NCBI GenBank assembly: GCA_009773355.1
Contig: WRPG01000014.1
Coordinates: forward strand, 1 to 64,000
DNA length: 64,000 nt
Origin: Limisphaerales bacterium
GTDB taxonomy: Bacteria > Verrucomicrobiota > Verrucomicrobiia > Limisphaerales > SXTU01
Direction of reading: 5' to 3'
Notes under the pieces: model-generated
What the model was told of the DNA's origin: nothing
Databases searched by the model: none
Seen by the model: the letters and a program-made list of their open reading frames with translations, nothing else
In this document: in pieces, positions 1 to 64,000 of the stretch
Position numbering within the stretch: position 1 is the stretch's first letter
How the letters are laid out: each line of letters begins with the position of its first letter
Made by a program: the position numbers and the translations under genes

Positions 1-184
1 CGGCGAACGCCCCGCGCTCCTCCTCCAAATCCGCGCCCAGTAAATCTGTCCGCCTTTGCTCGCACACTTTTGTCCGCCTTTGAAATCCTCACGACAGGCG
101 ATAGTTTCAAGGTTGCAAAAACTCGTGGCATCCTCCGGCTCGACAGGAGCCTCGCCCCACCGGCATGCGGTGATGAAAGTATGT

Positions 185-541
185 TTATTCTGCCAACGAC
201 TCGTCGGGCAGCACGACCCACAGCTCGCCGTCCACCTCCACGACGCGCAGCGCCTTCAAGCTCAGGCCGCCGCACGGCCCGTGGATGCACCGGCCATTGA
301 GCGGCTCGTAAATCGCGCCGTGCGTGCGGCAGATGAAGAAGTTGCCGTCGGTGGTGAAGAAGTCGCTGTCATCGTCCAGCGGCATGGGGATGTGCCGGCA
401 GGCGTTCTCGTAGGCGACGAGGTGGCCGCGCACGTTGGCCGCGAAGCCCTCGCGCCGGATGCCCTCGTGGGTGAAGTCGAACTTGCGCGTCGTGCCGGGC
501 GGGAGGTCGGCGATGGGGCAAAGGGGCTGGGTGCGGGTCAT
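185..541 (-). CDS. Rieske [2Fe-2S] domain protein
   Basis: Small 118-residue soluble protein that is essentially one Rieske iron-sulfur domain. The cluster ligands are visible as C48-x-H50 and C71-x-x-H74 (sequence CRTHG), the standard CxH...CxxH pair; two further cysteines (85, 90) follow. No signal peptide or membrane segment, so it is probably a cytoplasmic ferredoxin-like electron carrier or a nitrite-reductase-small-subunit/dioxygenase-ferredoxin relative. The ATG at 541 is chosen because it overlaps the stop of the upstream gene in an ATGA junction, which implies translational coupling. Partner oxidoreductase is not in the window. Confidence 0.85.
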   Translation of the reverse strand: MTRTQPLCPIADLPPGTTRKFDFTHEGIRREGFAANVRGHLVAYENACRHIPMPLDDDSDFFTTDGNFFICRTHGAIYEPLNGRCIHGPCGGLSLKALRVVEVDGELWVVLPDESLAE

Positions 542-864
542 GAGCCTGAGTTCAGCGCAAGGTAATCGTGCCACGCTTTTAGCAGCGCCTTGAACTCGTG
601 GATTTCCACCCGCGCAGGCGGATGCAACTGATAGTCGTGTTCTACGAGAACCTCACCGGAGGTCAAAGTAAGGCTGTGTGAGTCTCCTCCATAAACAGAG
701 TCGCGCTTTGCGTTCGTAGCTGAGTTGAGCCAGTTCTCGAACGACTGGAAACTTAACTCGCTTCGCAGTTCGCTTTCCAAAAAAGACTCGAGGACGAGAT
801 ACGGCTCACCTAGGCAAGCGTGACATTCGCCTTTCGTGTCCCTTGAGAATTGCGGTGCCAGCAT
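538..864 (-). CDS. hypothetical protein, 108 aa
   Basis: Small protein of unknown function between pckG and the Rieske gene, translationally coupled to the latter (ATGA at 538-541). The sequence is mildly acidic with aromatic residues spread through the C-terminal half (EHDYQLHPPARVEIHEF) and no membrane segment. Size and composition recall small immunity-type proteins, but I recognise no family. A start at 864 is preferred because the longer version (885) would overlap the pckG stop. Confidence 0.55.
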   Translation of the reverse strand: MLAPQFSRDTKGECHACLGEPYLVLESFLESELRSELSFQSFENWLNSATNAKRDSVYGGDSHSLTLTSGEVLVEHDYQLHPPARVEIHEFKALLKAWHDYLALNSGS

Positions 865-871
865 GGGACTT

Positions 872-2647
872 TCACAGCCGCGCAATCAGCAGCTCCCGCT
901 GGAAGATGATTTCTTTCGGCAAATGCGAGTAGAGCTTGATGAACAGCTCGTCCTGTTGGAGCACCTCGCGCCGCCACTCCTCTATGTCCGTGCTCTGTGC
1001 CTGCTCCAGCCGCTCGGCGTTGAAGCCGTCGAGGCCGTCGAGGTCGAAGTCGTGCGCGCTGGGCACCCAGCCGAGCAGCGCCTCGTTCGCGTTCGCATCG
1101 CCCCGGCAGCGGTCCACGATCCACTTGAGCACCCTCATGTTTTCGCTGTAGCCGGGCCAGAGGAACCTGCCATCGGCGTCCTTGCGGAACCAGTTCACGT
1201 TGAAGATGCGCGGCGGGTGCTGGATGAGTCGGCGCATGAACAGCCAATGGCGGAAGTAGTCGCCCATGTTGTAGCCGCAGAAGGGCAGCATCGCCATCGG
1301 GTCGCGGCGGACGTGGCCCACCGCGCCGGTGGCGGCGGCGGTGGTCTCGGAGCCGATGGTCGCGCCGACATAGACGCCGTGGACCCAGTTAAAGGCCTGA
1401 TACACGAGCGGCATCGTGTTCGTGCGGCGGCCTCCGAAGATGATCGCGCTGATGGGCACGCCGGCGGGGTCGTTGACCTCGGGCGCGAGCATGGGGTTGT
1501 TGGTCATCGGCGCGCAGAAGCGGCTGTTCGGGTGCGCGGCCTTCTCCTTCGAGTCGGGTGTCCAACGCTGCCCGCGCCAGTCGAGGCACTCGGCGGGCGG
1601 CGGGTTGTCCTTGCCCTCCCACCACACGTCGCCGTCGGCGGTGAGCGCGACGTTCGTGAAGATGGTGTCCTTTCTCATGCACTCCATCGCGTTGGGGTTC
1701 GACTTGTAGTTCGTCCCCGGCACGACGCCGAAGTAACCGGTCTCCGGGTTGATGGCGAAGAGGCGGCCATCGGGGCCGGGTTTCATCCACGCGATGTCGT
1801 CGCCGACGGTCCAGACCTTCCAGCCGGCAAAGCGCGCGGGCGGGTGGAGCATGGCGAAGTTCGTCTTGCCGCACGCGCTCGGGAACGCGCCGGCCACGAA
1901 AGTCTTCTTCCCGTCCGGCGTCTCGACGCCCAGCACGAGCATGTGCTCCGCGAGCCAGCCTTCGTCGCGGCCCCAGTGCGACGCGAGGCGCAGCGCCATG
2001 CACTTCTTGCCGAGCAGCACGTTGCCGCCGTAGTTCGAGCCGACGGAGATGAGCGTGTTCTCCTTGGGGAAGTGCGCGATGTAGCGGCGGTCGGGATGCA
2101 CGTCGAGCATCGAGTGGATGCCGTGCGTGAAGTCCTCGCCCGAGCCGAGCTGCTCCCACGCCACGCGCCCCATGCGCGTCATGATGCCCATGCTCAGGAC
2201 GACGTAAATCGAGTCGGTCAGCTCGACGCCCACGCGCGCGAGCGGCGAACCGGGCGGCCCCATGAGGAAAGGCACGACATACATCGTCCGCCCGCGCATC
2301 GCGCCGGCGAGCAGGCCGCGCAGCTTGGCGTGCATCTCGGCGGGCGCGGCCCAGTTGTTCGTCGGGCCGGCCTCCTCCGGCGTGGGCGTGCAGATGAAGG
2401 TGCATTGCTCCACGCGCGCCACGTCGTTCGGGTTCGAGCGATGGTAATGGCAGCCGGGCCATTTCTGCTGGTCGAGCGGGATGAGGATGTCGCGCGCGAC
2501 GGCTTCAGCGGTGAGCGCCTGTTTTTCCGCTGCCGAGCCGTCGCACCAGTAAATTGCATCGGGCTGGCAGAGCGTGGCGACTTCCTCAATCCAGCGGGTG
2601 ACGTGGACGTTGTCCGTGTTGCAGGAGCCGGGGCGATTGGTGTTCAT
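872..2647 (-). CDS. pckG: phosphoenolpyruvate carboxykinase (GTP)
   Basis: Converts oxaloacetate plus GTP to phosphoenolpyruvate, the first committed step of gluconeogenesis, in the cytoplasm. The GTP-type family signature is clear: the P-loop GAFPSACGKTN at about residues 253-263, the N-terminal WCDGS motif, and the active-site region GSNYGGNVLLGKK. At 591 residues it has the normal length of the GTP enzyme, unlike the shorter ATP type. An upstream in-frame ATG at 2683 would add 12 residues; the ATG at 2647 puts the conserved N-terminal segment at the usual distance. It is followed after about 10 bases by the small unknown gene, so they may be co-transcribed. Confidence 0.95.
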   Translation of the reverse strand: MNTNRPGSCNTDNVHVTRWIEEVATLCQPDAIYWCDGSAAEKQALTAEAVARDILIPLDQQKWPGCHYHRSNPNDVARVEQCTFICTPTPEEAGPTNNWAAPAEMHAKLRGLLAGAMRGRTMYVVPFLMGPPGSPLARVGVELTDSIYVVLSMGIMTRMGRVAWEQLGSGEDFTHGIHSMLDVHPDRRYIAHFPKENTLISVGSNYGGNVLLGKKCMALRLASHWGRDEGWLAEHMLVLGVETPDGKKTFVAGAFPSACGKTNFAMLHPPARFAGWKVWTVGDDIAWMKPGPDGRLFAINPETGYFGVVPGTNYKSNPNAMECMRKDTIFTNVALTADGDVWWEGKDNPPPAECLDWRGQRWTPDSKEKAAHPNSRFCAPMTNNPMLAPEVNDPAGVPISAIIFGGRRTNTMPLVYQAFNWVHGVYVGATIGSETTAAATGAVGHVRRDPMAMLPFCGYNMGDYFRHWLFMRRLIQHPPRIFNVNWFRKDADGRFLWPGYSENMRVLKWIVDRCRGDANANEALLGWVPSAHDFDLDGLDGFNAERLEQAQSTDIEEWRREVLQQDELFIKLYSHLPKEIIFQRELLIARL

Positions 2648-2774
2648 GGCGAGGAAACCGTGTCGTGTCGAAGCCGGGGGCAACGTAGCCGAAGGCGCGT
2701 CCGGCTCGAAGCCAAATTCCGCAGCGGCCCATGAAATGATTTGCCCGCCAGGACGGAGGTTTGGTAATGGGCCG

Positions 2775-3122
2775 CTACCGGGTCAGCCAGTGGAAAAACC
2801 AAAAGACACCCCCTCCGGCCCCGAGAATCACTGCCCAGCGGACGACATTGGCAACGAGCTGCTCCTTCGTCCGGCTGTCCAGCCGGGTCGTTCTCAGCGC
2901 GGCGACAAATCTTTCAAGCTGCCGGGGATCGAAGTGGCGGGGATGACCGCTCTGAATCTGGGCGGCGATGGTTTTCAAGTCCGCCTGGCTCAGGCAATGG
3001 GTGGAAGTCATCTCGTGCTTGGCCTTGTCCACAACGTCGGCTGGCAAATGCCCGCAACGGTGGCAGCGCACCCAGGGACCATGCTTCAAAGTCCCGCACT
3101 TCAGGCAGACGGCCTCGCTCAT
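2775..3122 (-). CDS. zinc-ribbon protein with C-terminal membrane anchor
   Basis: A 115-residue protein whose N-terminus carries two CxxC pairs (CLKC at 6-9 and CHRC at 20-23), a treble-clef or zinc-ribbon pattern. The C-terminal 20 residues are hydrophobic (around VVRWAVILGAGGGVFWFF), predicting a tail anchor with the zinc domain in the cytoplasm. The middle is helical and polar. No specific family recognised. The start at 3122 places the first CxxC directly after the initiator region; longer readings upstream are GC-rich frame artefacts. Confidence 0.65.
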   Translation of the reverse strand: MSEAVCLKCGTLKHGPWVRCHRCGHLPADVVDKAKHEMTSTHCLSQADLKTIAAQIQSGHPRHFDPRQLERFVAALRTTRLDSRTKEQLVANVVRWAVILGAGGGVFWFFHWLTR

Positions 3123-3307
3123 ACCATTCGCCGTATGGCCCCTGCGGATGCCACCCCCCCGGACCGAGTTCAGTCCGCGTCGCCGGGACCGGTTTGATGT
3201 TTGAACCGACTGAGCATAGCACCGCGCCTCCCAGCGGGCAATCTGCCGAATGGGAGGTCCGCCCCCTTGGGTGAGCACCGCCAGGCTGAGAGGGCAGCCG
3301 CCCGGCC

Positions 3308-4252
3308 CTACTGCCACGGCAGCTTGTCCAAATCCACGTTCCCGCCGGTGAAGATGACGCCCACGCGCCGGCCGCGAAACTGCTCCGGCGCGGCGAGCAC
3401 GGCGGCAAGCGGGACGACACCAGAAGGCTCCACCACCAGTTTCATCCGCTCCCACACGAGGCGCATGGCGGCGATGATTTGCTCCTCCGTCACGGTGATG
3501 ATGCCGCGCGCGTGCCGGCGGATGATGCCGAAGGTGCGCTCGCTCAGGGACGCGCGGAGGCCGTCGGCAATGGTCGCGGGGTTGGTGTTGGTGAGCAGCC
3601 GGCCCTCGCGGAACGACCGGAAGGCATCGTCCGCCAAGGCCGGCTCCGCGCCCCAGACCTCGGTTTGGGGCGCAAGCGCGGCGGCGGCGAGGCACAGGCC
3701 GCTCAGCAGCCCGCCGCCGCTGACGGGACCGACGAGCGCGTCGAGCGGGCCGGCTTGTTCGAGCAGTTCGAGCGCGACCGTCGCCTGGCCCGCGATGACG
3801 ACGGGATCGTCGTAGGGGTGGATGAACACGGCACCCGTCTCGCGCTGGATGCGGTCGGCCTCGGCCTGACGCGCGGTCAGCGTCGGCTCACAGAGCGTGA
3901 GCTGGCCGCCGTAGGCCGTGATGGCGCGCTGCTTGATGAGCGGCGAGTTGCGGGGGACGACGATGTAGGCCGGGATGCCGCGCTGGCGGGCGGCGAGCGC
4001 AAGGCAGGTGGCGTGGTTGCCGGAGGAATGCGTGACCACACCATGCCGGGCCTGCTCGTCGGTGAGGGCGCGCACGGCGTTGAGCGCGCCGCGGAACTTG
4101 TAAGCGCCGCCCTTCTGGAAGTTCTCGCACTTGCAGTGGAGCGTCGCGCCCGTGAGCGCGTCCAGGCTGGCGCTGGTCAGCACCGGCGTGCGGTGCGCGG
4201 TGCCGGCGAGGCGGCCGGCGGCGGAGCGGATGTCGGCAAGGGTCGGAGCCAC
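3308..4252 (-). CDS. PLP-dependent threonine dehydratase / serine racemase-type enzyme
   Basis: Fold-type II PLP enzyme that deaminates threonine/serine or racemises serine. The cofactor lysine is K52 in the AYKFRGA motif, the substrate loop is SSGNHA at 76-81, and the phosphate-binding glycine loop is VSGGGL near 177-182. At 314 residues it lacks the C-terminal ACT regulatory domain of biosynthetic IlvA, so it resembles the catabolic dehydratase/serine racemase group. The substrate cannot be fixed from sequence alone. It is single in its context, with the unknown secreted-protein gene upstream (4308-5663). Confidence 0.88.
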   Translation of the reverse strand: MAPTLADIRSAAGRLAGTAHRTPVLTSASLDALTGATLHCKCENFQKGGAYKFRGALNAVRALTDEQARHGVVTHSSGNHATCLALAARQRGIPAYIVVPRNSPLIKQRAITAYGGQLTLCEPTLTARQAEADRIQRETGAVFIHPYDDPVVIAGQATVALELLEQAGPLDALVGPVSGGGLLSGLCLAAAALAPQTEVWGAEPALADDAFRSFREGRLLTNTNPATIADGLRASLSERTFGIIRRHARGIITVTEEQIIAAMRLVWERMKLVVEPSGVVPLAAVLAAPEQFRGRRVGVIFTGGNVDLDKLPWQ

Positions 4253-4307
4253 AAAGGCGGCGAGTGTAGGAAGCGGCGCGGGCGGAGCGCAATCCCGCCG
4301 TGCAACA

Positions 4308-5663
4308 TCAGCGTTCCGCCGGGGCGGCGGCGGCGGCGTCCAGCCGGCTGATGTCCAGCCGGATCACTTCCAGCAGGTCGAGCCGCTCCAGCACTTCCTT
4401 GATGGCGAGCTTGGCGTCGGCCTGCTTGGCCGTCGCCTTCGAGGAGAATTCCGTCCGGCGCTTCAAGTAGGTGAGCAATGCCAGCCGGTAATCGCTGATG
4501 AGCCGGGCGAGTTCGACGGGTGCGGTGACTTGGAGAAGTTGCAGTTGCAGGTTCGCTTGCGCGACGGCGAACTCGTGCTGCGCATACTCCGTGTGGGCGA
4601 TGACCTCGCGGAGGGGCAGTTCCTTGCGGCCCGGCACTGTGTTCGTGCCGTGGCGGACGGCGATGGAGGACGCGAGGATTTCGTCCAGTTGGCGCAGGCT
4701 CTTGTCCGCCGAGAAGCGCATGTGCCGGTCGCGCCCGGTGAAGTTCATCCAGACGACCGCCCACCATTTTTCGGCGTCGAGCATGGTCGGGAAGTGCTGT
4801 GGAAAGCCGCGCAGGAACGCGAGCTGGCTGTTCAGATAGCCGGGCAACTGGCGGAGAAACGCCTGCAGGCCGGCACGCCCGTCCGGGAGATAGAGCAGCT
4901 CGGCGACGAGCAACTGCGCGGTGCGGCGGAAGACCTCCCATGATTCCTCATCGAACTGGCCGGGCTGTGCCAGGCTCAGGTCCGCGAACGACGCCAGCCC
5001 GCGCCCCAGCAACTGCCGGCGGGCCTCCAGAAACACGTCGGGATGCGCCGCCTGCACGACGGACGTGAGCGTGCGGATTTCGGGCACCAGGGCGTCGCCG
5101 TGCAGGGCCAGCAGGTGCGTGGCAAGCCCCTCCTCCAGCCATAGGGGAATCTCGGCGAGCCGCTGCGACGGGTTGCCCCGGTTCGCGATTTCCAACAGCA
5201 GCGCGCGGGTCAGCGCCCGCATGAGCCGGGCGCGCTCCAGTTGCCCCGGGACGATGAGCTGGTAACGCCAGCCCCCGGGATACCACTGGGACTCGACCAC
5301 GACCGGCTCCGTGGGACGCTTCGCCCCGCGCACGTTGATTTGAATCCGGCCCGTCCACGCGTCGCCAAGGCCCAGCTCCTCCAGCAACACCGTCTTCACC
5401 CGCTCGCACGTCAACACCAGCAGCGTCGGGTCCATCTGCAGATGGTTCGTCTCGAGGAGGGACAGCGACGGCGGCCCCAGGGCGGTGCCCGGCAGCGCGC
5501 CGAAGACGACGAACTGCTGCGAGCGGCTTTCCAGCCGCATCATTCCCTGCGCGGGTGTCAGCGGTTGCGCCGCTGCGGAAACGCCGAGCCAGCCGGCGGC
5601 CAAGCCGGCCACCCAAACTGCCTGCAGCAGCGGGCGCAGCGACTTGGCAGGGCGGGGAAACAT
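4308..5663 (-). CDS. secreted protein, degenerate peptidase-MA-like
   Basis: A 451-residue exported protein with an N-terminal signal peptide (hydrophobic stretch at about residues 13-32 ending in SAAAQ). The central part has the layout of peptidase-MA-like gluzincins: a helix LTRALLLEIANRG followed about 20 residues later by PLWLEEGLATHLLAL. In active enzymes the first helix carries HExxH; here the two histidines are absent, so it is probably not a working metallopeptidase. The C-terminal 100 residues are helical and Ala/Leu-rich. It follows fmdB-like 5667-6014 after three bases, suggesting one transcript. Confidence 0.6.
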   Translation of the reverse strand: MFPRPAKSLRPLLQAVWVAGLAAGWLGVSAAAQPLTPAQGMMRLESRSQQFVVFGALPGTALGPPSLSLLETNHLQMDPTLLVLTCERVKTVLLEELGLGDAWTGRIQINVRGAKRPTEPVVVESQWYPGGWRYQLIVPGQLERARLMRALTRALLLEIANRGNPSQRLAEIPLWLEEGLATHLLALHGDALVPEIRTLTSVVQAAHPDVFLEARRQLLGRGLASFADLSLAQPGQFDEESWEVFRRTAQLLVAELLYLPDGRAGLQAFLRQLPGYLNSQLAFLRGFPQHFPTMLDAEKWWAVVWMNFTGRDRHMRFSADKSLRQLDEILASSIAVRHGTNTVPGRKELPLREVIAHTEYAQHEFAVAQANLQLQLLQVTAPVELARLISDYRLALLTYLKRRTEFSSKATAKQADAKLAIKEVLERLDLLEVIRLDISRLDAAAAAPAER

Positions 5664-5666
5664 GGC

Positions 5667-6014
5667 TCAGGTCGCGGCAGGCTTCGCCTTGGCCGGCTTG
5701 CTCTCGGGCTTGGCGGACGCGGCCGGCTTGCTGTCGGACCCGCCCTTGCTCTCGCCGCCGGAACTGGCGGCGGGAGCGGAGTCCTGCTTCGCCCGCTGCT
5801 TGTAGTTCTCGCTGCGGTAGTCGGTGATGTAGAAGCCGCTGCCCTTGAAGATCAGGCCCGCGCCCGCGCCGAGGACGCGGTGGACCTTGCCCTTGCCCCA
5901 GCCCTTCTGGCCGCACACTTCCTTCGGACAGGTGGTCAGCCGGGCGTCCTTCATGGACTGGACCTGTTCGAACTGGAGACCGCACTTGTCGCACACGTAG
6001 TCGTAAGTAGGCAT
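5667..6014 (-). CDS. FmdB-type zinc-ribbon protein
   Basis: 115 residues. It starts MPTYDYVCDKCG, the standard opening of the FmdB/CxxC_CxxC_SSSS family, in which two cysteine pairs bind zinc. Here the pairs are C8/C11 and C29/C34 (CPKEVC), the second one wider than usual. The C-terminal 40 residues are a low-complexity Ala/Lys/Ser/Pro tail typical of the planctomycete-verrucomicrobial versions. The family is thought to be regulatory, but the role in this organism is unknown. Start at 6014 is fixed by the family N-terminus. Confidence 0.85.
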   Translation of the reverse strand: MPTYDYVCDKCGLQFEQVQSMKDARLTTCPKEVCGQKGWGKGKVHRVLGAGAGLIFKGSGFYITDYRSENYKQRAKQDSAPAASSGGESKGGSDSKPAASAKPESKPAKAKPAAT

Positions 6015-6109
6015 AGCGTTCGGAATCGGAGACTGCGCCGTGGATAATGGCACCCGGCGGCGAAGCGTCAAGGCACGCGGCCAACTTCGCGCGGCGGCCG
6101 GGTGGCAAG

Positions 6110-6856
6110 TCATCGCGCCCTGGCCGGCACGAACTCCGCCGCGCGCCGGCGGCCTTCGGCCATCTGCGCGGCGGACATTTTTTGCGCCACCAGGCCGCGA
6201 TTCTTCATCGCTTCCTGGTCGCCTTTGAGCGCGGCGAGATGCAGCCACTTGTAGGCTTCCACCGGGTCCTTCGCCACGCCCTGACCGAGGAACAGCATCG
6301 CGCCGAGGTTCGCCTGCGCCCGCACGAGGCCCTGCGCGGCGGCCAGCCGATACAACTTCACGGCCTCGGGCAGATCCTTCGGCACGCCCTCGCCCGTGCC
6401 GTAGATCGAGGCCAGCACGCCCTGCGACCGCGCATCGCCCCGCTCGGCGGCGGCCCGGAACCAGCGCACCGCTTCCTCCGGGCTTTTCGCCACGCCCACG
6501 CCGGTCCGATGCGCGGCGGCGAGATGAGCCTGCGCGTCCACGTTGCCCCGCTCGGCCGCCAGCGTGAAGAGTTTCACCGCCTCCGCCGGGTCTCTGGCCG
6601 CGCCTTTCCCATTCCACAACCTCAACCCCGCCTGAAACTGTTCCTCCGGCGTGCGCGGAGCCGGCGGCCTGGCCGGCGCATTCGTTGGTGAGGGTGGAGG
6701 CGGAGGAAGGATGGCCGGAGGCGCGTTCGTCCGGTGAGGGGGCGGCGACTTTTGCTTGCCGGCATCACAGGCCGTTCCGCCCAGCAGGGCGAGCACGACC
6801 CCGGCCACGGCGACGAGGCGGGTGGTCTGCGGCGGGATGGACGCCAGTCCGGTCAT
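6110..6856 (-). CDS. Sel1-repeat protein, exported
   Basis: 248 residues. The N-terminus is a signal peptide ending LLGGTAC; the cysteine at residue 30 may be lipidated, although the lipobox is weak. A proline-rich linker (about 35-70) follows. The rest is about four Sel1-like repeats of 36-37 residues with the AxxWFRxAAExGxxxAQxxLGxxYxxGxGVxKD pattern, an alpha/alpha solenoid used for protein-protein contacts. Probably a periplasmic scaffold. The start at 6856 is used because upstream reading would run into the tRNA-Ala gene. Confidence 0.82.
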   Translation of the reverse strand: MTGLASIPPQTTRLVAVAGVVLALLGGTACDAGKQKSPPPHRTNAPPAILPPPPPSPTNAPARPPAPRTPEEQFQAGLRLWNGKGAARDPAEAVKLFTLAAERGNVDAQAHLAAAHRTGVGVAKSPEEAVRWFRAAAERGDARSQGVLASIYGTGEGVPKDLPEAVKLYRLAAAQGLVRAQANLGAMLFLGQGVAKDPVEAYKWLHLAALKGDQEAMKNRGLVAQKMSAAQMAEGRRRAAEFVPARAR

Positions 6857-6948
6857 GCGTTGGGCAACCCTGCCCGTCCGTCCCGGAACTGGGAAGCCCA
6901 GTCGCGGCAGATCCTGGCGGCGGAAAGCGGGCTCCCTTGCGCTGAAAA

Positions 6949-7024
6949 TGGTGGAGCCGATAGGATTCGAACCTACGACCCCCACAATGCCATTGTGGTG
7001 CTCTACCAACTGAGCTACGACCCC
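6949..7024 (-). tRNA. tRNA-Ala (GGC anticodon)
   Basis: Complete cloverleaf on the minus strand with acceptor GGGGTCG/CGGCTCC, D arm, anticodon stem CCACA/TGTGG with loop ATGGCAT (anticodon GGC) and T arm with TTCGAAT. The acceptor carries the G3-U70 wobble pair, the alanine identity element. The 3' CCA is genome-encoded (6949-6951 on the plus strand). Confidence 0.95.
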
Positions 7025-7141
7025 AACCAGTCAGTGCGGGGCGGACGGTAGGAATGGGCCGGGGCTTTGTCAAAAACATTTCTGGCGCGCCTGGCGCAGC
7101 CGCCGGTTGCAAACTCGCCGTCCCTGCCGTATCCCCAAACC

Positions 7142-8014
7142 ATGTCGCTGCACCTCATCACCGACGAACGCTGCGCCAGCTACCACCTGGCCGGCCACCC
7201 AGAGCGTCCGCAGCGCATCACGCGCACGCTGGAGAAGCTCCGCGCCCAGCAGGAACTCAAGCTGGCGTGGGACCAGCCCGCCGCCGTGCCGGAGGAAACC
7301 ATCCTCCGCGCGCACACCAAGGAGCACCTCGCCCGCGTGAAGGCGGCCACCGGCGATTTCGACGGCGACACCCCGGCGCACGCGGGCATCCACGAGCACG
7401 CGCTCCGTTCCATCGGCGGTGGCTTGCGCGCCCTCGCCCTCGCGCGGAAGGGCGTCATGCCCTTCAGCCTGCTCCGCCCGCCCGGCCATCACGCCACCGG
7501 CAGTCGGGCGATGGGCTTCTGCTACTTGAACCAGGTCGCCATCACCGTGCTGGAGGCGCTCGCCACCGGCGCGAAGCGCGCGGCGGTCTATGACTTCGAT
7601 GTCCACCACGGCAACGGCACCGAGGCCATCCTGCTCGGCCGGCCCGGCGCGTTCTTCCACTCCATCCACCAGCACCCGTGCTATCCCGGCACCGGCACGA
7701 AGGACGTCGGCGACAACTGCTTCAACTACCCCGTCGCTCCGCGCACGCCGCGCGAGGACTACCGCAAGGTGCTCACCCGCGCCCTCGACGCCCTCAAGGC
7801 GCAAAAGCCCGACGTGGTCGTCGTCAGCGCCGGCTTCGACGCCTACGCGCGCGACCCGCTCGCGCAGGAGACGCTGGAGGCCGAGGATTACCACTGGCTC
7901 GGCCAGTCCTTCCGCGCGCTCGGCGTGCCCGTGGTCAGCGTGCTCGAAGGCGGCTACAGCAACGACCTGCCCGAACTCATCCTCGCCTACCTGCGCGGGC
8001 TGGCTGGTCGCTGA
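7142..8014 (+). CDS. histone deacetylase family hydrolase (class II-like)
   Basis: Zinc hydrolase of the arginase/deacetylase fold; bacterial members remove acetyl groups from polyamines, acetoin-pathway substrates or acetyl-lysine. The active site is intact: RPPGHHATG (His pair near residues 116-117), the metal-binding DFDVHHGNG (about 151-159) and the SAGFDAYARDPL aspartate motif. 290 residues is a complete catalytic domain without extra regions, and no signal peptide is seen. The ATG at 7142 gives the standard N-terminus (HPERPQR follows). Substrate unknown. Confidence 0.9.
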   Translation: MSLHLITDERCASYHLAGHPERPQRITRTLEKLRAQQELKLAWDQPAAVPEETILRAHTKEHLARVKAATGDFDGDTPAHAGIHEHALRSIGGGLRALALARKGVMPFSLLRPPGHHATGSRAMGFCYLNQVAITVLEALATGAKRAAVYDFDVHHGNGTEAILLGRPGAFFHSIHQHPCYPGTGTKDVGDNCFNYPVAPRTPREDYRKVLTRALDALKAQKPDVVVVSAGFDAYARDPLAQETLEAEDYHWLGQSFRALGVPVVSVLEGGYSNDLPELILAYLRGLAGR

Positions 8015-8040
8015 GGGGAAGTCGGGCAGAACGCGCCGGC

Positions 8041-10131
8041 CTATTTGGCTGGCTCCGCCGGCTTGGGCAGCAGGCGGCTCAAGACGAAGAGCAGCACCGC
8101 GACCACCGCCACCAGCACGCCCCAGAAGAGCGCATTGCCCTTCGTCCCCGCGAGCGATTCGCCAAGTGGTTTGCCCTTCAACGCCTCCTCGGGGCCGAGC
8201 GTGGCTTGGATTTTCGGCGCGGAGAATATCTGGCGGGCAACGAGGTCGAGGTCGTAGCGGGGGAAGGCGACCTGGATGTTGCCGTAGTAGAGTGCGGGCG
8301 CACTGCCGTCGGCAGCGCGGAAGAGCAGGCGGGCGGTCGTGTGCCAGGCAGTGAAGGCGGTGAGTTCCAGCGGCGGGTTGTCGCCGTTCTCCATTTCGAG
8401 CCAGAGACGGTCGGTGGTCGGAGGTTGATTCAACGCGATGACCAGCTTGCCCGGCTTGTGCTCCGGCGTGCGGACCCACGTCGCGTTGCCGAGCGCGACG
8501 CGATGCTTCTCGCCGCGTGAGTCGGGACGCTCCTCGAAGACCGTCACCTCGCGACGGAACAGCGGCGCGCCCGTCTCGCAGGTCAGGCGCGTGAGCGGCA
8601 GCGACTTGTGCGGCAAGGCGAGTTCCCACCGGCTGGTCTTCGGACGCTTCGGATCGTCGGCCTTGCTGGTAGCGACCGGGAAGCTCCGCTGAATCGGCGT
8701 GCGTTCGAGGATGAATGGCACCTGCTGGCCGGCGGCGACGACGCGCAGGTCCGCGAAGCTTGCGGCGCAGCGGGCGAGTGTTTCGAGGTCGAGTTCCAAC
8801 TGCTGGATGCCGGGGCCGACGAGGCGCACGGCCTTGCGGAAACGCCACGGGTTCACGTCCAGCGGCGTCGTGCCGGCGGCGAGCATCGCGAGCGGGTCGG
8901 GCGCGGTGAACTTGGGATTGGCCGTGAGCGCTCCGGCCTGCGCCGTCACGACCGGGACGGTGCGCAAGTCGCGGCGGAGCGCGGCCAGGTCGTATTTGGG
9001 CGCGGCGCACTGCGCGTTGCCGGAGAGCAGTTGCAGCGGGCCGGGCCGGTCGTTGAGCAGCACGGCGAAGACCGGGCGGCGCTTCGCTTCAATCGTGGTG
9101 AGATTCAGCGGCGGGTTGTCGTCGTTGTGGATCGTGAGCAGAAGTTCGCGCGATTGCACGGGCACATCCACGGCGAAGGTGATGTTTGACACCGCAGGCC
9201 GGCCTTCCAGTGCGAGGCGGTAGAGGAAAGCCGTGGCCAGCGGCGTCTCACGCACCTCGCCCTCGCTGAGGGTGCGCTGCGCGAGCGTGACTCGGCGGGA
9301 GAAGAGCGCGTCGCCGGTCACGAGGCTGAGGCCGGCGAGCGTGACGTTGCCGCCGTTAAGCCGGAGCGTGAGGCGGGTCTCCTTGTCCGTCTCGGCGCGT
9401 TCGGTGATTTCGAGGCCGAGTGGTTCGGTGGGCGCGGATTCCGCTGTCTCGGGATGCAGCGTGGCACCGGTGATGGGAATGGGTGCGGCGCGCCGGTCAT
9501 CAAGCGTGACGCGCAAGTGTGGCCAGAGACCGGCGGGGAAGTTCACGCACAACTGGGTCGCGCCACCGGCCAGCACGAAGATCGGCTGGCCGTCCACGAT
9601 GGTCGCCCAGAGCTTGCCGTCGCTGCTGCCCTCGACACGGACAGGCTTGAGAAAGTCGCGGGCGGGCGTCTGCAACGTCACGCCGACGACCGGCTGCGCT
9701 TGCCCGGTTTCGAGGAGCACGACCGTCGAAGCGCCTTCAATCTTGGAGCCGAACTTGCGCGGGGCGGCGGTCAGCACGGCGCGCTGCACGGGGCGGTCGA
9801 GGTCGAAGGGAATTTCGCGAGCCGCCGCGTCGTGGATGCGCAAGTCTTCCAAGCCGGGACGCGCGGCATCGAGTGTTTCCAGCGGCACGGAGAAGCGGAC
9901 GAGGCCGGGCTGCGAGAGCGTGAGGGGCTGGGAGTTTTTCCAGGCAGCGGGGAATTCAGCGGAGTGGGCGAGGTAGGCGAGCACCAAAGCTCCAAAACCC
10001 AAGCTCCAAGCGCCAAAGAAACCCCAAGCTCCAAACTTCAATCTGAGGCCGGAGCGCAACAGGATTTCCTTGGAGCTTGGTGTTTGGAGCTTCTTTGGAG
10101 CTTGGAGCTTGGGTTTTGGAGTTTCCTTCAT
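8041..10131 (-). CDS. DUF3999-type exported protein
   Basis: 696-residue protein with an N-terminal hydrophobic export segment (about 28-60), a long beta-rich periplasmic part and a C-terminal membrane helix (ALFWGVLVAVVAVLLFVLSRLL). Layout and neighbourhood match the DUF3999 family, which in other bacteria is paired with a DUF2339 multi-span membrane protein as here; the molecular function is unknown. The start codon overlaps the stop of the DUF2339 gene in an ATGA junction (10128-10131). The first 50 codons are built from a palindromic repeat (see 9983-10126), so the export segment was apparently created or altered by repeat sequence. Confidence 0.7.
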   Translation of the reverse strand: MKETPKPKLQAPKKLQTPSSKEILLRSGLRLKFGAWGFFGAWSLGFGALVLAYLAHSAEFPAAWKNSQPLTLSQPGLVRFSVPLETLDAARPGLEDLRIHDAAAREIPFDLDRPVQRAVLTAAPRKFGSKIEGASTVVLLETGQAQPVVGVTLQTPARDFLKPVRVEGSSDGKLWATIVDGQPIFVLAGGATQLCVNFPAGLWPHLRVTLDDRRAAPIPITGATLHPETAESAPTEPLGLEITERAETDKETRLTLRLNGGNVTLAGLSLVTGDALFSRRVTLAQRTLSEGEVRETPLATAFLYRLALEGRPAVSNITFAVDVPVQSRELLLTIHNDDNPPLNLTTIEAKRRPVFAVLLNDRPGPLQLLSGNAQCAAPKYDLAALRRDLRTVPVVTAQAGALTANPKFTAPDPLAMLAAGTTPLDVNPWRFRKAVRLVGPGIQQLELDLETLARCAASFADLRVVAAGQQVPFILERTPIQRSFPVATSKADDPKRPKTSRWELALPHKSLPLTRLTCETGAPLFRREVTVFEERPDSRGEKHRVALGNATWVRTPEHKPGKLVIALNQPPTTDRLWLEMENGDNPPLELTAFTAWHTTARLLFRAADGSAPALYYGNIQVAFPRYDLDLVARQIFSAPKIQATLGPEEALKGKPLGESLAGTKGNALFWGVLVAVVAVLLFVLSRLLPKPAEPAK
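9983..10126. repeat. AGCTCCAA-type imperfect palindromic repeat inside a coding region
   Basis: Imperfect inverted repeat built of the unit CCAAGCTCCAAA and its complement TTTGGAGCTTGG, each present several times, with arms at about 9983-10040 and 10070-10126. It lies at the 5' end of the DUF3999 gene and supplies codons for FGAWGFFGAWSLGFGAL. Confidence 0.8.
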
Positions 10132-13100
10132 GGTTTGTCTTTCGGTTCTCCGTCAGCCGTTGGCTCAACCTTCTCCGCCTCCGTCGCGAGGAACTTTTGG
10201 TAGAACATCGAGACGAGGATGAGCACGACCGCGAGGCCGATGAGCGAGCCGATGCGATAGAGGCCCCCTTGGTGCCAAAGGTCATGGAAGAAGAGTTTTA
10301 CCAAGGTCACGCCGAGCAGCGCCATCCCAGCGCGGCGCGCGGCGATGACACGTTGCTTGAACCCGATGACGAGCAGCACGAAGGCAAACGCCGCCCACGC
10401 CAGCGAATAGGTCATGTCGCGCCCGAGCTGCTTCTCGCGCGACAGCCCGCCGCCGAACAGCTCGAACGTCGTGCGCGTGCCTTCGCTGAAGTAGTCGGCG
10501 ATCTCGATGTTCACGAGGATGAACGCGAGCACGGTGCCGAGACTGTAGAGCAGCGGCAATACGTTGAAGTCCCGAACCACGTTGCGCGGCGGGGCGAGCA
10601 GCCGCGCGCCGGCGAAGAGGCAAACGGTCACGATGCCGTAGGTGTAGAGATACCAGTTGAGCAGCGGCGTGTCGCTGCGCGGGTGGTAGCTGAAGACCGC
10701 GCCGTTGAAGGCCAGCCGCGCGAAGGCCACGCACAGCAGCGCGACGCCGACGAGCGGCAGCCCCGGATGTGGCACGCGATGGAAGAGCCAGAGCAGCGCA
10801 ACGCCTTCGAGCGCCCACGCGACGGTGAGCCATTGCTTCTCGAACTGAATCGGGAAGATGAGCGTGATGAAGAACAGTCCCACGCCGCCGAAGAGCGCGA
10901 GCAGCGCGTTGCGGCCTTCGTTGTCGGCAGGAAGTTTCTTCAGCAGCCAGACGAGTCCGGCGAAGGCGGGCAGCGCGCAGACGGCGGGCACGAGACCGAG
11001 GTAGTCGAAGGCGGGGAGGTTCGCCTTGCAGAGCTGGTAGATGAGATGGAAGTGCAGAGGCAGCGCGAGCGCGGCGGTGGCCCACGGCAGTCGGCGCTCG
11101 GCGATTTGGCGGTGACAGACAAACGGGAAAAGCGTGAACACGGCGGAGAACCCGGCATACCACGCGAGCGGCAGCCAGTCGGGCGCTTCACCGGTGCCGG
11201 CGAAGTGCCGCGTGTGCCAGACGAACTCCAGCAGCAGCGTGCAGCCCAGCGCGACGGGCGCGAGCAGGTCTGTGCCGAAGCGCCGGACCACGCCGAGCAG
11301 CAACGCAATGAGCAGCACGGCGAGGCCGAAGACGGGCGAGGGATTTGTGAGCGGCAGGCGGAGGACGACCATCGTCAGCAGCAGGAATGGCAGCACGGCG
11401 GCCATCGAGCTGAGTTGCACGGCGAGTTCCGGCGTGACTGAGCCGGAGAGCGGCAGACCGGAAGTGTTCTTCGCATCGGCCTTCGCCGCTTCGAGCTTGG
11501 GCAGGATTCGCTTCAGCGCGAAGAACGCGGCGGCGAAGAAGAAGACCGCGAAGCCGCCGATGACGAGAAGCATTCCCGGCAGACCAGTCCAGCCGGTGAG
11601 CACCGCCGGCACTTTCATGATCCAGCACGCGGTCACGAACATCGTCAGCAGCAGCACGACCGCGACGGAGACGAGCGACGCGGTGAACAGCGCGAGGCCG
11701 ATGGCGAGCACGTCCACGAGCAGCACCACGGGCCAGACGAGGAACGACGGCGCGTCGAGCTTCATCAGCGGGATGAGCAGCAGCAGCAGCGCGACCGGCG
11801 GGAAGAGGTGCATCCACCAGACGGGCGAGAGGTTCGGCTGGAGGCGCTGTTGCACGACGGGGAAGACCGAGTGCAGCACGGCGAAGAGCAGGGTGAAGCC
11901 GAGCGACCAGTTGAGCAGGTCGTTGGTGAGGTAGCCGCCGGTCCAGACCATCAGCAGGAAGAACGACGCGCCGCCGCCGAGGAGTTGCACGGGCCGGAGC
12001 TTGTCGCGCGTCCACGCGACGCCGAGCAGCGCAAGGTCGAGCAGGAAGATGAACGAGAACATCAGGCCGGGGCGGTCGCATAGGTCGCGGTAGGGCTTGA
12101 GGAAGACGCATAGCGCGAAAAGCAAACCGACGGATGGCAGCAGCACGGCGGCGGCGGAACTCCACTTGTCCACGGCCTCGGCGCTCTTCTCCGCGACGCG
12201 GTGGACGAGCGTGAAGAACGCGAAGAACAGCGCGCTGAAGAACACGAAGACGGTCATCGCGGTGTTGATCTTCTCGACTGCGAAGAACTCGCCGGCCCAC
12301 GCGATCTGCATGAGCACAGTGGCGATGCCCGCGAGCAACGTGAGGTGCAGCCAGCGTTGCCGCAGCGCGACGGCGAGCAGGCCGATGTCCAGCAACGCGA
12401 CGTAGCCGAAGAGGCCGAGCGGGTTGTCGTGGCCGGTGCGGATGAGGACGGGCGTGAGGAAGCCGCCGAGCAGGCCAAGGATGGCGACGGCCTGCGCGTT
12501 GAGTCGCACCGCGAGGAAGAACGCGACGGCGGTGACCAGCGACATGAGCGCAAAGGTCGCGTAGGGACTCTCGATGAGCTTGTAGAGCGCGTGCGCCGTG
12601 AAGAAGTCCGCGTAGAGGATGACAACGCCCGCGCCGCAGAGGGACTGCACGGTGACGGCGTAGCGCTCGCGGTTGAGCTTCAAGGCACCGACGAGCAGGC
12701 TGATGCCGATGACCAGCCCGCCGGCGACGCGCACGGCAGGGCTTACCCAGCCTTGGTCGAAGGAGTATTTCAACGCAAACGCAACCGCGAGGAAGCCGAC
12801 GAAAGCCCCGATCCACGCGAACAGTTTCACGCCGAGGAACTGCTCGAAGTTGAACGCGGGCTGCGGGGGTGTGAGAACGGCAGGTGCGGGCGGCTTCGGC
12901 GGAGGCGGTGCCGGGATGGACGTAGCAACGACAGGTGACGATGGCACCGCGCCACTCAGCGTCGTCAGGGCTGCGGCTGGGATGGGCGGTGGAGCCGGCG
13001 GCCGTGGGATGGCTTCCGAAGGAATCGGCTCGGCCGTCCGCGCCAGAACTGCGACGAGTTGCTCGGGCGGCACCGAAGCGACCGGTTGTGCCGGCTCAGG

Positions 13101-13316
13101 GGCCTTGGCCTCGACCCCTGCGGGCGCGGCGGCACGCTCGGCGGCGAGCAGACGGACAGTCTCAAGCTCTTTCTCCGTCCTTGCCAGCCGGCGCTCCAGG
13201 TCTGTCGCCAGGGCTTTTAGTTCTCGCTGCTCTGCTTCTGCGGCGCGTGACCGCCGCCACAAGATGAACGGCATGACCAGCACGTAGAGCCAGAAAAGGG
13301 GTTCAAGCATTCTCAT
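10128..13316 (-). CDS. DUF2339 multi-span membrane protein
   Basis: 1062 residues. It opens with one membrane helix (LFWLYVLVMPFILWRR) and a charged coiled coil (about 24-62), then a Pro/Ala-rich linker, then a very hydrophobic domain from about residue 150 to the end with more than 20 predicted spans. This is the DUF2339 architecture; no enzymatic function is established. It forms an overlapping pair with the DUF3999 gene downstream, so both proteins probably work together in the cytoplasmic membrane. Confidence 0.85.
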   Translation of the reverse strand: MRMLEPLFWLYVLVMPFILWRRSRAAEAEQRELKALATDLERRLARTEKELETVRLLAAERAAAPAGVEAKAPEPAQPVASVPPEQLVAVLARTAEPIPSEAIPRPPAPPPIPAAALTTLSGAVPSSPVVATSIPAPPPPKPPAPAVLTPPQPAFNFEQFLGVKLFAWIGAFVGFLAVAFALKYSFDQGWVSPAVRVAGGLVIGISLLVGALKLNRERYAVTVQSLCGAGVVILYADFFTAHALYKLIESPYATFALMSLVTAVAFFLAVRLNAQAVAILGLLGGFLTPVLIRTGHDNPLGLFGYVALLDIGLLAVALRQRWLHLTLLAGIATVLMQIAWAGEFFAVEKINTAMTVFVFFSALFFAFFTLVHRVAEKSAEAVDKWSSAAAVLLPSVGLLFALCVFLKPYRDLCDRPGLMFSFIFLLDLALLGVAWTRDKLRPVQLLGGGASFFLLMVWTGGYLTNDLLNWSLGFTLLFAVLHSVFPVVQQRLQPNLSPVWWMHLFPPVALLLLLIPLMKLDAPSFLVWPVVLLVDVLAIGLALFTASLVSVAVVLLLTMFVTACWIMKVPAVLTGWTGLPGMLLVIGGFAVFFFAAAFFALKRILPKLEAAKADAKNTSGLPLSGSVTPELAVQLSSMAAVLPFLLLTMVVLRLPLTNPSPVFGLAVLLIALLLGVVRRFGTDLLAPVALGCTLLLEFVWHTRHFAGTGEAPDWLPLAWYAGFSAVFTLFPFVCHRQIAERRLPWATAALALPLHFHLIYQLCKANLPAFDYLGLVPAVCALPAFAGLVWLLKKLPADNEGRNALLALFGGVGLFFITLIFPIQFEKQWLTVAWALEGVALLWLFHRVPHPGLPLVGVALLCVAFARLAFNGAVFSYHPRSDTPLLNWYLYTYGIVTVCLFAGARLLAPPRNVVRDFNVLPLLYSLGTVLAFILVNIEIADYFSEGTRTTFELFGGGLSREKQLGRDMTYSLAWAAFAFVLLVIGFKQRVIAARRAGMALLGVTLVKLFFHDLWHQGGLYRIGSLIGLAVVLILVSMFYQKFLATEAEKVEPTADGEPKDKP

Positions 13317-13453
13317 GGTTGCCTCCGGTGGCGCACAGGCGCGGTTTTAGGCGGACGGATTTCACGGTTCGCAGAGTGCCAGAGCGCGAGGGCTTCGTGT
13401 GAATCGTTTTTTCGGCCCCGGCCATCGGGGACGGAGATGCGGCTGGGCTTCCC

Positions 13454-13512
13454 CTTACGTTTTACGCGTTACGCATTACGTTTGCCGCACCGCGTAATGC
13501 GTAAAACGTAAG
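13454..13512. repeat. palindromic repeat / possible terminator after transaldolase
   Basis: Nearly perfect inverted repeat placed one base beyond the transaldolase stop. Left arm 13454-13480, right arm 13493-13512; the left arm contains a 7-base tandem duplication (GTTACGC) relative to the right arm. It could act as a transcription terminator, but there is no T tract. Confidence 0.75.
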
Positions 13513-13513
13513 C

Positions 13514-14167
13514 TCACTTCGCCTCCGCCACCGCCTTCGCCCAGTCCTTCAGGAAGATGTCCAGCCCCACGTCCGTGAGCGGGTGATCGTAGAGCAGCTT
13601 CAGCGTGTCGAAGAACATCGTGCAGACATCGGAGCCGGCCAGCGCGGCCTGGAGGACATGCTCGGGATGGCGGATGGCGGCGGTGAGGATCTGCGTCTCG
13701 TAGCCGTAGTTGTCGTAGATGGTGCGAATCTGCCGGACGAGGTCCATGCCGGTGTGACCCACGGCGTCGAGCCGGCCCACGAACGGGCTGATGTAGGTCG
13801 CGCCGCACTTGGCGGCGAGCAGCGCCTGAAGCGGGGAGAAGTTCAGCGTGACGTTGGTCTTGATGCCGTCGGCGGACAGCTCCTTCACCGCCTTCAAACC
13901 CTCGCGAATGACGGGCACTTTCACGACGACGTTCTTGCCGAGCCTCGCGAGCTTGCGGCCTTCCTTCACGATTTCCTTCGCGTCGAGCGCGATGGTTTCG
14001 AGGCTCACGGGGCCGTCCGTGAGCGCGAGGATTTCGCGATAGACCTCCAGCGGCCTGCGCCCGGTCTTCATCACATGGGTCGGGTTGGTGGTCACGCCGT
14101 CCACGATGCCCCAGCTCAGGGCTTCCTTGATTTGCGCGACGTCGGCGGTGTCTATGAAGAGTTGCAT
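13514..14167 (-). CDS. tal: transaldolase (small, FSA/TalC type)
   Basis: Transfers a dihydroxyacetone unit in the non-oxidative pentose phosphate pathway. 217 residues, the size of the short TalC/fructose-6-phosphate aldolase group. The Schiff-base lysine is K83 in NVVVKVPV; TTNPT at 26-30 and the SPFVGRLD segment are also family-specific. Whether it acts as transaldolase or fructose-6-phosphate aldolase is not settled by sequence. ATG at 14167 begins MQLFIDTADV, the standard N-terminus. It ends against a palindromic repeat. Confidence 0.93.
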   Translation of the reverse strand: MQLFIDTADVAQIKEALSWGIVDGVTTNPTHVMKTGRRPLEVYREILALTDGPVSLETIALDAKEIVKEGRKLARLGKNVVVKVPVIREGLKAVKELSADGIKTNVTLNFSPLQALLAAKCGATYISPFVGRLDAVGHTGMDLVRQIRTIYDNYGYETQILTAAIRHPEHVLQAALAGSDVCTMFFDTLKLLYDHPLTDVGLDIFLKDWAKAVAEAK

Positions 14168-14285
14168 GGCAGTGTGGCGAATTGGCCGCACTCTGCGCCG
14201 GCCGGGGAAAAGGGGCAAGCGCGCTCCGGAGGACGCGTGACGCTGATTGCACCGGTCAGCACAAGGAGGCATTCTGAGCAAAATT

Positions 14286-15125
14286 ATGTGGCTATTCACA
14301 ACGCTCGGCTTTTTCAGTGTGGTTCAGAAACCAGGCGAGATGCAGTTGACTGTGCGTGCCCGCGTGGACGCCGACCTTGACCGGCTCCGCGAACGCTATC
14401 TGCCCACGCTGTCCGCGACGGTGGCCAACGCCGGGACTGACTATCCCTTCCGGGCGCGGGTGTCGCGCAAGGCGTTCAGCGAGGCGATGGCGCAGATGGC
14501 AGAGGACATTGATTACTCGAATTTCAAGGACGAGGTCGCTAGGGTCAGTGGTAGAGGCCGGGCGCACATCTACAGTGGCGTGTGGACGCAGCTGCTGGCT
14601 CTATCGAAGTGCGCGGACGCTCCAGCAAGCTCTGATCGCACGGAGCCAAACGATGTGGGGCTGGTCGCCGCCTTTGCCACGGCACAAAAAGACAACTACC
14701 TCGGCAACCCGACATGCATTGACTCGCTGTTGCGAGTGATGTGCGCGAAAATGCTGGACGCCGTCCACGATGAGGAACTCGACAATCAGGCGACCAACGA
14801 ACGGCTAAACGTGCTGGAAAGAGAAGCGGCGGAAGTCCTGCTCGGCATGAACAAAGGCTACATCCCAATTATTGGCTGGAATCAGCCGGGCGGCGTGGAC
14901 TTAGCCGTGGCGAAGGAGTTCAACATCAAAGACTGCCCTCCGCTGCAATGCGTTTGCCTCGGCCTCCGTGAACTGTGGCTCAAGGAAATCCTCGAACTGG
15001 CGAAGCAGGAGGCGAACGGGATGCCACTGGAGAACACGCGCTGGCAGGCGGAAGCCGCCTTCGAGCAGTTCACGAAACTGTTCATGGGACTGCCAATGGA
15101 CAAGCCCGGCCTGGAGGACGAGTGA
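14286..15125 (+). CDS. hypothetical protein, two-part
   Basis: 279 residues. The first ~100 residues (MWLFTTLGFFSVVQKPGE..., ending around HIYSGVWTQLLAL) resemble a small stand-alone hypothetical protein common in bacteria that carries the GTDYP and NFKDEVA segments. The remaining ~170 residues are a separate helical region with seven cysteines, and I do not recognise it. This may be a fusion. A strong AGGAGG at about 14264 lies 15 bases before the ATG, unusually far; an in-frame CTG at 14274 would have better spacing. No membrane segment. Codon use is less GC-biased than in its neighbours. Confidence 0.6.
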   Translation: MWLFTTLGFFSVVQKPGEMQLTVRARVDADLDRLRERYLPTLSATVANAGTDYPFRARVSRKAFSEAMAQMAEDIDYSNFKDEVARVSGRGRAHIYSGVWTQLLALSKCADAPASSDRTEPNDVGLVAAFATAQKDNYLGNPTCIDSLLRVMCAKMLDAVHDEELDNQATNERLNVLEREAAEVLLGMNKGYIPIIGWNQPGGVDLAVAKEFNIKDCPPLQCVCLGLRELWLKEILELAKQEANGMPLENTRWQAEAAFEQFTKLFMGLPMDKPGLEDE

Positions 15126-15152
15126 GCCATCTCCAAAGCACCAAGACCACCG

Positions 15153-15725
15153 GTGAATCCCCAAACTAAAGCAACCAACCCTATGATCGAGCAGTTACTC
15201 GCAGACGTGGACGATGCTGAGAACGCGTTCAGGAGCGCCGCCGGAATCCCGTGCAACAAGTTCACCGGGGCTGTCACCACTGAACGACTTCGCAACTGCC
15301 TCTTGGCTGCTCTGGGTGGATGCGTCGTGCTCTCTCCGAGAGATTCTTTCATCATGGGTGTCCCATTGGAAATTGACCTGCTGGTTCTGCGGCCAGACGC
15401 GAAGCCTGCGCATCTCATCTGCTACCAGCCACGTGATGTTATCGCTGCGTTGGAGGTCAAGAACGTGGGATCATTCGGCAAGGCTACGATACAGAGCGTG
15501 AAGACCAATTTTGAGCGAATCCGGGCGGCTGCACCTTCCGCTCAGTGTTGCTACGTGGCGCTTACAGAGCGGCAAGGGTTCAGGTGGGCTGTGACGAAAG
15601 AAGGAACCGGCTTTCCAGCCTATACGCTTTCGAGCCATAAAACTTGGATGAAACCATTTACTGACCGGACACCGACTGGTGATCTTGATAGCCTAGTTCA
15701 AGACTTGAGGGAGTGGGCAGCCTAG
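15153..15725 (+). CDS. hypothetical protein with PD-(D/E)xK-like motif
   Basis: 190 residues, start GTG at 15153 (or ATG at 15183, 10 residues shorter). The segment PLEIDLLVL ... VIAALEVKNVG has the spacing of a PD-(D/E)xK nuclease core (Asp, then ExK about 25 residues later), followed by a conserved-looking KTNFERIR helix. It may be a nuclease-fold protein, active or not. It lies 27 bases after the preceding unknown gene; the two form a small plus-strand unit between minus-strand housekeeping genes and may have been acquired together. Confidence 0.55.
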   Translation: MNPQTKATNPMIEQLLADVDDAENAFRSAAGIPCNKFTGAVTTERLRNCLLAALGGCVVLSPRDSFIMGVPLEIDLLVLRPDAKPAHLICYQPRDVIAALEVKNVGSFGKATIQSVKTNFERIRAAAPSAQCCYVALTERQGFRWAVTKEGTGFPAYTLSSHKTWMKPFTDRTPTGDLDSLVQDLREWAA

Positions 15726-15759
15726 CAGGCAGCTTTGTCCATCGACCATCGACGGACGG

Positions 15760-17172
15760 CTACTTCTTCCGCGCGAAGACGTGGGTGGCGTGGCCGTAGA
15801 AGACCTCGGCGCTTTCCATCAACGTCTCGGAGAGGGTCGGGTGCGGGTGAACGCAGAGGGAAAGGTCTTTCGCGGTCGCGCCCATCTCGACGGCGAGCAC
15901 GCCTTCGGCGATGAGTTCACCCGCGCCGTGGCCGACGATGCCCACGCCCAGCACGCGCTCGGTCGCGGGGTCAATGATGAGCTTCGTCATGCCGTCGGTG
16001 CGGTCGAAGGTCAGCGCGCGGCCGCTGGCACCCCACGGGAATTTCGCGACGGTGACTTCGATGCCTTTGGCTTTGGCCTCGGCTTCGGTGAGGCCGCACC
16101 AGGCGACCTCGGGGTCGGTGAAGACGACGGCGGGGATGATGGCTTTGTCCGCGCCGGTGGCCTCGCCGGTGATAATCTCGACGGCGGTGCGGGCTTCGCG
16201 GGAGGCCTTGTGCGCGAGCATGACGCCGCCAGCGATGTCGCCGATGGCGTAGAGGGCGGGGTCGGTGGTCTGCTGCTTGTCGTTGACCACGAGGAAGCCC
16301 TTTTCGTCGAGCTTGGCCTTGGTGTTTTCGAGGCCGAGGTCTTCGCTGTTCGGCGCGCGGCCCACGGAGACGAGGACGCGGTCGTAGAGTTCTTCCTTCT
16401 GCTGGCCTTCGTGCTCGGAGATGACTTTGATCTGCTTCCCGACGGTGGACATCTTGAGGACCTTCGCCTTGACGCGGACCTCGGAGAAATTCTTCTTCGC
16501 AAAGGCCATCACGGGGCGGGCGAGGTCGGGGTCGGCCCCGAGGAGGATGCTGTTGAGCGCTTCGATGACGGTGATTTTGCTGCCCAGCGCGGCATAGACG
16601 GTGCCGAGTTCCATGCCGATGTAGCCGCCGCCGATGACGAGGAGCTTCTCGGGGATTTCCTCAATCTCCAGCGCCTCGGTGGAGGTCATGACGCGGGGGT
16701 TGCCGAGGTCGAAGGCCTTCGGCAGCGCGGGCTTGGAGCCGACGGCGACGATGGCGTGGTCGTAGGCGATGAACTGCTGGCCGGCCTCGGTCTCGACGCG
16801 CAGGGAGTTCGATCCCTCGAAGTAGCCGCGCCCGTGAATGACGGTGACGCCGCGCTTCGACGCGAGCTGGGTGATGCCGCCCGAAAGCTTCGCGATGATG
16901 GAGTCCTTCCACGCGCGGAGCTTGTCCAACTCAATCTGCGGCGTGCCGAAGGTGATGCCGCGATGCGCGGATTCCTTCGCGCCGCTGATGGTGTGGGCGG
17001 CGTAGAGCAGGGCCTTCGACGGGATGCAGCCGCGGTTGAGGCACACGCCGCCGAGCTTGGGATCGCGCTCGAGGAGGATGACTTTCTTGCCGAGGTCAGC
17101 GGCATAAAAGGCGGCGGCGTATCCGCCGGGGCCGCCACCTACTACTACGAGTTCTGTTTTGGTCGGTTCCAT
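15760..17172 (-). CDS. lpdA: dihydrolipoyl dehydrogenase (E3)
   Basis: Flavoprotein that reoxidises dihydrolipoyl groups of 2-oxoacid dehydrogenase complexes with NAD+. 470 residues; FAD motif GGGPGG at 12-17, redox disulfide C44/C49 in GGVCLNRGCIPSK, NAD-binding GGGYIGMELG in the middle, and the C-terminal catalytic HPHPTLSE. It is downstream of aceF and aceE on the same strand, so it is the E3 of the pyruvate dehydrogenase complex. A 290-base gap with a large palindromic repeat separates it from aceF. Confidence 0.96.
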   Translation of the reverse strand: MEPTKTELVVVGGGPGGYAAAFYAADLGKKVILLERDPKLGGVCLNRGCIPSKALLYAAHTISGAKESAHRGITFGTPQIELDKLRAWKDSIIAKLSGGITQLASKRGVTVIHGRGYFEGSNSLRVETEAGQQFIAYDHAIVAVGSKPALPKAFDLGNPRVMTSTEALEIEEIPEKLLVIGGGYIGMELGTVYAALGSKITVIEALNSILLGADPDLARPVMAFAKKNFSEVRVKAKVLKMSTVGKQIKVISEHEGQQKEELYDRVLVSVGRAPNSEDLGLENTKAKLDEKGFLVVNDKQQTTDPALYAIGDIAGGVMLAHKASREARTAVEIITGEATGADKAIIPAVVFTDPEVAWCGLTEAEAKAKGIEVTVAKFPWGASGRALTFDRTDGMTKLIIDPATERVLGVGIVGHGAGELIAEGVLAVEMGATAKDLSLCVHPHPTLSETLMESAEVFYGHATHVFARKK

Positions 17173-17243
17173 AAAGAGAGGAGGGAGAGATGGAGTGATA
17201 GGGGGATGGCGTGCGACTCACGGCTTCGAATCGCCGCTTCTTT

Positions 17244-17390
17244 CATTAGCACCGGGCTTCAGCCCGGTGTCAGGCCGAACGACAGAACCCCCAGCCGCTT
17301 CAGCGGCTTCCCTAACGCGCGAGGAAGCCGTTGAAACGGCTGGGCACCCGGGTTGCCGGGCGGACACCCGGCTGAAGCCGGGTGCTAATG
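17244..17390. repeat. nested palindromic repeat between aceF and lpdA
   Basis: Large inverted repeat: outer arms 17244-17270 and 17364-17390 (ATTAGCACCSGGCTTCAGCC type, nearly perfect), inner arms around 17289-17315 and 17330-17357 (AGCCGCTTCAGCGGCTTCC type). Typical of the intergenic palindromes of this phylum. It occupies most of the aceF-lpdA gap and could form a large RNA hairpin. Confidence 0.85.
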
Positions 17391-17462
17391 AGAGGGGTGT
17401 TCGCACGTGGTGACGGGGTTGGTGACGTTCGTTTGATGGCAAGGCTGCCAGCCGGCCTTTGG

Positions 17463-18755
17463 CTAGATGGCCACATCCTTCTCCGCAAAGGCCTCAATGG
17501 CTGCGAGCAGGTCCACGGTGAAGCGCGCGGCTGCGCCTCCATCAATGACGCGATGGTCGTAGCTGATGGCGATGGGGAGCATCATGCGCTGGACGATTTG
17601 CTTCTCGCGCACGACGGCTTTCAGCACGCCCTTGCCGAGGCCGAGGATGGCGACTTCCGGCTTGTTCACGATGGGTGTGAAGTGCGCGCCGCCGATGCCG
17701 CCTTGGTTCGAGATGGTGAAGGTGCCGCCCTTGAGTTCGTCGCCGGAGACCTTGCGGTCGCGGGCTTTCTTCGCGAACTCCTCGATGTCCTTGGACAGCT
17801 CCAGCAGGCTCTTCTTGTCCGCGTCGCGGATGACGGGGACGATGAGGCCGGCGTCGGTGTCCACGGCGAGGCCGAGGTGGACGTATTCCTTGAGCACGAT
17901 TTCCTCGGCTACCTCATCGAGCGAGCTGTTGAAGATGGGATGCTTCTTGAGCGTGGCGGCAACGGCCTTGAGCGCGAAGGAAGTCAGCGTGAGCCGCGTG
18001 CCCTTGGCCTCGTAGGCGGGGGCGAACTTCTTGCGCAGCTCCAAGAGCGCGGTGATGTCGGCGTCGTCGAACTGCGTGACGTGCGGGATGGCGTTCCAGT
18101 TCTCGGTCATGCGGCGCGCGATGACTTTGCGCAGCATGGACATGGGCTTCTTCGAGACCTCACCCCACTTGGAGAAGTCCACGCGCTCGGCGGCGGGCTT
18201 CTCGGCCGCGGCGGTAGCGGCAGCGGCGGGCGCGGCCTTCGGAGCGGCGGCGAGGCGCTGCAAGTGGGCGATGTAAGCCCGCACGTCGGCCATCACGATG
18301 CGGCCACCGCGCTCGCTCGCGCGGACCTGCGTGAGGTCAATGCCCAGCTCGCGGGCCATCCTGCGAATGGAGGGCGAGGCGGTGGGCTCCACGCCGGGCT
18401 GAGCCGGAGGCAGGTCGGGGAGGGGAGCTTCGGCGGCGGCGGGCGGTGCGGCTGCTGGAGCGGGAGCGCGCTTGGCTGGAGCTGCCGGGGCAGGGGAGGC
18501 GGTGGGAGGCGGGGTTGCGCTGCCGGCCTCGTCGAGGGCCAGCAGGCGCTGGCCGACGCTGACCTTGTCGCCGATTTTGATAAAGAGTTGCGTGACCACA
18601 CCGGCTTCGGGGGCCGGGATGGTGGCGACGGCCTTTTCGCTTTCGAGTTCGAGGAGGCCTTGGCCAGCGGTGACGGTGTCGCCTGCTTTGACGAGCAGGT
18701 TGACGACGGTGCCGGTGTCGGCGCCTTCGCCGAGGTTGGGGAGTTTAACGTCCAT
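17463..18755 (-). CDS. aceF: dihydrolipoamide acetyltransferase (pyruvate dehydrogenase E2)
   Basis: 430 residues with three parts in order: one lipoyl domain (lipoyl-lysine K41 in ELESEKAV), an Ala/Pro linker, a peripheral subunit-binding domain (about 125-163, PSIRRMARELGIDLTQV) and the catalytic acyltransferase domain ending with the active-site ISYDHRVIDGG. It transfers acetyl groups to CoA in the PDH core. Only one lipoyl domain is present, against three in the E. coli enzyme. It follows the aceE gene on the same strand with a small unknown gene between them. Confidence 0.95.
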   Translation of the reverse strand: MDVKLPNLGEGADTGTVVNLLVKAGDTVTAGQGLLELESEKAVATIPAPEAGVVTQLFIKIGDKVSVGQRLLALDEAGSATPPPTASPAPAAPAKRAPAPAAAPPAAAEAPLPDLPPAQPGVEPTASPSIRRMARELGIDLTQVRASERGGRIVMADVRAYIAHLQRLAAAPKAAPAAAATAAAEKPAAERVDFSKWGEVSKKPMSMLRKVIARRMTENWNAIPHVTQFDDADITALLELRKKFAPAYEAKGTRLTLTSFALKAVAATLKKHPIFNSSLDEVAEEIVLKEYVHLGLAVDTDAGLIVPVIRDADKKSLLELSKDIEEFAKKARDRKVSGDELKGGTFTISNQGGIGGAHFTPIVNKPEVAILGLGKGVLKAVVREKQIVQRMMLPIAISYDHRVIDGGAAARFTVDLLAAIEAFAEKDVAI

Positions 18756-18766
18756 ACGGTGTTGCC

Positions 18767-19258
18767 TTAATTGCAGTGTCCAAAATCAAATTCTATCACG
18801 CTACCCAGAGGAGCCGTGCTGACCAACCCGAGAGCCTCGCGAAAATTGGGCGCGAGGAATGAGTAGCTTATGACGTGCTGCTCGCTTCCCAAGAGACCTA
18901 CCCAGCCAAGTGCTTTGCCGTGGACAATAGCCACCGTTTGCCCAAGTTCTGTCGTCAGGTTCTTCACTAGTTCCATGCGCCGCGACCCAGCAGGTTCAAC
19001 AGGATGCACCATCCCATAGGTGAATACACCCAGGGTGGAAATGAGACACAGATTCATGGCACCGTGGTCGTTTGCAATCTCGCAGATTCTGGTGATGGTT
19101 CTTACATCCTGCTCGGTCCCGCCAGTATTCGTCAGGACAAGGACGATCTCGATTGGCTTCTCTTCCGGTGCGGGGAACTGGCAGTCTGCTGACAAAAGCT
19201 CTCTGACGACCTTTTCTACAGGGCCTTTTTCCTTCTTTTTGCGGCTACCCCAGAACAC
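18767..19258 (-). CDS. hypothetical protein between aceE and aceF
   Basis: About 163 residues, start uncertain; GTG at 19258 is the first plausible codon after the aceE stop (19273) and gives an N-terminus FWGSRKKKEKGP. The protein has a beta-alpha pattern (IEIVLVLTNTGGTEQDVRTITRICEIANDHG) but no motif I recognise and no membrane span. Position inside the PDH gene set, 11 bases from aceF, suggests co-transcription, but a role in the complex is only an inference. Its codon use is less GC-rich than that of the flanking genes. Confidence 0.5.
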   Translation of the reverse strand: MFWGSRKKKEKGPVEKVVRELLSADCQFPAPEEKPIEIVLVLTNTGGTEQDVRTITRICEIANDHGAMNLCLISTLGVFTYGMVHPVEPAGSRRMELVKNLTTELGQTVAIVHGKALGWVGLLGSEQHVISYSFLAPNFREALGLVSTAPLGSVIEFDFGHCN

Positions 19259-19272
19259 AAGTTTTATCAGGC

Positions 19273-21978
19273 TTAAAGGAGCACCGGCGCGAGTTTCTCC
19301 GGGTCCACGTTCAAATCCTTGATGGCCTGCGCGGCGACGGTGCGCTCTATGGCTCCCTTCTTCGCGAGTGCGTGCAAGGTGGCGATGACGGTCAGTTCCG
19401 CGTCCACCTCGAAGAAGCGGCGGAGACGCTCGCGGGTGTCGCTGCGGCCGAAGCCATCCGTGCCGAGCGTGGTGAGACCGCCGGGCACCCACGGCGCAAT
19501 TTGGTCCGGCACAATCTTCATGTTGTCGGACACGGCGACGAAGACGCCCTGTTCCTTCTCCAGCATCTCGGTGACGCGCGGCTTCTTCGCGGGTTCGGTG
19601 GGATGCAGCATGTTCCAACGCTCGCACCGGAGGGCGTCGTTGCGGAGGAGTTTGTAGTTCGTCGCGCTCCAGACATCGGCGGAGACGTTGTAGCGCTCGA
19701 GGATTTCCTGCGCGCGCGTGGCACTGTTGATGATGGGGCCGCTGCCGATGAGGTGGGCCTTGTGCGCTTTGCCCGTCGCACCGGGGCGGAACTTGTAGAG
19801 GCCGTCGAGGATGCCTTGCTCGACGCCGGGGGGCATCGCGGGCTGGGCGTAGTTGTCGTTGTAGAGACAGAGGTAGTAGAAGATTTCCTCGCCCTCCAGA
19901 TACATGCGGCGCAGGCCGTCCGCGATGATGACGGCGACTTCGTAGGCGAAGGCGGCGTCGTAAGCCATCAAGGTCGGAATGGTGCTCGCGAGCAGCAGGC
20001 TGTGGCCGTCCTGGTGTTGCAAGCCCTCGCCGTTGAGCGAAGTGCGGCCGCTGGTGGCACCGAGCAGGAAGCCCTTGGCCTTGATGTCGCCGGCGAGCCA
20101 GACTTGGTCGCCGATGCGCTGGAAGCCGAACATCGAGTAGTAGGTGTAGAAGGGAATCATGTTCACGCCGTGCGTGGCGTAAGCCGTGCCCGCCGCGATG
20201 AATGAAGCCATCGAGCCGGCCTCGGTGATGCCTTCCTCGAGAATCTGTCCGTCCTTGGTCTCGTGATAGTAGAGGAGGGATTTCTTGTCCACCGGCTCGT
20301 AGAGCTGGCCCTTGTGCGCGTAGATGCCGACCTCGCGGAAGAGCGCGTCCATGCCGAACGTGCGCGCTTCGTCGGGGATGATGGGGACGATGTTGCGGCC
20401 GATGGCGGGGTTCTTCAGCAGGCCGCGCAGCAGACCGACGAAGGCCATCGTGGTCGAGGCCGCCGCCTTGCCGGAGCCTTTGAACGAGTCGGCGAAGAAC
20501 TCGAGCTTGGGCACGTTGAGCGGCGGGGCGTTGACGATGCGCTTGGGGAGGAAGCCGCCGAGTTTCTTGCGGCGCTCGAGCAGATACTTCGTCTCCGCGC
20601 TGTCGGGCGCGGGCCGGTAGAAGGGCATCTCGGCAATCTCGTCGTCGCCGATGGGAACGTTGAAGCGCGCGCGGAACTCGCGCAGCTCCTTCTCGTTCAT
20701 CTTCTTTTGGTTGTGGGAAATGTTGCGGCCCTCGCCCGCCTCGCCGAGGCCGTAGCCCTTGATGGTCTTCGCGAGAATGACCGTGGGCGAGCCCTTGTGC
20801 TCCACCGCAGCCTTGTAGGCGGCATAAACTTTCCGCGTGTCGTGGCCGCCGCGCATGAGCTTGCGAAGCTGCTCGTCCGTGAGGTGGTTCACGATGGGGA
20901 GCAGCTCGGGATACTTGCCGAAGAAATGCTTCCGGATGTAGCTGCCCGGCTCGACGGTGTATTTCTGGAAGTCACCGTCCACGGCCTCCTCCATGCGCTT
21001 GAGCAGCAGGCCTGTGGTGTCGCGCGCGAGCAGGTCGTCCCAATCGCTGCCCCAGATGACCTTGATGACATTCCAGCCGGCGCCGCGGAAGAGGGCTTCC
21101 AGCTCTTGGATGATTTTGCTGTTGCCGCGCACCGGGCCGTCAAGGCGCTGGAGGTTGCAATTGATGACCCAGACGAGGTTGTCGAGGTTCTCGCGGGAAC
21201 CGAGGGTGATGGAGCCGAGGGACTCCGGTTCATCGCTCTCGCCGTCACCGACAAAGCACCAGACCTTCGACTCCTCGCCCTTGATGAAGCCGCGCGCCTT
21301 GAGGTAGCGATTGAACCGCGCCTGATAGATGGAACCGATGGGGCCGAGGCCCATCGAGACGGTCGGAAACTGCCAGAACTCCGGCATCAGATACGGATGC
21401 GGATACGACGAGAGGCCACCGCCCTCCGCGAGTTCTTGGCGGAAGTTGTCGAGCTGCTTCTCGTCCAGCCGTCGCTCCAGAAACGCCCGCGCGTAAACGC
21501 CCGGCGACGCGTGGCCTTGGAAGTAAACGAGGTCGCCGCTGAAGTCGTCCGTGCGACCACGAAAGAAGTTGTTGAACGCCACGTCATACAGCGTCGCGCT
21601 CGACGCGAACGACGAGATGTGCCCGCCGACATTCGTGTGCGAGTTGGCGCGGACGACCATGGCCATCGCGTTCCAGCGGATGAGGTTCTTGATTTTGACC
21701 TCCATCTGCCAGTCGCCGGGATACGCCGGTTGGTCCTCGACCGAGATGGTGTTGACGTAAGGCGTCTGGACCGTGTGCGGCACTTCGAGCCCCGCTTCGC
21801 GCAGGCGCGCGACAATCTTCTCCAAGAACAGCGTCGCCGACTCCGGCTCCTGCGAACTCAGCGTGTGCGCGAGGAAGTCCTCGAGCGCATCAAACACGCG
21901 GCGCGCTTCCACGCGGGCGAGCAGGCGGGAGTTGTCCGGTCGGGCACTGGCGGGCGCTGATGATTTGTGACGTTGCAT
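19273..21978 (-). CDS. aceE: pyruvate dehydrogenase E1, homodimeric type
   Basis: Thiamine-diphosphate enzyme that decarboxylates pyruvate and acetylates the lipoyl domain of E2. 901 residues, the length of the single-chain (alpha2) AceE rather than the split alpha/beta type. The TPP/Mg motif is the GDGE...NCNLQ segment near 250-275 (GDGESDEPESLGS), and DEARTFGMDALFREVGIY is the family pyrimidine-side segment. It heads the PDH gene set aceE - unknown - aceF - lpdA. The N-terminal extension before NSRLLARVEARR is short and variable. Confidence 0.96.
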   Translation of the reverse strand: MQRHKSSAPASARPDNSRLLARVEARRVFDALEDFLAHTLSSQEPESATLFLEKIVARLREAGLEVPHTVQTPYVNTISVEDQPAYPGDWQMEVKIKNLIRWNAMAMVVRANSHTNVGGHISSFASSATLYDVAFNNFFRGRTDDFSGDLVYFQGHASPGVYARAFLERRLDEKQLDNFRQELAEGGGLSSYPHPYLMPEFWQFPTVSMGLGPIGSIYQARFNRYLKARGFIKGEESKVWCFVGDGESDEPESLGSITLGSRENLDNLVWVINCNLQRLDGPVRGNSKIIQELEALFRGAGWNVIKVIWGSDWDDLLARDTTGLLLKRMEEAVDGDFQKYTVEPGSYIRKHFFGKYPELLPIVNHLTDEQLRKLMRGGHDTRKVYAAYKAAVEHKGSPTVILAKTIKGYGLGEAGEGRNISHNQKKMNEKELREFRARFNVPIGDDEIAEMPFYRPAPDSAETKYLLERRKKLGGFLPKRIVNAPPLNVPKLEFFADSFKGSGKAAASTTMAFVGLLRGLLKNPAIGRNIVPIIPDEARTFGMDALFREVGIYAHKGQLYEPVDKKSLLYYHETKDGQILEEGITEAGSMASFIAAGTAYATHGVNMIPFYTYYSMFGFQRIGDQVWLAGDIKAKGFLLGATSGRTSLNGEGLQHQDGHSLLLASTIPTLMAYDAAFAYEVAVIIADGLRRMYLEGEEIFYYLCLYNDNYAQPAMPPGVEQGILDGLYKFRPGATGKAHKAHLIGSGPIINSATRAQEILERYNVSADVWSATNYKLLRNDALRCERWNMLHPTEPAKKPRVTEMLEKEQGVFVAVSDNMKIVPDQIAPWVPGGLTTLGTDGFGRSDTRERLRRFFEVDAELTVIATLHALAKKGAIERTVAAQAIKDLNVDPEKLAPVLL

Positions 21979-22229
21979 TCGCAGTCAGTCGTTGGCGGCA
22001 CACAGGCGGGCGCGAGAATAAGGCGGGAGATTCATTTCGCCGAAAACGAACAGGCGGCCGTCCCCGGCCGCCCGTGCATCCCAGCCTGTGTCCGGAGGAG
22101 AGGGTGGCGGATTTGCTTCTCTCGTCCGGGGTCATCTTACGATGCCCCACGCCTCGCACAACCAAATATCTTGGCTTGCGAACCGCCTTTGCGCTCGACT
22201 CCCGCTGGCCGCCTCTCAACCATCCGCGC

Positions 22230-23450
22230 ATGAATTTCGTCACCCACCTGGAGTGCGCCAATTGCGTCACGCGCTACGACGCGGACAAGGTGCATAACCT
22301 TTGTCCCGCCTGCCAGAAGCCGCTGTGGGTCAAATACGATCTCGACGCGCTCAAGAAGAAGTTTCCCAAGAAGGCGCTTTTCGGACGGCCACCGACCATC
22401 TGGCGCTACCTCGAAATGCTCCCGGTGCGCGACGCGGAGAAGATCGTTTCGCTGACGGAGACGATCACGCCGATTCTCGAAACCAAGCGGCTGGCGGCGC
22501 ATTTTGGCGTGAAACACCTCTTCGTGAAAGACGAGAGCCGCCTGCCGACGGGGAGCTTCAAGGCGCGCGGCATGGCGATGGCCATCACGATGGCGAACGA
22601 ATTCGGCACTAGGCGCGTCGCGTGTCCCACCGCCGGCAACGCGGGCGGCGCGATGGCCGCCTACGCTGCGCGCGCGGGCATGGAGGCGTATGTGTTCATG
22701 CCGGAGGACACGCCGGTCATCAACCAGAAGGAGTGTTTCCTCGCCGGCGCGAAGACCTTCCTCGTCAACGGCCTCATCACCGACTGCGGGCGCATCGTGG
22801 GCGAGGGCAAGGCGAAGAAGGGCTGGTTCGATGTCTCCACGCTCAAGGAGCCGTATCGCATCGAGGGCAAGAAGACGATGGGCCTCGAACTCGCCGAGCA
22901 GTTCGACTGGGTGCTGCCCGACGTGATCCTCTACCCGACCGGCGGCGGCACGGGCCTCATCGGCATGTGGAAGGCATTTGCTGAACTTGAGGCGATGGGC
23001 TGGCTCAAGTCGGCGAAGAAGCCGAGAATGATTTCCTGCCAGAGCACGGGCTGCGCGCCCATCGCGGAGGCGTTCAAGAAAGGCGACCGCTTCGCTAAGA
23101 AGTTCGAGAACGCTGCGACCATCGCCAGCGGTATCCGCGTGCCGGCGGCGGTGGGCGACTTCATGATTCTCGACGCCGTGCGCGCCAGCGGCGGCGTGGC
23201 GCTGGCGACGCCCGAGGCGGACATTCCCAAGTGGATGCAGCTCGCGTCGTCGCGGGAGGGCATCGCGCTGTGCCCGGAGACGGCCGTCTGTCTCGGCGCG
23301 CTCGAAGTGCTGCTCAAGGAAGGCAAGATCAAGCCGACCGAGCGCATCGTGGTGTTCAACACGGGCGCGGCGCAGAAATATCCCGAGGCCGTGCGTGAGC
23401 AGTTGCCGCGCGTGGACTGCACGAAGCCGATTGAGTGGGAGAAGATTTAG
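22230..23450 (+). CDS. thrC: threonine synthase
   Basis: PLP enzyme that converts O-phosphohomoserine to threonine. 406 residues; N-terminal zinc-ribbon cysteines C9/C12 and C25/C28, cofactor lysine K111 in LPTGSFKARG, and the phosphate-binding loop YPTGGGTGLIGMWKA. These mark the thermophile/plant-like threonine synthase group with a zinc-finger N-terminus. ATG at 22230 gives the zinc ribbon directly at the N-terminus; the longer upstream reading is not protein-like. The divergent gene upstream is aceE. Confidence 0.93.
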   Translation: MNFVTHLECANCVTRYDADKVHNLCPACQKPLWVKYDLDALKKKFPKKALFGRPPTIWRYLEMLPVRDAEKIVSLTETITPILETKRLAAHFGVKHLFVKDESRLPTGSFKARGMAMAITMANEFGTRRVACPTAGNAGGAMAAYAARAGMEAYVFMPEDTPVINQKECFLAGAKTFLVNGLITDCGRIVGEGKAKKGWFDVSTLKEPYRIEGKKTMGLELAEQFDWVLPDVILYPTGGGTGLIGMWKAFAELEAMGWLKSAKKPRMISCQSTGCAPIAEAFKKGDRFAKKFENAATIASGIRVPAAVGDFMILDAVRASGGVALATPEADIPKWMQLASSREGIALCPETAVCLGALEVLLKEGKIKPTERIVVFNTGAAQKYPEAVREQLPRVDCTKPIEWEKI

Positions 23451-23521
23451 GGGCGCGGCGTTCACGCCGCTTCAACGTGCTAATCCCAAGTCGTATCGAA
23501 GCGGCCTGAAGGCCGCGCTCC
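23451..23521. repeat. GC-rich palindromic repeat between thrC and serA-like gene
   Basis: Inverted repeat with arms 23451-23473 and 23498-23521 (GCGGCSTTCASGCCGCTTC type), starting directly at the thrC stop codon. One of the intergenic palindrome families of this genome; may also act as a transcript-end hairpin. Confidence 0.75.
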
Positions 23522-23531
23522 ACCAAACCGT

Positions 23532-24494
23532 ATGGACATCCTCATCACTGAAGACCTGCAAGCGCCGGCCATTGACGCGCTGGCCGCGAAGTTCTCCGTC
23601 GTGCGCGAGCCGGCGCTGTGGAAAGACACGGAGAAGCTGAAGGCGGCGCTCGCCGAAGCGCGCACCGTCATGGTGCGGAACCAGACGCAGCTCACGGCGG
23701 ACGTGCTTGCCGCCGCGCCGAAGCTCATCGGCATCGGGCGGGTCGGCGTGGGGCTGGACAACATTGACCTGAAGACGGCGACGGAGCGCGGCATCACCGT
23801 CATCGCGCCGTTGGATGCGAACGCGGTCAGCGTGGCGGAACTCACTCTGGGCCTGCTGCTCGCGCTGGCGCGGAAGATTCCGCAGGCCGACCGCTCGACG
23901 AAGGCCGGCGGCTGGGACCGGCGTGGTTGCACGGGCATCGAACTGGCGGGCAAGACGCTGGCGATCTGCGGCTTCGGTCGCATCGGCAAGCTAGTGGCGA
24001 AGCGCGCGGCGGCGTTCGGAATGCGGCTCGTGGTGTCCGATCCGTTCGTGAAGCCGGGTGATGTCACATTGGCAGAAACCGCCGCGACGCTTTGCACAAC
24101 GCTGGAGGACGCATTGGCGCAAGCCGACTTTGTGACCACGCACTCACCGCTCACACCGGAGACGAAGCACATGTTCAATGCGCAGACTTTCGCCGTGATG
24201 AAGCCCGGCGCGTTCTTCGTGAACACCTCGCGCGGCGGCGTGGTGGATGAGGCGGCATTGCTCGCGGCGTTGCAGAGCGGACACCTCGCCGGTGCCGCGT
24301 TGGACGTGCGCGAGGTGGAGCCACCGAAGGAACGCAGCGCCTTCGAGACCATGGAGAACGTCATCCTGCTGCCGCACGTCGGCTCATTCACACACGAGGC
24401 GCAGACGCGGACGTTTGAAGCAGTCTGCACGGACTTGGAGAGGCTGCTGCGCGGAGAACCGGCACTGAATATGGTGAACATTCCCCGACTGTGA
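23532..24494 (+). CDS. D-3-phosphoglycerate dehydrogenase-like 2-hydroxyacid dehydrogenase
   Basis: 320 residues, NAD-dependent D-2-hydroxyacid dehydrogenase fold without C-terminal ACT domain. Signatures are VGVGLDNIDL, the Rossmann loop GFGRIGKLVAKRAAAFG, the catalytic Arg/Glu region SRGGVVDEAAL and the C-terminal catalytic LLPHVGSFT. It most resembles the short form of phosphoglycerate dehydrogenase (first step of serine synthesis), but other 2-ketoacid reductases share these motifs. Placement directly after thrC fits an amino acid biosynthesis role. Confidence 0.85.
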   Translation: MDILITEDLQAPAIDALAAKFSVVREPALWKDTEKLKAALAEARTVMVRNQTQLTADVLAAAPKLIGIGRVGVGLDNIDLKTATERGITVIAPLDANAVSVAELTLGLLLALARKIPQADRSTKAGGWDRRGCTGIELAGKTLAICGFGRIGKLVAKRAAAFGMRLVVSDPFVKPGDVTLAETAATLCTTLEDALAQADFVTTHSPLTPETKHMFNAQTFAVMKPGAFFVNTSRGGVVDEAALLAALQSGHLAGAALDVREVEPPKERSAFETMENVILLPHVGSFTHEAQTRTFEAVCTDLERLLRGEPALNMVNIPRL

Positions 24495-24509
24495 CGATGA
24501 CTGTTTTCA

Positions 24510-24896
24510 GTGGATACTGGTGGCAGCTTAACTGAGGGCGGGCTAAACTCGCTGGCACATTCCTTGAGCATCCGGTCTATACTCACCCAACTAATAGCTT
24601 GGACTGCCTTCTTCTATCTCATTCTCAGCCTCTCCGGCGCAGCAGAGAGACGAGCGGCAGTTGCTGCTGGCTCGGAGCACTCCGTCGAATTCGCGCATTG
24701 GGCTCAAACCATCGAAGCTTTCTGGAAGTCAAAGGCCGAGAAAGACCCCGTGGAAGCCAAGCGCATCGGAGGCGAGATAATGATGGCCAGACGAATGGTG
24801 CGCGCTGGCTGTGCAGTCGTCTTGGCCAGCATGACCGTATGGCTCGCGATGAGGAGAACAGGCCGGACGAACTTGGATGAAAAGAAGTTGGGGTAG
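24510..24896 (+). CDS. hypothetical small membrane protein
   Basis: Up to 128 residues from a GTG at 24510; a TTG at 24564 is an alternative start. Two hydrophobic segments (SILTQLIAWTAFFYLILSLSG and MVRAGCAVVLASMTVWLAM) flank a charged region of about 45 residues. No family recognised. It sits 15 bases after the dehydrogenase gene, and its base composition is less GC-rich than that of the surrounding genes. Confidence 0.5.
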   Translation: MDTGGSLTEGGLNSLAHSLSIRSILTQLIAWTAFFYLILSLSGAAERRAAVAAGSEHSVEFAHWAQTIEAFWKSKAEKDPVEAKRIGGEIMMARRMVRAGCAVVLASMTVWLAMRRTGRTNLDEKKLG

Positions 24897-24971
24897 GAGG
24901 ACTCATGTTTCGCCCCGAGTCCGGTGGCTGTCTCACTCCCGCTTCCGAAACGCTCGCCCTACCCAATTTGA

Positions 24972-25886
24972 CTACTTCTCGCTGAAGAGCGCCTCGGCGA
25001 ATTGCTTCGCGTCGAAGGGCTGGAGGTCGTCGGGCTGCTCGCCGACGCCGATGAACTTGATGGGCAGGCCCAGCTCTTTCTGAATCGCCACGACCATCCC
25101 GCCCTTGCTGGTGCCGTCGAGCTTGGTGATGACGAGGCCGGTGAGGGTGACGGCCTTGTGAAACTCGCGCGCCTGCTGGAGCGCGTTCATGCCGGTCGTG
25201 GCGTCTAGGACGAGGAGGACTTCGTGCGGCGCGTCGGGGAGCTGCTTGCCCATCACGCGATGCACCTTCTGCAATTCCTTCATCAGGTTGCTCTTGGTGT
25301 GGAGGCGGCCGGCGGTGTCCACCAGCAGGTAATTCGCGCCGCGTGATTTCGCAGCGGAGATGGCATCGTGCGCGACGGCGGCGGGATCGGCGTGGTAAGC
25401 CCCGGCGACGACCTCGACCTTGAGGCGTGTGCCCCAGAGCTTGAGCTGCTCGATGGCGGCGGCGCGGAAGGTGTCGCAGGCGGCGAGGACGACGGACTTG
25501 CCCTGCGATTGCAGCAAGTGCGCGAGTTTCGCGGAGGTGGTGGTCTTGCCTGTGCCGTTGACGCCGACAATGGAGACGACGGTCAAGCCGTCTGGCTGGC
25601 GGCGGAGCGCGGCGTTGGTGGAGGACAGGCTGCGTTCAACTTCTGCCGTCGCGATGGCGAAGACATCGAGGCCGCCGCTGCCCTGCGACTCGTAGGCCTG
25701 CTTCACGGCGGACAAAATCTGCTGCGTCATCGCCATGCCAAGGTCGGCGGCGAGGAGGGCGTGTTCGAGCTGCTCCAGCGTCTGGCCGGTCAGCTTGGGC
25801 GAGCCGGTGACGATACGCTTGATCTCGTGGCCCAGCTTGGCGGCGGTCTTGTGCAGGCCTTCCTTGATTTTGGAAAACAATCCCAT
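24972..25886 (-). CDS. ftsY: signal recognition particle receptor FtsY
   Basis: SRP-receptor GTPase that docks ribosome-SRP complexes at the Sec translocon. 304 residues, with an NG domain and almost no acidic A domain. The G motifs are visible: GVNGTGKTTTSAKLA at 108-122, DTFRAAA, DTAGRLHTK and TKLDGTSKGG. The P-loop reads GTGKTTTSAK where most FtsY have GVGKTTTIGK, a mild variant. The N-terminal helix MGLFSKIKEGLHKTAAKLG is the usual lipid-binding amphipathic element. Confidence 0.95.
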   Translation of the reverse strand: MGLFSKIKEGLHKTAAKLGHEIKRIVTGSPKLTGQTLEQLEHALLAADLGMAMTQQILSAVKQAYESQGSGGLDVFAIATAEVERSLSSTNAALRRQPDGLTVVSIVGVNGTGKTTTSAKLAHLLQSQGKSVVLAACDTFRAAAIEQLKLWGTRLKVEVVAGAYHADPAAVAHDAISAAKSRGANYLLVDTAGRLHTKSNLMKELQKVHRVMGKQLPDAPHEVLLVLDATTGMNALQQAREFHKAVTLTGLVITKLDGTSKGGMVVAIQKELGLPIKFIGVGEQPDDLQPFDAKQFAEALFSEK

Positions 25887-25948
25887 GGGTGCGTGGTGCG
25901 TGGTGCGTGCGGAAGTCGCGGACTTGGAGCGGCGGGGGAAGAATCAGT

Positions 25949-26791
25949 TCACGCTGCGGCCAGCGTCTTCTCCCTTATGGCGCGGGCGCGGGCTTCGAGC
26001 TGGCGGACGTGGATGACCGGCAGCTTGATGCCGCCCATGAGCGGCCGGCCTTTGTTCATGCCGTGGCAGTCGGAGCCGCCGGTGATGGCCAAGCCATAGT
26101 GCTCGGCCAGCAGCAGGTAGTGCTGGCTGGCGGCGGTGGAGTGGCGCGTGTGGAAGCATTCGATGCCGTCAATCCCGGCCTCGACCAGCGGCGGGATGAT
26201 GTCGTCGCTCTTGTTCAGCGCGGGATGCGCGATGACCGCAACGCCGCCGGCATGGTGGATCAGCTCGATGGCCTCGTAGGCGGAAATCTTGAACTTCGGC
26301 ACCCACGCGGGCCGGTGCTTCTTGAGGAAGCGCTCGAACGCCTCGTCCATTGAACCGCACAGCCCCGCCTGCACCAGCGCGCGGGCGACGTGCGGCCGGC
26401 CCGGCGACTCGCACTTGGCGATGGCGAAGACGGCCTCGGCCTGGAGCGGAATTCCCTGCGCCTGCAAACGCGCCGCCATCTCGTGGATGCGCTGCTGCCG
26501 GGCGCGCTGGAACTTCACCAAGTTGGAGAGAAAGTGCGCGTCGGTCGGGTCCAGAAAATAGCCGAGGATGTGCACTTCCACGCCATCCACCTCGCCGGTC
26601 AGCTCCGTGGCTTGCACGAACTCGATGCCCAGCCGCGCGCACTCGGCGGCCATCCGCGCGCAGCCGGCGACCGTGTCGTGGTCGGTCAGCGCCACGCAGG
26701 CGAGCTGGTGCCGGTGCGCCGCCTGCGCCATCTCTTCCGGGGAGAACGTCCCGTCCGAGAAGGTCGTGTGCATGTGAAGGTCGGCGAACAT
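25949..26791 (-). CDS. PHP-domain phosphoesterase (YciV/TrpH type)
   Basis: 280-residue metal-dependent phosphoesterase of the PHP superfamily; relatives hydrolyse 3',5'-nucleoside bisphosphates and trim 5' ends of RNA. The metal-binding signatures are DLHMHTTFSDG at 4-14, ALTDHDTV (about 35-42), GVAVIAHPAL and the C-terminal GGSDCHG. Its start lies 10 bases after the nusB stop, so nusB and this gene are probably one transcript. Confidence 0.85.
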   Translation of the reverse strand: MFADLHMHTTFSDGTFSPEEMAQAAHRHQLACVALTDHDTVAGCARMAAECARLGIEFVQATELTGEVDGVEVHILGYFLDPTDAHFLSNLVKFQRARQQRIHEMAARLQAQGIPLQAEAVFAIAKCESPGRPHVARALVQAGLCGSMDEAFERFLKKHRPAWVPKFKISAYEAIELIHHAGGVAVIAHPALNKSDDIIPPLVEAGIDGIECFHTRHSTAASQHYLLLAEHYGLAITGGSDCHGMNKGRPLMGGIKLPVIHVRQLEARARAIREKTLAAA

Positions 26792-26801
26792 GGCGGCGTG
26801 G

Positions 26802-27314
26802 TCAGGACTTGGTCACAGGGCCGCGCGCGGGGCGCATGAGTCCGCCGCGCACCTTGTCGAGGATGCCGTTGACGAACTTGCCGCTGTCGTCGGTGGAGAA
26901 TTTCTTCGCGATGTCCACCGCCTCGTTGATGCTGACCACGGGCGGGATGTCGTCGCGATGCAGCATCTCGAAGATGGCGAGGCGGAGGATGTTCCGGTCC
27001 ACGGCGGCCATGCGGGGGAGGTCCCAGTTTTTCGCGTGCTGGGTGATGACGGCGTCCACCTCGGCGCGGTGCTGGAGGGTGCCCTTGATGAGCGGGTCGG
27101 CAAAAAGGCGGAGCGCCGCCTCGGCGGTGGTGGGCGGGGGCAGTTCGATTTGCTCGCCCCAGGTCGCCTTGCCATCGGAGGCCTGGGCGAGCGCGGCGCG
27201 GCGTTGCGAGTCCCAAAACTGGTCGAGCGCCTCGTCGAGCTTGTCCGGGGCGTTCAAATCACATTGAAAGAGAAACTGGACGGCACGTTCCCGCGCCTCG
27301 CGTCGCATTCCCAT
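26802..27314 (-). CDS. nusB: transcription antitermination factor NusB
   Basis: 170 residues, all-helical NusB fold. It begins with [19 protein letters not shown], the family's RNA-binding arginine-rich start, and contains [23 protein letters not shown] and [26 protein letters not shown], the two most conserved segments. It supports rRNA antitermination. The middle (30-75) carries a longer loop than in E. coli NusB. It lies just left of the prophage attachment site. Confidence 0.93.
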
Positions 27315-27385
27315 GCGGCGAGCATAAACCGGCGGGAGCAGGGCGGAAGCCTTTTTTCCAACCCGGGTGAAAGGGAGCGGGAAAG

Positions 27386-27431
27386 TGGTGCACCCGCCAG
27401 GAGTTGAACCTGGAACCTGCTGATCCGTAGT
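27386..27431. repeat. attL: displaced 3' half of tRNA-Arg
   Basis: 46 bases identical to 36482-36527, from the CCA end of tRNA-Arg to its anticodon loop. Beyond 27431 the sequence no longer follows the tRNA, so this is a fragment left by integration and not a functional gene. Confidence 0.93.
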
Positions 27432-27512
27432 TGGCTAAGAAGGAAACTTCACCAGCGGTCGGGAGGGGTCAAAACCTTGCTAATTAAGGACAAAACGAGT
27501 GCTTGCAGCTCG

Positions 27513-28718
27513 TCACGAAACTTCACGGGCAGGCGTTCGCCTGGTATTCTGGAAGGTATGCCACGCCGGTTTGCCTTTTACGGGTAGGAAGCTTATTTCT
27601 GAGCCTCCGCGCCAGTTGGGTGGGACCGCTCCATAGGTCGAGGCAATGATGGCGGCTCCGGTGCGGTCCCCGATTTCAGCGGCAATCTGTCCGTCGCTGA
27701 TCCCTTGGGACCGTCGCACGGTCACAAAGAAGGCTCTGAGGCCGTGCGCCGTCCTTTTTGCCTGGCAGACGACGGGACTAATCCTTCGGAGGGCATGGCT
27801 GAGGGCGCAATCGTCCACGGGCTGGGTCGGGTCGTCGGGGGACGGAAAATACCAGGGAGAGGACGGAAAGCGGCTCCTGCGCCAAGCGGCGAGCGCGGTG
27901 AGGCATTTCTGTAAGGCTGGATGAATCATCGCGAACGGGTTCACCCCGCCTTTGGACCGGCGCAGCCAAAGCCACTCCTTTTCGACGAAGCCGGGTTCCT
28001 TGGGTTTGGCATTCCATTGGAGCCTGAGCGCCTCGGACGTTCGCGTTCCCGTCATTGCTTGGAGGAGGAGTTGCCAGCCGAGCACTTCGGACTTGGGCGA
28101 CTCGAAAAGCGTCGCGGCCAGCGTGTGCAGCTCGTCGCCGGATGCCGGCGCGAATTCCCGGCAGTGTCTCGCCTTGGAAGCCTGGTAGAAGCGTGGCCGG
28201 CTGCTCGACAGTGGGTTGTGCGGTGCCAGGCCCTGCAGCACGCCAAAGTGAAGCGCGGTCGAGAGCGTCGAAAGCTCCATGTCAATGGACCTGCCGCCGT
28301 CCGTGCCGCGCGGCATTTCCTTCCGGCGATGTGAGGCGTAAGCCTGGCACGTCGCTGGGGTTATTTCCGCCGGCGTTTTGGGTCCCCACCAGGCGGAGAG
28401 CTTCTCGACGTGCTTTTTTGTGTCGTAAGGAATCTCTCCTCGATGCTCGCCGCTGCGTTTGGGTCCCCCGGCCGAAAGCCAGGCATCGAGAATTGCTCTT
28501 ACAAGGACAATTGGCTTGTGGGTGTAGGGGTCTTCGGCCAGGCCAAACCTGGAGCGCCCCTGGAGCGTTCGCTTCGCGGCGAGTTCCTCCTTCGCGATCT
28601 TGATGGACCGTGCCAGCAGCACGCGGAAGGTTCGCCTGCCGTGGATGGTGGGCCGTTCGTAAAGGTGGCCCGTCCTGGAATCGCGGTAGATGCCTTCGGC
28701 AACGCGCGTGTAGCTCAT
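27513..28718 (-). CDS. int: tyrosine recombinase / integrase
   Basis: 401 residues. It catalyses site-specific integration at the tRNA-Arg att site. An N-terminal arm-binding/SAM-like region (about 95-170) is followed by the catalytic domain: R226 in MTGTRTSEAL, K256 in RRSKGG, H325-x-x-R328 in TAHGLRAFF and the nucleophile Y362 in ASTYGAV. The usual second His/Trp before the tyrosine appears to be an aspartate (EIGDRTG). Start ATG at 28718 overlaps the stop of the upstream DUF2726 gene (ATGA), so the two are coupled. It points toward attL, 80 bases away. Confidence 0.93.
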   Translation of the reverse strand: MSYTRVAEGIYRDSRTGHLYERPTIHGRRTFRVLLARSIKIAKEELAAKRTLQGRSRFGLAEDPYTHKPIVLVRAILDAWLSAGGPKRSGEHRGEIPYDTKKHVEKLSAWWGPKTPAEITPATCQAYASHRRKEMPRGTDGGRSIDMELSTLSTALHFGVLQGLAPHNPLSSSRPRFYQASKARHCREFAPASGDELHTLAATLFESPKSEVLGWQLLLQAMTGTRTSEALRLQWNAKPKEPGFVEKEWLWLRRSKGGVNPFAMIHPALQKCLTALAAWRRSRFPSSPWYFPSPDDPTQPVDDCALSHALRRISPVVCQAKRTAHGLRAFFVTVRRSQGISDGQIAAEIGDRTGAAIIASTYGAVPPNWRGGSEISFLPVKGKPAWHTFQNTRRTPAREVS

Positions 28719-29278
28719 GCTGCAATGCCCAGTTCTTGGAGGATGATGCGGCGTGTTTCTGGCTGCGAGTAGGACGGCTGGCACTCGATGTGCAAGATGC
28801 GCAAACCGGCTTCGGTGAAAGCTTGGTCAATGAGCTGGTCGCGTTTCCGCCTGTCTGCCCGGTCGTGGCTGCGGTCGTCGAGTTCAACGATTCCGGCGAC
28901 TTCTAGCGAGGCTGAATGACACAGGACGAAGTCCACATGCTTCTGAGCAATTGCATTCCAAGCCTTGGCCCCGTTGGACGAGTAGCGGTGTTCAATCGGA
29001 TTGATGAGGTCCGTAACACGCATCTTCGGAAAAACGACCAGCTCGGGATAAACGGCATGTGCCAGCGCGGCGTAAAAATTTAGTTCCGCCTTGGTCAAAA
29101 CTCCTCCGGTGCGCTTGTATCGAGGGGCATCTTCCTGATTGGCCGATTCTGCTGTTCTTGGTTCTAGGTCTGAACGTCGGACGCCAAGTTTCTTGAGAAC
29201 TAGAAACATGACTCCGATGCCTAGTCCTAGGACGACGACGATCAGGAAGGGCCCCAAGATAAACCACAGTGAGTTCAT
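28715..29278 (-). CDS. membrane-anchored DUF2726 protein
   Basis: 187 residues: one N-terminal membrane helix (about 5-29) and a cytoplasmic DUF2726 domain (about 58-180). The domain has a PD-(D/E)xK nuclease-like core, with D116 in QKHVDFVLC and E132-x-D134 in GIVELDDRSH. The family is widespread but its biochemical role is not established. In this prophage it is co-expressed with the integrase. A membrane-tethered nuclease-like protein on the lysogeny side could serve in superinfection exclusion or DNA processing; this is inference. Confidence 0.85.
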   Translation of the reverse strand: MNSLWFILGPFLIVVVLGLGIGVMFLVLKKLGVRRSDLEPRTAESANQEDAPRYKRTGGVLTKAELNFYAALAHAVYPELVVFPKMRVTDLINPIEHRYSSNGAKAWNAIAQKHVDFVLCHSASLEVAGIVELDDRSHDRADRRKRDQLIDQAFTEAGLRILHIECQPSYSQPETRRIILQELGIAA

Positions 29279-29306
29279 TTGAAGTTAACGAAAATGACGT
29301 TGCCAG

Positions 29307-29513
29307 TTAAGCGGCACGTCGAGCCTTGGGGGGTTCAGTAACACTCGAATGTTTGCTGAGGAGCTTCGCTTCGAGTGCCGGCAAACCTTCTTCAATGGCC
29401 TTCCGAGCGATTTGGGAAAGCGTCCTGTCGTCTGCTTTCGCTAATCGCTCAAGGCGTTCCCTCGTTTCTGTGTCCAACCGCACCCCCAGCGTTTCGGACT
29501 TCAGGGTCTTCAT
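29307..29513 (-). CDS. ribbon-helix-helix regulator
   Basis: 68 residues; ETLGVRLDTETRERLERLAKADDRTLSQIARKAIEEGL is a clear RHH (CopG/Arc) DNA-binding motif: a beta strand, then two helices. Such proteins bind operators as dimers. It is transcribed leftward from the divergent region and precedes the DUF2726-integrase pair, so it is a likely lysogeny or integrase regulator. ATG at 29513 gives the canonical RHH N-terminus. Confidence 0.85.
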   Translation of the reverse strand: MKTLKSETLGVRLDTETRERLERLAKADDRTLSQIARKAIEEGLPALEAKLLSKHSSVTEPPKARRAA

Positions 29514-29584
29514 GGCTGGACTTTCATGGAAAACCGGCGTGCAAGCAAAAATAATTCTTGCAACGATGTTCAACATTGATAACA
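29514..29584. promoter_or_regulatory. divergent control region of the prophage
   Basis: AT-rich region between the leftward RHH-DUF2726-int unit and the rightward replication/virion genes. It holds two inverted repeats that could be operators: TGCAAG-N11-CTTGCA at 29540-29562 and CATTG-ATAA-CAATG at 29574-29587. The RHH protein next to it is the obvious candidate ligand. No unambiguous -35/-10 pair was found. Confidence 0.55.
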
Positions 29585-29896
29585 ATGCAAATCATGCAAA
29601 CCGAATCGCCCTACATGACGCGGACTGAGGCGGCTGCCTGGTTGCGTTGTTCGGTGGAGACGGTGGACCGGGAAATCACCCGGCGAGGCTGGAAGACTTT
29701 CCTGCACAACCGGCGCGTTTTGGTCAGGCGCTCGGACGTGGAGGCATCGGTAAAACCGCAAAACAAGAGACTGAAAAATGAGCACGAAAACCAAGCGCAA
29801 GCGCAAATCTCGGCAGACTCGCGGCGCGGTCAAGAAGCTGGGGGTCTTCCTCCAGGGCGGCCGTTCGTTCACCGTGCGGCTGTTCACCAAAACTAA
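29585..29896 (+). CDS. excisionase-like helix-turn-helix protein
   Basis: About 103 residues (starts at 29585 or 29594 are equally possible). The part MTRTEAAAWLRCSVETVDREITRRGW...VRRSDVEASV is a winged-helix/MerR-type DNA-binding domain of the excisionase family: a TREAAxxLxVSxxTVxRxI helix pair, then the wing. The C-terminal 40 residues overlap the next gene in another frame and have non-coding-like codon use, so the functional part is probably the first 65 residues. First gene of the rightward unit; it may control excision or replication genes. Confidence 0.7.
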   Translation: MQIMQTESPYMTRTEAAAWLRCSVETVDREITRRGWKTFLHNRRVLVRRSDVEASVKPQNKRLKNEHENQAQAQISADSRRGQEAGGLPPGRPFVHRAAVHQN

Positions 29897-30053
29897 GCGC
29901 GGGCCCGAATTGCAGTTCCGCGAGAAATGGTCCCGCAGTCCCTCCGTTTTGTCCCTCGCTGAAGCTGTTGGCATCGCCGAGCGGCTCCAGTTCGGTCTGC
30001 TGCCTCTCGGCTCGGAAACCTCTGACCTTCACCAGAATGGCCGCAACCCATGA
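29778..30053 (+). CDS. small basic phage protein
   Basis: 91 residues, strongly basic N-terminus (MSTKTKRKRKSRQTRG), then a beta-rich segment (GVFLQGGRSFTVRLFTKT) and a helix (LSLAEAVGIAERLQF). Third codon positions are GC-rich in this frame while the overlapping frame is not, which supports it as a real gene despite a 119-base overlap with the HTH gene. Possibly nucleic-acid-binding; no family recognised. Confidence 0.6.
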   Translation: MSTKTKRKRKSRQTRGAVKKLGVFLQGGRSFTVRLFTKTKRGPELQFREKWSRSPSVLSLAEAVGIAERLQFGLLPLGSETSDLHQNGRNP

Positions 30054-30059
30054 CCTGCG

Positions 30060-30362
30060 ATGAAATCCAAATTTGTGGCCGAGCAATTCGACTTCCCCTT
30101 CATGGGCTGCGTGACGGTGGAGCGTTCCTCAACGGCAGCGGAGAGGTTTGGGCAATACGCGCGTGGGGAATTGAGCGAGTCGGGCATCAGCCGACACGTG
30201 AGCAGTTGGAATCCGCCGCTGCGGTCGCGGCTCACGAAGCCGAAGGACTGGGTGCGGTTGGCGGGCCTTGCGCTCTTGTGGAAGCGGACGCCACGCGGCA
30301 CGCCGCAAAAGTTGCGGCTGGTCAGTGTGAGAATCGGGAAGGCGGTGCTTCGTGACTCCTGA
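30060..30362 (+). CDS. small phage protein of unknown function
   Basis: 100 residues, basic, with a mixed alpha/beta look (MKSKFVAEQFDFPFMGCVTV ... TPQKLRLVSVRIGKAVL). The frame starting at 30050 over the same DNA has poorer codon use; GC-rich third positions favour 30060-30362. No membrane segment or known motif. It overlaps the following gene by 11 bases. Confidence 0.55.
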   Translation: MKSKFVAEQFDFPFMGCVTVERSSTAAERFGQYARGELSESGISRHVSSWNPPLRSRLTKPKDWVRLAGLALLWKRTPRGTPQKLRLVSVRIGKAVLRDS

Positions 30363-30567
30363 ACAAGCGCAAGTGTTGGACTGGATGATTCATTTTACGA
30401 CTCACTGTCAGTGCAATGGCATGGCTGGAATGTTTGCAGCCGACGAGGTTCTGAGGCTTGGGAAGCCAGTCGAGGAACTAAACCTTAAGGAGTTCTCCGA
30501 GGCCATCGAGCGTGGATACGAAATCTATCGCCAGAAGTGGAACCAACTCAATGGAGGCGCGCCGTGA
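30352..30567 (+). CDS. small phage protein of unknown function
   Basis: 71 residues from GTG at 30352, soluble and helical, with the segment MIHFTTHCQCNGMAGMFAADEVL, which places two cysteines two apart. No family recognised. It is packed between overlapping genes (11 bases upstream, GTGA junction downstream), as expected for a compact phage operon. Confidence 0.6.
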   Translation: MTPEQAQVLDWMIHFTTHCQCNGMAGMFAADEVLRLGKPVEELNLKEFSEAIERGYEIYRQKWNQLNGGAP

Positions 30568-30809
30568 CGAGCGGTGAATTCTACTGGTTCACCAACGGCT
30601 TTGCTCTAGGCATGGCGTTTTTGGGCTTGCTAGTGCACTTCGGTTTTCGTCGGCACCGTGCGCGCATCGAGGCTGCCGCCAGGCCAACCGCGCCAGCGGC
30701 AGTCCCCCCGTCCGGGGAGAGGACAGAAGCAGCGGCTACCGGCGGAGGGAAGGAAACCGGTGCCCGACGCAACCAGCGGCTTCCAGGGCGCGAGGAAAGC
30801 CCTTCCTAG
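30564..30809 (+). CDS. small single-span membrane protein
   Basis: 81 residues from GTG at 30564, which overlaps the previous stop (GTGA). One membrane helix near the N-terminus (about 8-26, FTNGFALGMAFLGLLVHFGF) is followed by a basic stretch (RRHRARIEAAARP) and a Gly/Pro/Glu-rich tail. Small membrane proteins of this kind occur as minor coat (pVII/pIX) or accessory proteins in filamentous phages, but position upstream of the replication gene differs from Ff, so the role is open. Confidence 0.6.
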   Translation: MTSGEFYWFTNGFALGMAFLGLLVHFGFRRHRARIEAAARPTAPAAVPPSGERTEAAATGGGKETGARRNQRLPGREESPS

Positions 30810-30900
30810 AAGCAGTCTTTAATTTCCCCTCGTAGGGGCAAAACCGGCGCGGACGCCCGACCGCAACCGGACAAACAAGGGCCAGAAAGAACAAACCGAA

Positions 30901-31236
30901 ATGAAAACCAGTGAACTGACTCCCGCACTGCTCAAGGGTGAACTGCTCGCCGTTGGCGAGCTGCTCGAATGGCAGGACGCGAAGGAGTTCCCAGCGAAGG
31001 ACAAGCATCGGAATGAAATCCCCGGCAAGTTCAACGTGCGGAGCGTCGCCAAGGTGCTGCTCGGAACCGAAACCGTGGAAGTCGGAGACTTCCTCAAGGT
31101 CAAGCGGGCCACCGAAGCTCCTGCCCGGCCCGAATGGGCCAAGCCCCGCGCCCGCGTTGTCCTCAAGCTCAAGGGACTCAGCCGGACGGCCTACGGTGTC
31201 CGAGCCGACGGCGAAATCATGCCTCTCGAAGCATGA
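30901..31236 (+). CDS. candidate phage ssDNA-binding protein (pV-like position)
   Basis: 111 residues, no membrane segment, rich in Lys/Glu and beta-prone segments (SVAKVLLGTETVEVGDFLKVKRA; ARVVLKLKGLSRTAYGVRADG). Size, charge pattern and placement immediately before the replication initiator match the ssDNA-binding gene V analogue of inoviruses, which coats the viral strand and switches replication to export. I see no decisive motif, so the assignment is by size and context. A strong hairpin follows the stop codon. Confidence 0.5.
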   Translation: MKTSELTPALLKGELLAVGELLEWQDAKEFPAKDKHRNEIPGKFNVRSVAKVLLGTETVEVGDFLKVKRATEAPARPEWAKPRARVVLKLKGLSRTAYGVRADGEIMPLEA

Positions 31237-31242
31237 TTCTCA

Positions 31243-31314
31243 GGGAACCGGGGACGGCGCGGGAGGACGCGAAGCGGCCCCCGCGCCGGACCCCGGTTCC
31301 CTTCCTTGTCTTTT
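31243..31314 (+). terminator. long GC-rich stem-loop before rep (terminator/attenuator or origin structure)
   Basis: Left arm 31243-31263 and right arm 31280-31301 pair almost perfectly (11 bp, a small 1x2 internal loop, then 9 bp). A 16-base loop is itself GC-rich. The right arm is followed by CTTCCTTGTCTTTTT, so it can act as a rho-independent terminator that lowers rep transcription. Filamentous phage origins and packaging signals are also long hairpins, so a dual role is possible. Confidence 0.7.
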
Positions 31315-31334
31315 TGTATCAACTCAACCGAATC

Positions 31335-31505
31335 ATGAGAAAAACGCCCACTCGCATAGGAGTGAAAGAAGCGAGACGGATTCGCTTCCTGCTCAAACTT
31401 TTCGCCCTGTTTTACGTGACGGAAGCTGCCTGCAAGGAAGTGTCACGCGCCGCAGCTATCTTGCAAAAAAAGCGGAGACGCTCTTCCAAAACCTCGACCA
31501 CATGA
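31335..31505 (+). CDS. upstream reading frame joined to rep (possible Rep N-terminus)
   Basis: 56-codon frame starting ATG at 31335: a basic start (MRKTPTRIGVKEARRIRF), a helix and a lysine/arginine-rich end. Its TGA (31503-31505) overlaps the rep ATG (ATGA). Ten codons before the stop it contains the heptamer A-AAA-AAG in the right phase for a -1 shift into the rep frame. A shifted product would read ...AAILQKKAETLFQNLDHMIARNS, one continuous amphipathic segment running into Rep. It may be a real small protein, the Rep N-terminus by frameshifting, or evidence of a one-base sequencing gap in the A tract. Confidence 0.5.
   Translation: MRKTPTRIGVKEARRIRFLLKLFALFYVTEAACKEVSRAAAILQKKRRRSSKTSTT
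31466..31472 (+). other. A-AAA-AAG slippery heptamer (candidate -1 frameshift site)
   Basis: The heptamer lies in a seven-A run (31465-31471) followed by G, with zero-frame codons CAA AAA AAG. This is the sequence used for -1 frameshifting in E. coli dnaX. A shift here moves from the 31335 frame into the replication-protein frame, which is open from this point to 32323. An AAGGAAG stretch lies about 25 bases upstream, farther than the stimulatory Shine-Dalgarno in dnaX. Confidence 0.5.
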
Positions 31506-32323
31506 TTGCCCGGAACAGCATTCAAAGAGTCGGGTTTGTGACGCTGACCTTCGCGGAGAATCTGACCGACTACAAAGAGGCCCAACGCCGGCTGAACTCC
31601 TTTGCGACGCACGTCCTTCGGAACCTCTGCACCGAGTGGATCACGGCCGTTGAGCGACAGGCACGCGGCGCGATTCACTACCATCTGTGCGCCGTATTCA
31701 CCGAAGACATCCGGACGGGCTTCAACTTTGAGGCGTGCTGGGCGGCAGCCAACGAACGCCAGACGAATGGGCAGACCGTGGCTTTTCGTTCCTTCCAACG
31801 GGCCTACTTCCAAAGCGCCAATGCGGCTCTGAGGCGCGTTTGGGACACCATCCGGGCCAAGGCACCCCTCTACGGCTTCGGACGCTGTGAGACCCTGCCC
31901 GTGCGCAGCAACACGCAAGCCGTCGCCCGTTACGTCGGCGCGTATGTGGGCAAGGAAGCGGCCAAGCGAGACGTGCGCGACAAGGGCATGAGGTCAGTGC
32001 GCTACTCGCTCGAAGAACGCAAGGCGTCGGCACGGTTCTCCTGGGTGGACGGCGCGGGCAAGAACTGGCGGCTGGGCTGCTCCGTCTTTGCGTCGTTCGT
32101 TGGCAGCGGGGAATTCCGTGAAGTGCTGGGCGACCGTTGGGCTTGGTCGTGGCGTGAAGTCATCGGCGAATTCGGCCGGCATTTTGAACGCGCCTGCGAG
32201 TTGTTGCCGGCATACCTCGAACGCTCCAGTGGCGGATTTCTCGAACACGATCTGCAATCCGCCTGCCTGCTTGCCCTACGGCTGAAGATGGAAGGAAAGG
32301 AAAAAGATGTATCGAACCCCTAA
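31502..32323 (+). CDS. rep: HUH-type rolling-circle replication initiator
   Basis: 273 residues from ATG 31502. It should nick the phage plus-strand origin and start rolling-circle replication. The three HUH-endonuclease motifs are visible: motif 1 FVTLTF at 12-17, motif 2 H59-Y-H61 (GAIHYHLCA), and motif 3 with two tyrosines Y144 and Y148 and K151 (ARYVGAYVGKE), the nucleophile region. The C-terminal 100 residues are Trp/Arg-rich. Translation may begin at 31502 by coupling to the upstream frame, or the protein may be longer through the slippery site. It ends overlapping the next small gene. Confidence 0.88.
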   Translation: MIARNSIQRVGFVTLTFAENLTDYKEAQRRLNSFATHVLRNLCTEWITAVERQARGAIHYHLCAVFTEDIRTGFNFEACWAAANERQTNGQTVAFRSFQRAYFQSANAALRRVWDTIRAKAPLYGFGRCETLPVRSNTQAVARYVGAYVGKEAAKRDVRDKGMRSVRYSLEERKASARFSWVDGAGKNWRLGCSVFASFVGSGEFREVLGDRWAWSWREVIGEFGRHFERACELLPAYLERSSGGFLEHDLQSACLLALRLKMEGKEKDVSNP

Positions 32324-32507
32324 ATTCAAAGAGGCACGGCAAGCCTGTCGTTGGCACGCGTGCTGGTGGCAATTCTTCGCGCATGGCGGACGGCCCAACC
32401 TTTCGGCCAGGCAGAACGCTGGATTCGCGAAGCTGCACCTGCAATGGGCCAAGGACGAACGCGACACCAAAAATCGAGAGGAGGCAGAATGCAGACTGCA
32501 CCAATGA
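32307..32507 (+). CDS. small phage protein
   Basis: 66 residues, basic and rich in Trp/His/Cys (ACRWHACWWQFFAHGGRP). It has a good Shine-Dalgarno (AAGGAAAGGA, ending about 7 bases before the ATG) inside the end of rep. No family recognised. It overlaps rep by 17 bases and the next gene by 19 bases, consistent with a packed phage operon. Confidence 0.55.
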   Translation: MYRTPKFKEARQACRWHACWWQFFAHGGRPNLSARQNAGFAKLHLQWAKDERDTKNREEAECRLHQ

Positions 32508-32728
32508 TGATTGTGGAGACGGAAGTTGGCTTCGCAGAAATGACGCGTCGCTTCGTTGCGATGCCTGTTCGCCTGGCGGCTACTTTCGACGGAGTTACAC
32601 CGGAGGCCGTTTATGGCCGCATCAATCGGGGAAGACAGCCCTGGGCGAGCGTCTGGGGTGAGATTTGGGTTCTAAGGCCAAATTGTTATCTACTGGCTAA
32701 CTCCCGCGCGACTGGAAATCACCGATAA
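32489..32728 (+). CDS. small phage protein, possible DNA-binding regulator
   Basis: 79 residues, start ATG at 32489 preceded by a perfect AGGAGG with 5-base spacing, which decides the start inside the previous gene. The segment VRLAATFDGVTPEAVYGRINRGR looks like a helix-turn-helix of the phage regulator type (helix - VTPEAVYGRI - RGR), but this is weak. It may control the switch to virion gene expression because it is the last gene before the coat protein. Confidence 0.55.
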   Translation: MQTAPMMIVETEVGFAEMTRRFVAMPVRLAATFDGVTPEAVYGRINRGRQPWASVWGEIWVLRPNCYLLANSRATGNHR

Positions 32729-32800
32729 TTGGCGCGTTCGCACCGGCAACTTCCGGCCAACACGGCGCGGGGTCGAGCGAAGCAAGAGAAAGGCAACACA

Positions 32801-33082
32801 GTGAAGTTCCTCGAAAACATCAAGTCGGGCTTCGCCGCCACCGTGGAAGGCGCGAAGCGTTTGGGGCAGTCGTTGGTCAGCGGCGGCAAGCGCGTCGTCG
32901 CGGTCCTGACGGGCCTCGCGGTCGGCGCGCAGGTCGCGACGGCGCAGACCGCCGCCACGCTGCCGGACGTCAGCGCGACGATGGACACCGTGAAGGGCCT
33001 CGCCTACACGGCCATCACCATCGCCGTCGCCATTGTCGGCGTGAAGATGGGCATTCGGTTCGTGAAGTGGGTCCGCGGCTAA
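32801..33082 (+). CDS. major coat protein (pVIII-like)
   Basis: 93-residue precursor from GTG 32801. Residues 1-30 are amphipathic and basic, 31-48 form a signal helix (RVVAVLTGLAVGAQVATA) with an AxA signal-peptidase site at 46-48. The mature chain of about 45 residues has the filamentous phage plan: a short acidic/polar N-terminus (LPDVSATMD), one membrane helix (LAYTAITIAVAIVGV) and a basic C-terminus (KMGIRFVKWVRG) that would face the DNA. The n-region is longer than in Ff pVIII. It is followed by a strong terminator, as in Ff phages after gene VIII. Confidence 0.88.
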   Translation: MKFLENIKSGFAATVEGAKRLGQSLVSGGKRVVAVLTGLAVGAQVATAQTAATLPDVSATMDTVKGLAYTAITIAVAIVGVKMGIRFVKWVRG

Positions 33083-33103
33083 GGCGCACCGCTGGCGTTC
33101 ATC

Positions 33104-33136
33104 GGGCCGGGCGTGCGAACCACGTCCGGCCCTTTT
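33104..33136 (+). terminator. rho-independent terminator after the major coat gene
   Basis: 12-bp stem (GGGCCGGGCGTG pairing with CACGTCCGGCCC, one G-U pair), loop CGAAC, then TTTT. It sits 21 bases downstream of the coat gene. In Ff phages the central terminator has the same place and keeps coat mRNA abundant. Confidence 0.85.
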
Positions 33137-33168
33137 CCTTCCATGTCCCTTCTGCTCGAACAATTGCT

Positions 33169-34578
33169 ATGCGTCGTCTTCGGCTTCTCCTGTGCTTGGC
33201 TGGTCTGGCGTGCGTTGTCCCGACGCTGAGGGCGCAGTATCAAGCTCCTCCCGCCGGCACGGTTGCCACGGCAGTTCACGTCGTGAATGCGGACGCGATG
33301 GGGCAGGCCGTGGGTGCTGCTGTCAGCGGTCCACTTGTCAACGCTTTCAACCAATTCAACGGCACAGCCGGCAACATCAATGCCACGTTGGCGGGCTTGA
33401 ACCTCACGATGGCAAACCTCTCCGGTTCAATGGCGGGCGTGGCGGAAGGCACCATCTCGACCGCCCAGCAGCTCTCCCTGCTGAACGGCGCAATGGCCGG
33501 ATTTCAACAACAGGTTTGGCAGTTCGGGACGCACGTCTTCAATATGTCGGCGAGCATCAACAACCTCAATGCGCAGGTTGCTGGCGTTCAAGCGGCAGTC
33601 AACGGATTGGGCGGACAGGTGAGCGCGGCCATCACTGCCGGCATGGCCGCGAACGGCAACGCTAATCAGTCCATGCTCGCGAAACTCGACGGCATCAAGG
33701 ACGTGCTCATGACGAACAACCTCGGCAGCACGAACAATTTCACGCTCAACAGCACGAACGGGAACATCTCAATTACGAACATCGTGCAGGCCAATTTCCC
33801 GCAGTTGGCGGACGTCGAAAGTTTCGCGTTCCGGTCGAAGACCAATGCTGACCTCCTCGGTGGGTTCAATCCCTCGACCGACTCCATAAATGAAGTCCAG
33901 TCCGCGACAGACACGGCCAACCAAACCACGCCCAACTTTGGCATTCTCGCCTCTGGTTACGTGCCTGTTCAAGTGGGTGGCGGCTTCTCCGAAGGGTTCC
34001 TCAAGATGGTGATTCCAAAGCCGGCGGGCTTCCCCGGCGTCGCATCTGACTACACCATAGACATGAACCCGTGGACGCTGCACCAAGGTGCGCTCCAAGG
34101 CACACTGAACTGGTTCCGTGCTGCGTGTGCGTGGCTGTTCACCGTCCTTTTCCTCATCAAGTGCAACGGCATCGCAGAAAACTATTTCTTGCAAATGGGA
34201 AAGGTTGGGCAGTTGCACACGCCGAAGTTCACCGTCCTTGGAACACACGTTGGGAAACTCGCGTGGCCCATCTACCGCGTAACCTTCCTCGGCCTCGCGG
34301 TTGCTCTGCAAGCGAGCATCACCCTGATGCTCACGGGTGCGTCTGGCCTTGGCATCGAGGCCACAACGGGCGGCGTCACTGGCGGCGTTGCCGGCCTCGT
34401 CGGCAATCTGACGCGTGATGTCTTCATCGGGTTGACGGGTGACGTTGTTTTGCTCTTGGACAAGATTTTCCCGTTGGCCCTCATGGTCAGTCAGCTCCTT
34501 TTCCTGCTCACCAGCCGCTTTCATCTCATGGTCGCATGGTGGTCTTACCAGATGGCTATTCGCCTCCTCCCGGCATGA
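33169..34578 (+). CDS. candidate minor coat / adsorption protein with multi-span C-terminus
   Basis: 469 residues. A signal peptide (MRRLRLLLCLAGLACVVPTLRA) is followed by a long Asn/Ala/Gly-rich region (about 45-200) with heptad-like Leu/Val spacing (NLNAQVAGVQAAVNGLGGQ), probably a fibrous coiled domain. A polar middle part follows, then a C-terminal third with three or four membrane helices (WLFTVLFLIKC; VTFLGLAVALQASITLML; IFPLALMVSQLLFLLTS). In the gene order it occupies the pIII place. Unlike Ff pIII it has several spans, so it may combine receptor-binding and pVI-like capping roles. Start ATG 33169 sets the signal peptide at the N-terminus. It ends in an ATGA overlap with the next gene. 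Confidence 0.65.
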   Translation: MRRLRLLLCLAGLACVVPTLRAQYQAPPAGTVATAVHVVNADAMGQAVGAAVSGPLVNAFNQFNGTAGNINATLAGLNLTMANLSGSMAGVAEGTISTAQQLSLLNGAMAGFQQQVWQFGTHVFNMSASINNLNAQVAGVQAAVNGLGGQVSAAITAGMAANGNANQSMLAKLDGIKDVLMTNNLGSTNNFTLNSTNGNISITNIVQANFPQLADVESFAFRSKTNADLLGGFNPSTDSINEVQSATDTANQTTPNFGILASGYVPVQVGGGFSEGFLKMVIPKPAGFPGVASDYTIDMNPWTLHQGALQGTLNWFRAACAWLFTVLFLIKCNGIAENYFLQMGKVGQLHTPKFTVLGTHVGKLAWPIYRVTFLGLAVALQASITLMLTGASGLGIEATTGGVTGGVAGLVGNLTRDVFIGLTGDVVLLLDKIFPLALMVSQLLFLLTSRFHLMVAWWSYQMAIRLLPA

Positions 34579-35207
34579 GCTTTCAATTCGTAAACGTGTC
34601 GGGCCAGAACCTCAGCTTGAACCTCTCTGGTGAGCAGGTTTGCTTTTGCCCTCCGGGCTTTTCCGGGGCGGTCAACCTCAATGGGACGGTCGAGGTCTTC
34701 AAGCTCGGCGTGGAACTCGTAACGACGAACTTCCTCGGTGCGAACCTCTCAGTAAGCGGTGGCGGAACCGTCCTGACGAATACGGACAATCAGCGCGTTG
34801 TTGTGGCAACCGGCCTTGCAACCGACCCGCCGTTTTCATTCTTCGCCGGTTCGGTGAACATCGCCAATCTCTACATCAACGACAGTTACAACCTCGCCTA
34901 CACTTACGACGGGGTTGCCGTGAACTTTGTTGGCTCGGATGCATCCTTGGAACCAAACACCATTTCCATCACCGACTTGACCGGCGGCGGAATCACCACC
35001 AACGGCAACGGTTCGGTGCTGCTGGGAACTTTCGACGCTGGCGGTGGCACAAGGGAAGTTGTTGCTGGCGTCAGCGCCTTGAACGTCTCCACCTATGCCG
35101 GGCACGTCGAGGCGTTCGGCTGGGGCCTCGCCTTGGGTGTCGTCGTTTTCGGCTATCGCTGGGTCTGCAACGTCATCGGGAGCATTGGGAGGGAACAAGA
35201 TTTATGA
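34575..35207 (+). CDS. C-terminally anchored phage protein (candidate minor coat)
   Basis: 210 residues, translationally coupled on both sides (ATGA at 34575 and 35204). Residues 1-180 are beta-rich and Asn/Gly/Thr-rich (NVSGQNLSLNLSGEQVCFC; TDLTGGGITTNGNG); a single membrane helix lies at the C-terminus (FGWGLALGVVVFGYRWVCNVIG). No N-terminal signal peptide is evident. Its place between the large minor-coat candidate and Zot matches gene VI of Ff phages, but it is larger than pVI and shows no sequence kinship I can see. Confidence 0.6.
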   Translation: MSFQFVNVSGQNLSLNLSGEQVCFCPPGFSGAVNLNGTVEVFKLGVELVTTNFLGANLSVSGGGTVLTNTDNQRVVVATGLATDPPFSFFAGSVNIANLYINDSYNLAYTYDGVAVNFVGSDASLEPNTISITDLTGGGITTNGNGSVLLGTFDAGGGTREVVAGVSALNVSTYAGHVEAFGWGLALGVVVFGYRWVCNVIGSIGREQDL

Positions 35208-36433
35208 GCGTCAGCTTCATCGTCGGAAAACCCGGTGGGGGAAAATCCATGCTCGCCACTCGCGTTGTCCTGAACGAGCTGGTTACTACCGACCGTTACG
35301 TCGTCACCAATGTCCCCTTGCGGCCCAAGCGGCTTATCGAATACGCGCTTGCGAAGTATGGTGCCCACGTCAACCCGGCTCGCATCCGGATTCTGAACGA
35401 TGAGGAGACCAAGCAGTTCTTCCTGCACCGTGCCGGCAACCACGTCGCCGCGATGCCTCCCGATGGCACCAACGGAGTTGTTGACTACAAGCGTTGCACC
35501 GGGCCGGACGGCATCGAGCGCGATAACGGCGAGTTGCTGCCTGTGTTCTACGTCATTGATGAGGCGCACCTGCACTTTGGAGCGCGGGATTGGGCCAAGA
35601 CTGGCAAGCCGGCGATGTGGTATCTGAGCCAGCATCGGCACTTCGGGGACAATGTGGTTTTCGTCACACAGTCATGGAAGAACGTGGACGGAGCATTCCG
35701 GCGACTGGCGCAGGAATTCACAACCTGTGTGAACCTCTCGAAGCGGCGGGCGTTCGGCTTCCGCTTGCCGCCGGTGTTCATGCTCCGCACCTTCGACCAA
35801 GAGCCGACGCCCTACGCAACGGAAGTGTCCAGCGAAGCGCACCGCATGGACGCGGAAGGCTTGGCTTCGTGCTACGACACGGCGGCGGGCGTGGGCATTA
35901 CCACGGGCCTTGCCGACACGCGGGACAAGCCGACTGGTTTCCATTGGGGTTGGGGTTTGGCGTGCGTTGCCTTGGTGCTTGCGTGCGTCGGCTTGATGCC
36001 GCTCCTGATGGGCAAGGGCGCGGAAAAGTTCCTGCACGGTGCGACGGGCCAAGTGAAGCTCACGAACGCGGCCCCGGCCGTGATGACGAACACGCCGCCG
36101 CCTCGTCACGTGCCGGCGATCGTGACGAACTTTCCTCCTTCGGCTGCGGCCTCCGGCAACTTCGTGACTGTCCAGGGTGCGCCCCGTGTCCAGCCCGTGA
36201 GCTACCAGCCGTCCAGCATCCTGCTGGCGGAAACGAACGGCACGCGTCTCATGCTCACGAAGTCCATTGACCTCGAACCAACGCCGAAGGTGAAGTTCTT
36301 CATCCGGCGCGAGAACTTCGTTGTGCTCGGTCTCGACAGCGGCGACGTGCTGACGGTCGGCGACGGCCGTTTGGTCGTGGCGGGAAAGATTGCGGTAGTG
36401 GATGGCAATCGGGCTTACCGACTGCCTGAATGA
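35204..36433 (+). CDS. Zot/pI-family phage assembly ATPase
   Basis: 409-residue inner-membrane ATPase that drives extrusion of the filament. Walker A is GKPGGGKS at 8-15, Walker B VFYVIDEAH with D119/E120, and a later VVFVTQSW sensor segment at 151-158, all standard for the Zot/pI family. One membrane helix (about 248-269, GLACVALVLACVGLMPLL) separates the cytoplasmic ATPase from a periplasmic C-terminal domain of about 140 residues. In Ff phages that domain contacts the pIV secretin. No secretin gene is present here. Shine-Dalgarno GGAGG lies about 12 bases upstream. Last gene of the element. Confidence 0.93.
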   Translation: MSVSFIVGKPGGGKSMLATRVVLNELVTTDRYVVTNVPLRPKRLIEYALAKYGAHVNPARIRILNDEETKQFFLHRAGNHVAAMPPDGTNGVVDYKRCTGPDGIERDNGELLPVFYVIDEAHLHFGARDWAKTGKPAMWYLSQHRHFGDNVVFVTQSWKNVDGAFRRLAQEFTTCVNLSKRRAFGFRLPPVFMLRTFDQEPTPYATEVSSEAHRMDAEGLASCYDTAAGVGITTGLADTRDKPTGFHWGWGLACVALVLACVGLMPLLMGKGAEKFLHGATGQVKLTNAAPAVMTNTPPPRHVPAIVTNFPPSAAASGNFVTVQGAPRVQPVSYQPSSILLAETNGTRLMLTKSIDLEPTPKVKFFIRRENFVVLGLDSGDVLTVGDGRLVVAGKIAVVDGNRAYRLPE

Positions 36434-36481
36434 AGAATGGTATGCCGAACGGTATTCGGGGTTGTGGGAAGTGCTGAAAAC

Positions 36482-36527
36482 TGGTGCACCCGCCAGGAGT
36501 TGAACCTGGAACCTGCTGATCCGTAGT
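36482..36527. repeat. attR: direct repeat inside the intact tRNA-Arg
   Basis: Right copy of the 46-bp direct repeat (identical to 27386-27431). It supplies the 3' half of the functional tRNA-Arg gene, meaning the phage carried this segment in its attP. Confidence 0.93.
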
Positions 36528-36558
36528 CAGCCGCTCTATCCAATTGAGCTACGGGTGC
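36482..36558 (-). tRNA. tRNA-Arg (ACG anticodon)
   Basis: Complete minus-strand cloverleaf: acceptor GCACCCG/CGGGTGC, anticodon stem GCTGA/TCAGC, loop CTACGGA (anticodon ACG, read as ICG), T arm with TTCAACT, encoded CCA. It is the integration target of the prophage, and the gene is kept intact by the phage-derived 3' half. Confidence 0.95.
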
Positions 36559-36662
36559 AACCGTGGGCGCGGAATGTAGGAAACGTGGTGCGGTCGGCGC
36601 AAGTGATTATTTGCCGCGTCCGCCTTGAAGCCAGCGGGCGGCGGCTGGCGATGGTGAGCCAG

Positions 36663-36989
36663 TCAACCTTGGGCCGGTGGTTCAGGCGTAGGCGCGGCGC
36701 CGGCTGGACTCAGCTTGATCACGGTCTCCCGCATTTCCTTGCCGGCCTTGAACTTCACAATGGCGCGCGGCGGGATGGGCACATCGGTGGCGGGGGCGTT
36801 GGGGTTCCGCCCGATGCGCGCCTTGCGAACCTTGACCTCGAAGACGCCGAAGTTCCGCAGCTCGACCGTCTCGCCCTTGGCCAGCGCCTCGGTGATGTAA
36901 TCCAGCGTCTTCTGCACCACTTCCAACACCTGCTGCTGGACGAGGCCGGTCTCGCTGCTGATGCGGAGGACAAGATCGCGCTTGGTCAT
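36663..36989 (-). CDS. HU/IHF-family DNA-bending protein
   Basis: 108 residues; begins MTKRDLVLRISSETGLVQQQV and contains VELRNFGVFEVKVRKARIGRNP, the HU/IHF signature including the proline arm region. The R(x)GRNP arm and the IPPRAIVKFKAGKEMRE end are closer to IHF than to HU. The last 15 residues are a short Ala/Pro tail. It binds and bends DNA as a dimer. Start at 36989 gives the canonical N-terminus. Confidence 0.9.
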   Translation of the reverse strand: MTKRDLVLRISSETGLVQQQVLEVVQKTLDYITEALAKGETVELRNFGVFEVKVRKARIGRNPNAPATDVPIPPRAIVKFKAGKEMRETVIKLSPAGAAPTPEPPAQG

Positions 36990-37154
36990 AGGATGCTCCG
37001 GATTGGGTCGGTTTAACGAGTTGGTGCCCAAGACATAACGGAGGCGGGCGTGCCGGTCAAGCGCAGGCAGACCCTGATTCTTTGCCGTCCGCCAGGTGGA
37101 TGGCGGCGGCTTTGGCATTGAGCGGACGTGGGCACTTGCCTAGGCTGCCCGCCC

Positions 37155-38126
37155 ATGAACGTCTTTGTCACGGGTGGCGCGGGCTACATCGGGTCGGTGT
37201 GTGTCGAGGAACTGCTCCACTCCGGGCACGCGGTCACGGTTTTCGACAATCTCTCCGAAGGGCATCGCTCGGCGGTGGACCCGCGGGCCAAGTTCATCCT
37301 CGGCGATCTCGCCGACCGCGAGCTGGTCGCGCGGGCGCTGGCGGATTCCCAGGCGGAGGCCGTCATTCATTTCGCCGCGCACGCGCTGGTGGGCGAGTCC
37401 ATGCAGAACCCGGGAAAGTATTTCCGCAACAACGTGGCGAACGGCCTGAACCTGCTGGACGCCGCCGTGGCCGCGCGGGTGCGGAAGTTCGTCTTCAGCT
37501 CGACGTGCGCGACCTACGGCGTGCCGGAGCAGATGCCGATGGACGAATCGCTCCCGCAACGCCCCGTGAATCCTTACGGCGAGTCGAAGCTGATGTTCGA
37601 GACCATGCTGCGGTGGTATCAGCAGCTTCACGGGCTGGAGTTCGTGGCGTTCCGCTACTTCAACGCGGCGGGCGCGAGCAAGAAGTTCGGCGAGCACCAC
37701 CGCATCGAGACCCATCTCATCCCGAACGTGCTCAAGGTCGCGCTCGGCCAGAAGCCGCAGTGCGAAATCTTCGGCACGGACTACCCGACACCCGACGGCA
37801 CCTGCGTCCGGGATTACATTCACATCGTGGACCTCGCGCAGGCGCACATCCTCGCGCTCGCGCCGGGCAAGGCGGGCTTCTTCAACCTCGGCAACGGCTC
37901 GGGCTACTCGGTGCGCGAGGTCATCCAGACGTGCGAACGCGTTTCCGGACAGCCGATCAAGGCGGAGGAGCAGCCGCGCCGCCCCGGCGATCCGCCGCGG
38001 CTGGTGGCTGCGGCGGACAAGGCGCTCGGTGAACTGGGCTGGCAGCCGAAGTATCCGAAGCTGGAGGACATCGTGGCGACCGCGTGGGACTGGCACAAAC
38101 GCCACCCGCAGGGGTATCGGGACTGA
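37155..38126 (+). CDS. galE: UDP-glucose 4-epimerase
   Basis: 323 residues, extended short-chain dehydrogenase fold. NAD-binding GGAGYIGS lies at 7-14, the catalytic SST...Y-x3-K (FSSTCATYG then YGESKLM) is intact, and the substrate segment NAAGA follows. It interconverts UDP-glucose and UDP-galactose (or the N-acetyl forms). It is one of the shorter bacterial GalE types. A palindromic repeat follows its stop codon. Confidence 0.92.
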   Translation: MNVFVTGGAGYIGSVCVEELLHSGHAVTVFDNLSEGHRSAVDPRAKFILGDLADRELVARALADSQAEAVIHFAAHALVGESMQNPGKYFRNNVANGLNLLDAAVAARVRKFVFSSTCATYGVPEQMPMDESLPQRPVNPYGESKLMFETMLRWYQQLHGLEFVAFRYFNAAGASKKFGEHHRIETHLIPNVLKVALGQKPQCEIFGTDYPTPDGTCVRDYIHIVDLAQAHILALAPGKAGFFNLGNGSGYSVREVIQTCERVSGQPIKAEEQPRRPGDPPRLVAAADKALGELGWQPKYPKLEDIVATAWDWHKRHPQGYRD

Positions 38127-38157
38127 ATTGGAGCGCCGGTCTCCGCCCCGGCGTGCC

Positions 38158-38236
38158 CGTAGCTCGACATTCCAATGTCGAGTGCTTCGGAGCCAACCGC
38201 ACACGCCCCTCTCGACATTGGAATGTCGAGCTACGG
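38158..38236. repeat. GTAGCTCGACATTCC palindromic repeat (copy 1)
   Basis: Inverted repeat with arms 38158-38182 and 38211-38236; each arm also contains the internal palindrome TCGACATTSSAATGTCGA. A second copy of the same family is at 60357-60429. Confidence 0.9.
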
Positions 38237-38295
38237 ATTTCCCCCTAACCGCATCTTTTGCACAAATCCGCCGCCCGCGTTGTCTATGAGGCGAA

Positions 38296-38883
38296 GTGAC
38301 CAGCAACGCAGCATCGGCGGGTGATTGGTGCCGGGAGTTGTTCGAGGCCCAGGCCGCCAAACTGATTCTCTACGGTCGCGCGCTCGGCCTCTCGCACGCC
38401 GAGGCGGAGGATGTGGTGCAGGAGGTGTTTCTGGAACTTCTGCGGCGCACGGAGCCGCCCGAGCAGCAGGAGCGGTTTCTCGTCCGCGCGTTCCGCAACC
38501 GCACCTTCAACCACCGCCGCAGCCTGTGGCGTCGGCTCGCGCGCGAGTTTGAGTCCGCGAGCTGGTTTGACACCCGGCCCGACACCGCCCCCGCCGAACG
38601 TGCAGCGATGAAGGCCCTTGCGCGCCTGCCTGCCGGGCAGCGCGAGGTCATCGTGCTGAAGCTCTGGCACCAGCACACCTTCGAGGAAATCGCCGCCCTC
38701 GTGGAATTGTCGCCGAACACCGTCGCGGCCCGCTACCGCTATGGCCTGCTCAAGCTGCGGGCCGCTTTGAAAGGAAAAGACCATGAAGACCTGGAACGAC
38801 TCGGAAACGCAGATGAGCCGGTGGACGCCGCGTCCGCCCTCGGACCGGCTGACCCGGACCATCTTCGGGCCGCCGCGCTCTGA
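38296..38883 (+). CDS. ECF-type RNA polymerase sigma factor
   Basis: 195 residues from GTG 38296. The sigma-70 region 2 helix is LSHAEAEDVVQEVFLELL (about 32-50), and region 4 with its helix-turn-helix is LPAGQREVIVLKLWHQHTFEEIAALVELSPNTVAARY (about 113-150). Group 4 (ECF) size. The last 30 residues overlap the start of the next gene in another frame, an arrangement typical of sigma/anti-sigma pairs. Confidence 0.88.
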   Translation: MTSNAASAGDWCRELFEAQAAKLILYGRALGLSHAEAEDVVQEVFLELLRRTEPPEQQERFLVRAFRNRTFNHRRSLWRRLAREFESASWFDTRPDTAPAERAAMKALARLPAGQREVIVLKLWHQHTFEEIAALVELSPNTVAARYRYGLLKLRAALKGKDHEDLERLGNADEPVDAASALGPADPDHLRAAAL

Positions 38884-39283
38884 GGTGAAGTGCGCCGAAC
38901 GGGGCGCGGCCATCCTGGCCGCAGTGGGCACCGGCCTCAAAGTCGGACACGAAAACACCTTTCCCGCCGCTGCGGCCAGGATGGCCGCGCTCCGCCCGCG
39001 CTGGGAGGAGGTCGCTTTGCGCCAATGGGCCGTCGGACTGGCCGGCTGCCTCGCGTTGCTGGTGGCCGTGCAGCCCGGCGAAGGCAGGTTGGCCCGCGCC
39101 CGGCTGGCGGACCAGAGCGTCTTCCCGCTGCTCTCCGTCCTGAGCAACCAGCAGTCCGCCGCGTTCCATTCCACGCACGCGCACAGCGAGTGGAACCACT
39201 GCGCGCGCCCGCTTTTGGAATGGACAAACACCAGTCGTTCGCCTTCAAGTATGGCCTCTTTTTTCGGCCCTAAGGCCAACTGA
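38783..39283 (+). CDS. putative anti-sigma-like membrane protein containing a repeat-derived insert
   Basis: 166 residues, ATG 38783 with AAAGGA upstream, overlapping the sigma gene by about 100 bases. A charged N-terminus (TWNDSETQMSRWTPRPPSDRLTRTIFG) precedes an insert encoded by a palindromic repeat (GAAILAAV...ARMAAL, residues about 41-70). One membrane helix follows (WAVGLAGCLALLVAVQP), then a short outer region. Position and topology fit an anti-sigma or sigma-linked membrane protein, but no anti-sigma zinc motif is seen. The repeat insert keeps the frame open. Confidence 0.6.
   Translation: MKTWNDSETQMSRWTPRPPSDRLTRTIFGPPRSEVKCAERGAAILAAVGTGLKVGHENTFPAAAARMAALRPRWEEVALRQWAVGLAGCLALLVAVQPGEGRLARARLADQSVFPLLSVLSNQQSAAFHSTHAHSEWNHCARPLLEWTNTSRSPSSMASFFGPKAN
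38904..38990. repeat. GCGGCCATCCTGGCCGC palindromic repeat within a coding region
   Basis: Arms 38904-38923 and 38971-38990 are perfect 20-base complements, and each arm is itself partly palindromic. It lies in frame inside the gene 38783-39283. Confidence 0.88.
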
Positions 39284-39294
39284 ATTCCGACCGC

Positions 39295-42200
39295 ATGAGC
39301 GCCGACAAAGCCAAGCCCAACGGCCCCAAAAAGCCCGAGGCGAAGTCCAAGCCTTCGCCCGCCCCCACCAAAGCCGCCGCCCCGGCTGCGGCTCCAGTTC
39401 CCGGCCCGGTGGCCCCGCTGTTCCAAAAAGCGGACTGGCTCACCTTTGCCATCACGACCTTCGTGGTGTTCATCGGGTATTACTTCTCGCTGGCCCCGGA
39501 CCTGACGCTGGAGGACTCCGGTGAACTGGCGGTCGGCTCCATGTATGCCGGCGTGCCGCACCCGCCGGGCTATCCGGTCTGGACGCTCTTCACCTGGCTG
39601 ATCTGCGAGCTGGTGCCCTTTTACAACATCGCCTGGCGCGTGGCGCTGGCCTCGGCCATCTGCGGCGCGCTGGCGTGCGGCTTCATCGGCATGATGGTGT
39701 CGCGGGGCAGCGCGATGATCATCGAGGGCTTCGAGAGCCTCAAGGGCATCGAGCCGAAGGTGCGCAACGCCATCTGCGTGGTGTCCGGCTACGTGGGCGG
39801 GATGGTGATGGCCTTCAACGGCTTCCTCTGGAGCCAGGCGGTCATTGTCGAAGTGTATGCCATCAGCGCGCTCTCACTGGTGCTGATGCTGATCTCGATC
39901 ATGCGCTGGATGCACGCGCCGCACCAGTCGCGCTACATCTGGTGGGCATCGTTCTGGCTGGGCATCTGTTTCACCAACCACCAGACGCTGCTCGTGGCGG
40001 TGCTGGGCCTGCAAGTCGCCGTGCTGGCGCGCGATGCAAAGCTGGGCCGCGACGTGTTCTTCGGCAACGTGGTCATCTTCCTCCTGGTGGGCCTGGGTCT
40101 GCTGGTGCGCTATGGGGGTGCGCAGGGCATCGCCAGCTCCGGGTTGAACATCGCCTACTTCAAGGCCTTCGTGGTCATCGGCCTCGCGTCCATCGTCGTT
40201 ACGATCGCGCTGCTGATTCACACAGGCGGCAGGCTGGGGACGGAGTTCTGGCCCGCCTTCGGAATGGGAATCGCATTCTGTTTGGGCGCGGGCTTCTACC
40301 TCTACATGCCGCTGGCGGGCATGACCATTCCGCCGATGCAATGGGGCTATCCGCGCACCATCGAGGGCTTCATGCACGCCCTGACGCGCGGCCAATACGA
40401 GAAGGGCAACCCCACCTCCGGCCTTGACCGCTTCTTCGGCCAGATTCAGACCTACGTCGAGGCCTCCATCGAGGAGATGAACCTCGTCTATCTCGTCATC
40501 GGCCTCCTCCCGCTGGCGGTGATCTTCTACCGGCGCATTGAGCAGGAGGAAAAAGTCTGGCTCGGCGCGATCTCCGGCATCTACGGCTTCTTCTGCCTGC
40601 TCAAGCTGGCGATGAACTTTGCCGACTACAAGCCGGTCGTGCCCGGCATGATCTGCGGCTATGTCTTCCTGCTCATCGGCATCATCCCGTTCCTGTTCTT
40701 CCGGCACGCGGGCGGCCGGCCGGAGCGCGCGTGGCTGGCGGGGTTGACGACCGTGTTCCTGTTCCTGTCGCTGATGCTCATCTACCTGCTGAACCCGCCG
40801 CCCGACCGGCAGAGCCAGGGGTTGAACAAGGTGTTTTTCACCGCCTCCTACGTGCCGATCTCGATGCTGGTAGGCTACGGCCTCGCGATGATCGCGGCGG
40901 CGGCGGTGGCAAACTACGCGGTGTTCCGCCGCTGGCTGCTGATCGGCAGCGCGATTGCCGGCGCGGTGGCCTGGTATGCGCACTCGATCAACGAGGTGCA
41001 GTATCCGCTGGTCACCTTCACCACGAAGTTTGGCATGGGCCTGGCGGTGGCCTTCATCGCCCTCTTCCTCGTCGCGCGCACCAAGCTGCCGGTGCTGCTG
41101 CTGCTCGCGCTCTACTGCGTCCTGCCCGCGCACACCATCCTCTCCCACTGGGCGGAGAACGAGCAGCGCGGCCACCTCTTCGGCTTCTGGTTCGGCCATG
41201 ACATGTTCACGCCGCCGTTCGAGGACAGCAAAGGCAACCTTAGCTACGACAAGAAGGAGCGTGAGGCCGCGCTCAAGGACCCCGCCCGCGCCAAGTTCAC
41301 CTACCCGGAGATGACGCGGGACACCGTCCTCTACGGCGGCACGGACCCCGGCCGCTTCTGCCCGACCTACATGATTTTCTGCGAGAGCTTCATCAAGCCC
41401 GAGCAGCGCCGGAACCCCGACTTCGACCGCCGCGACGTTTATCTCATCACCCAGAACGCCCTCGCGGACGCCACCTACCTGATGTATATCCGGTCCCACT
41501 ACAACCGGAGCAACCAGAAGGACCCGCCTTTCTTCGCCGGCTCGGTGGACTACTTGCAGAGCATGGTCCTCGGGAGCAAGGCGCGCACCGCCAAGCAGCA
41601 AGGCCAGCCTTACGAAGCCGGCGCGCTCGCCAAGCTCGTCGGCCTCCTCCACGGCCCCGCCAAGCCGCTCGACTGGCTCTTCGGCGAGAAGATCGGCAAG
41701 GCCATCGAGCGCAAGCGTCGCGCGGGCAGCTCCCTCTTCGAGCCGGAACACTTCACCAACGTCAAGGCCCTCGCCGCCAAACTCGCGCCCGGCCCGCAGC
41801 AGGACGCGCTATCCAAATGGCTCGTCGAGCAGTTCACGCCGGAGACCCGCACGCTGCTTGCCGGCGGAAACGAGTCCGCGCTCCGCAAGGCGCTGGCGAA
41901 TGAGTTCAACCTGCTCATCGAGCGTGAGATGCCGGAGCGCTGGAAGCTCTTCGAGGACTTGCACCGCATCCACGCCGAGCACGCCGAGGCCGAGGCCCGG
42001 GCCTCGCAGCAGGGCAACGAGTTGCAGAACTCCCTCCAGGCGCAGGCGCAGCAGCAGAAGGCGGACCTCAAGCTGTTGCAGCAAACCCTTGCCCGCGTGC
42101 AGGCCGAGACTGCGGCGAAGATTCAAGGCGTCCAAACTGGGCGCGAGCAGGCCAAGCAGGCGCGGCGCGAGCAGTTCTTCAACTCCCCTGCCCCGTTCTA

Positions 42201-43821
42201 CAGCACCAACCGCTTCGCCCATGTGAAGCTCGACTCGCGGATGACGCGCTTCACCCGGCAGGATCTCACCTGGGCCAGCATCCGTCTCAACCGCCTGCTG
42301 CTGGAAGCCGCTTATCCCGACGCCATCGCCAAGAGCGAGGGCGGTGTTTATCCCGACCTCGAAATCCTGAGCGCCACTGTCGAGGATTCCTCCAAGGCCT
42401 TCACCGAATATGTCGAGGACGCCCGCCGCCGCCTTGACCACGACGTGAAGTTCCCCAACGAACCGCGCCAGATCCGCCCCGGCGAGGACGTGCGCTACGA
42501 CGAGGCCACGGGCCGCATCCAGGTCAGCGGCCAGGTCGCCGTCATGTCCATCAACGGCCTGCTCACCAAGGTGATGTTCGACAAGAACCCCGACCACGAG
42601 TTCTACGTCGAGGAGAGCTTCCCGCTGGACTGGATGTATCCGCACCTCACCCCGTCCGGCATCATCATGAAGATCAACCGCCAGCCGCTGCTGGAGATGA
42701 CGCAGGAGGTCGTGGACCGTGACCACCGCTTCTGGAGCAAGTATTCCGAGCGCCTCATCGGCAACTGGATCAACTACGACACCTCCGTCTCGAACATCTG
42801 CCGCGTCGCCGAGCAGGTCTATGTGAAGCGCAACTACAAGAACCTCAAGGTGGACGGCAAGGACGTGCTGCCTGACTCGCGTTTCGTCCGCGACGACGAC
42901 GCGCAAAAGGCCTTCTCCAAGCTGCGCAGCGCCATCGCGGGCGTCTATTTCTGGCGCATCAACGAGGCGGGCCGGCGCGGCAACCTCGCCGAGCAGCAGC
43001 GCATGATCAAGGAGTGCGACTTCGCCTTCCGCCAGGCCTTCGCCTTCTGCCCGTTCAGCCCCGAGGCCGTCTTCCGCTACACCAACCTCCTCATCAGCCT
43101 CGGGCGCACCGAGGACGCGCTGATGATCGCCCGCACCTTCCAGAAGCTCGACCCGAACAACCGCTCGGCGAAGGACCTAATTGACCAGCTCTCCTCCATC
43201 CGCCAGGCGCAGGGTGCGAACGCGCAGGTGCAAAACCAGATCGCCCAGATGGACGCCTCCTACCGCGCCAACCCCGCCAACGCCCAGGTGGGCCTCCAGC
43301 TCGTCGGTGCCTATGTGCAGACGCGCCAGACAAACCAGGCCATCGCCGTCCTCGACAGCCTCTCCCAGGCCGCAAGCACCGACGCCGTCACGCTCGTCCC
43401 CGTCGCGCAGGCCTACCAGCAGCTCGGCCAGCCCGCCAAATCGCAGCTCACCCTCACGCGCTTGCTTCCGCTCAGTGAGCAGATTCTCGCCGACCCGCAG
43501 GCCAGCGGCGCCCGGCTCCAGGCCGCGCTCCAGGCCTTCCAACTGGCCGGCAACGTGGCCAAAATGGAGGCGGCCTTGCAGCGCCTCGTCAAACTCAGCC
43601 CCACCAACCCCGAGCTTTGGTATGACCTCGGCGCGCTGCTCACCTTCCAGGCCAGGACCAACGCCGCCATCGCCGCCGTCAGCAACGCCGTCCAGCACAG
43701 CAACACGCGCCTGAAGCAAACCCCCGGCGCGCAGGATCTCCGCGTGATGGCCACCACCGACGGCCGCTTCAACGCCATCCGCGCCCACCCCGACTTCCAA
43801 AAAGTCATCGCGCCGAAGTAG
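39295..43821 (+). CDS. DUF2723 membrane protein with C-terminal TPR region
   Basis: 1508 residues. After a basic Pro/Ala tail, residues about 48-620 form a many-span membrane domain opening with the DUF2723 signature LAPDLTLEDSGELAVGSMYAGVPHPPGYPVW. This family is thought to contain GT-C-like glycosyltransferases of the protein O-mannosyltransferase type. A large soluble middle part (about 640-1330) has a coiled coil near 890-960 (HAEAEARASQQGNELQNSLQ). The last 200 residues have TPR character (AEAVFRYTNLLISLGRTEDALMIA; NPELWYDLGALLTFQ). The protein is about twice the usual size because of the added soluble region. Substrate and acceptor are unknown. Confidence 0.82.
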   Translation: MSADKAKPNGPKKPEAKSKPSPAPTKAAAPAAAPVPGPVAPLFQKADWLTFAITTFVVFIGYYFSLAPDLTLEDSGELAVGSMYAGVPHPPGYPVWTLFTWLICELVPFYNIAWRVALASAICGALACGFIGMMVSRGSAMIIEGFESLKGIEPKVRNAICVVSGYVGGMVMAFNGFLWSQAVIVEVYAISALSLVLMLISIMRWMHAPHQSRYIWWASFWLGICFTNHQTLLVAVLGLQVAVLARDAKLGRDVFFGNVVIFLLVGLGLLVRYGGAQGIASSGLNIAYFKAFVVIGLASIVVTIALLIHTGGRLGTEFWPAFGMGIAFCLGAGFYLYMPLAGMTIPPMQWGYPRTIEGFMHALTRGQYEKGNPTSGLDRFFGQIQTYVEASIEEMNLVYLVIGLLPLAVIFYRRIEQEEKVWLGAISGIYGFFCLLKLAMNFADYKPVVPGMICGYVFLLIGIIPFLFFRHAGGRPERAWLAGLTTVFLFLSLMLIYLLNPPPDRQSQGLNKVFFTASYVPISMLVGYGLAMIAAAAVANYAVFRRWLLIGSAIAGAVAWYAHSINEVQYPLVTFTTKFGMGLAVAFIALFLVARTKLPVLLLLALYCVLPAHTILSHWAENEQRGHLFGFWFGHDMFTPPFEDSKGNLSYDKKEREAALKDPARAKFTYPEMTRDTVLYGGTDPGRFCPTYMIFCESFIKPEQRRNPDFDRRDVYLITQNALADATYLMYIRSHYNRSNQKDPPFFAGSVDYLQSMVLGSKARTAKQQGQPYEAGALAKLVGLLHGPAKPLDWLFGEKIGKAIERKRRAGSSLFEPEHFTNVKALAAKLAPGPQQDALSKWLVEQFTPETRTLLAGGNESALRKALANEFNLLIEREMPERWKLFEDLHRIHAEHAEAEARASQQGNELQNSLQAQAQQQKADLKLLQQTLARVQAETAAKIQGVQTGREQAKQARREQFFNSPAPFYSTNRFAHVKLDSRMTRFTRQDLTWASIRLNRLLLEAAYPDAIAKSEGGVYPDLEILSATVEDSSKAFTEYVEDARRRLDHDVKFPNEPRQIRPGEDVRYDEATGRIQVSGQVAVMSINGLLTKVMFDKNPDHEFYVEESFPLDWMYPHLTPSGIIMKINRQPLLEMTQEVVDRDHRFWSKYSERLIGNWINYDTSVSNICRVAEQVYVKRNYKNLKVDGKDVLPDSRFVRDDDAQKAFSKLRSAIAGVYFWRINEAGRRGNLAEQQRMIKECDFAFRQAFAFCPFSPEAVFRYTNLLISLGRTEDALMIARTFQKLDPNNRSAKDLIDQLSSIRQAQGANAQVQNQIAQMDASYRANPANAQVGLQLVGAYVQTRQTNQAIAVLDSLSQAASTDAVTLVPVAQAYQQLGQPAKSQLTLTRLLPLSEQILADPQASGARLQAALQAFQLAGNVAKMEAALQRLVKLSPTNPELWYDLGALLTFQARTNAAIAAVSNAVQHSNTRLKQTPGAQDLRVMATTDGRFNAIRAHPDFQKVIAPK

Positions 43822-43926
43822 CCCCCGGCGCGCGGGTGTCCTCACCCGCAGCCGGCTGCGTCGGCCCCGGCAGGTGGAACTTGAAAGTGCGGTCCGGGGT
43901 TCCTCCGACTGAATGCCTGGCCGGAC

Positions 43927-43984
43927 CGGTTGCCCTTCCGGTCTTCAAACGCACCGATGCGATGGCAAGCGGAAGGGGCAACCG
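43927..43984. repeat. inverted repeat between convergent genes
   Basis: Arms CGGTTGCCCTTCCG (43927-43940) and its complement with one extra base (43970-43984). It lies between the DUF2723 gene and the convergent 44027-46735 gene, so it may serve as a bidirectional terminator. Confidence 0.65.
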
Positions 43985-44026
43985 AATTCATTCCGCCCAT
44001 TCGCCTGCCAAACTTTTTCTCCCGGC

Positions 44027-46735
44027 TCACTTCGCGTTGAACTGGAACCAGTCCACGTTCATCAGGCCGCCCTTGCCGGGGTTGACGAAGACGGCGACGA
44101 TGTCGCCTCGGCTGGCCGGCGGCTTCAACTCGGCGGTCACGTCTCTCCACGCATCCCACTTGCCGGTGTTCTCGACCTTGAGTGTGGCGAGCAGCTCGCC
44201 CGCAGCGGAGCCGGCGCGGAGTTCGATGCTGCCGCCCACGCCGCCGCTGGCCACGCGCGCAGTCACGCTGGCGGTGTCGGCGAGGTTGAGGTTGGTGAAC
44301 TTCACCGAATGGCCGTGGTTGATGGAGCCGATGTGGTTGCCGGAAATTTTCGCGCCGGACACCAAGCCGCTTTCTGCTTCGAGACGGCGGCTGCGAAGCT
44401 GCACGGTCGAGCGACCCGCGAGCGAACCCGCCGGACCACGGCCCATGTCCGTGTAGGTCGCCTCCAGGCTGGCGAGGCGCAGGGCGTTGTCCTTCGGCGC
44501 GGTCACGTTGCCGCCGAGGCCACGGGTCATCGCGCCACCGGTCTTGCCCGGCTCCAGCCCAAAGACCCAGCGGACCATGAGCTGCACCTGGTCGGTGGTG
44601 AAGGCCTCGTGCGGCAGCATCGGCACCTCGCTCCAGACGCGGCTGCTGCCCTTGATGACGCGCTGCACGCTGGCGTCCAGCGCGCCCGCCTGCCCGCGAT
44701 ACTTGTTCGCCACTTCGAGGAACGCGGGGCCGACGACCTTCGTCTCGACGGCGTGGCAGTTGAAGCAGTCGCTCTGCTTCATGAGCGCGAGGCCCGGCTC
44801 GTCCACGCTGTCCTTGCCGTCGCCCTTGCTGAACTTCGCGGTGACGAAGACGCGCGCGTCCATCAGCTCGTCGTTCTGCGCGGAGGTGCCATCCTCGGTG
44901 TCGGTGACGGAGACTTTGTAAGCGAGCGGCTTGCCGGGCGTGAAGAAGTCGCCGTCCGCCGGAGCCGTGAAGCGCACGGCGGGCGCGGTGTTGCCGACAA
45001 TGAGCGGCAAGCTGGTCTGGCTGCTCGCGCCCTTGCTGTCGGAGACGCGCAGTTCGACGATGTAATTGCCGGGCTGGGAGACGGAAAGCTTGGCTTCCGA
45101 GGTGGAGGCGACGAGCTTCGCGGCAGGCGCTGGGGAACTAGCGGGAGATTTGCCCGGCGCATTGGTAGCTGCGCTCGTTGGCCCGTGCAGCCGCCACTCG
45201 AACTTCAGCGCGTCGCCCTCGTGGTCCTTCGAGCCGGCGGCGGAGAGCGCGACTTGCAGCGGCTCGCGTCCGGCGGCGGGCGTGGCGGTGGCCTTCGCGA
45301 CGGGCGCGAGGTTGCCCCACTGGTAGGAAATCTTGAGCAGCTTCGCGTCAGGATTGCCGCCCCACGTCTCGCCGTAGTCGAGCAGGTAAAGGCAGCCGTC
45401 GGGACCGAATTGCGCGTCCACGGGGCGGCGGATGACGAACGCCCCGGCGCGCTCGGCGTCGGCCATCTTGTCCTTCGCGTTCGCAAGTGCAATGGCGGCG
45501 GTGAACGGCTCGATGCCCGCGAGCCGCGAGTCGCTGTCCAGCCGCGCCCATTTCATGAAGGGCCGCTGCCAGTCCCAGAACAGCAGGCAGCGGTCGAAGT
45601 GCTCGGGGAAGCCGCCGGTGTTCTTGAACTCCGGCTTGAAGTAGAAGACCGGCCCGGCGCAAGCGGTGCGCCCGCCCTGGCCGAGCATCGGAAACTCCTT
45701 CGATTCGCCGTAAGGCCAGTAGATGAACGCCGGCTGCGCGGGCGGGAGGACCTTGCTGCCGGTGTTGTTGGGCGAGGAGTTCGTGGGCCGCGCGGGGTCG
45801 AAGTGCGGACCGACGGCCTTGGTGGCGAAGTCGTATTTCGCGTAGGTGAAGTTGCTGCCGACGAAAAGCGGCCAGCCGAAGTTGCCGGCCTTGCGCGCCT
45901 GGTTGATTTCGTCGTAGCCACGCGAGCCGCGCGGGCCATCACCGCCCGCGTCCGGCCCGACCTCGCCCCAATAAACAATGCCCGTGCGCGAGTCCACGCT
46001 CATGCGCCACGGGTTGCGGCAGCCCATCACGTAAATCTCCGGGCGGCCCGCCGGACCGTCCTTCGGAAACAGATTGCCATCGGGAATCGTGTAGCCACCG
46101 TCAGGCGTGAGGCGGATGCGAAGAATTTTGCCGCGCAGGTCGTGCGTGTTGGCCGCCGACTTCTGCGCGTCCCACGGCTCCTGACCAGGCCGCTCGTCAA
46201 TCGGCGCGTAGCCCGCCGTGTCGCCGCCGGGATGCGTGTTGTCACCGGTCGAGATGAGCAGGCAGCCGTCCGGCGCAAACTCGACCGAGCCGGCGTGATG
46301 ACAGCACTCGCGCCGCTGTTCGCCGAACTCCAGGATGACCTTCTCGCTGGTGTTGTCCAACGCATCGCCGCGCATGACGAAGCGGCTCAGGCGCTGACCG
46401 GTGTAGTTCGTCGGCGAGTAGAAGAGATAGATGAACTGGTTCTGCGCGAACTTCGGGTCGAGCGCGAAGCCGAGGAAGCCGTTCTCCTGCGCGCCGAAAA
46501 CCGGGACGGTGCCCACCTCGACGATTTGCCCGCCGGGCTTCCAAAGCTTCAGCTTGCCGCTGATCTCGTTCCAGAAGATGCGTCCGTCGGGCGCGACCTC
46601 TAGTTCCATCGGCTGCGGCATGTTGCCGGCGGCAAGGATCTCGACCTTGAAGCGGTAGTCGGGTGGAACGGGAGCGGCGGCGGAGAGCACCGCGACAGTG
46701 GCGAACAACACTTGGGCGAACGCAGGCAACTTCAT
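44027..46735 (-). CDS. exported glucose/sorbosone dehydrogenase-like protein with cytochrome c and CBM domains
   Basis: 902 residues with a signal peptide (KLPAFAQVLFATVAVLSAAAP). Domain order: a beta-propeller of the glucose/sorbosone dehydrogenase type (about 28-500; QENGFLGFALDPKF, HHAGSVEFAPDGCL), a PKD/Ig-like domain with calcium-site-like sequence (about 500-600), a c-type cytochrome with haem motif CFNCH around residue 655-660, and a C-terminal CBM6-like jelly roll (LEAESGLVSG...WDAWRDVTAELKPPA...VDWFQFNAK). It probably oxidises an extracellular sugar and passes electrons to the attached haem. Same strand as the DUF1501/PSD1 cluster upstream. Confidence 0.85.
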   Translation of the reverse strand: MKLPAFAQVLFATVAVLSAAAPVPPDYRFKVEILAAGNMPQPMELEVAPDGRIFWNEISGKLKLWKPGGQIVEVGTVPVFGAQENGFLGFALDPKFAQNQFIYLFYSPTNYTGQRLSRFVMRGDALDNTSEKVILEFGEQRRECCHHAGSVEFAPDGCLLISTGDNTHPGGDTAGYAPIDERPGQEPWDAQKSAANTHDLRGKILRIRLTPDGGYTIPDGNLFPKDGPAGRPEIYVMGCRNPWRMSVDSRTGIVYWGEVGPDAGGDGPRGSRGYDEINQARKAGNFGWPLFVGSNFTYAKYDFATKAVGPHFDPARPTNSSPNNTGSKVLPPAQPAFIYWPYGESKEFPMLGQGGRTACAGPVFYFKPEFKNTGGFPEHFDRCLLFWDWQRPFMKWARLDSDSRLAGIEPFTAAIALANAKDKMADAERAGAFVIRRPVDAQFGPDGCLYLLDYGETWGGNPDAKLLKISYQWGNLAPVAKATATPAAGREPLQVALSAAGSKDHEGDALKFEWRLHGPTSAATNAPGKSPASSPAPAAKLVASTSEAKLSVSQPGNYIVELRVSDSKGASSQTSLPLIVGNTAPAVRFTAPADGDFFTPGKPLAYKVSVTDTEDGTSAQNDELMDARVFVTAKFSKGDGKDSVDEPGLALMKQSDCFNCHAVETKVVGPAFLEVANKYRGQAGALDASVQRVIKGSSRVWSEVPMLPHEAFTTDQVQLMVRWVFGLEPGKTGGAMTRGLGGNVTAPKDNALRLASLEATYTDMGRGPAGSLAGRSTVQLRSRRLEAESGLVSGAKISGNHIGSINHGHSVKFTNLNLADTASVTARVASGGVGGSIELRAGSAAGELLATLKVENTGKWDAWRDVTAELKPPASRGDIVAVFVNPGKGGLMNVDWFQFNAK

Positions 46736-46802
46736 GCGGGAGGCAGACTAGCCTCGCACGCCGGGAATTCGAGCCGGGAAAGCCGTTGAACAAACTCGTC
46801 GT

Positions 46803-48251
<1,449 letters not shown>

Positions 48252-48265
48252 GCAGAAAGAGTCAC

Positions 48266-49081
48266 TCAAGGTTTTCTGGCGGCGGCATGGTGCACGGGCA
48301 CGTTGAGTTGCAGCTCCTGTTTCTGGCCGAAGACCCACGGGCAGGTCCGGACGAAGTCCTGGGCCTGTTCCTTGCCGAGCAGCAACTCGACCAGCACCAC
48401 CACCGACTGCCACGAGACCGCCGGGCCCATGGTGCTGATGACGCGGTTGGAGACGAAGACGGCCGCGTCGTCGGCCGCTGTGCGTGCCGGGGCCTTCTGC
48501 TTCGCGTCGGTCCAGTAGCGGCACTGCGCGTCCTCGGGCCTGAGCAGGCCGGCCTTCACCAGGGTGTCCCGCGAGCAGCACATCGTGGCGATCACGCCGC
48601 CCCGGGCGTGGACCTTGCGGACGATGTCCTGCACCGGCTTGCTTTCAAGGTCGGCCTGGCCCTTGCCGGTGCGGCGGCCGCGGCCCGCGCCGACGGAACA
48701 GGGAATGGCCACGGCGTCGAACGACTCGATCTCCTTGTCGGTCAACTCGCGGACCAGCAGGTCCGGCACGATGCGCATGCTGCCCATGCCGCCCACGACC
48801 TTGTCGAAGCCCGCGACGGTCACGTTGATGGGGGTGCCCTTGAAGCTGTAAACGCGCGTCCACGCAAGCACGCCGGTGAACGCGGCGAACTCCAGCTCCT
48901 CGAAGTTTTCGCCGACGATGAGCAGCACATTCTTGGCGGGCCGCGCTGGATCGGTGACATTGGTGCCTCGGGCCTTGGCCTCCTGCGCGCCGGCCGGCGC
49001 GCTGGCGAGCACAGCGACCGCGCCGGCTGCCGACGCGGCACCAACGAATCTCCGGCGGCTGAGTTCAGTGGTCGGTTTCAT
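48266..49081 (-). CDS. Tat-exported DJ-1/PfpI family protein
   Basis: 271 residues: a Tat signal (LSRRRFVGAASAAGAVAVLASAPAG) and a DJ-1/PfpI domain (about 45-225) with NVLLIVGENFEELEF, DAVAIPCSVGAGRG and a cysteine-containing elbow VIATMCCSRDTLVKAGLL. The usual nucleophile motif AxCxGP is replaced by MCCSRD, so catalytic properties may differ. ATG 49081 is preferred because AGAGGT lies 8 bases upstream. It sits between the PSD1 and DUF1501 genes, probably in one transcript. Exported DJ-1 proteins suggest a role in protecting envelope proteins or in sugar damage repair (inference). Confidence 0.8.
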   Translation of the reverse strand: MKPTTELSRRRFVGAASAAGAVAVLASAPAGAQEAKARGTNVTDPARPAKNVLLIVGENFEELEFAAFTGVLAWTRVYSFKGTPINVTVAGFDKVVGGMGSMRIVPDLLVRELTDKEIESFDAVAIPCSVGAGRGRRTGKGQADLESKPVQDIVRKVHARGGVIATMCCSRDTLVKAGLLRPEDAQCRYWTDAKQKAPARTAADDAAVFVSNRVISTMGPAVSWQSVVVLVELLLGKEQAQDFVRTCPWVFGQKQELQLNVPVHHAAARKP

Positions 49082-49096
49082 CGGTCGCACCTCTGG

Positions 49097-51865
49097 TTAT
49101 TCCACATACAGGAACCTATTGGCGGTGAGCAACGCCTGGCACAGGCTGGTGAGCGCGTGGTCGTCGGGGTTGGTGGGCGGGGCTTCCTTGCCCTTTGCCA
49201 CCTTGGCCTCTTTCGGGGCATTCGCCGTGAAGTGCGCGCGTTGCTTGCCGAGGAAGGCGAGGGCGTCGGACATCTCCGTGCTGTTCGGGCGGCGGCTGAA
49301 GGCGAGCTGCCACGCGCGCGACACCTTGGATTCGTCGGTCGAATCGCCCGACTCCTTCGCCACGCGCTCGGCGAAGAACTTGGCCTGGGCGAGCGCGAAC
49401 TCGCCGTTCATCAGCGCGAGCGACTGCGGCGCGACCGTCGAGGCGTTGCGCAGCTCGCAGTTCGGCTCCATGCGCGGCGCGTCGAAGGTCTCCATCAGGC
49501 CGAGTGGCTTGCTGCGGCGCATCTGCACGTAAAGGCTGCGGCGGAACTCCTCGCCCCCCAGCGAAACGAACTTGCCGCTGGGGCGGCCCGCCGTGTCGTC
49601 GGTGTTCACGCCCACGACGACCTGCCCGGTCTCGTCGGTCATGATGGGCACGGGCGCGCCGCCGGCTTTCGGGTTCAGCTTGCCGCTCACGAAGAGCTGC
49701 GCGTCGCGGAGTTGCTCGGCATCGAGACGGCGAATCGGGTAGCGCCAGAGGAGCTTGTTGTCGGGGTCCACCAATGCCCCCGTAGGAGACGACGTAAGGA
49801 GTCTCTGACTAGTTCCAGGTTGCCGGCTGCCTGCCTGCGATTTTGAAGTGAGACTCCTCACGTCGTCTCCTACGGAGGTTTGGCGATACGCCGCGCTGGT
49901 CATGATGACCTTGTGCAGCTTCTTCAAGCTCCACCCCTGCGCGACGAACTCGCTCGCCAGCCAGTCAAGCAGCTCCGGGTGCGTGGGCCGCTCGCCCAGC
50001 GTGCCGAAGTCCGATGGCGACGCCACGATGCCGCGTCCGAAGTGGTGCATCCACACACGGTTCACGAGCACGCGCGTCGTGAGCGGGTGCGTGCCGTCCG
50101 TGAGCGCGCGCGCGTATGCAAGACGGCGACCGCTCGTCGGAAGCGCCGCGTTCTTCTCCGGCAGGTCCACGGGTCGCAGCGACGCGAGGATCGTCAAGTC
50201 ACCCGGCTTAAGCTGCTGCTTCGGCTGGTCGGGGTCGCCGCGATGGAAAAGAAAAGTCGGCGCGGGGCCGTCCTTCGCCGCCGTCTCGTTGAAGACGGGG
50301 ATGAACTCCTCCGCCGGCTTCTTCTCGCGAATCTTCGCCGCCTCGTCGGCCTGCTTCTTCAACTCGTCGGCCTTCTTCTGCTCGTAGAGATACAGCGAGC
50401 CGGGACTGAGTTGCATGACCGTGGGATGCTCTTTGAGCAGCTTCACCTGCGCGGGCGTGCGCTTGGCCGTGGCGGTCTTGTAAGCCTCGCGCAGCGGCAC
50501 GCGGAGTTCCTCGGAGCGCTTGAGCAGCTCCTTTTCAAGCACCTCGTTGATGAACGCCTCCTGCTTCTTGAGCCGCGCATCCTCAATGACCTTCGCCTCC
50601 TTCTCCACTTCGGCGGCCTTGGCGCGGGCGTCGTCCGACATTAGCGAGACCAGCCGCGCGTTGGGCGTGCGCCAGGCGCGCAGGTCGAAGCCCGGCTCGA
50701 ACACCGCGCGCATCCGGTAATAATCCGCCTGCGGAATCGGGTCGTGCTTGTGGTTGTGGCACTGCGCGCAGCCGACCGTCACGCCGAGCAGCGAACTGGA
50801 GACGACCTTGATGGTGTCGGCGACGACCGCGTTGCGCGCGACCTTCGCCTCGACGCCCGCATTCGCCGTGCCGTCGGGAGCCATGCGCAGGAAGCCGGTG
50901 GCGGTGAGCTTGTCCACATCGGCGGGAGGAAGGTTCTTGTGCGGCGGCTTCACCAGCTCGTCGCCGGCAAGCTGCTCGACAATGAACTCGTTGAACGGCT
51001 TGTCCGCATTGAGCGAGCGGATGACGTAGTCGCGAAACTTCCACGCCCACTTGCGCTCGGTGTCGGTGTCCGTGTAGCCGTCGGAGTCCGCGTAGCCCGC
51101 GATGTCGAGCCAGTGCCGCCCCCAACGCTCGCCGTAGTGCGGCGAGGCGAGCAGTCGGTCCAGCAGTTTCTCGTAGGCGTCGGGCGAAGTGTCCTTCTCG
51201 AACGCCTCCACGTCCGCCGGCGATGGCGGCAAGCCCAGCAGGTCAAAGTTCGCGCGGCGGATGAGCGTGGCGCGGTCGGCGGGCGGGGAGAAGGTGAGTT
51301 TCTGCGCAGCGAGCTTTTGAAGCAGGAAGGCGTTGATGGGATTGCCGATTTGCGATTGCCGATTGCCGATTGAAGGCACCGCCGGCCGCTTCACCGGTTG
51401 AAACGCCCAATGCGCCCGCTCCTCCGGCGTGAAGTCATCCGCCGCGCCGGGCTTGGCCGGCTCCACGCGCGCGACCTTCGCGCCGCCGGCAATCCACTGG
51501 CGGATAAGCTCGACCTGCTCCTTGGAAAGTTTGCGCTCCGACTGCGGCATCTCGCCGTCGCGGACCATCGTGAAGAGCCGGCTCTTGTCCGGCTTGCCGG
51601 GGACGATGGCCGGGCCGCTCTCACCGCCCTTGGCGATGAGGTGCCGCAGCCGCGCGTCGAGGCCGCCCTTGGTCTTGCCCTCCTCGCCGTGGCAGTGGAA
51701 GCAGTTCGCCTTGAGGATGGGCCGGATGTCCTTCTCGAACGTCAGCGGGCCGGTCGCGGCGGGCTTGGCGGCGGCCGCCGCCATGAGTGAACTCGCCGCC
51801 AGGGCGGCTGCGACTGAAAGCACGCCTCGGAGGCCATCACACGGTGTTTTTGTGACGTTGAACAC
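49097..51865 (-). CDS. PSD1-type cytochrome c protein (DUF1549/DUF1553) with repeat-derived insert
   Basis: 922 residues: signal peptide, N-terminal cytochrome-like domain with haem motif C55-x-x-C58-H59 (ANCFHCHGEEGKTKGG), DUF1549 (about 135-345; RWGRHWLDIAGYADSDGY) and DUF1553 (about 585-880; RVLVNRVWMHHFGRGIVASPSDFG). Family function unknown; it is linked to DUF1501 proteins and polysaccharide use. Between ASAYRQT and DPDNKLLWRYPIRRLDAEQLRDA about 30 residues are encoded by a 94-bp palindromic repeat that is in frame (49781-49874), so the protein carries an extra loop not expected in relatives. Confidence 0.9.
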   Translation of the reverse strand: MFNVTKTPCDGLRGVLSVAAALAASSLMAAAAAKPAATGPLTFEKDIRPILKANCFHCHGEEGKTKGGLDARLRHLIAKGGESGPAIVPGKPDKSRLFTMVRDGEMPQSERKLSKEQVELIRQWIAGGAKVARVEPAKPGAADDFTPEERAHWAFQPVKRPAVPSIGNRQSQIGNPINAFLLQKLAAQKLTFSPPADRATLIRRANFDLLGLPPSPADVEAFEKDTSPDAYEKLLDRLLASPHYGERWGRHWLDIAGYADSDGYTDTDTERKWAWKFRDYVIRSLNADKPFNEFIVEQLAGDELVKPPHKNLPPADVDKLTATGFLRMAPDGTANAGVEAKVARNAVVADTIKVVSSSLLGVTVGCAQCHNHKHDPIPQADYYRMRAVFEPGFDLRAWRTPNARLVSLMSDDARAKAAEVEKEAKVIEDARLKKQEAFINEVLEKELLKRSEELRVPLREAYKTATAKRTPAQVKLLKEHPTVMQLSPGSLYLYEQKKADELKKQADEAAKIREKKPAEEFIPVFNETAAKDGPAPTFLFHRGDPDQPKQQLKPGDLTILASLRPVDLPEKNAALPTSGRRLAYARALTDGTHPLTTRVLVNRVWMHHFGRGIVASPSDFGTLGERPTHPELLDWLASEFVAQGWSLKKLHKVIMTSAAYRQTSVGDDVRSLTSKSQAGSRQPGTSQRLLTSSPTGALVDPDNKLLWRYPIRRLDAEQLRDAQLFVSGKLNPKAGGAPVPIMTDETGQVVVGVNTDDTAGRPSGKFVSLGGEEFRRSLYVQMRRSKPLGLMETFDAPRMEPNCELRNASTVAPQSLALMNGEFALAQAKFFAERVAKESGDSTDESKVSRAWQLAFSRRPNSTEMSDALAFLGKQRAHFTANAPKEAKVAKGKEAPPTNPDDHALTSLCQALLTANRFLYVE
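49781..49874. repeat. CGTAGGAGACGACGT palindromic repeat inserted in frame in PSD1 gene (copy 1)
   Basis: Arms 49781-49805 and 49850-49874 are almost perfect complements (about 24 of 25 bases). The same family occurs intergenically at 52899-52991. Here it adds about 31 codons to the gene without a stop. Confidence 0.9.
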
Positions 51866-51943
51866 GCTTTAGCAGACTGCCCGTTTGAGCAGTCAATTCA
51901 CCGACCCGCTTGACACTTCGCCGTCCCGCGACAACCTCCCTCC

Positions 51944-52903
51944 GTGCGCTTCAACCGCCGAAAAGCCTTGATTACCGGAGGCGTCGCCGCGTCCGTCGCG
52001 GGCGGCTGGTGGTGGCTGCGCAGCTCGAACGCCTGGGCCGCGCGCTTCCTGCGCGAGCGCGTGCGCGAGGTGGAACGAGACATCGCCGCCGCGACGCACA
52101 AGCCCGCGCCCGCCAGTTGGGACGCCAACGGCATCACGCTCGCATGGCTCGGTCACGCCACGGTGCTGCTCAACTTCCACGGCCTCACCATCCTCACCGA
52201 CCCCGCGCTGGGCAACCGCATCGGCCTCGGCCTCGGGCTGGGCACGCTCGGCCCGAAGCGCTTCATCGCCCCCGCGCTGCGCGTCGGCGAGCTGCCGCCG
52301 ATTGACGTGGTGCTGCTCTCGCACGCGCATCTGGACCACCTGGACATGCCGACCTTGAGCCGGCTGCCCGGCAAGCCGCTGGTGGTCTCAGCGCACGCCA
52401 CGGCGGACATCTTTGGCCCGAAACGCTTCGCCGAAACGCACGAGCTGCGCTGGAGCGAACACGTCACGTTGGGCACGGCGAAGGGCGAGTTGCGCGTCGA
52501 GGCCGTCGAGGTGAAGCACTGGGGCGCGCGGTGGCGCAGCGACACGCATCGCGGCTACAACGGCTACATCCTCCGCCGCGAGGGCCGTGCATTGCTCTTC
52601 GGTGGTGACACGGCGAACACGGACGCCTTCTCGGCGTTGCGCAGTCGCGGGCCGTTCGACGCGGCCATCATGCCCATCGGCGCGTATCGCCCGTGGATCC
52701 GCAGCCACTGCACGCCGGAGGAGGCGCTGAAGATGGCCGACGCGGCGGGCGCGCGGCACATCGTCCCCGTGCACCACGCGACCTTCAAACTCAGCGACGA
52801 GCCGATGAACGAACCCATCGAGCGGCTGCAAACCGCGCTGGCGAAAGAGGCGGGCCGGCTGGCGTTGAGGCAGGTCGGGGAGTCGTTCCGCATTCCCGCG
52901 TAG
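51944..52903 (+). CDS. MBL-fold metallohydrolase (NAPE-PLD/UlaG-like)
   Basis: 319 residues from GTG 51944. The N-terminus is a membrane anchor or export helix (ALITGGVAASVAGGWWWL) with a preceding RRK. The catalytic core has WLGHATVLLN, the zinc motif SHAHLDHLD (HxHxDH) and later LLFGGDTANTD, typical of the beta-lactamase-fold hydrolases related to N-acyl-phosphatidylethanolamine phospholipase D. A lipid or phosphodiester substrate at the membrane is likely. The stop codon is formed by the first bases of the following palindromic repeat. Confidence 0.87.
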   Translation: MRFNRRKALITGGVAASVAGGWWWLRSSNAWAARFLRERVREVERDIAAATHKPAPASWDANGITLAWLGHATVLLNFHGLTILTDPALGNRIGLGLGLGTLGPKRFIAPALRVGELPPIDVVLLSHAHLDHLDMPTLSRLPGKPLVVSAHATADIFGPKRFAETHELRWSEHVTLGTAKGELRVEAVEVKHWGARWRSDTHRGYNGYILRREGRALLFGGDTANTDAFSALRSRGPFDAAIMPIGAYRPWIRSHCTPEEALKMADAAGARHIVPVHHATFKLSDEPMNEPIERLQTALAKEAGRLALRQVGESFRIPA

Positions 52904-52991
52904 GAGACGACGTAAGGAGTCTCTGATTGAGTTCTGTCTTTTGGGTGCCGCGCTCCGAATTTGAAGTGAGACTCCTCACGTCGTCTCCTAC
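52899..52991. repeat. CGTAGGAGACGACGT palindromic repeat (copy 2)
   Basis: Arms 52899-52923 and 52968-52991, same family as 49781-49874; the central part differs. It supplies the TAG stop of the MBL gene and ends seven bases before the convergent GT2 gene. Confidence 0.9.
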
Positions 52992-52997
52992 ATCGAG

Positions 52998-54062
52998 TCA
53001 CGCGACGAAGAGGAAGTCGCGGCCTTCGACGCCGCCGCGCTGCTCCAGAAAGTTCCGGCAGAACTCCCGCGCGCCGCGCCTGGCGACGTAGCCGAGGTGA
53101 AACGCGCCCGGCGGAATCTGCTCTGGCGCGAGCACCAAATGTCCCGCCCGTGAGCGCCCATGCTTGTTTGGGTCAACGTCCACGTAGGCGCTCACGGCGA
53201 TGCCGTGCGCTTCCAGCAGTTTCACCCGCTTGCGCGTCGCGCGGCCTGCGCCCCAGACCAGCAGGGCCGGCGAATTACAGTCGCTGCCTTCCGCCATCAA
53301 CCCCGCAGAACGGCGGCTGCAAGCCGCCGGCACGTGCTGCTTCAACCAACGAGCCAGATAGTCCGCCTTCAGCCGGTAGAACGACTCCACGTCGTAACGC
53401 GGGTCGGTGCGCGAGAGGCGGGCAGTTCGGTCGTGCCAACGCAGCAGCTCGCGCGGGACTTTCGCCATGCGGACGCCGGCCTCCAGCCAGCGCAGCCACA
53501 GCTCGTAGTCCTCGGGGAAATCGCCATCGCGGTAGCCGCCGTGCCGCGCGACGAGTTCGCGGCGGAACATCACGCTCGGATGCGCGAAAGGCGACTCGAC
53601 GAAGCGGTTCAGACTGATTTGTTCCGGCTCAACGACCGAGTTTAGCCAGTCCACATGGAGCGCGTAGCCTTGGCTGGCCGCTCGGTCGCCGGCGAATTCC
53701 ACGAGCGAGCTGACCACACCGATGTCCGGCTGCGCGTCGAGAAAAGCGATTTGCTCCGCGAGCCGGTCAGGAAATGACTCGTCATCCGCGTCCATCCGCG
53801 CGATGAACTCGCCGCGTGCCTCCGCCAGGCCGCGATTCAAGGCCGCGACGATTCCAGCGTGCGGTTGCGAAATCACTTTCAGCCTCGGCTCCTGAGCGGC
53901 TTGCGCCAACAGCCACTCCGCCGTGCCGTCGGTCGAGCCGTCGTCCACCACGAGCAGCTCCCAGTCGGCGAAGGTCTGCTCACGGAGACTGGCGACCGCA
54001 CGCGGCAACGTGGCCAGTGCGTTGAAGGCCGGGAGCAGGACGCTGACGCGCGGGGCGGACAC
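52998..54062 (-). CDS. family 2 glycosyltransferase with C-terminal Rossmann-like domain
   Basis: 354 residues from GTG 54062. The GT-A core (1-235) has VSVLLPAFNALATL, DDGSTDG, the ARMDADDES metal motif (DxD) and the ED-Y-ELWLRWLE acceptor segment. After residue 260 comes an extra domain beginning LLVWGAGRATRKRVKLLE, which looks like a nucleotide-sugar or sugar-isomerase-type Rossmann unit. It probably transfers a sugar during cell-surface polysaccharide synthesis; acceptor unknown. Confidence 0.9.
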   Translation of the reverse strand: MSAPRVSVLLPAFNALATLPRAVASLREQTFADWELLVVDDGSTDGTAEWLLAQAAQEPRLKVISQPHAGIVAALNRGLAEARGEFIARMDADDESFPDRLAEQIAFLDAQPDIGVVSSLVEFAGDRAASQGYALHVDWLNSVVEPEQISLNRFVESPFAHPSVMFRRELVARHGGYRDGDFPEDYELWLRWLEAGVRMAKVPRELLRWHDRTARLSRTDPRYDVESFYRLKADYLARWLKQHVPAACSRRSAGLMAEGSDCNSPALLVWGAGRATRKRVKLLEAHGIAVSAYVDVDPNKHGRSRAGHLVLAPEQIPPGAFHLGYVARRGAREFCRNFLEQRGGVEGRDFLFVA

Positions 54063-54082
54063 AGGCAGGATTCAAGCGCGCC

Positions 54083-54148
54083 GGAGCGCAGGTGTCCAAC
54101 CTGCGTGCTTTGGTGAAAGGGAACGCGCAGGTTGGACACCTGCGCTCC
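54083..54148. repeat. GGAGCGCAGGTGTCCAACC palindromic repeat (copy 1)
   Basis: Arms 54083-54105 and 54126-54148 are nearly perfect complements. Same family as 55428-55492 and 59171-59237. It lies between the GT2 and aldo/keto reductase genes. Confidence 0.9.
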
Positions 54149-54150
54149 GC

Positions 54151-55290
54151 TTACGCCGCGTGGGCGTAGGTCAGGTCGCGCTTCGGGTCCACGCCCCAGC
54201 GCTGGGCGACGGCTTCCAGCTCCGGCGTCAGCGGCCACTGGTCGGGCTGGGCTTCGCCGGTGAATTCGGGATGGCCGCCCTTGAGGTGCATGCAGCCCTT
54301 GTTGTCGCCGATGCGGCGGATGGTCTCGCACTCGTCGGCGGTCAGCTTGAGGTCGGGCAGCGCGGCAAGTTCATCAATCTTCGCCTCGATGGGCTTGCTG
54401 CTCGCGCCGACTTCCTGGATGTGCGTGGGGATGACGCTCTTCACCGCCGTCTGGCTGAGAGTCCAGAGGCAGGCGAGTTGCAGCAGGGTGATGCCATACT
54501 TCTCCGCGATGGGCCGCATCTGCTCGATCTTCGCGTTGCCCGCCTCAACCCAGCCGGCGGGGCGGAACGTGCGGTGGTCGCCATGGCCGAACTCGTGGCC
54601 GGGCTTCACGTCGTCGTGGAACAACCCACCGTAATCCACCACGCGCGCGATGAGCTTCACGCCGTTTTTCTCAGCAGCGGGCAGCACGTAGCCGCCGGGC
54701 CACGGCTCCATCGGGCCGAGGATGATCATCGCCTCGTCCACGAGTCCGCTGAAGCGCTCAAAGCACTGGATGATGTCGAGCGAGAAGCCGTTCGCCGGGC
54801 CGGGCGCGATGCCGAGGCGGCTGGTGAGCTTCGCGGTCTTGAGGGCTTCCATGCCCTTCCACGCGGTGTCGTCCGAGTAGCCGATGGAGTCGGGATTGTG
54901 CAGCAGCAGCGCGTCGAAACGGTCGGTGCCGATGCGTTCGAGCGACTTCTCGGCGGCCATGCGGAGATAACCGGCGTATTGGTCGGGCTTGCGCAGGCGC
55001 GGGTCGGTGAAGCGCAGGAAGCCCTTCGCGCCGTCGCGTTTGCCGGGGTAAATGTCGTGCCCGATGATGCCGATGAGGCAGTAGCTGTCGCGGGGGAATC
55101 CCTGCAACGCGCGGCCCAGCATCGTGTCCGCCTCGCCGTTGCTGTAGACGTCCGCAGTCATGAAGGTGCGGATGCCCTTCTCGTAGGCGCGACGGATGCA
55201 GGCGAGGTAGCGCTCCTCGCTGAGGGCCTCGCCGAAGTGCATGTAGCGGCCCCCGCTCCAGGTGCCGTAGGCAGTGCGTGTCAGTTCCAT
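54151..55290 (-). CDS. aldo/keto reductase family protein
   Basis: 379 residues, TIM-barrel AKR fold: TFMTADVYSNGEADTMLGRAL gives the Asp/Tyr pair, and DALLLHNPDSIGY gives the active-site His. The catalytic lysine that normally follows in a TK motif on the next strand is not found (the segment reads SYCLIGIIGHDIYPG), so activity or mechanism may differ. A C-terminal extension of about 60 residues (after CETIRRIGDNKGCMHLKGG) is typical of the environmental versions. Start ATG 55290. Confidence 0.78.
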   Translation of the reverse strand: MELTRTAYGTWSGGRYMHFGEALSEERYLACIRRAYEKGIRTFMTADVYSNGEADTMLGRALQGFPRDSYCLIGIIGHDIYPGKRDGAKGFLRFTDPRLRKPDQYAGYLRMAAEKSLERIGTDRFDALLLHNPDSIGYSDDTAWKGMEALKTAKLTSRLGIAPGPANGFSLDIIQCFERFSGLVDEAMIILGPMEPWPGGYVLPAAEKNGVKLIARVVDYGGLFHDDVKPGHEFGHGDHRTFRPAGWVEAGNAKIEQMRPIAEKYGITLLQLACLWTLSQTAVKSVIPTHIQEVGASSKPIEAKIDELAALPDLKLTADECETIRRIGDNKGCMHLKGGHPEFTGEAQPDQWPLTPELEAVAQRWGVDPKRDLTYAHAA

Positions 55291-55427
55291 AAAGTGTTTC
55301 GGTCTGCGTTCATCGCGACGGTCCGCCGCCGGTTGAAATTCGCGCGGCGAAACTGTCTGCCGGGAATGGACGCGAAGGCAAGCCGCAAGGCAGGCCGGGA
55401 ATTGGCGTGGGGTGGGCGCGGGTTGAC

Positions 55428-55492
55428 GGAGCGCAGGTGTCCAACCGGCGTGAGGGAGCTGCGGTTTGCGCCGGCTGGACACCGGCGCTCCC
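55428..55492. repeat. GGAGCGCAGGTGTCCAACC palindromic repeat (copy 2, diverged)
   Basis: Arms 55428-55450 and 55469-55492. The sequence has changed to ACCGGCG on both arms, showing compensatory change that keeps the hairpin. Confidence 0.85.
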
Positions 55493-55495
55493 GAC

Positions 55496-56941
55496 TTATC
55501 GGCCCCAACTGCGGCGGAACGGCCGGCCTCCGGGACGCGGACCGCCCGGCATGTTTCCGCCGGGACGATTCCCGCTCCTCGGGCGCTGACCGCCACTTTG
55601 CGAACCCGGCTCAGGAGCGAAGCCGCTGTGCCAACTGTCCTCGCGTTGCAGCGGATGCTGCGAGCGCTGCGGTTGCTGCTGGGAACGCTGTTGCGGACGC
55701 TGTGGACGCTGCGGTTGCGAGCGCTGCTGCGGGCGCTGTTGTTGTTGCGAACGGTTTTGTTGCCCGTGTCCGTGCCCTCGCTGCTGCGGCGCGGAGCGAA
55801 CCTCCGGCCGGTCCGTGTAGTCAAATCCCTCCGCGTGCTTGCGCACCAAACCACGCCCGATGAAACGCTCCAGCGACCGCAGTTCGCCGTGGTCCTCCGG
55901 CGTCACGAAGCTGATGGCGTCGCCAATCGCCTGCGCCCGGCCCGTGCGGCCGATGCGGTGGACGTAATCCTCCGAATGCATCGGGAAGTCGAAGTTCACG
56001 ACGTGCGAAATGCCGTCCACGTCAATGCCACGCGCCGCGATGTCCGTCGCCACCAGCACGCGCACCACGCCGGACTTGAAGTCGCGCAACGCGCGGAGCC
56101 GCTGGTTCTGCGAGCGGTTCGAGTGCAGCGTCGCGCAGGTGACGCCGTGCGATTCGAGCTGGCGCGCGAGCCGGTCGGCGGAGTGTTTCATGCGCACGAA
56201 GATGAGCACCATGTTCATGTTCGGGTCTTCGAGCAGGTGCGCGAGCAGCGCGACCTTCCGCGAGCGCGGCACTTCATAAGCCCACTGCGTGACCGTCTCG
56301 GCCGGATTCGAGCGGCGGCCAATCTGGACCAGCTTGGGCGAGTGTTGAAACTCATGCGTCAGCCCTTCAATCTCGCGCGACAGCGTGGCGGAGAAGAGCA
56401 ACGTCTGCCGTTGCTTCGGGAGCGAGCGGACGATTTGTCGGATGGACGGGAGAAAGCCCATGTCCAGCATCCGGTCAGCCTCATCGAGCACGAGATATTG
56501 CAGTCCGGAGAAGTCCGAGTAGCGCCGCCCCATCAGGTCCATGAGCCGGCCCGGTGTGGCAACGATGATTTCCAGTCCGTCACGCAGCGCCTTGATTTGC
56601 GCGTGCTCGCCGACGCCGCCGAAGACGGTGGCCATCTTGAACGGAAGGTATTTCCCGTAGGCGCGGATGTTCTCCTCGATTTGCACGACCAACTCGCGCG
56701 TCGGGGCGAGCACGAGCACGCGCGTGCCGCGCCCGTGGCCGGGGCTTGCCGCGAGCTTCGTCAGCAACGGCAGCGTGAACGCGGCGGTCTTGCCCGTGCC
56801 CGTCTGGGCGATGCCGATGAGATCTTGCCCCGCAAGGATGGGCGGGATGGCCTGCGTCTGGATGGGTGTCGGCTCGGTATAGCCGGCGTCCGCGATGGCG
56901 CGGAGGATGTTGGCGTCGAGGTTTAATGCGCTAAACGACAT
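55496..56941 (-). CDS. DEAD-box RNA helicase (RhlE-like)
   Basis: 481 residues. All helicase motifs are present: Q motif (YTEPTPIQTQAIP), AQTGTGKT, PTRELV, TPGRLMD, VLDEADRMLD, SAT, and the C-terminal DIAARGIDVDGISHV and HRIGRTGRA. The last 110 residues are low-complexity Gln/Arg/Pro/Gly (RSQQQQRPQQRSQPQRPQ style), likely an unstructured RNA-binding tail. RhlE-type helicases act in ribosome maturation and mRNA decay. ATG 56941 begins MSFSALNLDANIL. Confidence 0.93.
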   Translation of the reverse strand: MSFSALNLDANILRAIADAGYTEPTPIQTQAIPPILAGQDLIGIAQTGTGKTAAFTLPLLTKLAASPGHGRGTRVLVLAPTRELVVQIEENIRAYGKYLPFKMATVFGGVGEHAQIKALRDGLEIIVATPGRLMDLMGRRYSDFSGLQYLVLDEADRMLDMGFLPSIRQIVRSLPKQRQTLLFSATLSREIEGLTHEFQHSPKLVQIGRRSNPAETVTQWAYEVPRSRKVALLAHLLEDPNMNMVLIFVRMKHSADRLARQLESHGVTCATLHSNRSQNQRLRALRDFKSGVVRVLVATDIAARGIDVDGISHVVNFDFPMHSEDYVHRIGRTGRAQAIGDAISFVTPEDHGELRSLERFIGRGLVRKHAEGFDYTDRPEVRSAPQQRGHGHGQQNRSQQQQRPQQRSQPQRPQRPQQRSQQQPQRSQHPLQREDSWHSGFAPEPGSQSGGQRPRSGNRPGGNMPGGPRPGGRPFRRSWGR

Positions 56942-57026
56942 AGAGCTTGGCAGTGTGCGTCAAAGCTGGGTGCTGAGGCGAACTAAATTTACGGCAAAGA
57001 GGAGCAGAGCGGAGTCGGCGAAAATT

Positions 57027-57134
57027 CGGAGCGCGGCTGTCCCAGCCGCAGCAGTTTGGAACTACGAGGATGCCACGAAGGTTCGCAGCGGGTTGTGACC
57101 TCAGTGCCGCTGCGGCTGGGACAGCCGCGCTCCG
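57027..57134. repeat. GCGGCTGTCCCAGCCGC palindromic repeat
   Basis: Arms 57027-57051 and 57110-57134, nearly perfect. It lies between the helicase start and the convergent-side end of the PIG-L gene (stop at 57137). Confidence 0.88.
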
Positions 57135-57136
57135 AT

Positions 57137-58018
57137 TTACTCCGCCCCCCACCGCGCCAGCCGCTGCCGCAGTTTCTTCACATGGGAGAACTTCGGCGTG
57201 ATGGGTGGGAAGTCGGCGAGCAGTTGCTCCGCCGTCGGCACCGCGCCCCACGCCGTGACAGTGAACATCTCGAAGGCATGCTGTGACTTGAAGCCCAGCT
57301 CGCGGTTCTGCCGGAGGAAGCGCGCGCGCAGCACCGCCTTCCACTCCTCGCGATCCTTGGGTGCGGCCATCTTGTGCCGGCCAATCCACGGCAGCCACTC
57401 GGCGATTTGCGACTGGTGGCACCACGTCATGTCACAGATGGCCTCGAACGCCGCCTCCACATCCACCGCGAGGTCGTGCGTGTTCGCGCCGAACTGGTAG
57501 CCGTCGTAGGTGTTCAGGATGACGGGCACCTTCACCTGCGTGGACTGCGTTTCGTCCGCCGGATACTCAGGCGTGAAGGCGTGCGGCACGTTGATCATGT
57601 AGGCCACCTCGCGCACCGCCGTCGCGACGGCGACATGGTCCACATGAATGCCCGCGCGCGGGTCGCTCGCCACCGGCGGGCAAAAAAGGTAATCCGGCTC
57701 GAAGTCGCGAATGGCCTTCCACAGCGCCGCAAGCAAGTCCGTGGTCACGCGCAGGCACGCCTCGCGCGGGATTTGCCCGTTCGGCAAACGCAGCGGCTCG
57801 AACTGAAAACCGCCAATCGCCGCCGCCGCCGCCTGTTCGCGCAACCTCAGTGCGCCCGTCTCCTCGCGCGTGCGGAAGTGGTGTCCCGCCTTGCCATCGG
57901 TGCAGACGACGACCTTCGCCGTGAAGTCCGCGCCCAGCTTGCGCCGCCACAGCTCGAACGTCCCGGCGGCGGTGAACTCGTAGTCGTCGTGATGCGCGTG
58001 CAAAAACAGAACCTTCAT
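57137..58018 (-). CDS. PIG-L-type zinc deacetylase
   Basis: 293 residues. N-terminal LFLHAHHDDYEF matches the PIG-L metal motif (normally PHPDDE; here AHHDD), and the partner histidines are in GIHVDHVAV. The family removes N-acetyl groups from GlcNAc-type sugars in glycolipids, thiols and antibiotics. No signal peptide. Start ATG 58018 places the metal motif at the usual residues 7-12. Divergent from the cyclase gene. Confidence 0.88.
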   Translation of the reverse strand: MKVLFLHAHHDDYEFTAAGTFELWRRKLGADFTAKVVVCTDGKAGHHFRTREETGALRLREQAAAAAIGGFQFEPLRLPNGQIPREACLRVTTDLLAALWKAIRDFEPDYLFCPPVASDPRAGIHVDHVAVATAVREVAYMINVPHAFTPEYPADETQSTQVKVPVILNTYDGYQFGANTHDLAVDVEAAFEAICDMTWCHQSQIAEWLPWIGRHKMAAPKDREEWKAVLRARFLRQNRELGFKSQHAFEMFTVTAWGAVPTAEQLLADFPPITPKFSHVKKLRQRLARWGAE

Positions 58019-58096
58019 AATTGACCCGTCTGCGGGCGGCGGCGAAGAATGCGTCAGCTTCACCGTAGTTAAAAGCAAGACGTTGCCCGCCCACGC

Positions 58097-59149
58097 ATGG
58101 CCCTTGCGGAACATTTCAAGCAGCTCGCCGAGTCCCGCTGGTTCCAGCGGTTCATCATCGGCGCGATTTTCCTCTCCGTCCTAAGCATCGGGCTGGAGAC
58201 GCTGCCGGGCGTGACGCCGGAGGTGACGCGCGGCTTCCAGTTTGTCGAGCGCCTGCTGCTGGGTGTGTTCCTCGCGGAAATGGTCGTGCGCATTGGCGCG
58301 CACGGCGCGCGGCCCTGGCAGTTCTTTGGCAGCGCGTGGAACGCCCTCGACTTCGCCATCGTCGCGCTCTGCTTCGTGCCCGGCATGGACAACCTCGCGG
58401 TCCTCCGTCTCGTGCGCTTGCTGCGCGTGCTGCGGCTGGTCGCGCCGCTCTACGAGTCCGAGGTCATCCGGCGCAAGAACGAGGAGCTGGCCGCCGCCTA
58501 CCACGCGCTCGACGAGGAAAAGGAAAAGTCGGAGCGGCTGCTGCTGAACGTGCTGCCCGTGCTCATCGCCGAACGGCTCAAGGGCAGCCCGCAGGTCATC
58601 GCCGACCGCTACGAGGCCGCGAGCGTGCTGTTCGCGGACATCGTCGGCTTCTCGAAGTTCGCCCGTGTCACACCGCCCGAGCAGATTGTCACCATGCTCG
58701 ACGCGGTCTTCTCCCGCTTTGACCACCTCGCGGGCGAGCTGCGGCTCGAAAAAATCAAGACCATCGGCGACTGCTACATGGTCGTGGCCGGCGTGCCGGA
58801 GCCACGCGCCGACCACGCCGAGGCCATCGCGCAGATGGCGCTGGCGATGTTGCGCTCGCTGGGCGAGTTCAACCGCGAGCAAGGCCAGTCGCTGCAACTG
58901 CGCGTGGGCCTGCACTCGGGTCCGGTTGTGGCCGGCGTCATCGGGCGCAAGAAGTTCATTTACGACCTCTGGGGCGACACGGTGAACACCGCGAGCCGCA
59001 TGGAGTCGCACGGCGTTCCCGACCGCGTGCAGGTCACGGAGGAATTCAGCCGGCTGCTGGCAGACAAGTTTCACTTCGAGGAGCGCGGCCCGACTGAAAT
59101 CAAGGGCATCGGCACGCTGAACACCTTCTTCCTTACCGCTGCGAAATGA
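58097..59149 (+). CDS. voltage-sensor-like domain fused to class III adenylate cyclase
   Basis: 350 residues. Residues 14-117 form four membrane helices with ion-channel voltage-sensor features: S2 FLAEMVVR, S3 SAWNALDFAIV with the conserved Asp, and S4 AVLRLVRLLRVLRLV with arginines at 104, 107, 110 and 113, one every third residue. No pore helices follow. A coiled coil (122-150) leads to the cyclase domain: metal aspartates D181 (FADIVGFS) and D225 (TIGDCYM), adenine-selecting K221 and D294, transition-state N297/R301 (VNTASRM). All catalytic residues are present, so cAMP synthesis controlled by membrane potential is the natural inference. It overlaps anmK by 4 bases. Confidence 0.88.
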   Translation: MALAEHFKQLAESRWFQRFIIGAIFLSVLSIGLETLPGVTPEVTRGFQFVERLLLGVFLAEMVVRIGAHGARPWQFFGSAWNALDFAIVALCFVPGMDNLAVLRLVRLLRVLRLVAPLYESEVIRRKNEELAAAYHALDEEKEKSERLLLNVLPVLIAERLKGSPQVIADRYEAASVLFADIVGFSKFARVTPPEQIVTMLDAVFSRFDHLAGELRLEKIKTIGDCYMVVAGVPEPRADHAEAIAQMALAMLRSLGEFNREQGQSLQLRVGLHSGPVVAGVIGRKKFIYDLWGDTVNTASRMESHGVPDRVQVTEEFSRLLADKFHFEERGPTEIKGIGTLNTFFLTAAK

Positions 59150-60387
59150 GTGCGCGTCCTGCCACTACCCGGAGCGCAGGTGTCCAACCTGCGCGTTCCG
59201 GCCAAATTGCTTCGCGCAGGTTGGACACCTGCGCTCCACTCCGCGTCCTCGGCATCATGTCCGGCACGAGCCTCGACGGTGTGGACCACGCGCTGTGCGA
59301 CGTGTCGGCGGATGGCGTCAAGTTGCTGGAGCTTTGGAGCGCAGACTTTCCCAAGGCGCTGCAACGCCGACTTCAACTCTCAGCACGCGGTGAGGCCAGC
59401 AGTTGGGAACTCGCCCAACTTCACCACGACCTCGGCCGCTTCTACGCGACCGCCGCCCAGCGCAGCCCCGCTGCCCGCCGCGCGCAGCTCGTCGGCCTGC
59501 ACGGACAAACCGTCTTCCATCATCCGCATCCCACGCGCCCCGCCACGCTGCAACTCGGCGAACCCGCTTACCTCGCCGAGTCCCTGCGTATCCCGGTCAT
59601 CAGCAACTTCCGCGTCGCCGACCTTGCGGCGGGCGGACAGGGCGCGCCACTCGCCACGCTCTTTCACCAAGTCGTCTTCGCCCGCCGGGGAAAACATATG
59701 TGCGTGAACAACCTCGGCGGCATCAGCAACGTCACCTCGCTCGACTGGCGGCGCGGCGCGCGACTGCGCGTGCTCGCCTTCGACACCGGCCCCGCGAACG
59801 TGCTCATTGACCTGGCGATGCGCCACCTCACCGAAGGCGAAAACCGCTACGACCGCGAGGGGAGTTTCGCCTCGTTCGGGCAAGCCCATGAGGGCTGCCT
59901 GCGCCGCTGGCTGCGACATCCCTTCTTCCGCGCCGCGCCGCCCAAGAGCACCGGGCGGGAGGAGTTTGGCGAGCGCTTCTTTGCGCGGGTGCTGGCAGCA
60001 ATCGAAGCTGGCGAGCTTTACGAAATGTGCCTGCCCGTCACGCTCACCGAGTTCACTGCGCGTTCGCTGGCGTTGAATTACCAGCTCCACCTGCCCGCGC
60101 CGCCGGACCAGGTGATTCTCTGCGGCGGCGGCACCGCGAACCTCACCCTGCGCAAGTTCATCCGGCGCGAACTGCTCGCGCTGAATCCGCAGGTTGAAGT
60201 GCTGACCTCCGCAGACCTCGACTGGCCCACGAAAGCCATCGAGGCCGCCGCCTTCGCGCTGCTGGCATGGCGGCGCTGGCACGGCCTGCCCGGGAACCTG
60301 CCGGAGACGACCGGGGCGAAGCGAGCCGTGCTGTGCGGGCAAGTGACCAAAGCGACGGTAGCTCGACATTCCAGTGTCGAGAATTGA
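59146..60387 (+). CDS. anmK: anhydro-N-acetylmuramic acid kinase with repeat-derived ends
   Basis: Phosphorylates and opens 1,6-anhydro-MurNAc in cell-wall recycling. 413 residues from the ATG overlapping the cyclase stop (ATGA). The kinase core begins LRVLGIMSGTSLDGVDHAL and contains GLHGQTVFHHP, NFRVADLAAGGQGAPL, NNLGGISNVT, FDTGPAN and LCGGGTANL, the ASKHA-fold signatures. The first ~30 residues are encoded by a palindromic repeat (59171-59237), and the last ~8 (VARHSSVEN) by another (60357-60429). A TTG at 59221 is a shorter start, also inside the repeat; no other start keeps the first strand. Confidence 0.9.
   Translation: MSARPATTRSAGVQPARSGQIASRRLDTCAPLRVLGIMSGTSLDGVDHALCDVSADGVKLLELWSADFPKALQRRLQLSARGEASSWELAQLHHDLGRFYATAAQRSPAARRAQLVGLHGQTVFHHPHPTRPATLQLGEPAYLAESLRIPVISNFRVADLAAGGQGAPLATLFHQVVFARRGKHMCVNNLGGISNVTSLDWRRGARLRVLAFDTGPANVLIDLAMRHLTEGENRYDREGSFASFGQAHEGCLRRWLRHPFFRAAPPKSTGREEFGERFFARVLAAIEAGELYEMCLPVTLTEFTARSLALNYQLHLPAPPDQVILCGGGTANLTLRKFIRRELLALNPQVEVLTSADLDWPTKAIEAAAFALLAWRRWHGLPGNLPETTGAKRAVLCGQVTKATVARHSSVEN
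59171..59237. repeat. GGAGCGCAGGTGTCCAACC palindromic repeat (copy 3), coding for anmK N-terminus
   Basis: Arms 59171-59193 and 59215-59237 are nearly perfect complements. It is in frame at the 5' end of anmK. Confidence 0.9.
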
Positions 60388-60429
60388 GGCATCGCCACTC
60401 CTAGCCTCGACTTTGGAATGTCGAGCTAC
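60357..60429. repeat. GTAGCTCGACATTCC palindromic repeat (copy 2), coding for anmK C-terminus
   Basis: Arms 60357-60381 and 60405-60429. Its left arm encodes the last residues and stop of anmK, and its right arm reaches the stop codon of the convergent pseudopilin gene at 60429. Confidence 0.9.
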
Positions 60430-61175
60430 TACCACATCCCGAACAGCTCATTCCATGTCAGCGAGAGCTGGTAGGTTCCCATCGCCTCAATCTTCCGCCA
60501 GGCCGCCGAGCCGTCGAGATGGGCGACGTTCCCACCCTTGCCGCCGAGCGTCTTCGAGTCCGCGCCGCCCGCCGCCGTGTTCGCGCCGTCCTCGCCGAGG
60601 CGCACCGCGCCGTTGGCTCCGTGCGGCGCGACGGACTGCCCGCCCGTCGGCGACCACACGTTGAGGTCGGTGAAGAGCGGCAGTTGCGGGCCTTCGTCGG
60701 ACTTGAGCGGCGAGAGCCAGCCACGCACGGCCAGCATGTTGTTTGTCGCGCGCAGCAACTCGTGGCCGCCAAGATAATTGAATCCGAACACGATGCCGTG
60801 CCCGTTCGGCTCGGTGAACCCGCCGACCTTGAACGGCTTCGGCAGACCGGGGCAGCCGATGACGCGGTCGCTCCCGGCGTAGCGGATGAACTGCGCGAGC
60901 GTGTTCGTGGACACGACCGGCGGATACTCGAAGTCCGTGTCCGTGGTGCCGTGCGGGAGCTTCTCCTCGAAGTCGCCCGCGTAGAGCAGCGCGCCGAGCG
61001 TGGCCTGGCGGAGGTTGCTGAGACAGGCCGTCCGCTTCGCGCGCTCCTTCGAGCCGACGAGCGCGGGCAGCAGCAGCCCGGCGAGCACGCCGATGATGGC
61101 GATGACCACGAGCAGCTCGATCAGCGTGAACGCGCGGCGGGGGGCGGAGCGGACAACTGGCGGTGGCGCGGTCAT
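60429..61175 (-). CDS. prepilin-like protein (type II secretion/pilin N-terminal motif)
   Basis: 248 residues. The N-terminus [27 protein letters not shown] is a type IV prepilin cleavage/methylation signal with the Glu at +5. The C-terminal part carries a DUF1559-like pattern ending in a [15 protein letters not shown] segment. Such proteins are present in many copies in this phylum and probably form pseudopilin fibres or surface proteins after prepilin peptidase cleavage. Start at 61175 gives a 15-residue leader, which is longer than usual. Confidence 0.85.
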
Positions 61176-61278
61176 CAGAAGTTGACGGCAGATTACCCCC
61201 CTGCGCGCGGGTTGCAACGCGCGCCGGTCCCCGGACTTTTCCTCGCCTAGATTCGCCGCCTGCCGTATCCAGACCGCC

Positions 61279-62514
61279 ATGCACCTGACCGCCCGGACCT
61301 GCCTCTGCCTGCTGGGAAGCGCACTGGTCCTCCCCGCCGCCGACTGGCCGCAGTTCCTCGGCCCCACGCGCAACGCCGCTTACGCCGGCACCGACCTCGC
61401 GGACGCCTGGCCGAAGGAAGGCCCGCCGGTCGCGTGGCAAAAGAAGCTCGGCTCCGGCTGGGCCGGGCCGGTCGCTGCGGATGGGAAAGTTGTCGTGTTC
61501 CACCGCGTCGCGAACGAGGAATTCGTCGAGTGCCTTGAAGCCAGGACCGGCAGGGAGTTGTGGAAGCAGCCCTTCGCCACCAGCTACACGGACAACTTCG
61601 GCTTCGACAACGGCCCGCGCGCCACGCCGTGCATCGCGGGCGGGCGCGTCTTCGTCTTCGGCGCGAACGGCAACCTGCACGCGCTCGACCTCGCCACCGG
61701 CAAGCCGCTCTGGAGCGCGGACGCGCAGGCGGGTTTCGGCGCGGACAAGGGCTTTTTCGGCTTCGCCTGCTCGCCGCTGGTCGAGGGCAAGGCGCTGCTC
61801 GTCAACCTCGGCGGGAAGAACCGCGCGGGCATCGTCGCCTTCGACACCGCGACCGGCAAGGTGCTCTGGCAGGCGCACGATGAGGAGGCCAGTTACTCCT
61901 CCCCCATCGCCGCGACCATCGGCGGCCAGCGGCACGCGTTCTTCTTCGCACGGCACAAGCTCGTCTCCCTCGACCCCGCGAATGGCAACGTGCGCTTCGC
62001 CTTCCCGTGGGGGCCGAAGATGCAGGCCTCCGTCAGCGCCGCCGTGCCCGTCGTGAGCGGGGACACGGTGTTCATCTCCGCCGGCTACGGCGCAGGCGCG
62101 GCGTTGCTGCGCGTGAAGGCCGGCGGCGTGGAGAAACTCTGGTCCGGCGAAGAGCAGCTCACCGCGCAATACGTCACGCCCGTCCTGCGTGACGGCTTCC
62201 TCTACGGCTTCGAGGGCCGCGTGGACACCGGCCCGCGCCCCGAGCTGCGCTGCGTGGAACTGGCCACGGGCAAGATCCGCTGGAGCACGGGCCGCGTCGC
62301 GCACGGCGGAGTCATCCTGGCCGGCAACGACCTCCTCATCGCCGCCGACAGCGGCGAACTCGTCCGCGTGGCCGCCGATCCGAACGCCTTCGTCGAGAAA
62401 GCCCGCGCCCAAATCCTCGGCCGCGAAGGCCGCGCCCAGCCCGCGCTCGCCGACGGCCTCCTCCTCGCCCGCGACAAGGGCAGGCTCGTGGCCGTGGACC
62501 TGCGCAAGCGGTAG
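61279..62514 (+). CDS. exported PQQ-type beta-propeller repeat protein
   Basis: 411 residues with a signal peptide ([23 protein letters not shown]). The rest is a seven- or eight-bladed propeller built from repeats such as [36 protein letters not shown] and [12 protein letters not shown], each with the A-x-D-x-x-TG-x-x-x-W core. The [11 protein letters not shown] opening is common in verrucomicrobial and planctomycete proteins of unknown function. No haem or catalytic residues were recognised; it is likely a binding or dehydrogenase-like protein outside the cytoplasm. Confidence 0.87.
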
Positions 62515-62520
62515 AGCCGC

Positions 62521-64000
62521 TCACTGCGCGGCTTCGAGATAGTCGGCGAGCAGCTCGACGTTGCGGATGAACGCGCTGGTCTCGATGCGGTCGCCGAAGT
62601 CGAAGTCGCGCTTCTTCAAGTCGCCCTTCGTCACCCAGCGGCCTTGCGCGTCCAGCACGGCGATGGCGGACTGGACCCGCGCCTCCATGGACTTCGCGCG
62701 CGACGCCTTCTGCTCGGCGGTCGGCGGCTTGGGCTTCGACCGCGCTTGCATCGCCTCGCGCCCACGCTGCTTCACTTCCTCATAGCGGGTGATGGCTCCC
62801 GGCACGCCGTAGTCGCCGCGCCAACTGTAGCCTTTGCGGCGCTCCTCGCTGATGTCCTCCAGCCGGTAATAAATCTTCCCGTCGCGGTCGCCGAAGATGG
62901 GCTTGTTCGTGTGCAGCTCGTAGTAGCGCGCCCAGAGGCCCGGCGACATCTCGGAGCGCTTGAACCACGCGATGGCGCGCGGCAGCGGCTCCAGATAACG
63001 CGCGTCGCCCAGCTCGACGTGGAGGTCGGTGAGCAGGCGCAGCACGCCGACGCTCTCGCTGGTGCAGGCGGCGGGCGGCTCGAAGGCGCGCGCCCACGCC
63101 GGCTCCATACGGGCGTTGTATTGCTGTGCCCAGGTCGGCTGCGGCTCCGGCAACTGCGCAAGGATGAGAAACTCCGCGCCGCGTTTCACGGCGTCGAGGA
63201 ACTCGCGGCGGCCTGTGCGATGCCAGGCGTCCAGCAGCGTCAGGATGCAGTCGCGCTGGGTGTTGTCGTTGAGCGTGTAGTGGCGGAAGTAATTTTCCTT
63301 TCCGTATTGGCGCGGGTAAGTCGCGGGGATGCTCGCCTTGAGCACGGGGTAATCCGCCGCGTTGCGCGGCTGGCCGTCGTAGCGCTGCGGCCACGCGCCG
63401 TTCGGATACTGCGCCGCCAGCATCTTCTTGAGCGCGTAGTCCAGCGCGATGCGCACGCGGCCATCGCGCGGGTCGGTCGAGGCTTTGGTCACGTCCGCCA
63501 GCGCGAGCAGAAAGCGGATGGCGCTCTGGGAATTGTTGTCGTCGAACGTGGAAATGTTCTTTCGCTTCGCCACCTCGGCGGCGTTGCAGCTCCCGATGTC
63601 CGCGCGGCGATACCAAGCCGCGCGCTTCACGGGGTCGAACTCGATGAGGTAATCCCAGCCGCCGGACTCCAACTGACCCGTCGCCAGCGCGTCGCCCGCG
63701 TCGCGCGCGGCGTCGAGGAACTGGGTGTCTTTCGTGGCCGCATGGGCGCGCAGAAACGCCTCGCCCATGCTCGGCGTGCCGGGCGGTTGAATCCACACCT
63801 GCGTCGCGGTGGCCTTGGTCTCCCCTGCCCTTTCCTTCAAGTCCAGCGAGTAGCGCCACAGGTAGCCGCCCTCGGCGGAGATGGAGCGCATGAAGCGTGT
63901 GGCCCGCGCCAGCGCCTCGTGCGCCTGCTTCGACAGCGGAGGCGGTTCGGCGGCGGAGATGGCAGTGGCGAGGACAGCGAACTGGCCGGAGGCGCAGAGA
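62521..64000 (-). CDS. pectate lyase family 10-like protein (5' end outside window)
   Basis: Partial gene: the reading frame is open to the right edge, and the edge codons look like a signal peptide (ASGQFAVLATAISAAEPPP). The visible 490 residues show the PL10-type alpha/alpha barrel with GGWDYLIEFDP, STFDDNNSQSAIRFL, YPNGAWPQRYDG and the central YFRHYTLNDNTQRDCI. It should cleave polygalacturonate outside the cytoplasm, which matches a polysaccharide-degrading life style. It is convergent with the propeller gene, 6 bases between the stops. Confidence 0.85.
   Translation of the reverse strand, partial: LCASGQFAVLATAISAAEPPPLSKQAHEALARATRFMRSISAEGGYLWRYSLDLKERAGETKATATQVWIQPPGTPSMGEAFLRAHAATKDTQFLDAARDAGDALATGQLESGGWDYLIEFDPVKRAAWYRRADIGSCNAAEVAKRKNISTFDDNNSQSAIRFLLALADVTKASTDPRDGRVRIALDYALKKMLAAQYPNGAWPQRYDGQPRNAADYPVLKASIPATYPRQYGKENYFRHYTLNDNTQRDCILTLLDAWHRTGRREFLDAVKRGAEFLILAQLPEPQPTWAQQYNARMEPAWARAFEPPAACTSESVGVLRLLTDLHVELGDARYLEPLPRAIAWFKRSEMSPGLWARYYELHTNKPIFGDRDGKIYYRLEDISEERRKGYSWRGDYGVPGAITRYEEVKQRGREAMQARSKPKPPTAEQKASRAKSMEARVQSAIAVLDAQGRWVTKGDLKKRDFDFGDRIETSAFIRNVELLADYLEAAQ

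Follow-up and report, generated by a model that had tools for sequence, protein, structure and literature searches.

Introduction

Inoviruses, whose filamentous virions contain circular ssDNA and leave the host without lysis, are widespread, and in the filamentous phages CTX-phi, Pf and f1 the genes follow the order pVIII-pIII-pVI-pI. Phasyl DNA is packaged by a filamentous helper phage. According to the survey by Roux et al. (2019; PMC6813254), the pI/Zot ATPase of the FtsK-HerA type is the only conserved marker gene of inoviruses. According to PMC10175506, pIII of phage f1 has one predicted transmembrane (TM) helix and pVI three, and both form the tip together. In the PVC group, filamentous particles were observed in cultures for the Lentisphaerae inovirus Phage-WC36-1 (PMC11361711); the available portion of this source describes phages outside host chromosomes, and we set it beside our element by description only. 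A search of titles and abstracts found neither a published Verrucomicrobiota inovirus outside Lentisphaerae nor a published fused pIII-pVI tip, and prior reports of both are possible.

Here we analyzed an integrated element in a 64,000-nucleotide stretch (the window) of contig WRPG01000014.1 from a Limisphaerales bacterium (GCA_009773355.1). Judging from its sequence, it is very probably a temperate prophage of the inovirus-like (Tubulavirales) type in a Verrucomicrobiota genome. Since inoviruses are widespread and filamentous particles from Lentisphaerae have been published, this kind of virus is already known and not new.

Results

Boundaries and integration module

Two perfect 46-bp direct repeats bound 9,096 bp of DNA (Table 1) with a G+C content of 59.8%, against 66.0% in the remaining window. 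As the first-pass annotation had proposed, the repeat corresponds to the 3' half of a tRNA gene, and it has only two matches in the window even when up to three mismatches are allowed (mean of 100 shuffles, 0.00). The 71 bases around the left repeat likewise yielded just these two places in the whole genome at E ≤ 0.001. No clean empty attB site was found in genomes of the same genus because none of the three genomes in question, in which tRNA-Arg lies downstream of an HU/IHF-type gene (PF00216 in the window), shows the nusB side of the window.

Table 1. Features of the element and its target (coordinates in the window).
Feature	Coordinates	Strand	Remarks
attL	27386..27431	.	46-bp copy of tRNA-Arg 3' half
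Tyrosine integrase, 401 aa	27513..28718	-	PHROG integrase, E 8e-21
DUF2726 protein, 187 aa	28715..29278	-	PF10881, E 2.4e-29
Ribbon-helix-helix (Arc-like) regulator, 68 aa	29307..29513	-	PHROG Arc-like repressor, E 3.2e-9
Excisionase-like HTH protein	29588..29896 as scanned	+	First ATG 29594; PHROG excisionase, E 1.1e-6
Four small ORFs	29778..30809	+	Open frames only: 29778-30053; 30050-30355 or 30060-30362; 30352-30567; 30564-30809
111-aa protein	30901..31236	+	No significant family match (best E 0.37)
Two-tyrosine HUH Rep, phasyl/Arp kind	31196..32323	+	PF23343, E 2.5e-9; PHROG 3419, E 1.9e-12
Candidate replication-origin hairpin, 61 nt	31242..31302	+	3-nt loop; inside rep frame
CTTCCTTGTC, candidate Rep nick motif	31301..31310	+	
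66-aa ORF	32307..32507	+	Open frame only
pVIII-like major coat precursor, 93 aa	32801..33082	+	One TM segment, basic C-terminus
Terminator-like hairpin after coat gene	33104..33132	+	12 pairs
pIII-pVI-like fused tip protein (putative), 469 aa	33169..34578	+	Four C-terminal TM segments
210-aa protein	34575..35207	+	Single C-terminal TM segment; gene lies between those of tip and Zot
Zot/pI morphogenesis ATPase, 409 aa	35204..36433	+	TM about 251-270
attR	36482..36527	.	46-bp repeat within intact tRNA-Arg
tRNA-Arg(ACG), intact	36482..36558	-	

The integrase, correctly placed at the left end by the first-pass annotation, contains the residues R (GTRTSEAL), HxxR (HGLR) and Y (STYG), with a match to PF00589 (E 2.7e-4) under the Pfam cut-off. 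The att sites correspond to the tRNA 3' end and the tRNA is kept, as in other tRNA-targeted tyrosine-integrase elements.

Morphogenesis ATPase and major coat protein

The Zot/pI ATPase expected at the end of the element was indeed found at its right end. It contains Walker A (GKPGGGKS) and Walker B (VFYVIDE) motifs and matches PF05707 (E 3.9e-12) as well as PHROG families for both Zot and M13 protein I. Of 50,697 phage records, 36 matched it (Vibrio 18, bajarodino 14, Dulem 2, Villovirus 2), and among the 20 of these matches listed the features were named Zot, assembly protein or hypothetical protein. The marker gene of Tubulavirales is thus present, and the matched Zot families and phage records support the inovirus reading made earlier. 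No secretin match was found within the contig of the element; four such matches lie elsewhere in the host genome.

The short coat protein followed by a terminator was also correctly recognized before, although terminator-like sites are not enriched over the whole region (11 against a shuffle mean of 11.8). The coat precursor matches Phage_Coat_B under the Pfam cut-off (E 0.016) and resembles the coat-position protein of the inovirus in locus L119 (E 1.8e-5), which in turn matches a PHROG virion structural protein (E 3.2e-9). Its leader is long, with about 49 residues ahead of a plausible cleavage site chosen by eye; the remaining 44 aa or so, with one TM segment, fall within the range of short inovirus structural proteins (30-90 aa). 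By its position, the 111-aa protein is possibly an ssDNA-binding protein.

Rep, candidate origin and kinship with miniplasmids

An HUH initiator had been claimed as well, and PF23343, PHROG 3419 and the motifs FVTLTF, HYH and YVGAYVGK bear this out. The Rep frame is open at 30938-32323 (+), with a GTG as the presumed start codon. We rejected a frameshifted start at the A-rich stretch near 31467, since the similarity of homologues to the Rep frame reaches further upstream.

An inverted repeat with arms of 29 nt and a nick-like motif behind it, both absent from the earlier reading, lie within rep. The motif CTTCCTTGTC was found at 15/18 rep loci, a count that leaves out L043 (rep truncated where the contig ends) and L023 and L024 (weak Rep matches) and scores L036, whose Rep match has no more than 60 nt before it, as a miss; L042 was used in one motif comparison outside this count. 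On sequence grounds, the hairpin followed by CTTCCTTGTC within the rep frame is likely the origin. Phasyl/Arp miniplasmids occur in E. coli, Klebsiella, Aeromonas and others, and the same motif is present in the same rep frame of all four that were read. These four plasmids (1.5-2.1 kb) have no space for coat, tip and Zot genes, and the GC hairpin of the element is not obvious there. The name "phasyl arp" comes from one annotated record (L137).

Rep matched 37 plasmid records (best E 6e-48) and three phage records (best E 3e-4). Of the 37 plasmids, 35 are typed as non-mobilizable and two as conjugative; the 12 matches listed are miniplasmids of 0.7-2.1 kb with Rep identity of 34-40%. The element thus shares with phasyl/Arp rolling-circle replicons both an Arp-like two-tyrosine HUH Rep and a putative cleavage site inside rep. 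A Rep closer to plasmids than to inoviruses had been named beforehand as an outcome speaking against the phage; this holds for Rep itself, but the same Rep family occurs in three other inovirus loci (L089, L119 and L120), which points to module exchange and not to a refutation of the inovirus reading.

Relatives and distribution

The tip-to-Zot module has relatives in further families of this order, more widely in the class and among IMG/VR contigs. The IMG/VR contig L089, read as circular, has the order Rep, coat, tip, middle protein, Zot, with 36% (Zot) and 38% (Rep) identity to the element; the tip-middle-Zot order is also found in L026, L027 and L029. Two members of the order, recorded as Verrucomicrobia and Verrucomicrobiales, contain related Zot genes. 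When a single Zot sequence was used for pattern searches, no relative could be confirmed among IMG/VR or GTDB contigs; an alignment-based query gave three IMG/VR loci and two genome loci, to which additional scans of IMG/VR contributed no new contig.

The earlier remark that such phages are poorly described in this phylum is justified, though it says less than it seems to: of 387 genomes sampled from the phylum, 25, our own among them, have a Zot-family match above the Pfam cut-off, which alone is no proof of an inovirus. Among the 26 other genomes with Zot matches in this sample, stretches of 12 were read. Within the genus the Zot-family match is restricted to our genome (1/11), and some genomes hold integrase-Rep elements without Zot. 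Such elements are present in the order, e.g., L041 with 28-bp tRNA-Asp repeats. Partial relatives are L028, encoding a 246-aa Zot without an adjoining tip gene, and L030, with Zot and integrase fragments within 1 kb.

The putative fused tip protein

The 469-aa protein, with a signal peptide (judged by eye) and a long ectodomain, looks like a pIII fused to a pVI, and no separate pVI gene was found in the element. Separate pIII and pVI genes are usual, yet they are not named as defining in the accessible part of PMC6813254. The large protein has 2-5 C-terminal TM segments across the fused set; in the split set a large protein with 1-2 TM segments is followed by a separate protein of 96-154 aa with 1-4. 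A single branch of the Zot tree (support 97/97) divides the loci into ten of the fused and ten of the split type, and this clean separation is partly ascertainment because the Zot relatives were partly gathered by similarity to this Zot. The tree leaves out L028, L030-L033 (partial or degenerate) and L130; five of its end branches are long, and for 10 of the 17 inner branches the support falls below the line.

A split phage sits next to a fused one in L119 and L120. Their N-terminal domain is common (49% identity, E 5e-72, and 63%, E 3e-64), while their C-termini differ. Residues 493-581 of the L119 fused protein align to residues 24-104 of the L120 pVI (25% identity, pairwise E 0.001). When a profile of the fused C-terminus was run against 2,838 ORFs, ranks 11-16, behind its ten members, were all occupied by pVI-position proteins. 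Among 223 multi-TM ORFs ten of the pVI-position proteins took ranks 1-5, 7, 8, 13, 32 and 71 (Mann-Whitney p 5e-7). Of 11 verrucomicrobial pVI proteins, named by position, length and TM pattern, eight beat at least 197 of 200 shuffles that keep the hydrophobic pattern; those of L122 and L130 did not, and that of L129 was not scored. None of the four scanned in Pfam or the five scanned in PHROGs matched a pVI family.

Both the rank tests and the L119-L120 alignment speak against a pIII with an unrelated multi-TM anchor, whose pVI was lost or replaced by the 210-aa protein. This explanation nevertheless keeps a minor share of the probability. Comparison of the fused C-terminus with the pVI set by hhalign gave a probability of only 8.8% (E 0.0038), the reverse search of all ORFs with a pVI profile found the fused proteins weakly (L090, E 2.1; L029, E 2.8; L091, E 17), and the fused profile fails on two Vibrio phages, whose pVI-position proteins rank 82 and 65. 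Structure predictions were too poor to use (mean pLDDT 36.6 for the tip protein and 32.5 for the 210-aa protein), and p3 gave nothing against the phage records at E ≤ 0.1. Positional counterparts of the 210-aa protein (46-255 aa) are found at seven other loci.

Discussion

The coat-tip-assembly ATPase order and the terminator behind the coat gene are as in CTX-phi, Pf and f1, whereas pIII and pVI functions apparently reside in one chain, and the element uses its own tyrosine integrase for insertion into tRNA instead of XerCD-dif. With inoviruses as described in the accessible part of PMC6813254 it shares a Zot/pI with a TM segment C-terminal to the ATPase domain, a short single-TM coat protein, an HUH Rep, a small genome whose short genes are uncharacterized or inovirus-like and a tRNA-type att prophage; it differs in the fused-type tip with no separate pVI found, the extra single-TM protein ahead of Zot and the lack of a phage secretin. 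The best match of its Zot is in Vibrio Tubulavirales phage PQ189300. In this phage and in PQ189368, unlike the element, large tip-position and small pVI-position genes are separate, and PQ189368 has an annotated pIV of its own.

The att repeats, integrase, excisionase-like gene, HUH Rep, coat, tip and Zot/pI all argue for a temperate phage. A defective or domesticated remnant that has lost particle making is unlikely: the tip and coat are divergent, without matches above curated cut-offs, and partial relatives occur, but all module genes are open, the att repeats are perfect and the gene order agrees with that of L089 when read as circular. The kinship of Rep with Arp-type miniplasmids and the Zot-less elements of the order and genus would fit an integrative plasmid or satellite (a phasyl-like replicon with an integrase) that acquired inovirus genes. 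We consider this quite improbable, since the element holds the coat-tip-Zot set and its Rep groups with that of the inovirus contig L089 (support 99/98). That "Zot" is a coupling or VirB4-like ATPase of a conjugative or mobilizable element is hardly conceivable: the matches with VirB4-like ATPases in NCBIfam stay below threshold (E 0.24 and 0.41) and are far exceeded by those to Zot/pI, and ten proteins scanned for relaxase, T4SS or coupling protein gave none above the cut-off.

As a temperate phage, the element may act as follows. The integrase would insert the 9,096-bp circle into tRNA-Arg, preserving the tRNA, and the Arc-like and Xis-like proteins would set the switch between lysogeny and excision. 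Rep would cut at CTTCCTTGTC and produce ssDNA by rolling circle, while coat subunits wait in the inner membrane. Zot/pI would then extrude the ssDNA through these subunits and out via a host secretin, proposed because the contig of the element has no secretin match. The particle would be capped by the 469-aa protein, one chain standing in for the pIII and pVI that intertwine at the tip of Ff phages, and the 210-aa protein possibly adds another minor component to this tip. We also put forward, as a tentative idea that may well prove wrong, a separate Verrucomicrobiota phage lineage that has a single-chain pIII-pVI tip and in part replicates from a phasyl-type origin in rep; the Zot-less integrase-Rep elements, which have the same origin and live in the same hosts, would be integrating satellites that such phages package.

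A natural single-chain tip, if true, would be a direct sign that the two Ff tip proteins work as a unit in assembly and entry, and display work would gain a new scaffold. In two host genomes fused and split phages adjoin and have the adsorption-side domain in common, which makes them natural domain-swap experiments. The hairpin with CTTCCTTGTC connects phasyl-type miniplasmids of Gammaproteobacteria with phages and integrating elements of Verrucomicrobiota.

It should be added that the DUF2726 gene was absent from the earlier reading. Eight of the element's proteins were compared with PADLOC, and none matched at E ≤ 0.01. The DUF2726 protein has a hydrophobic N-terminus (judged by eye) and may be accessory cargo, perhaps for superinfection exclusion; its homologues are encoded by the inovirus locus L119 of genome G325 (E 8e-18) and by Vibrio Tubulavirales phages, PQ189368 among them.

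Boundaries and gene content of the prophage

A perfect 46-bp direct repeat delimits the element, as the first-pass annotation had proposed; its right copy was confirmed to lie in an intact tRNA-Arg(ACG), of which it forms the 3' part. A genome-wide search at E <= 0.001 found no third copy of the repeat. From copy to copy the element measures 9,096 bp, and its G+C content is 59.8% versus 66.0% outside; it is flanked by nusB (PF01029) at its left end and by an HU/IHF-type gene (PF00216) at its right end. The leftward gene set comprises the integrase, a DUF2726 gene and an Arc-like gene, while the rightward set runs from a Xis-like gene through small ORFs, a 111-aa ORF, Rep, coat, the tip protein and a 210-aa protein to Zot.

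The integrase has all the expected R, HxxR and Y residues, and the motifs FVTLTF, HYH and YVGAYVGK are present in Rep. In the Pfam search Zot matched PF05707 with 46.5 bits (cut-off 20.3), and it also matches the PHROG families of Zot and M13 protein I. Among 50,697 phage records, Zot matches were revealed in 36 (Vibrio, 18; bajarodino, 14; Dulem, 2; Villovirus, 2). The coat protein gave a sub-threshold match to Phage_Coat_B (E 0.016) and matched its positional counterpart in an inovirus of L119 (E 1.8e-5), a locus of genome G325; that protein matches a PHROG virion protein (E 3.2e-9).

In a different species of the genus (L048), the frame that follows this same tRNA-Arg starts, by eye, like an integrase N-terminus and is perhaps a remnant of another element.

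Coordinates of the features of the window and of compared loci
Locus	Positions	Feature
Window	27386-27431 / 36482-36527	Left / right direct repeat
Window	28715-29278	DUF2726 gene
Window	31242-31302	Hairpin
L119	1698-16530	Two inoviruses side by side
L119	7507-8007	DUF2726 gene
L119	8385-8408 / 16615-16638	24-nt repeat
L120	4038-17611	Two inoviruses side by side
L030	4035-4986	Zot and integrase fragments
L037	5633-9352	Integrase, Xis-like protein, Rep
L038	1050-2641	Xis-like protein, Rep
L041	6107-10926	Integrase, Rep
L048	2033-2509	tRNA-Arg, integrase-like frame
G468	C1:885273 / C1:2099484	Two Zot copies

Distribution of related elements

Relatives of Zot (E <= 0.001) were found in seven of 196 genomes of the order and relatives of Rep in 14, the element's own genome being counted in both cases. 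Two order-mates with related Zot genes bear the names Verrucomicrobia bacterium and uncultured Verrucomicrobiales bacterium; none of the eight other genomes of the same genus within this sample had a Zot relative, and PF05707 matched one of 11 genomes of the genus, the element's own. In the phylum (387 genomes, own included), the Zot profile A4 was matched in 14 at E <= 1e-5 and PF05707 in 27, 25 of them above the cut-off. PF05707 also matches in four or five of the 14 genomes used as controls, so such a match alone does not prove an inovirus.

Three IMG/VR contigs contained relatives. One of them, L089 (10.4 kb), encodes related Rep and Zot proteins in the order Rep, coat, tip, mid protein, Zot if it is read as circular; no terminal repeat was found in it, so circularity is an assumption. 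Two Zot copies with identical scores on one chromosome of G468 suggest a duplicated prophage, and the Zot and integrase fragments lying within 1 kb on the short contig L030 perhaps stem from a relative of the element that has decayed.

Integrase and Rep also occur in elements without Zot. In two same-genus genomes with no Zot-family match (L037 and L038), Rep accompanies an HTH_17 (Xis-like) protein; in one of them (L037) an integrase (PF00589) adjoins tRNA-Ser, and no att repeat was found there. In L041 an integrase (PF00589) lies together with a phasyl-type Rep, which carries the origin motif, between 28-bp repeats of a tRNA-Asp 3' end, 4.8 kb in all. Our guess is that such Zot-less elements are satellites.

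In GTDB, Lentisphaeria belong to Verrucomicrobiota. Inoviruses have been reported in 22 additional phyla (Roux et al., 2019, PMC6813254), a paper whose main text, as distinct from its figures and supplements, does not name Verrucomicrobia, and filamentous particles have been published for Lentisphaerae (PMC11361711). Such phages are therefore an already known kind, and the element is a variant within it.

Structure of the tip protein

The 469-aa tip protein is probably a fusion of pIII and pVI. We compared ten fused-type loci (the window, L026, L027, L029, L089, L090, L091, L121 and one phage each of L119 and L120, the latter in genome G425) with ten split-type loci. In the fused type the large protein before Zot has two to five C-terminal TM segments; the window's protein has four. 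In the eight readable loci a 46-255 aa protein with a C-terminal TM segment precedes Zot. In the split type a large protein with one or two C-terminal TM segments precedes a 96-154 aa protein that has one to four, in the positions of pIII and pVI; an annotated Vibrio Tubulavirales genome has the same large-then-small order, with pVI named. L119 and L120 each carry one phage of either type, whose large proteins have a common N-terminal domain (49% and 63%, respectively) and no common C-terminal domain. In a ranking of 2,838 ORFs by a profile of the fused C-termini, pVI-position proteins come directly after the profile's own members; they also rank high in a set of 223 multi-TM ORFs. Against a fusion count the hhalign comparison of the fused C-terminus with the pVI set (8.8%), a weak reverse profile search and the failure of the profile to reach the Vibrio pVI-position proteins. 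In the Zot tree, which has several long end branches, the two types lie on opposite sides of one branch (97/97).

The fused-type phage of L119, in which no integrase was seen, is bounded by a perfect 24-nt repeat that in our view resembles a dif-like XerCD site and may be one.

Candidate replication origin and kinship of Rep

A GC-rich hairpin with a 3-nt loop runs into CTTCCTTGTC. Such sites are nicked in rolling-circle replicons generally, and we consider it a candidate nick site. Of 15 rep loci, 12 have CCTTGT at this place, ten of them in the Rep frame; when four miniplasmids are included, 15 of 18 loci carry CTTCCTTGTC, and 13 of these have it in frame. The letters of the hairpin arms vary, and in most loci the hairpin ends at or beside the motif (L040 and L044 fold differently; L042 is cut by the contig end). 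The nick-like motif is kept in L040 and L089 although it is out of the Rep frame there, which suggests that the DNA sequence itself is constrained. A stricter origin pattern, outside which the window's own copy falls, matched at six places spread over five of the 196 genomes, always at rep loci already found; its reversed control occurred twice.

By BLAST, Rep is closest to Arp-type miniplasmids (36% over 81%, E 6e-48), and in the Rep tree the window pairs with L089 (99/98).

Recurrence of DUF2726

DUF2726 genes were also identified in L119, another verrucomicrobial inovirus locus (E 8e-18), and among Vibrio phages, where six records contain one; the record examined is a Tubulavirales genome. 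Its role might, as a guess, be the exclusion of other phages. DUF2726 is a recurrent cargo of otherwise dissimilar inoviruses, namely those of the window, L119 and PQ189368.
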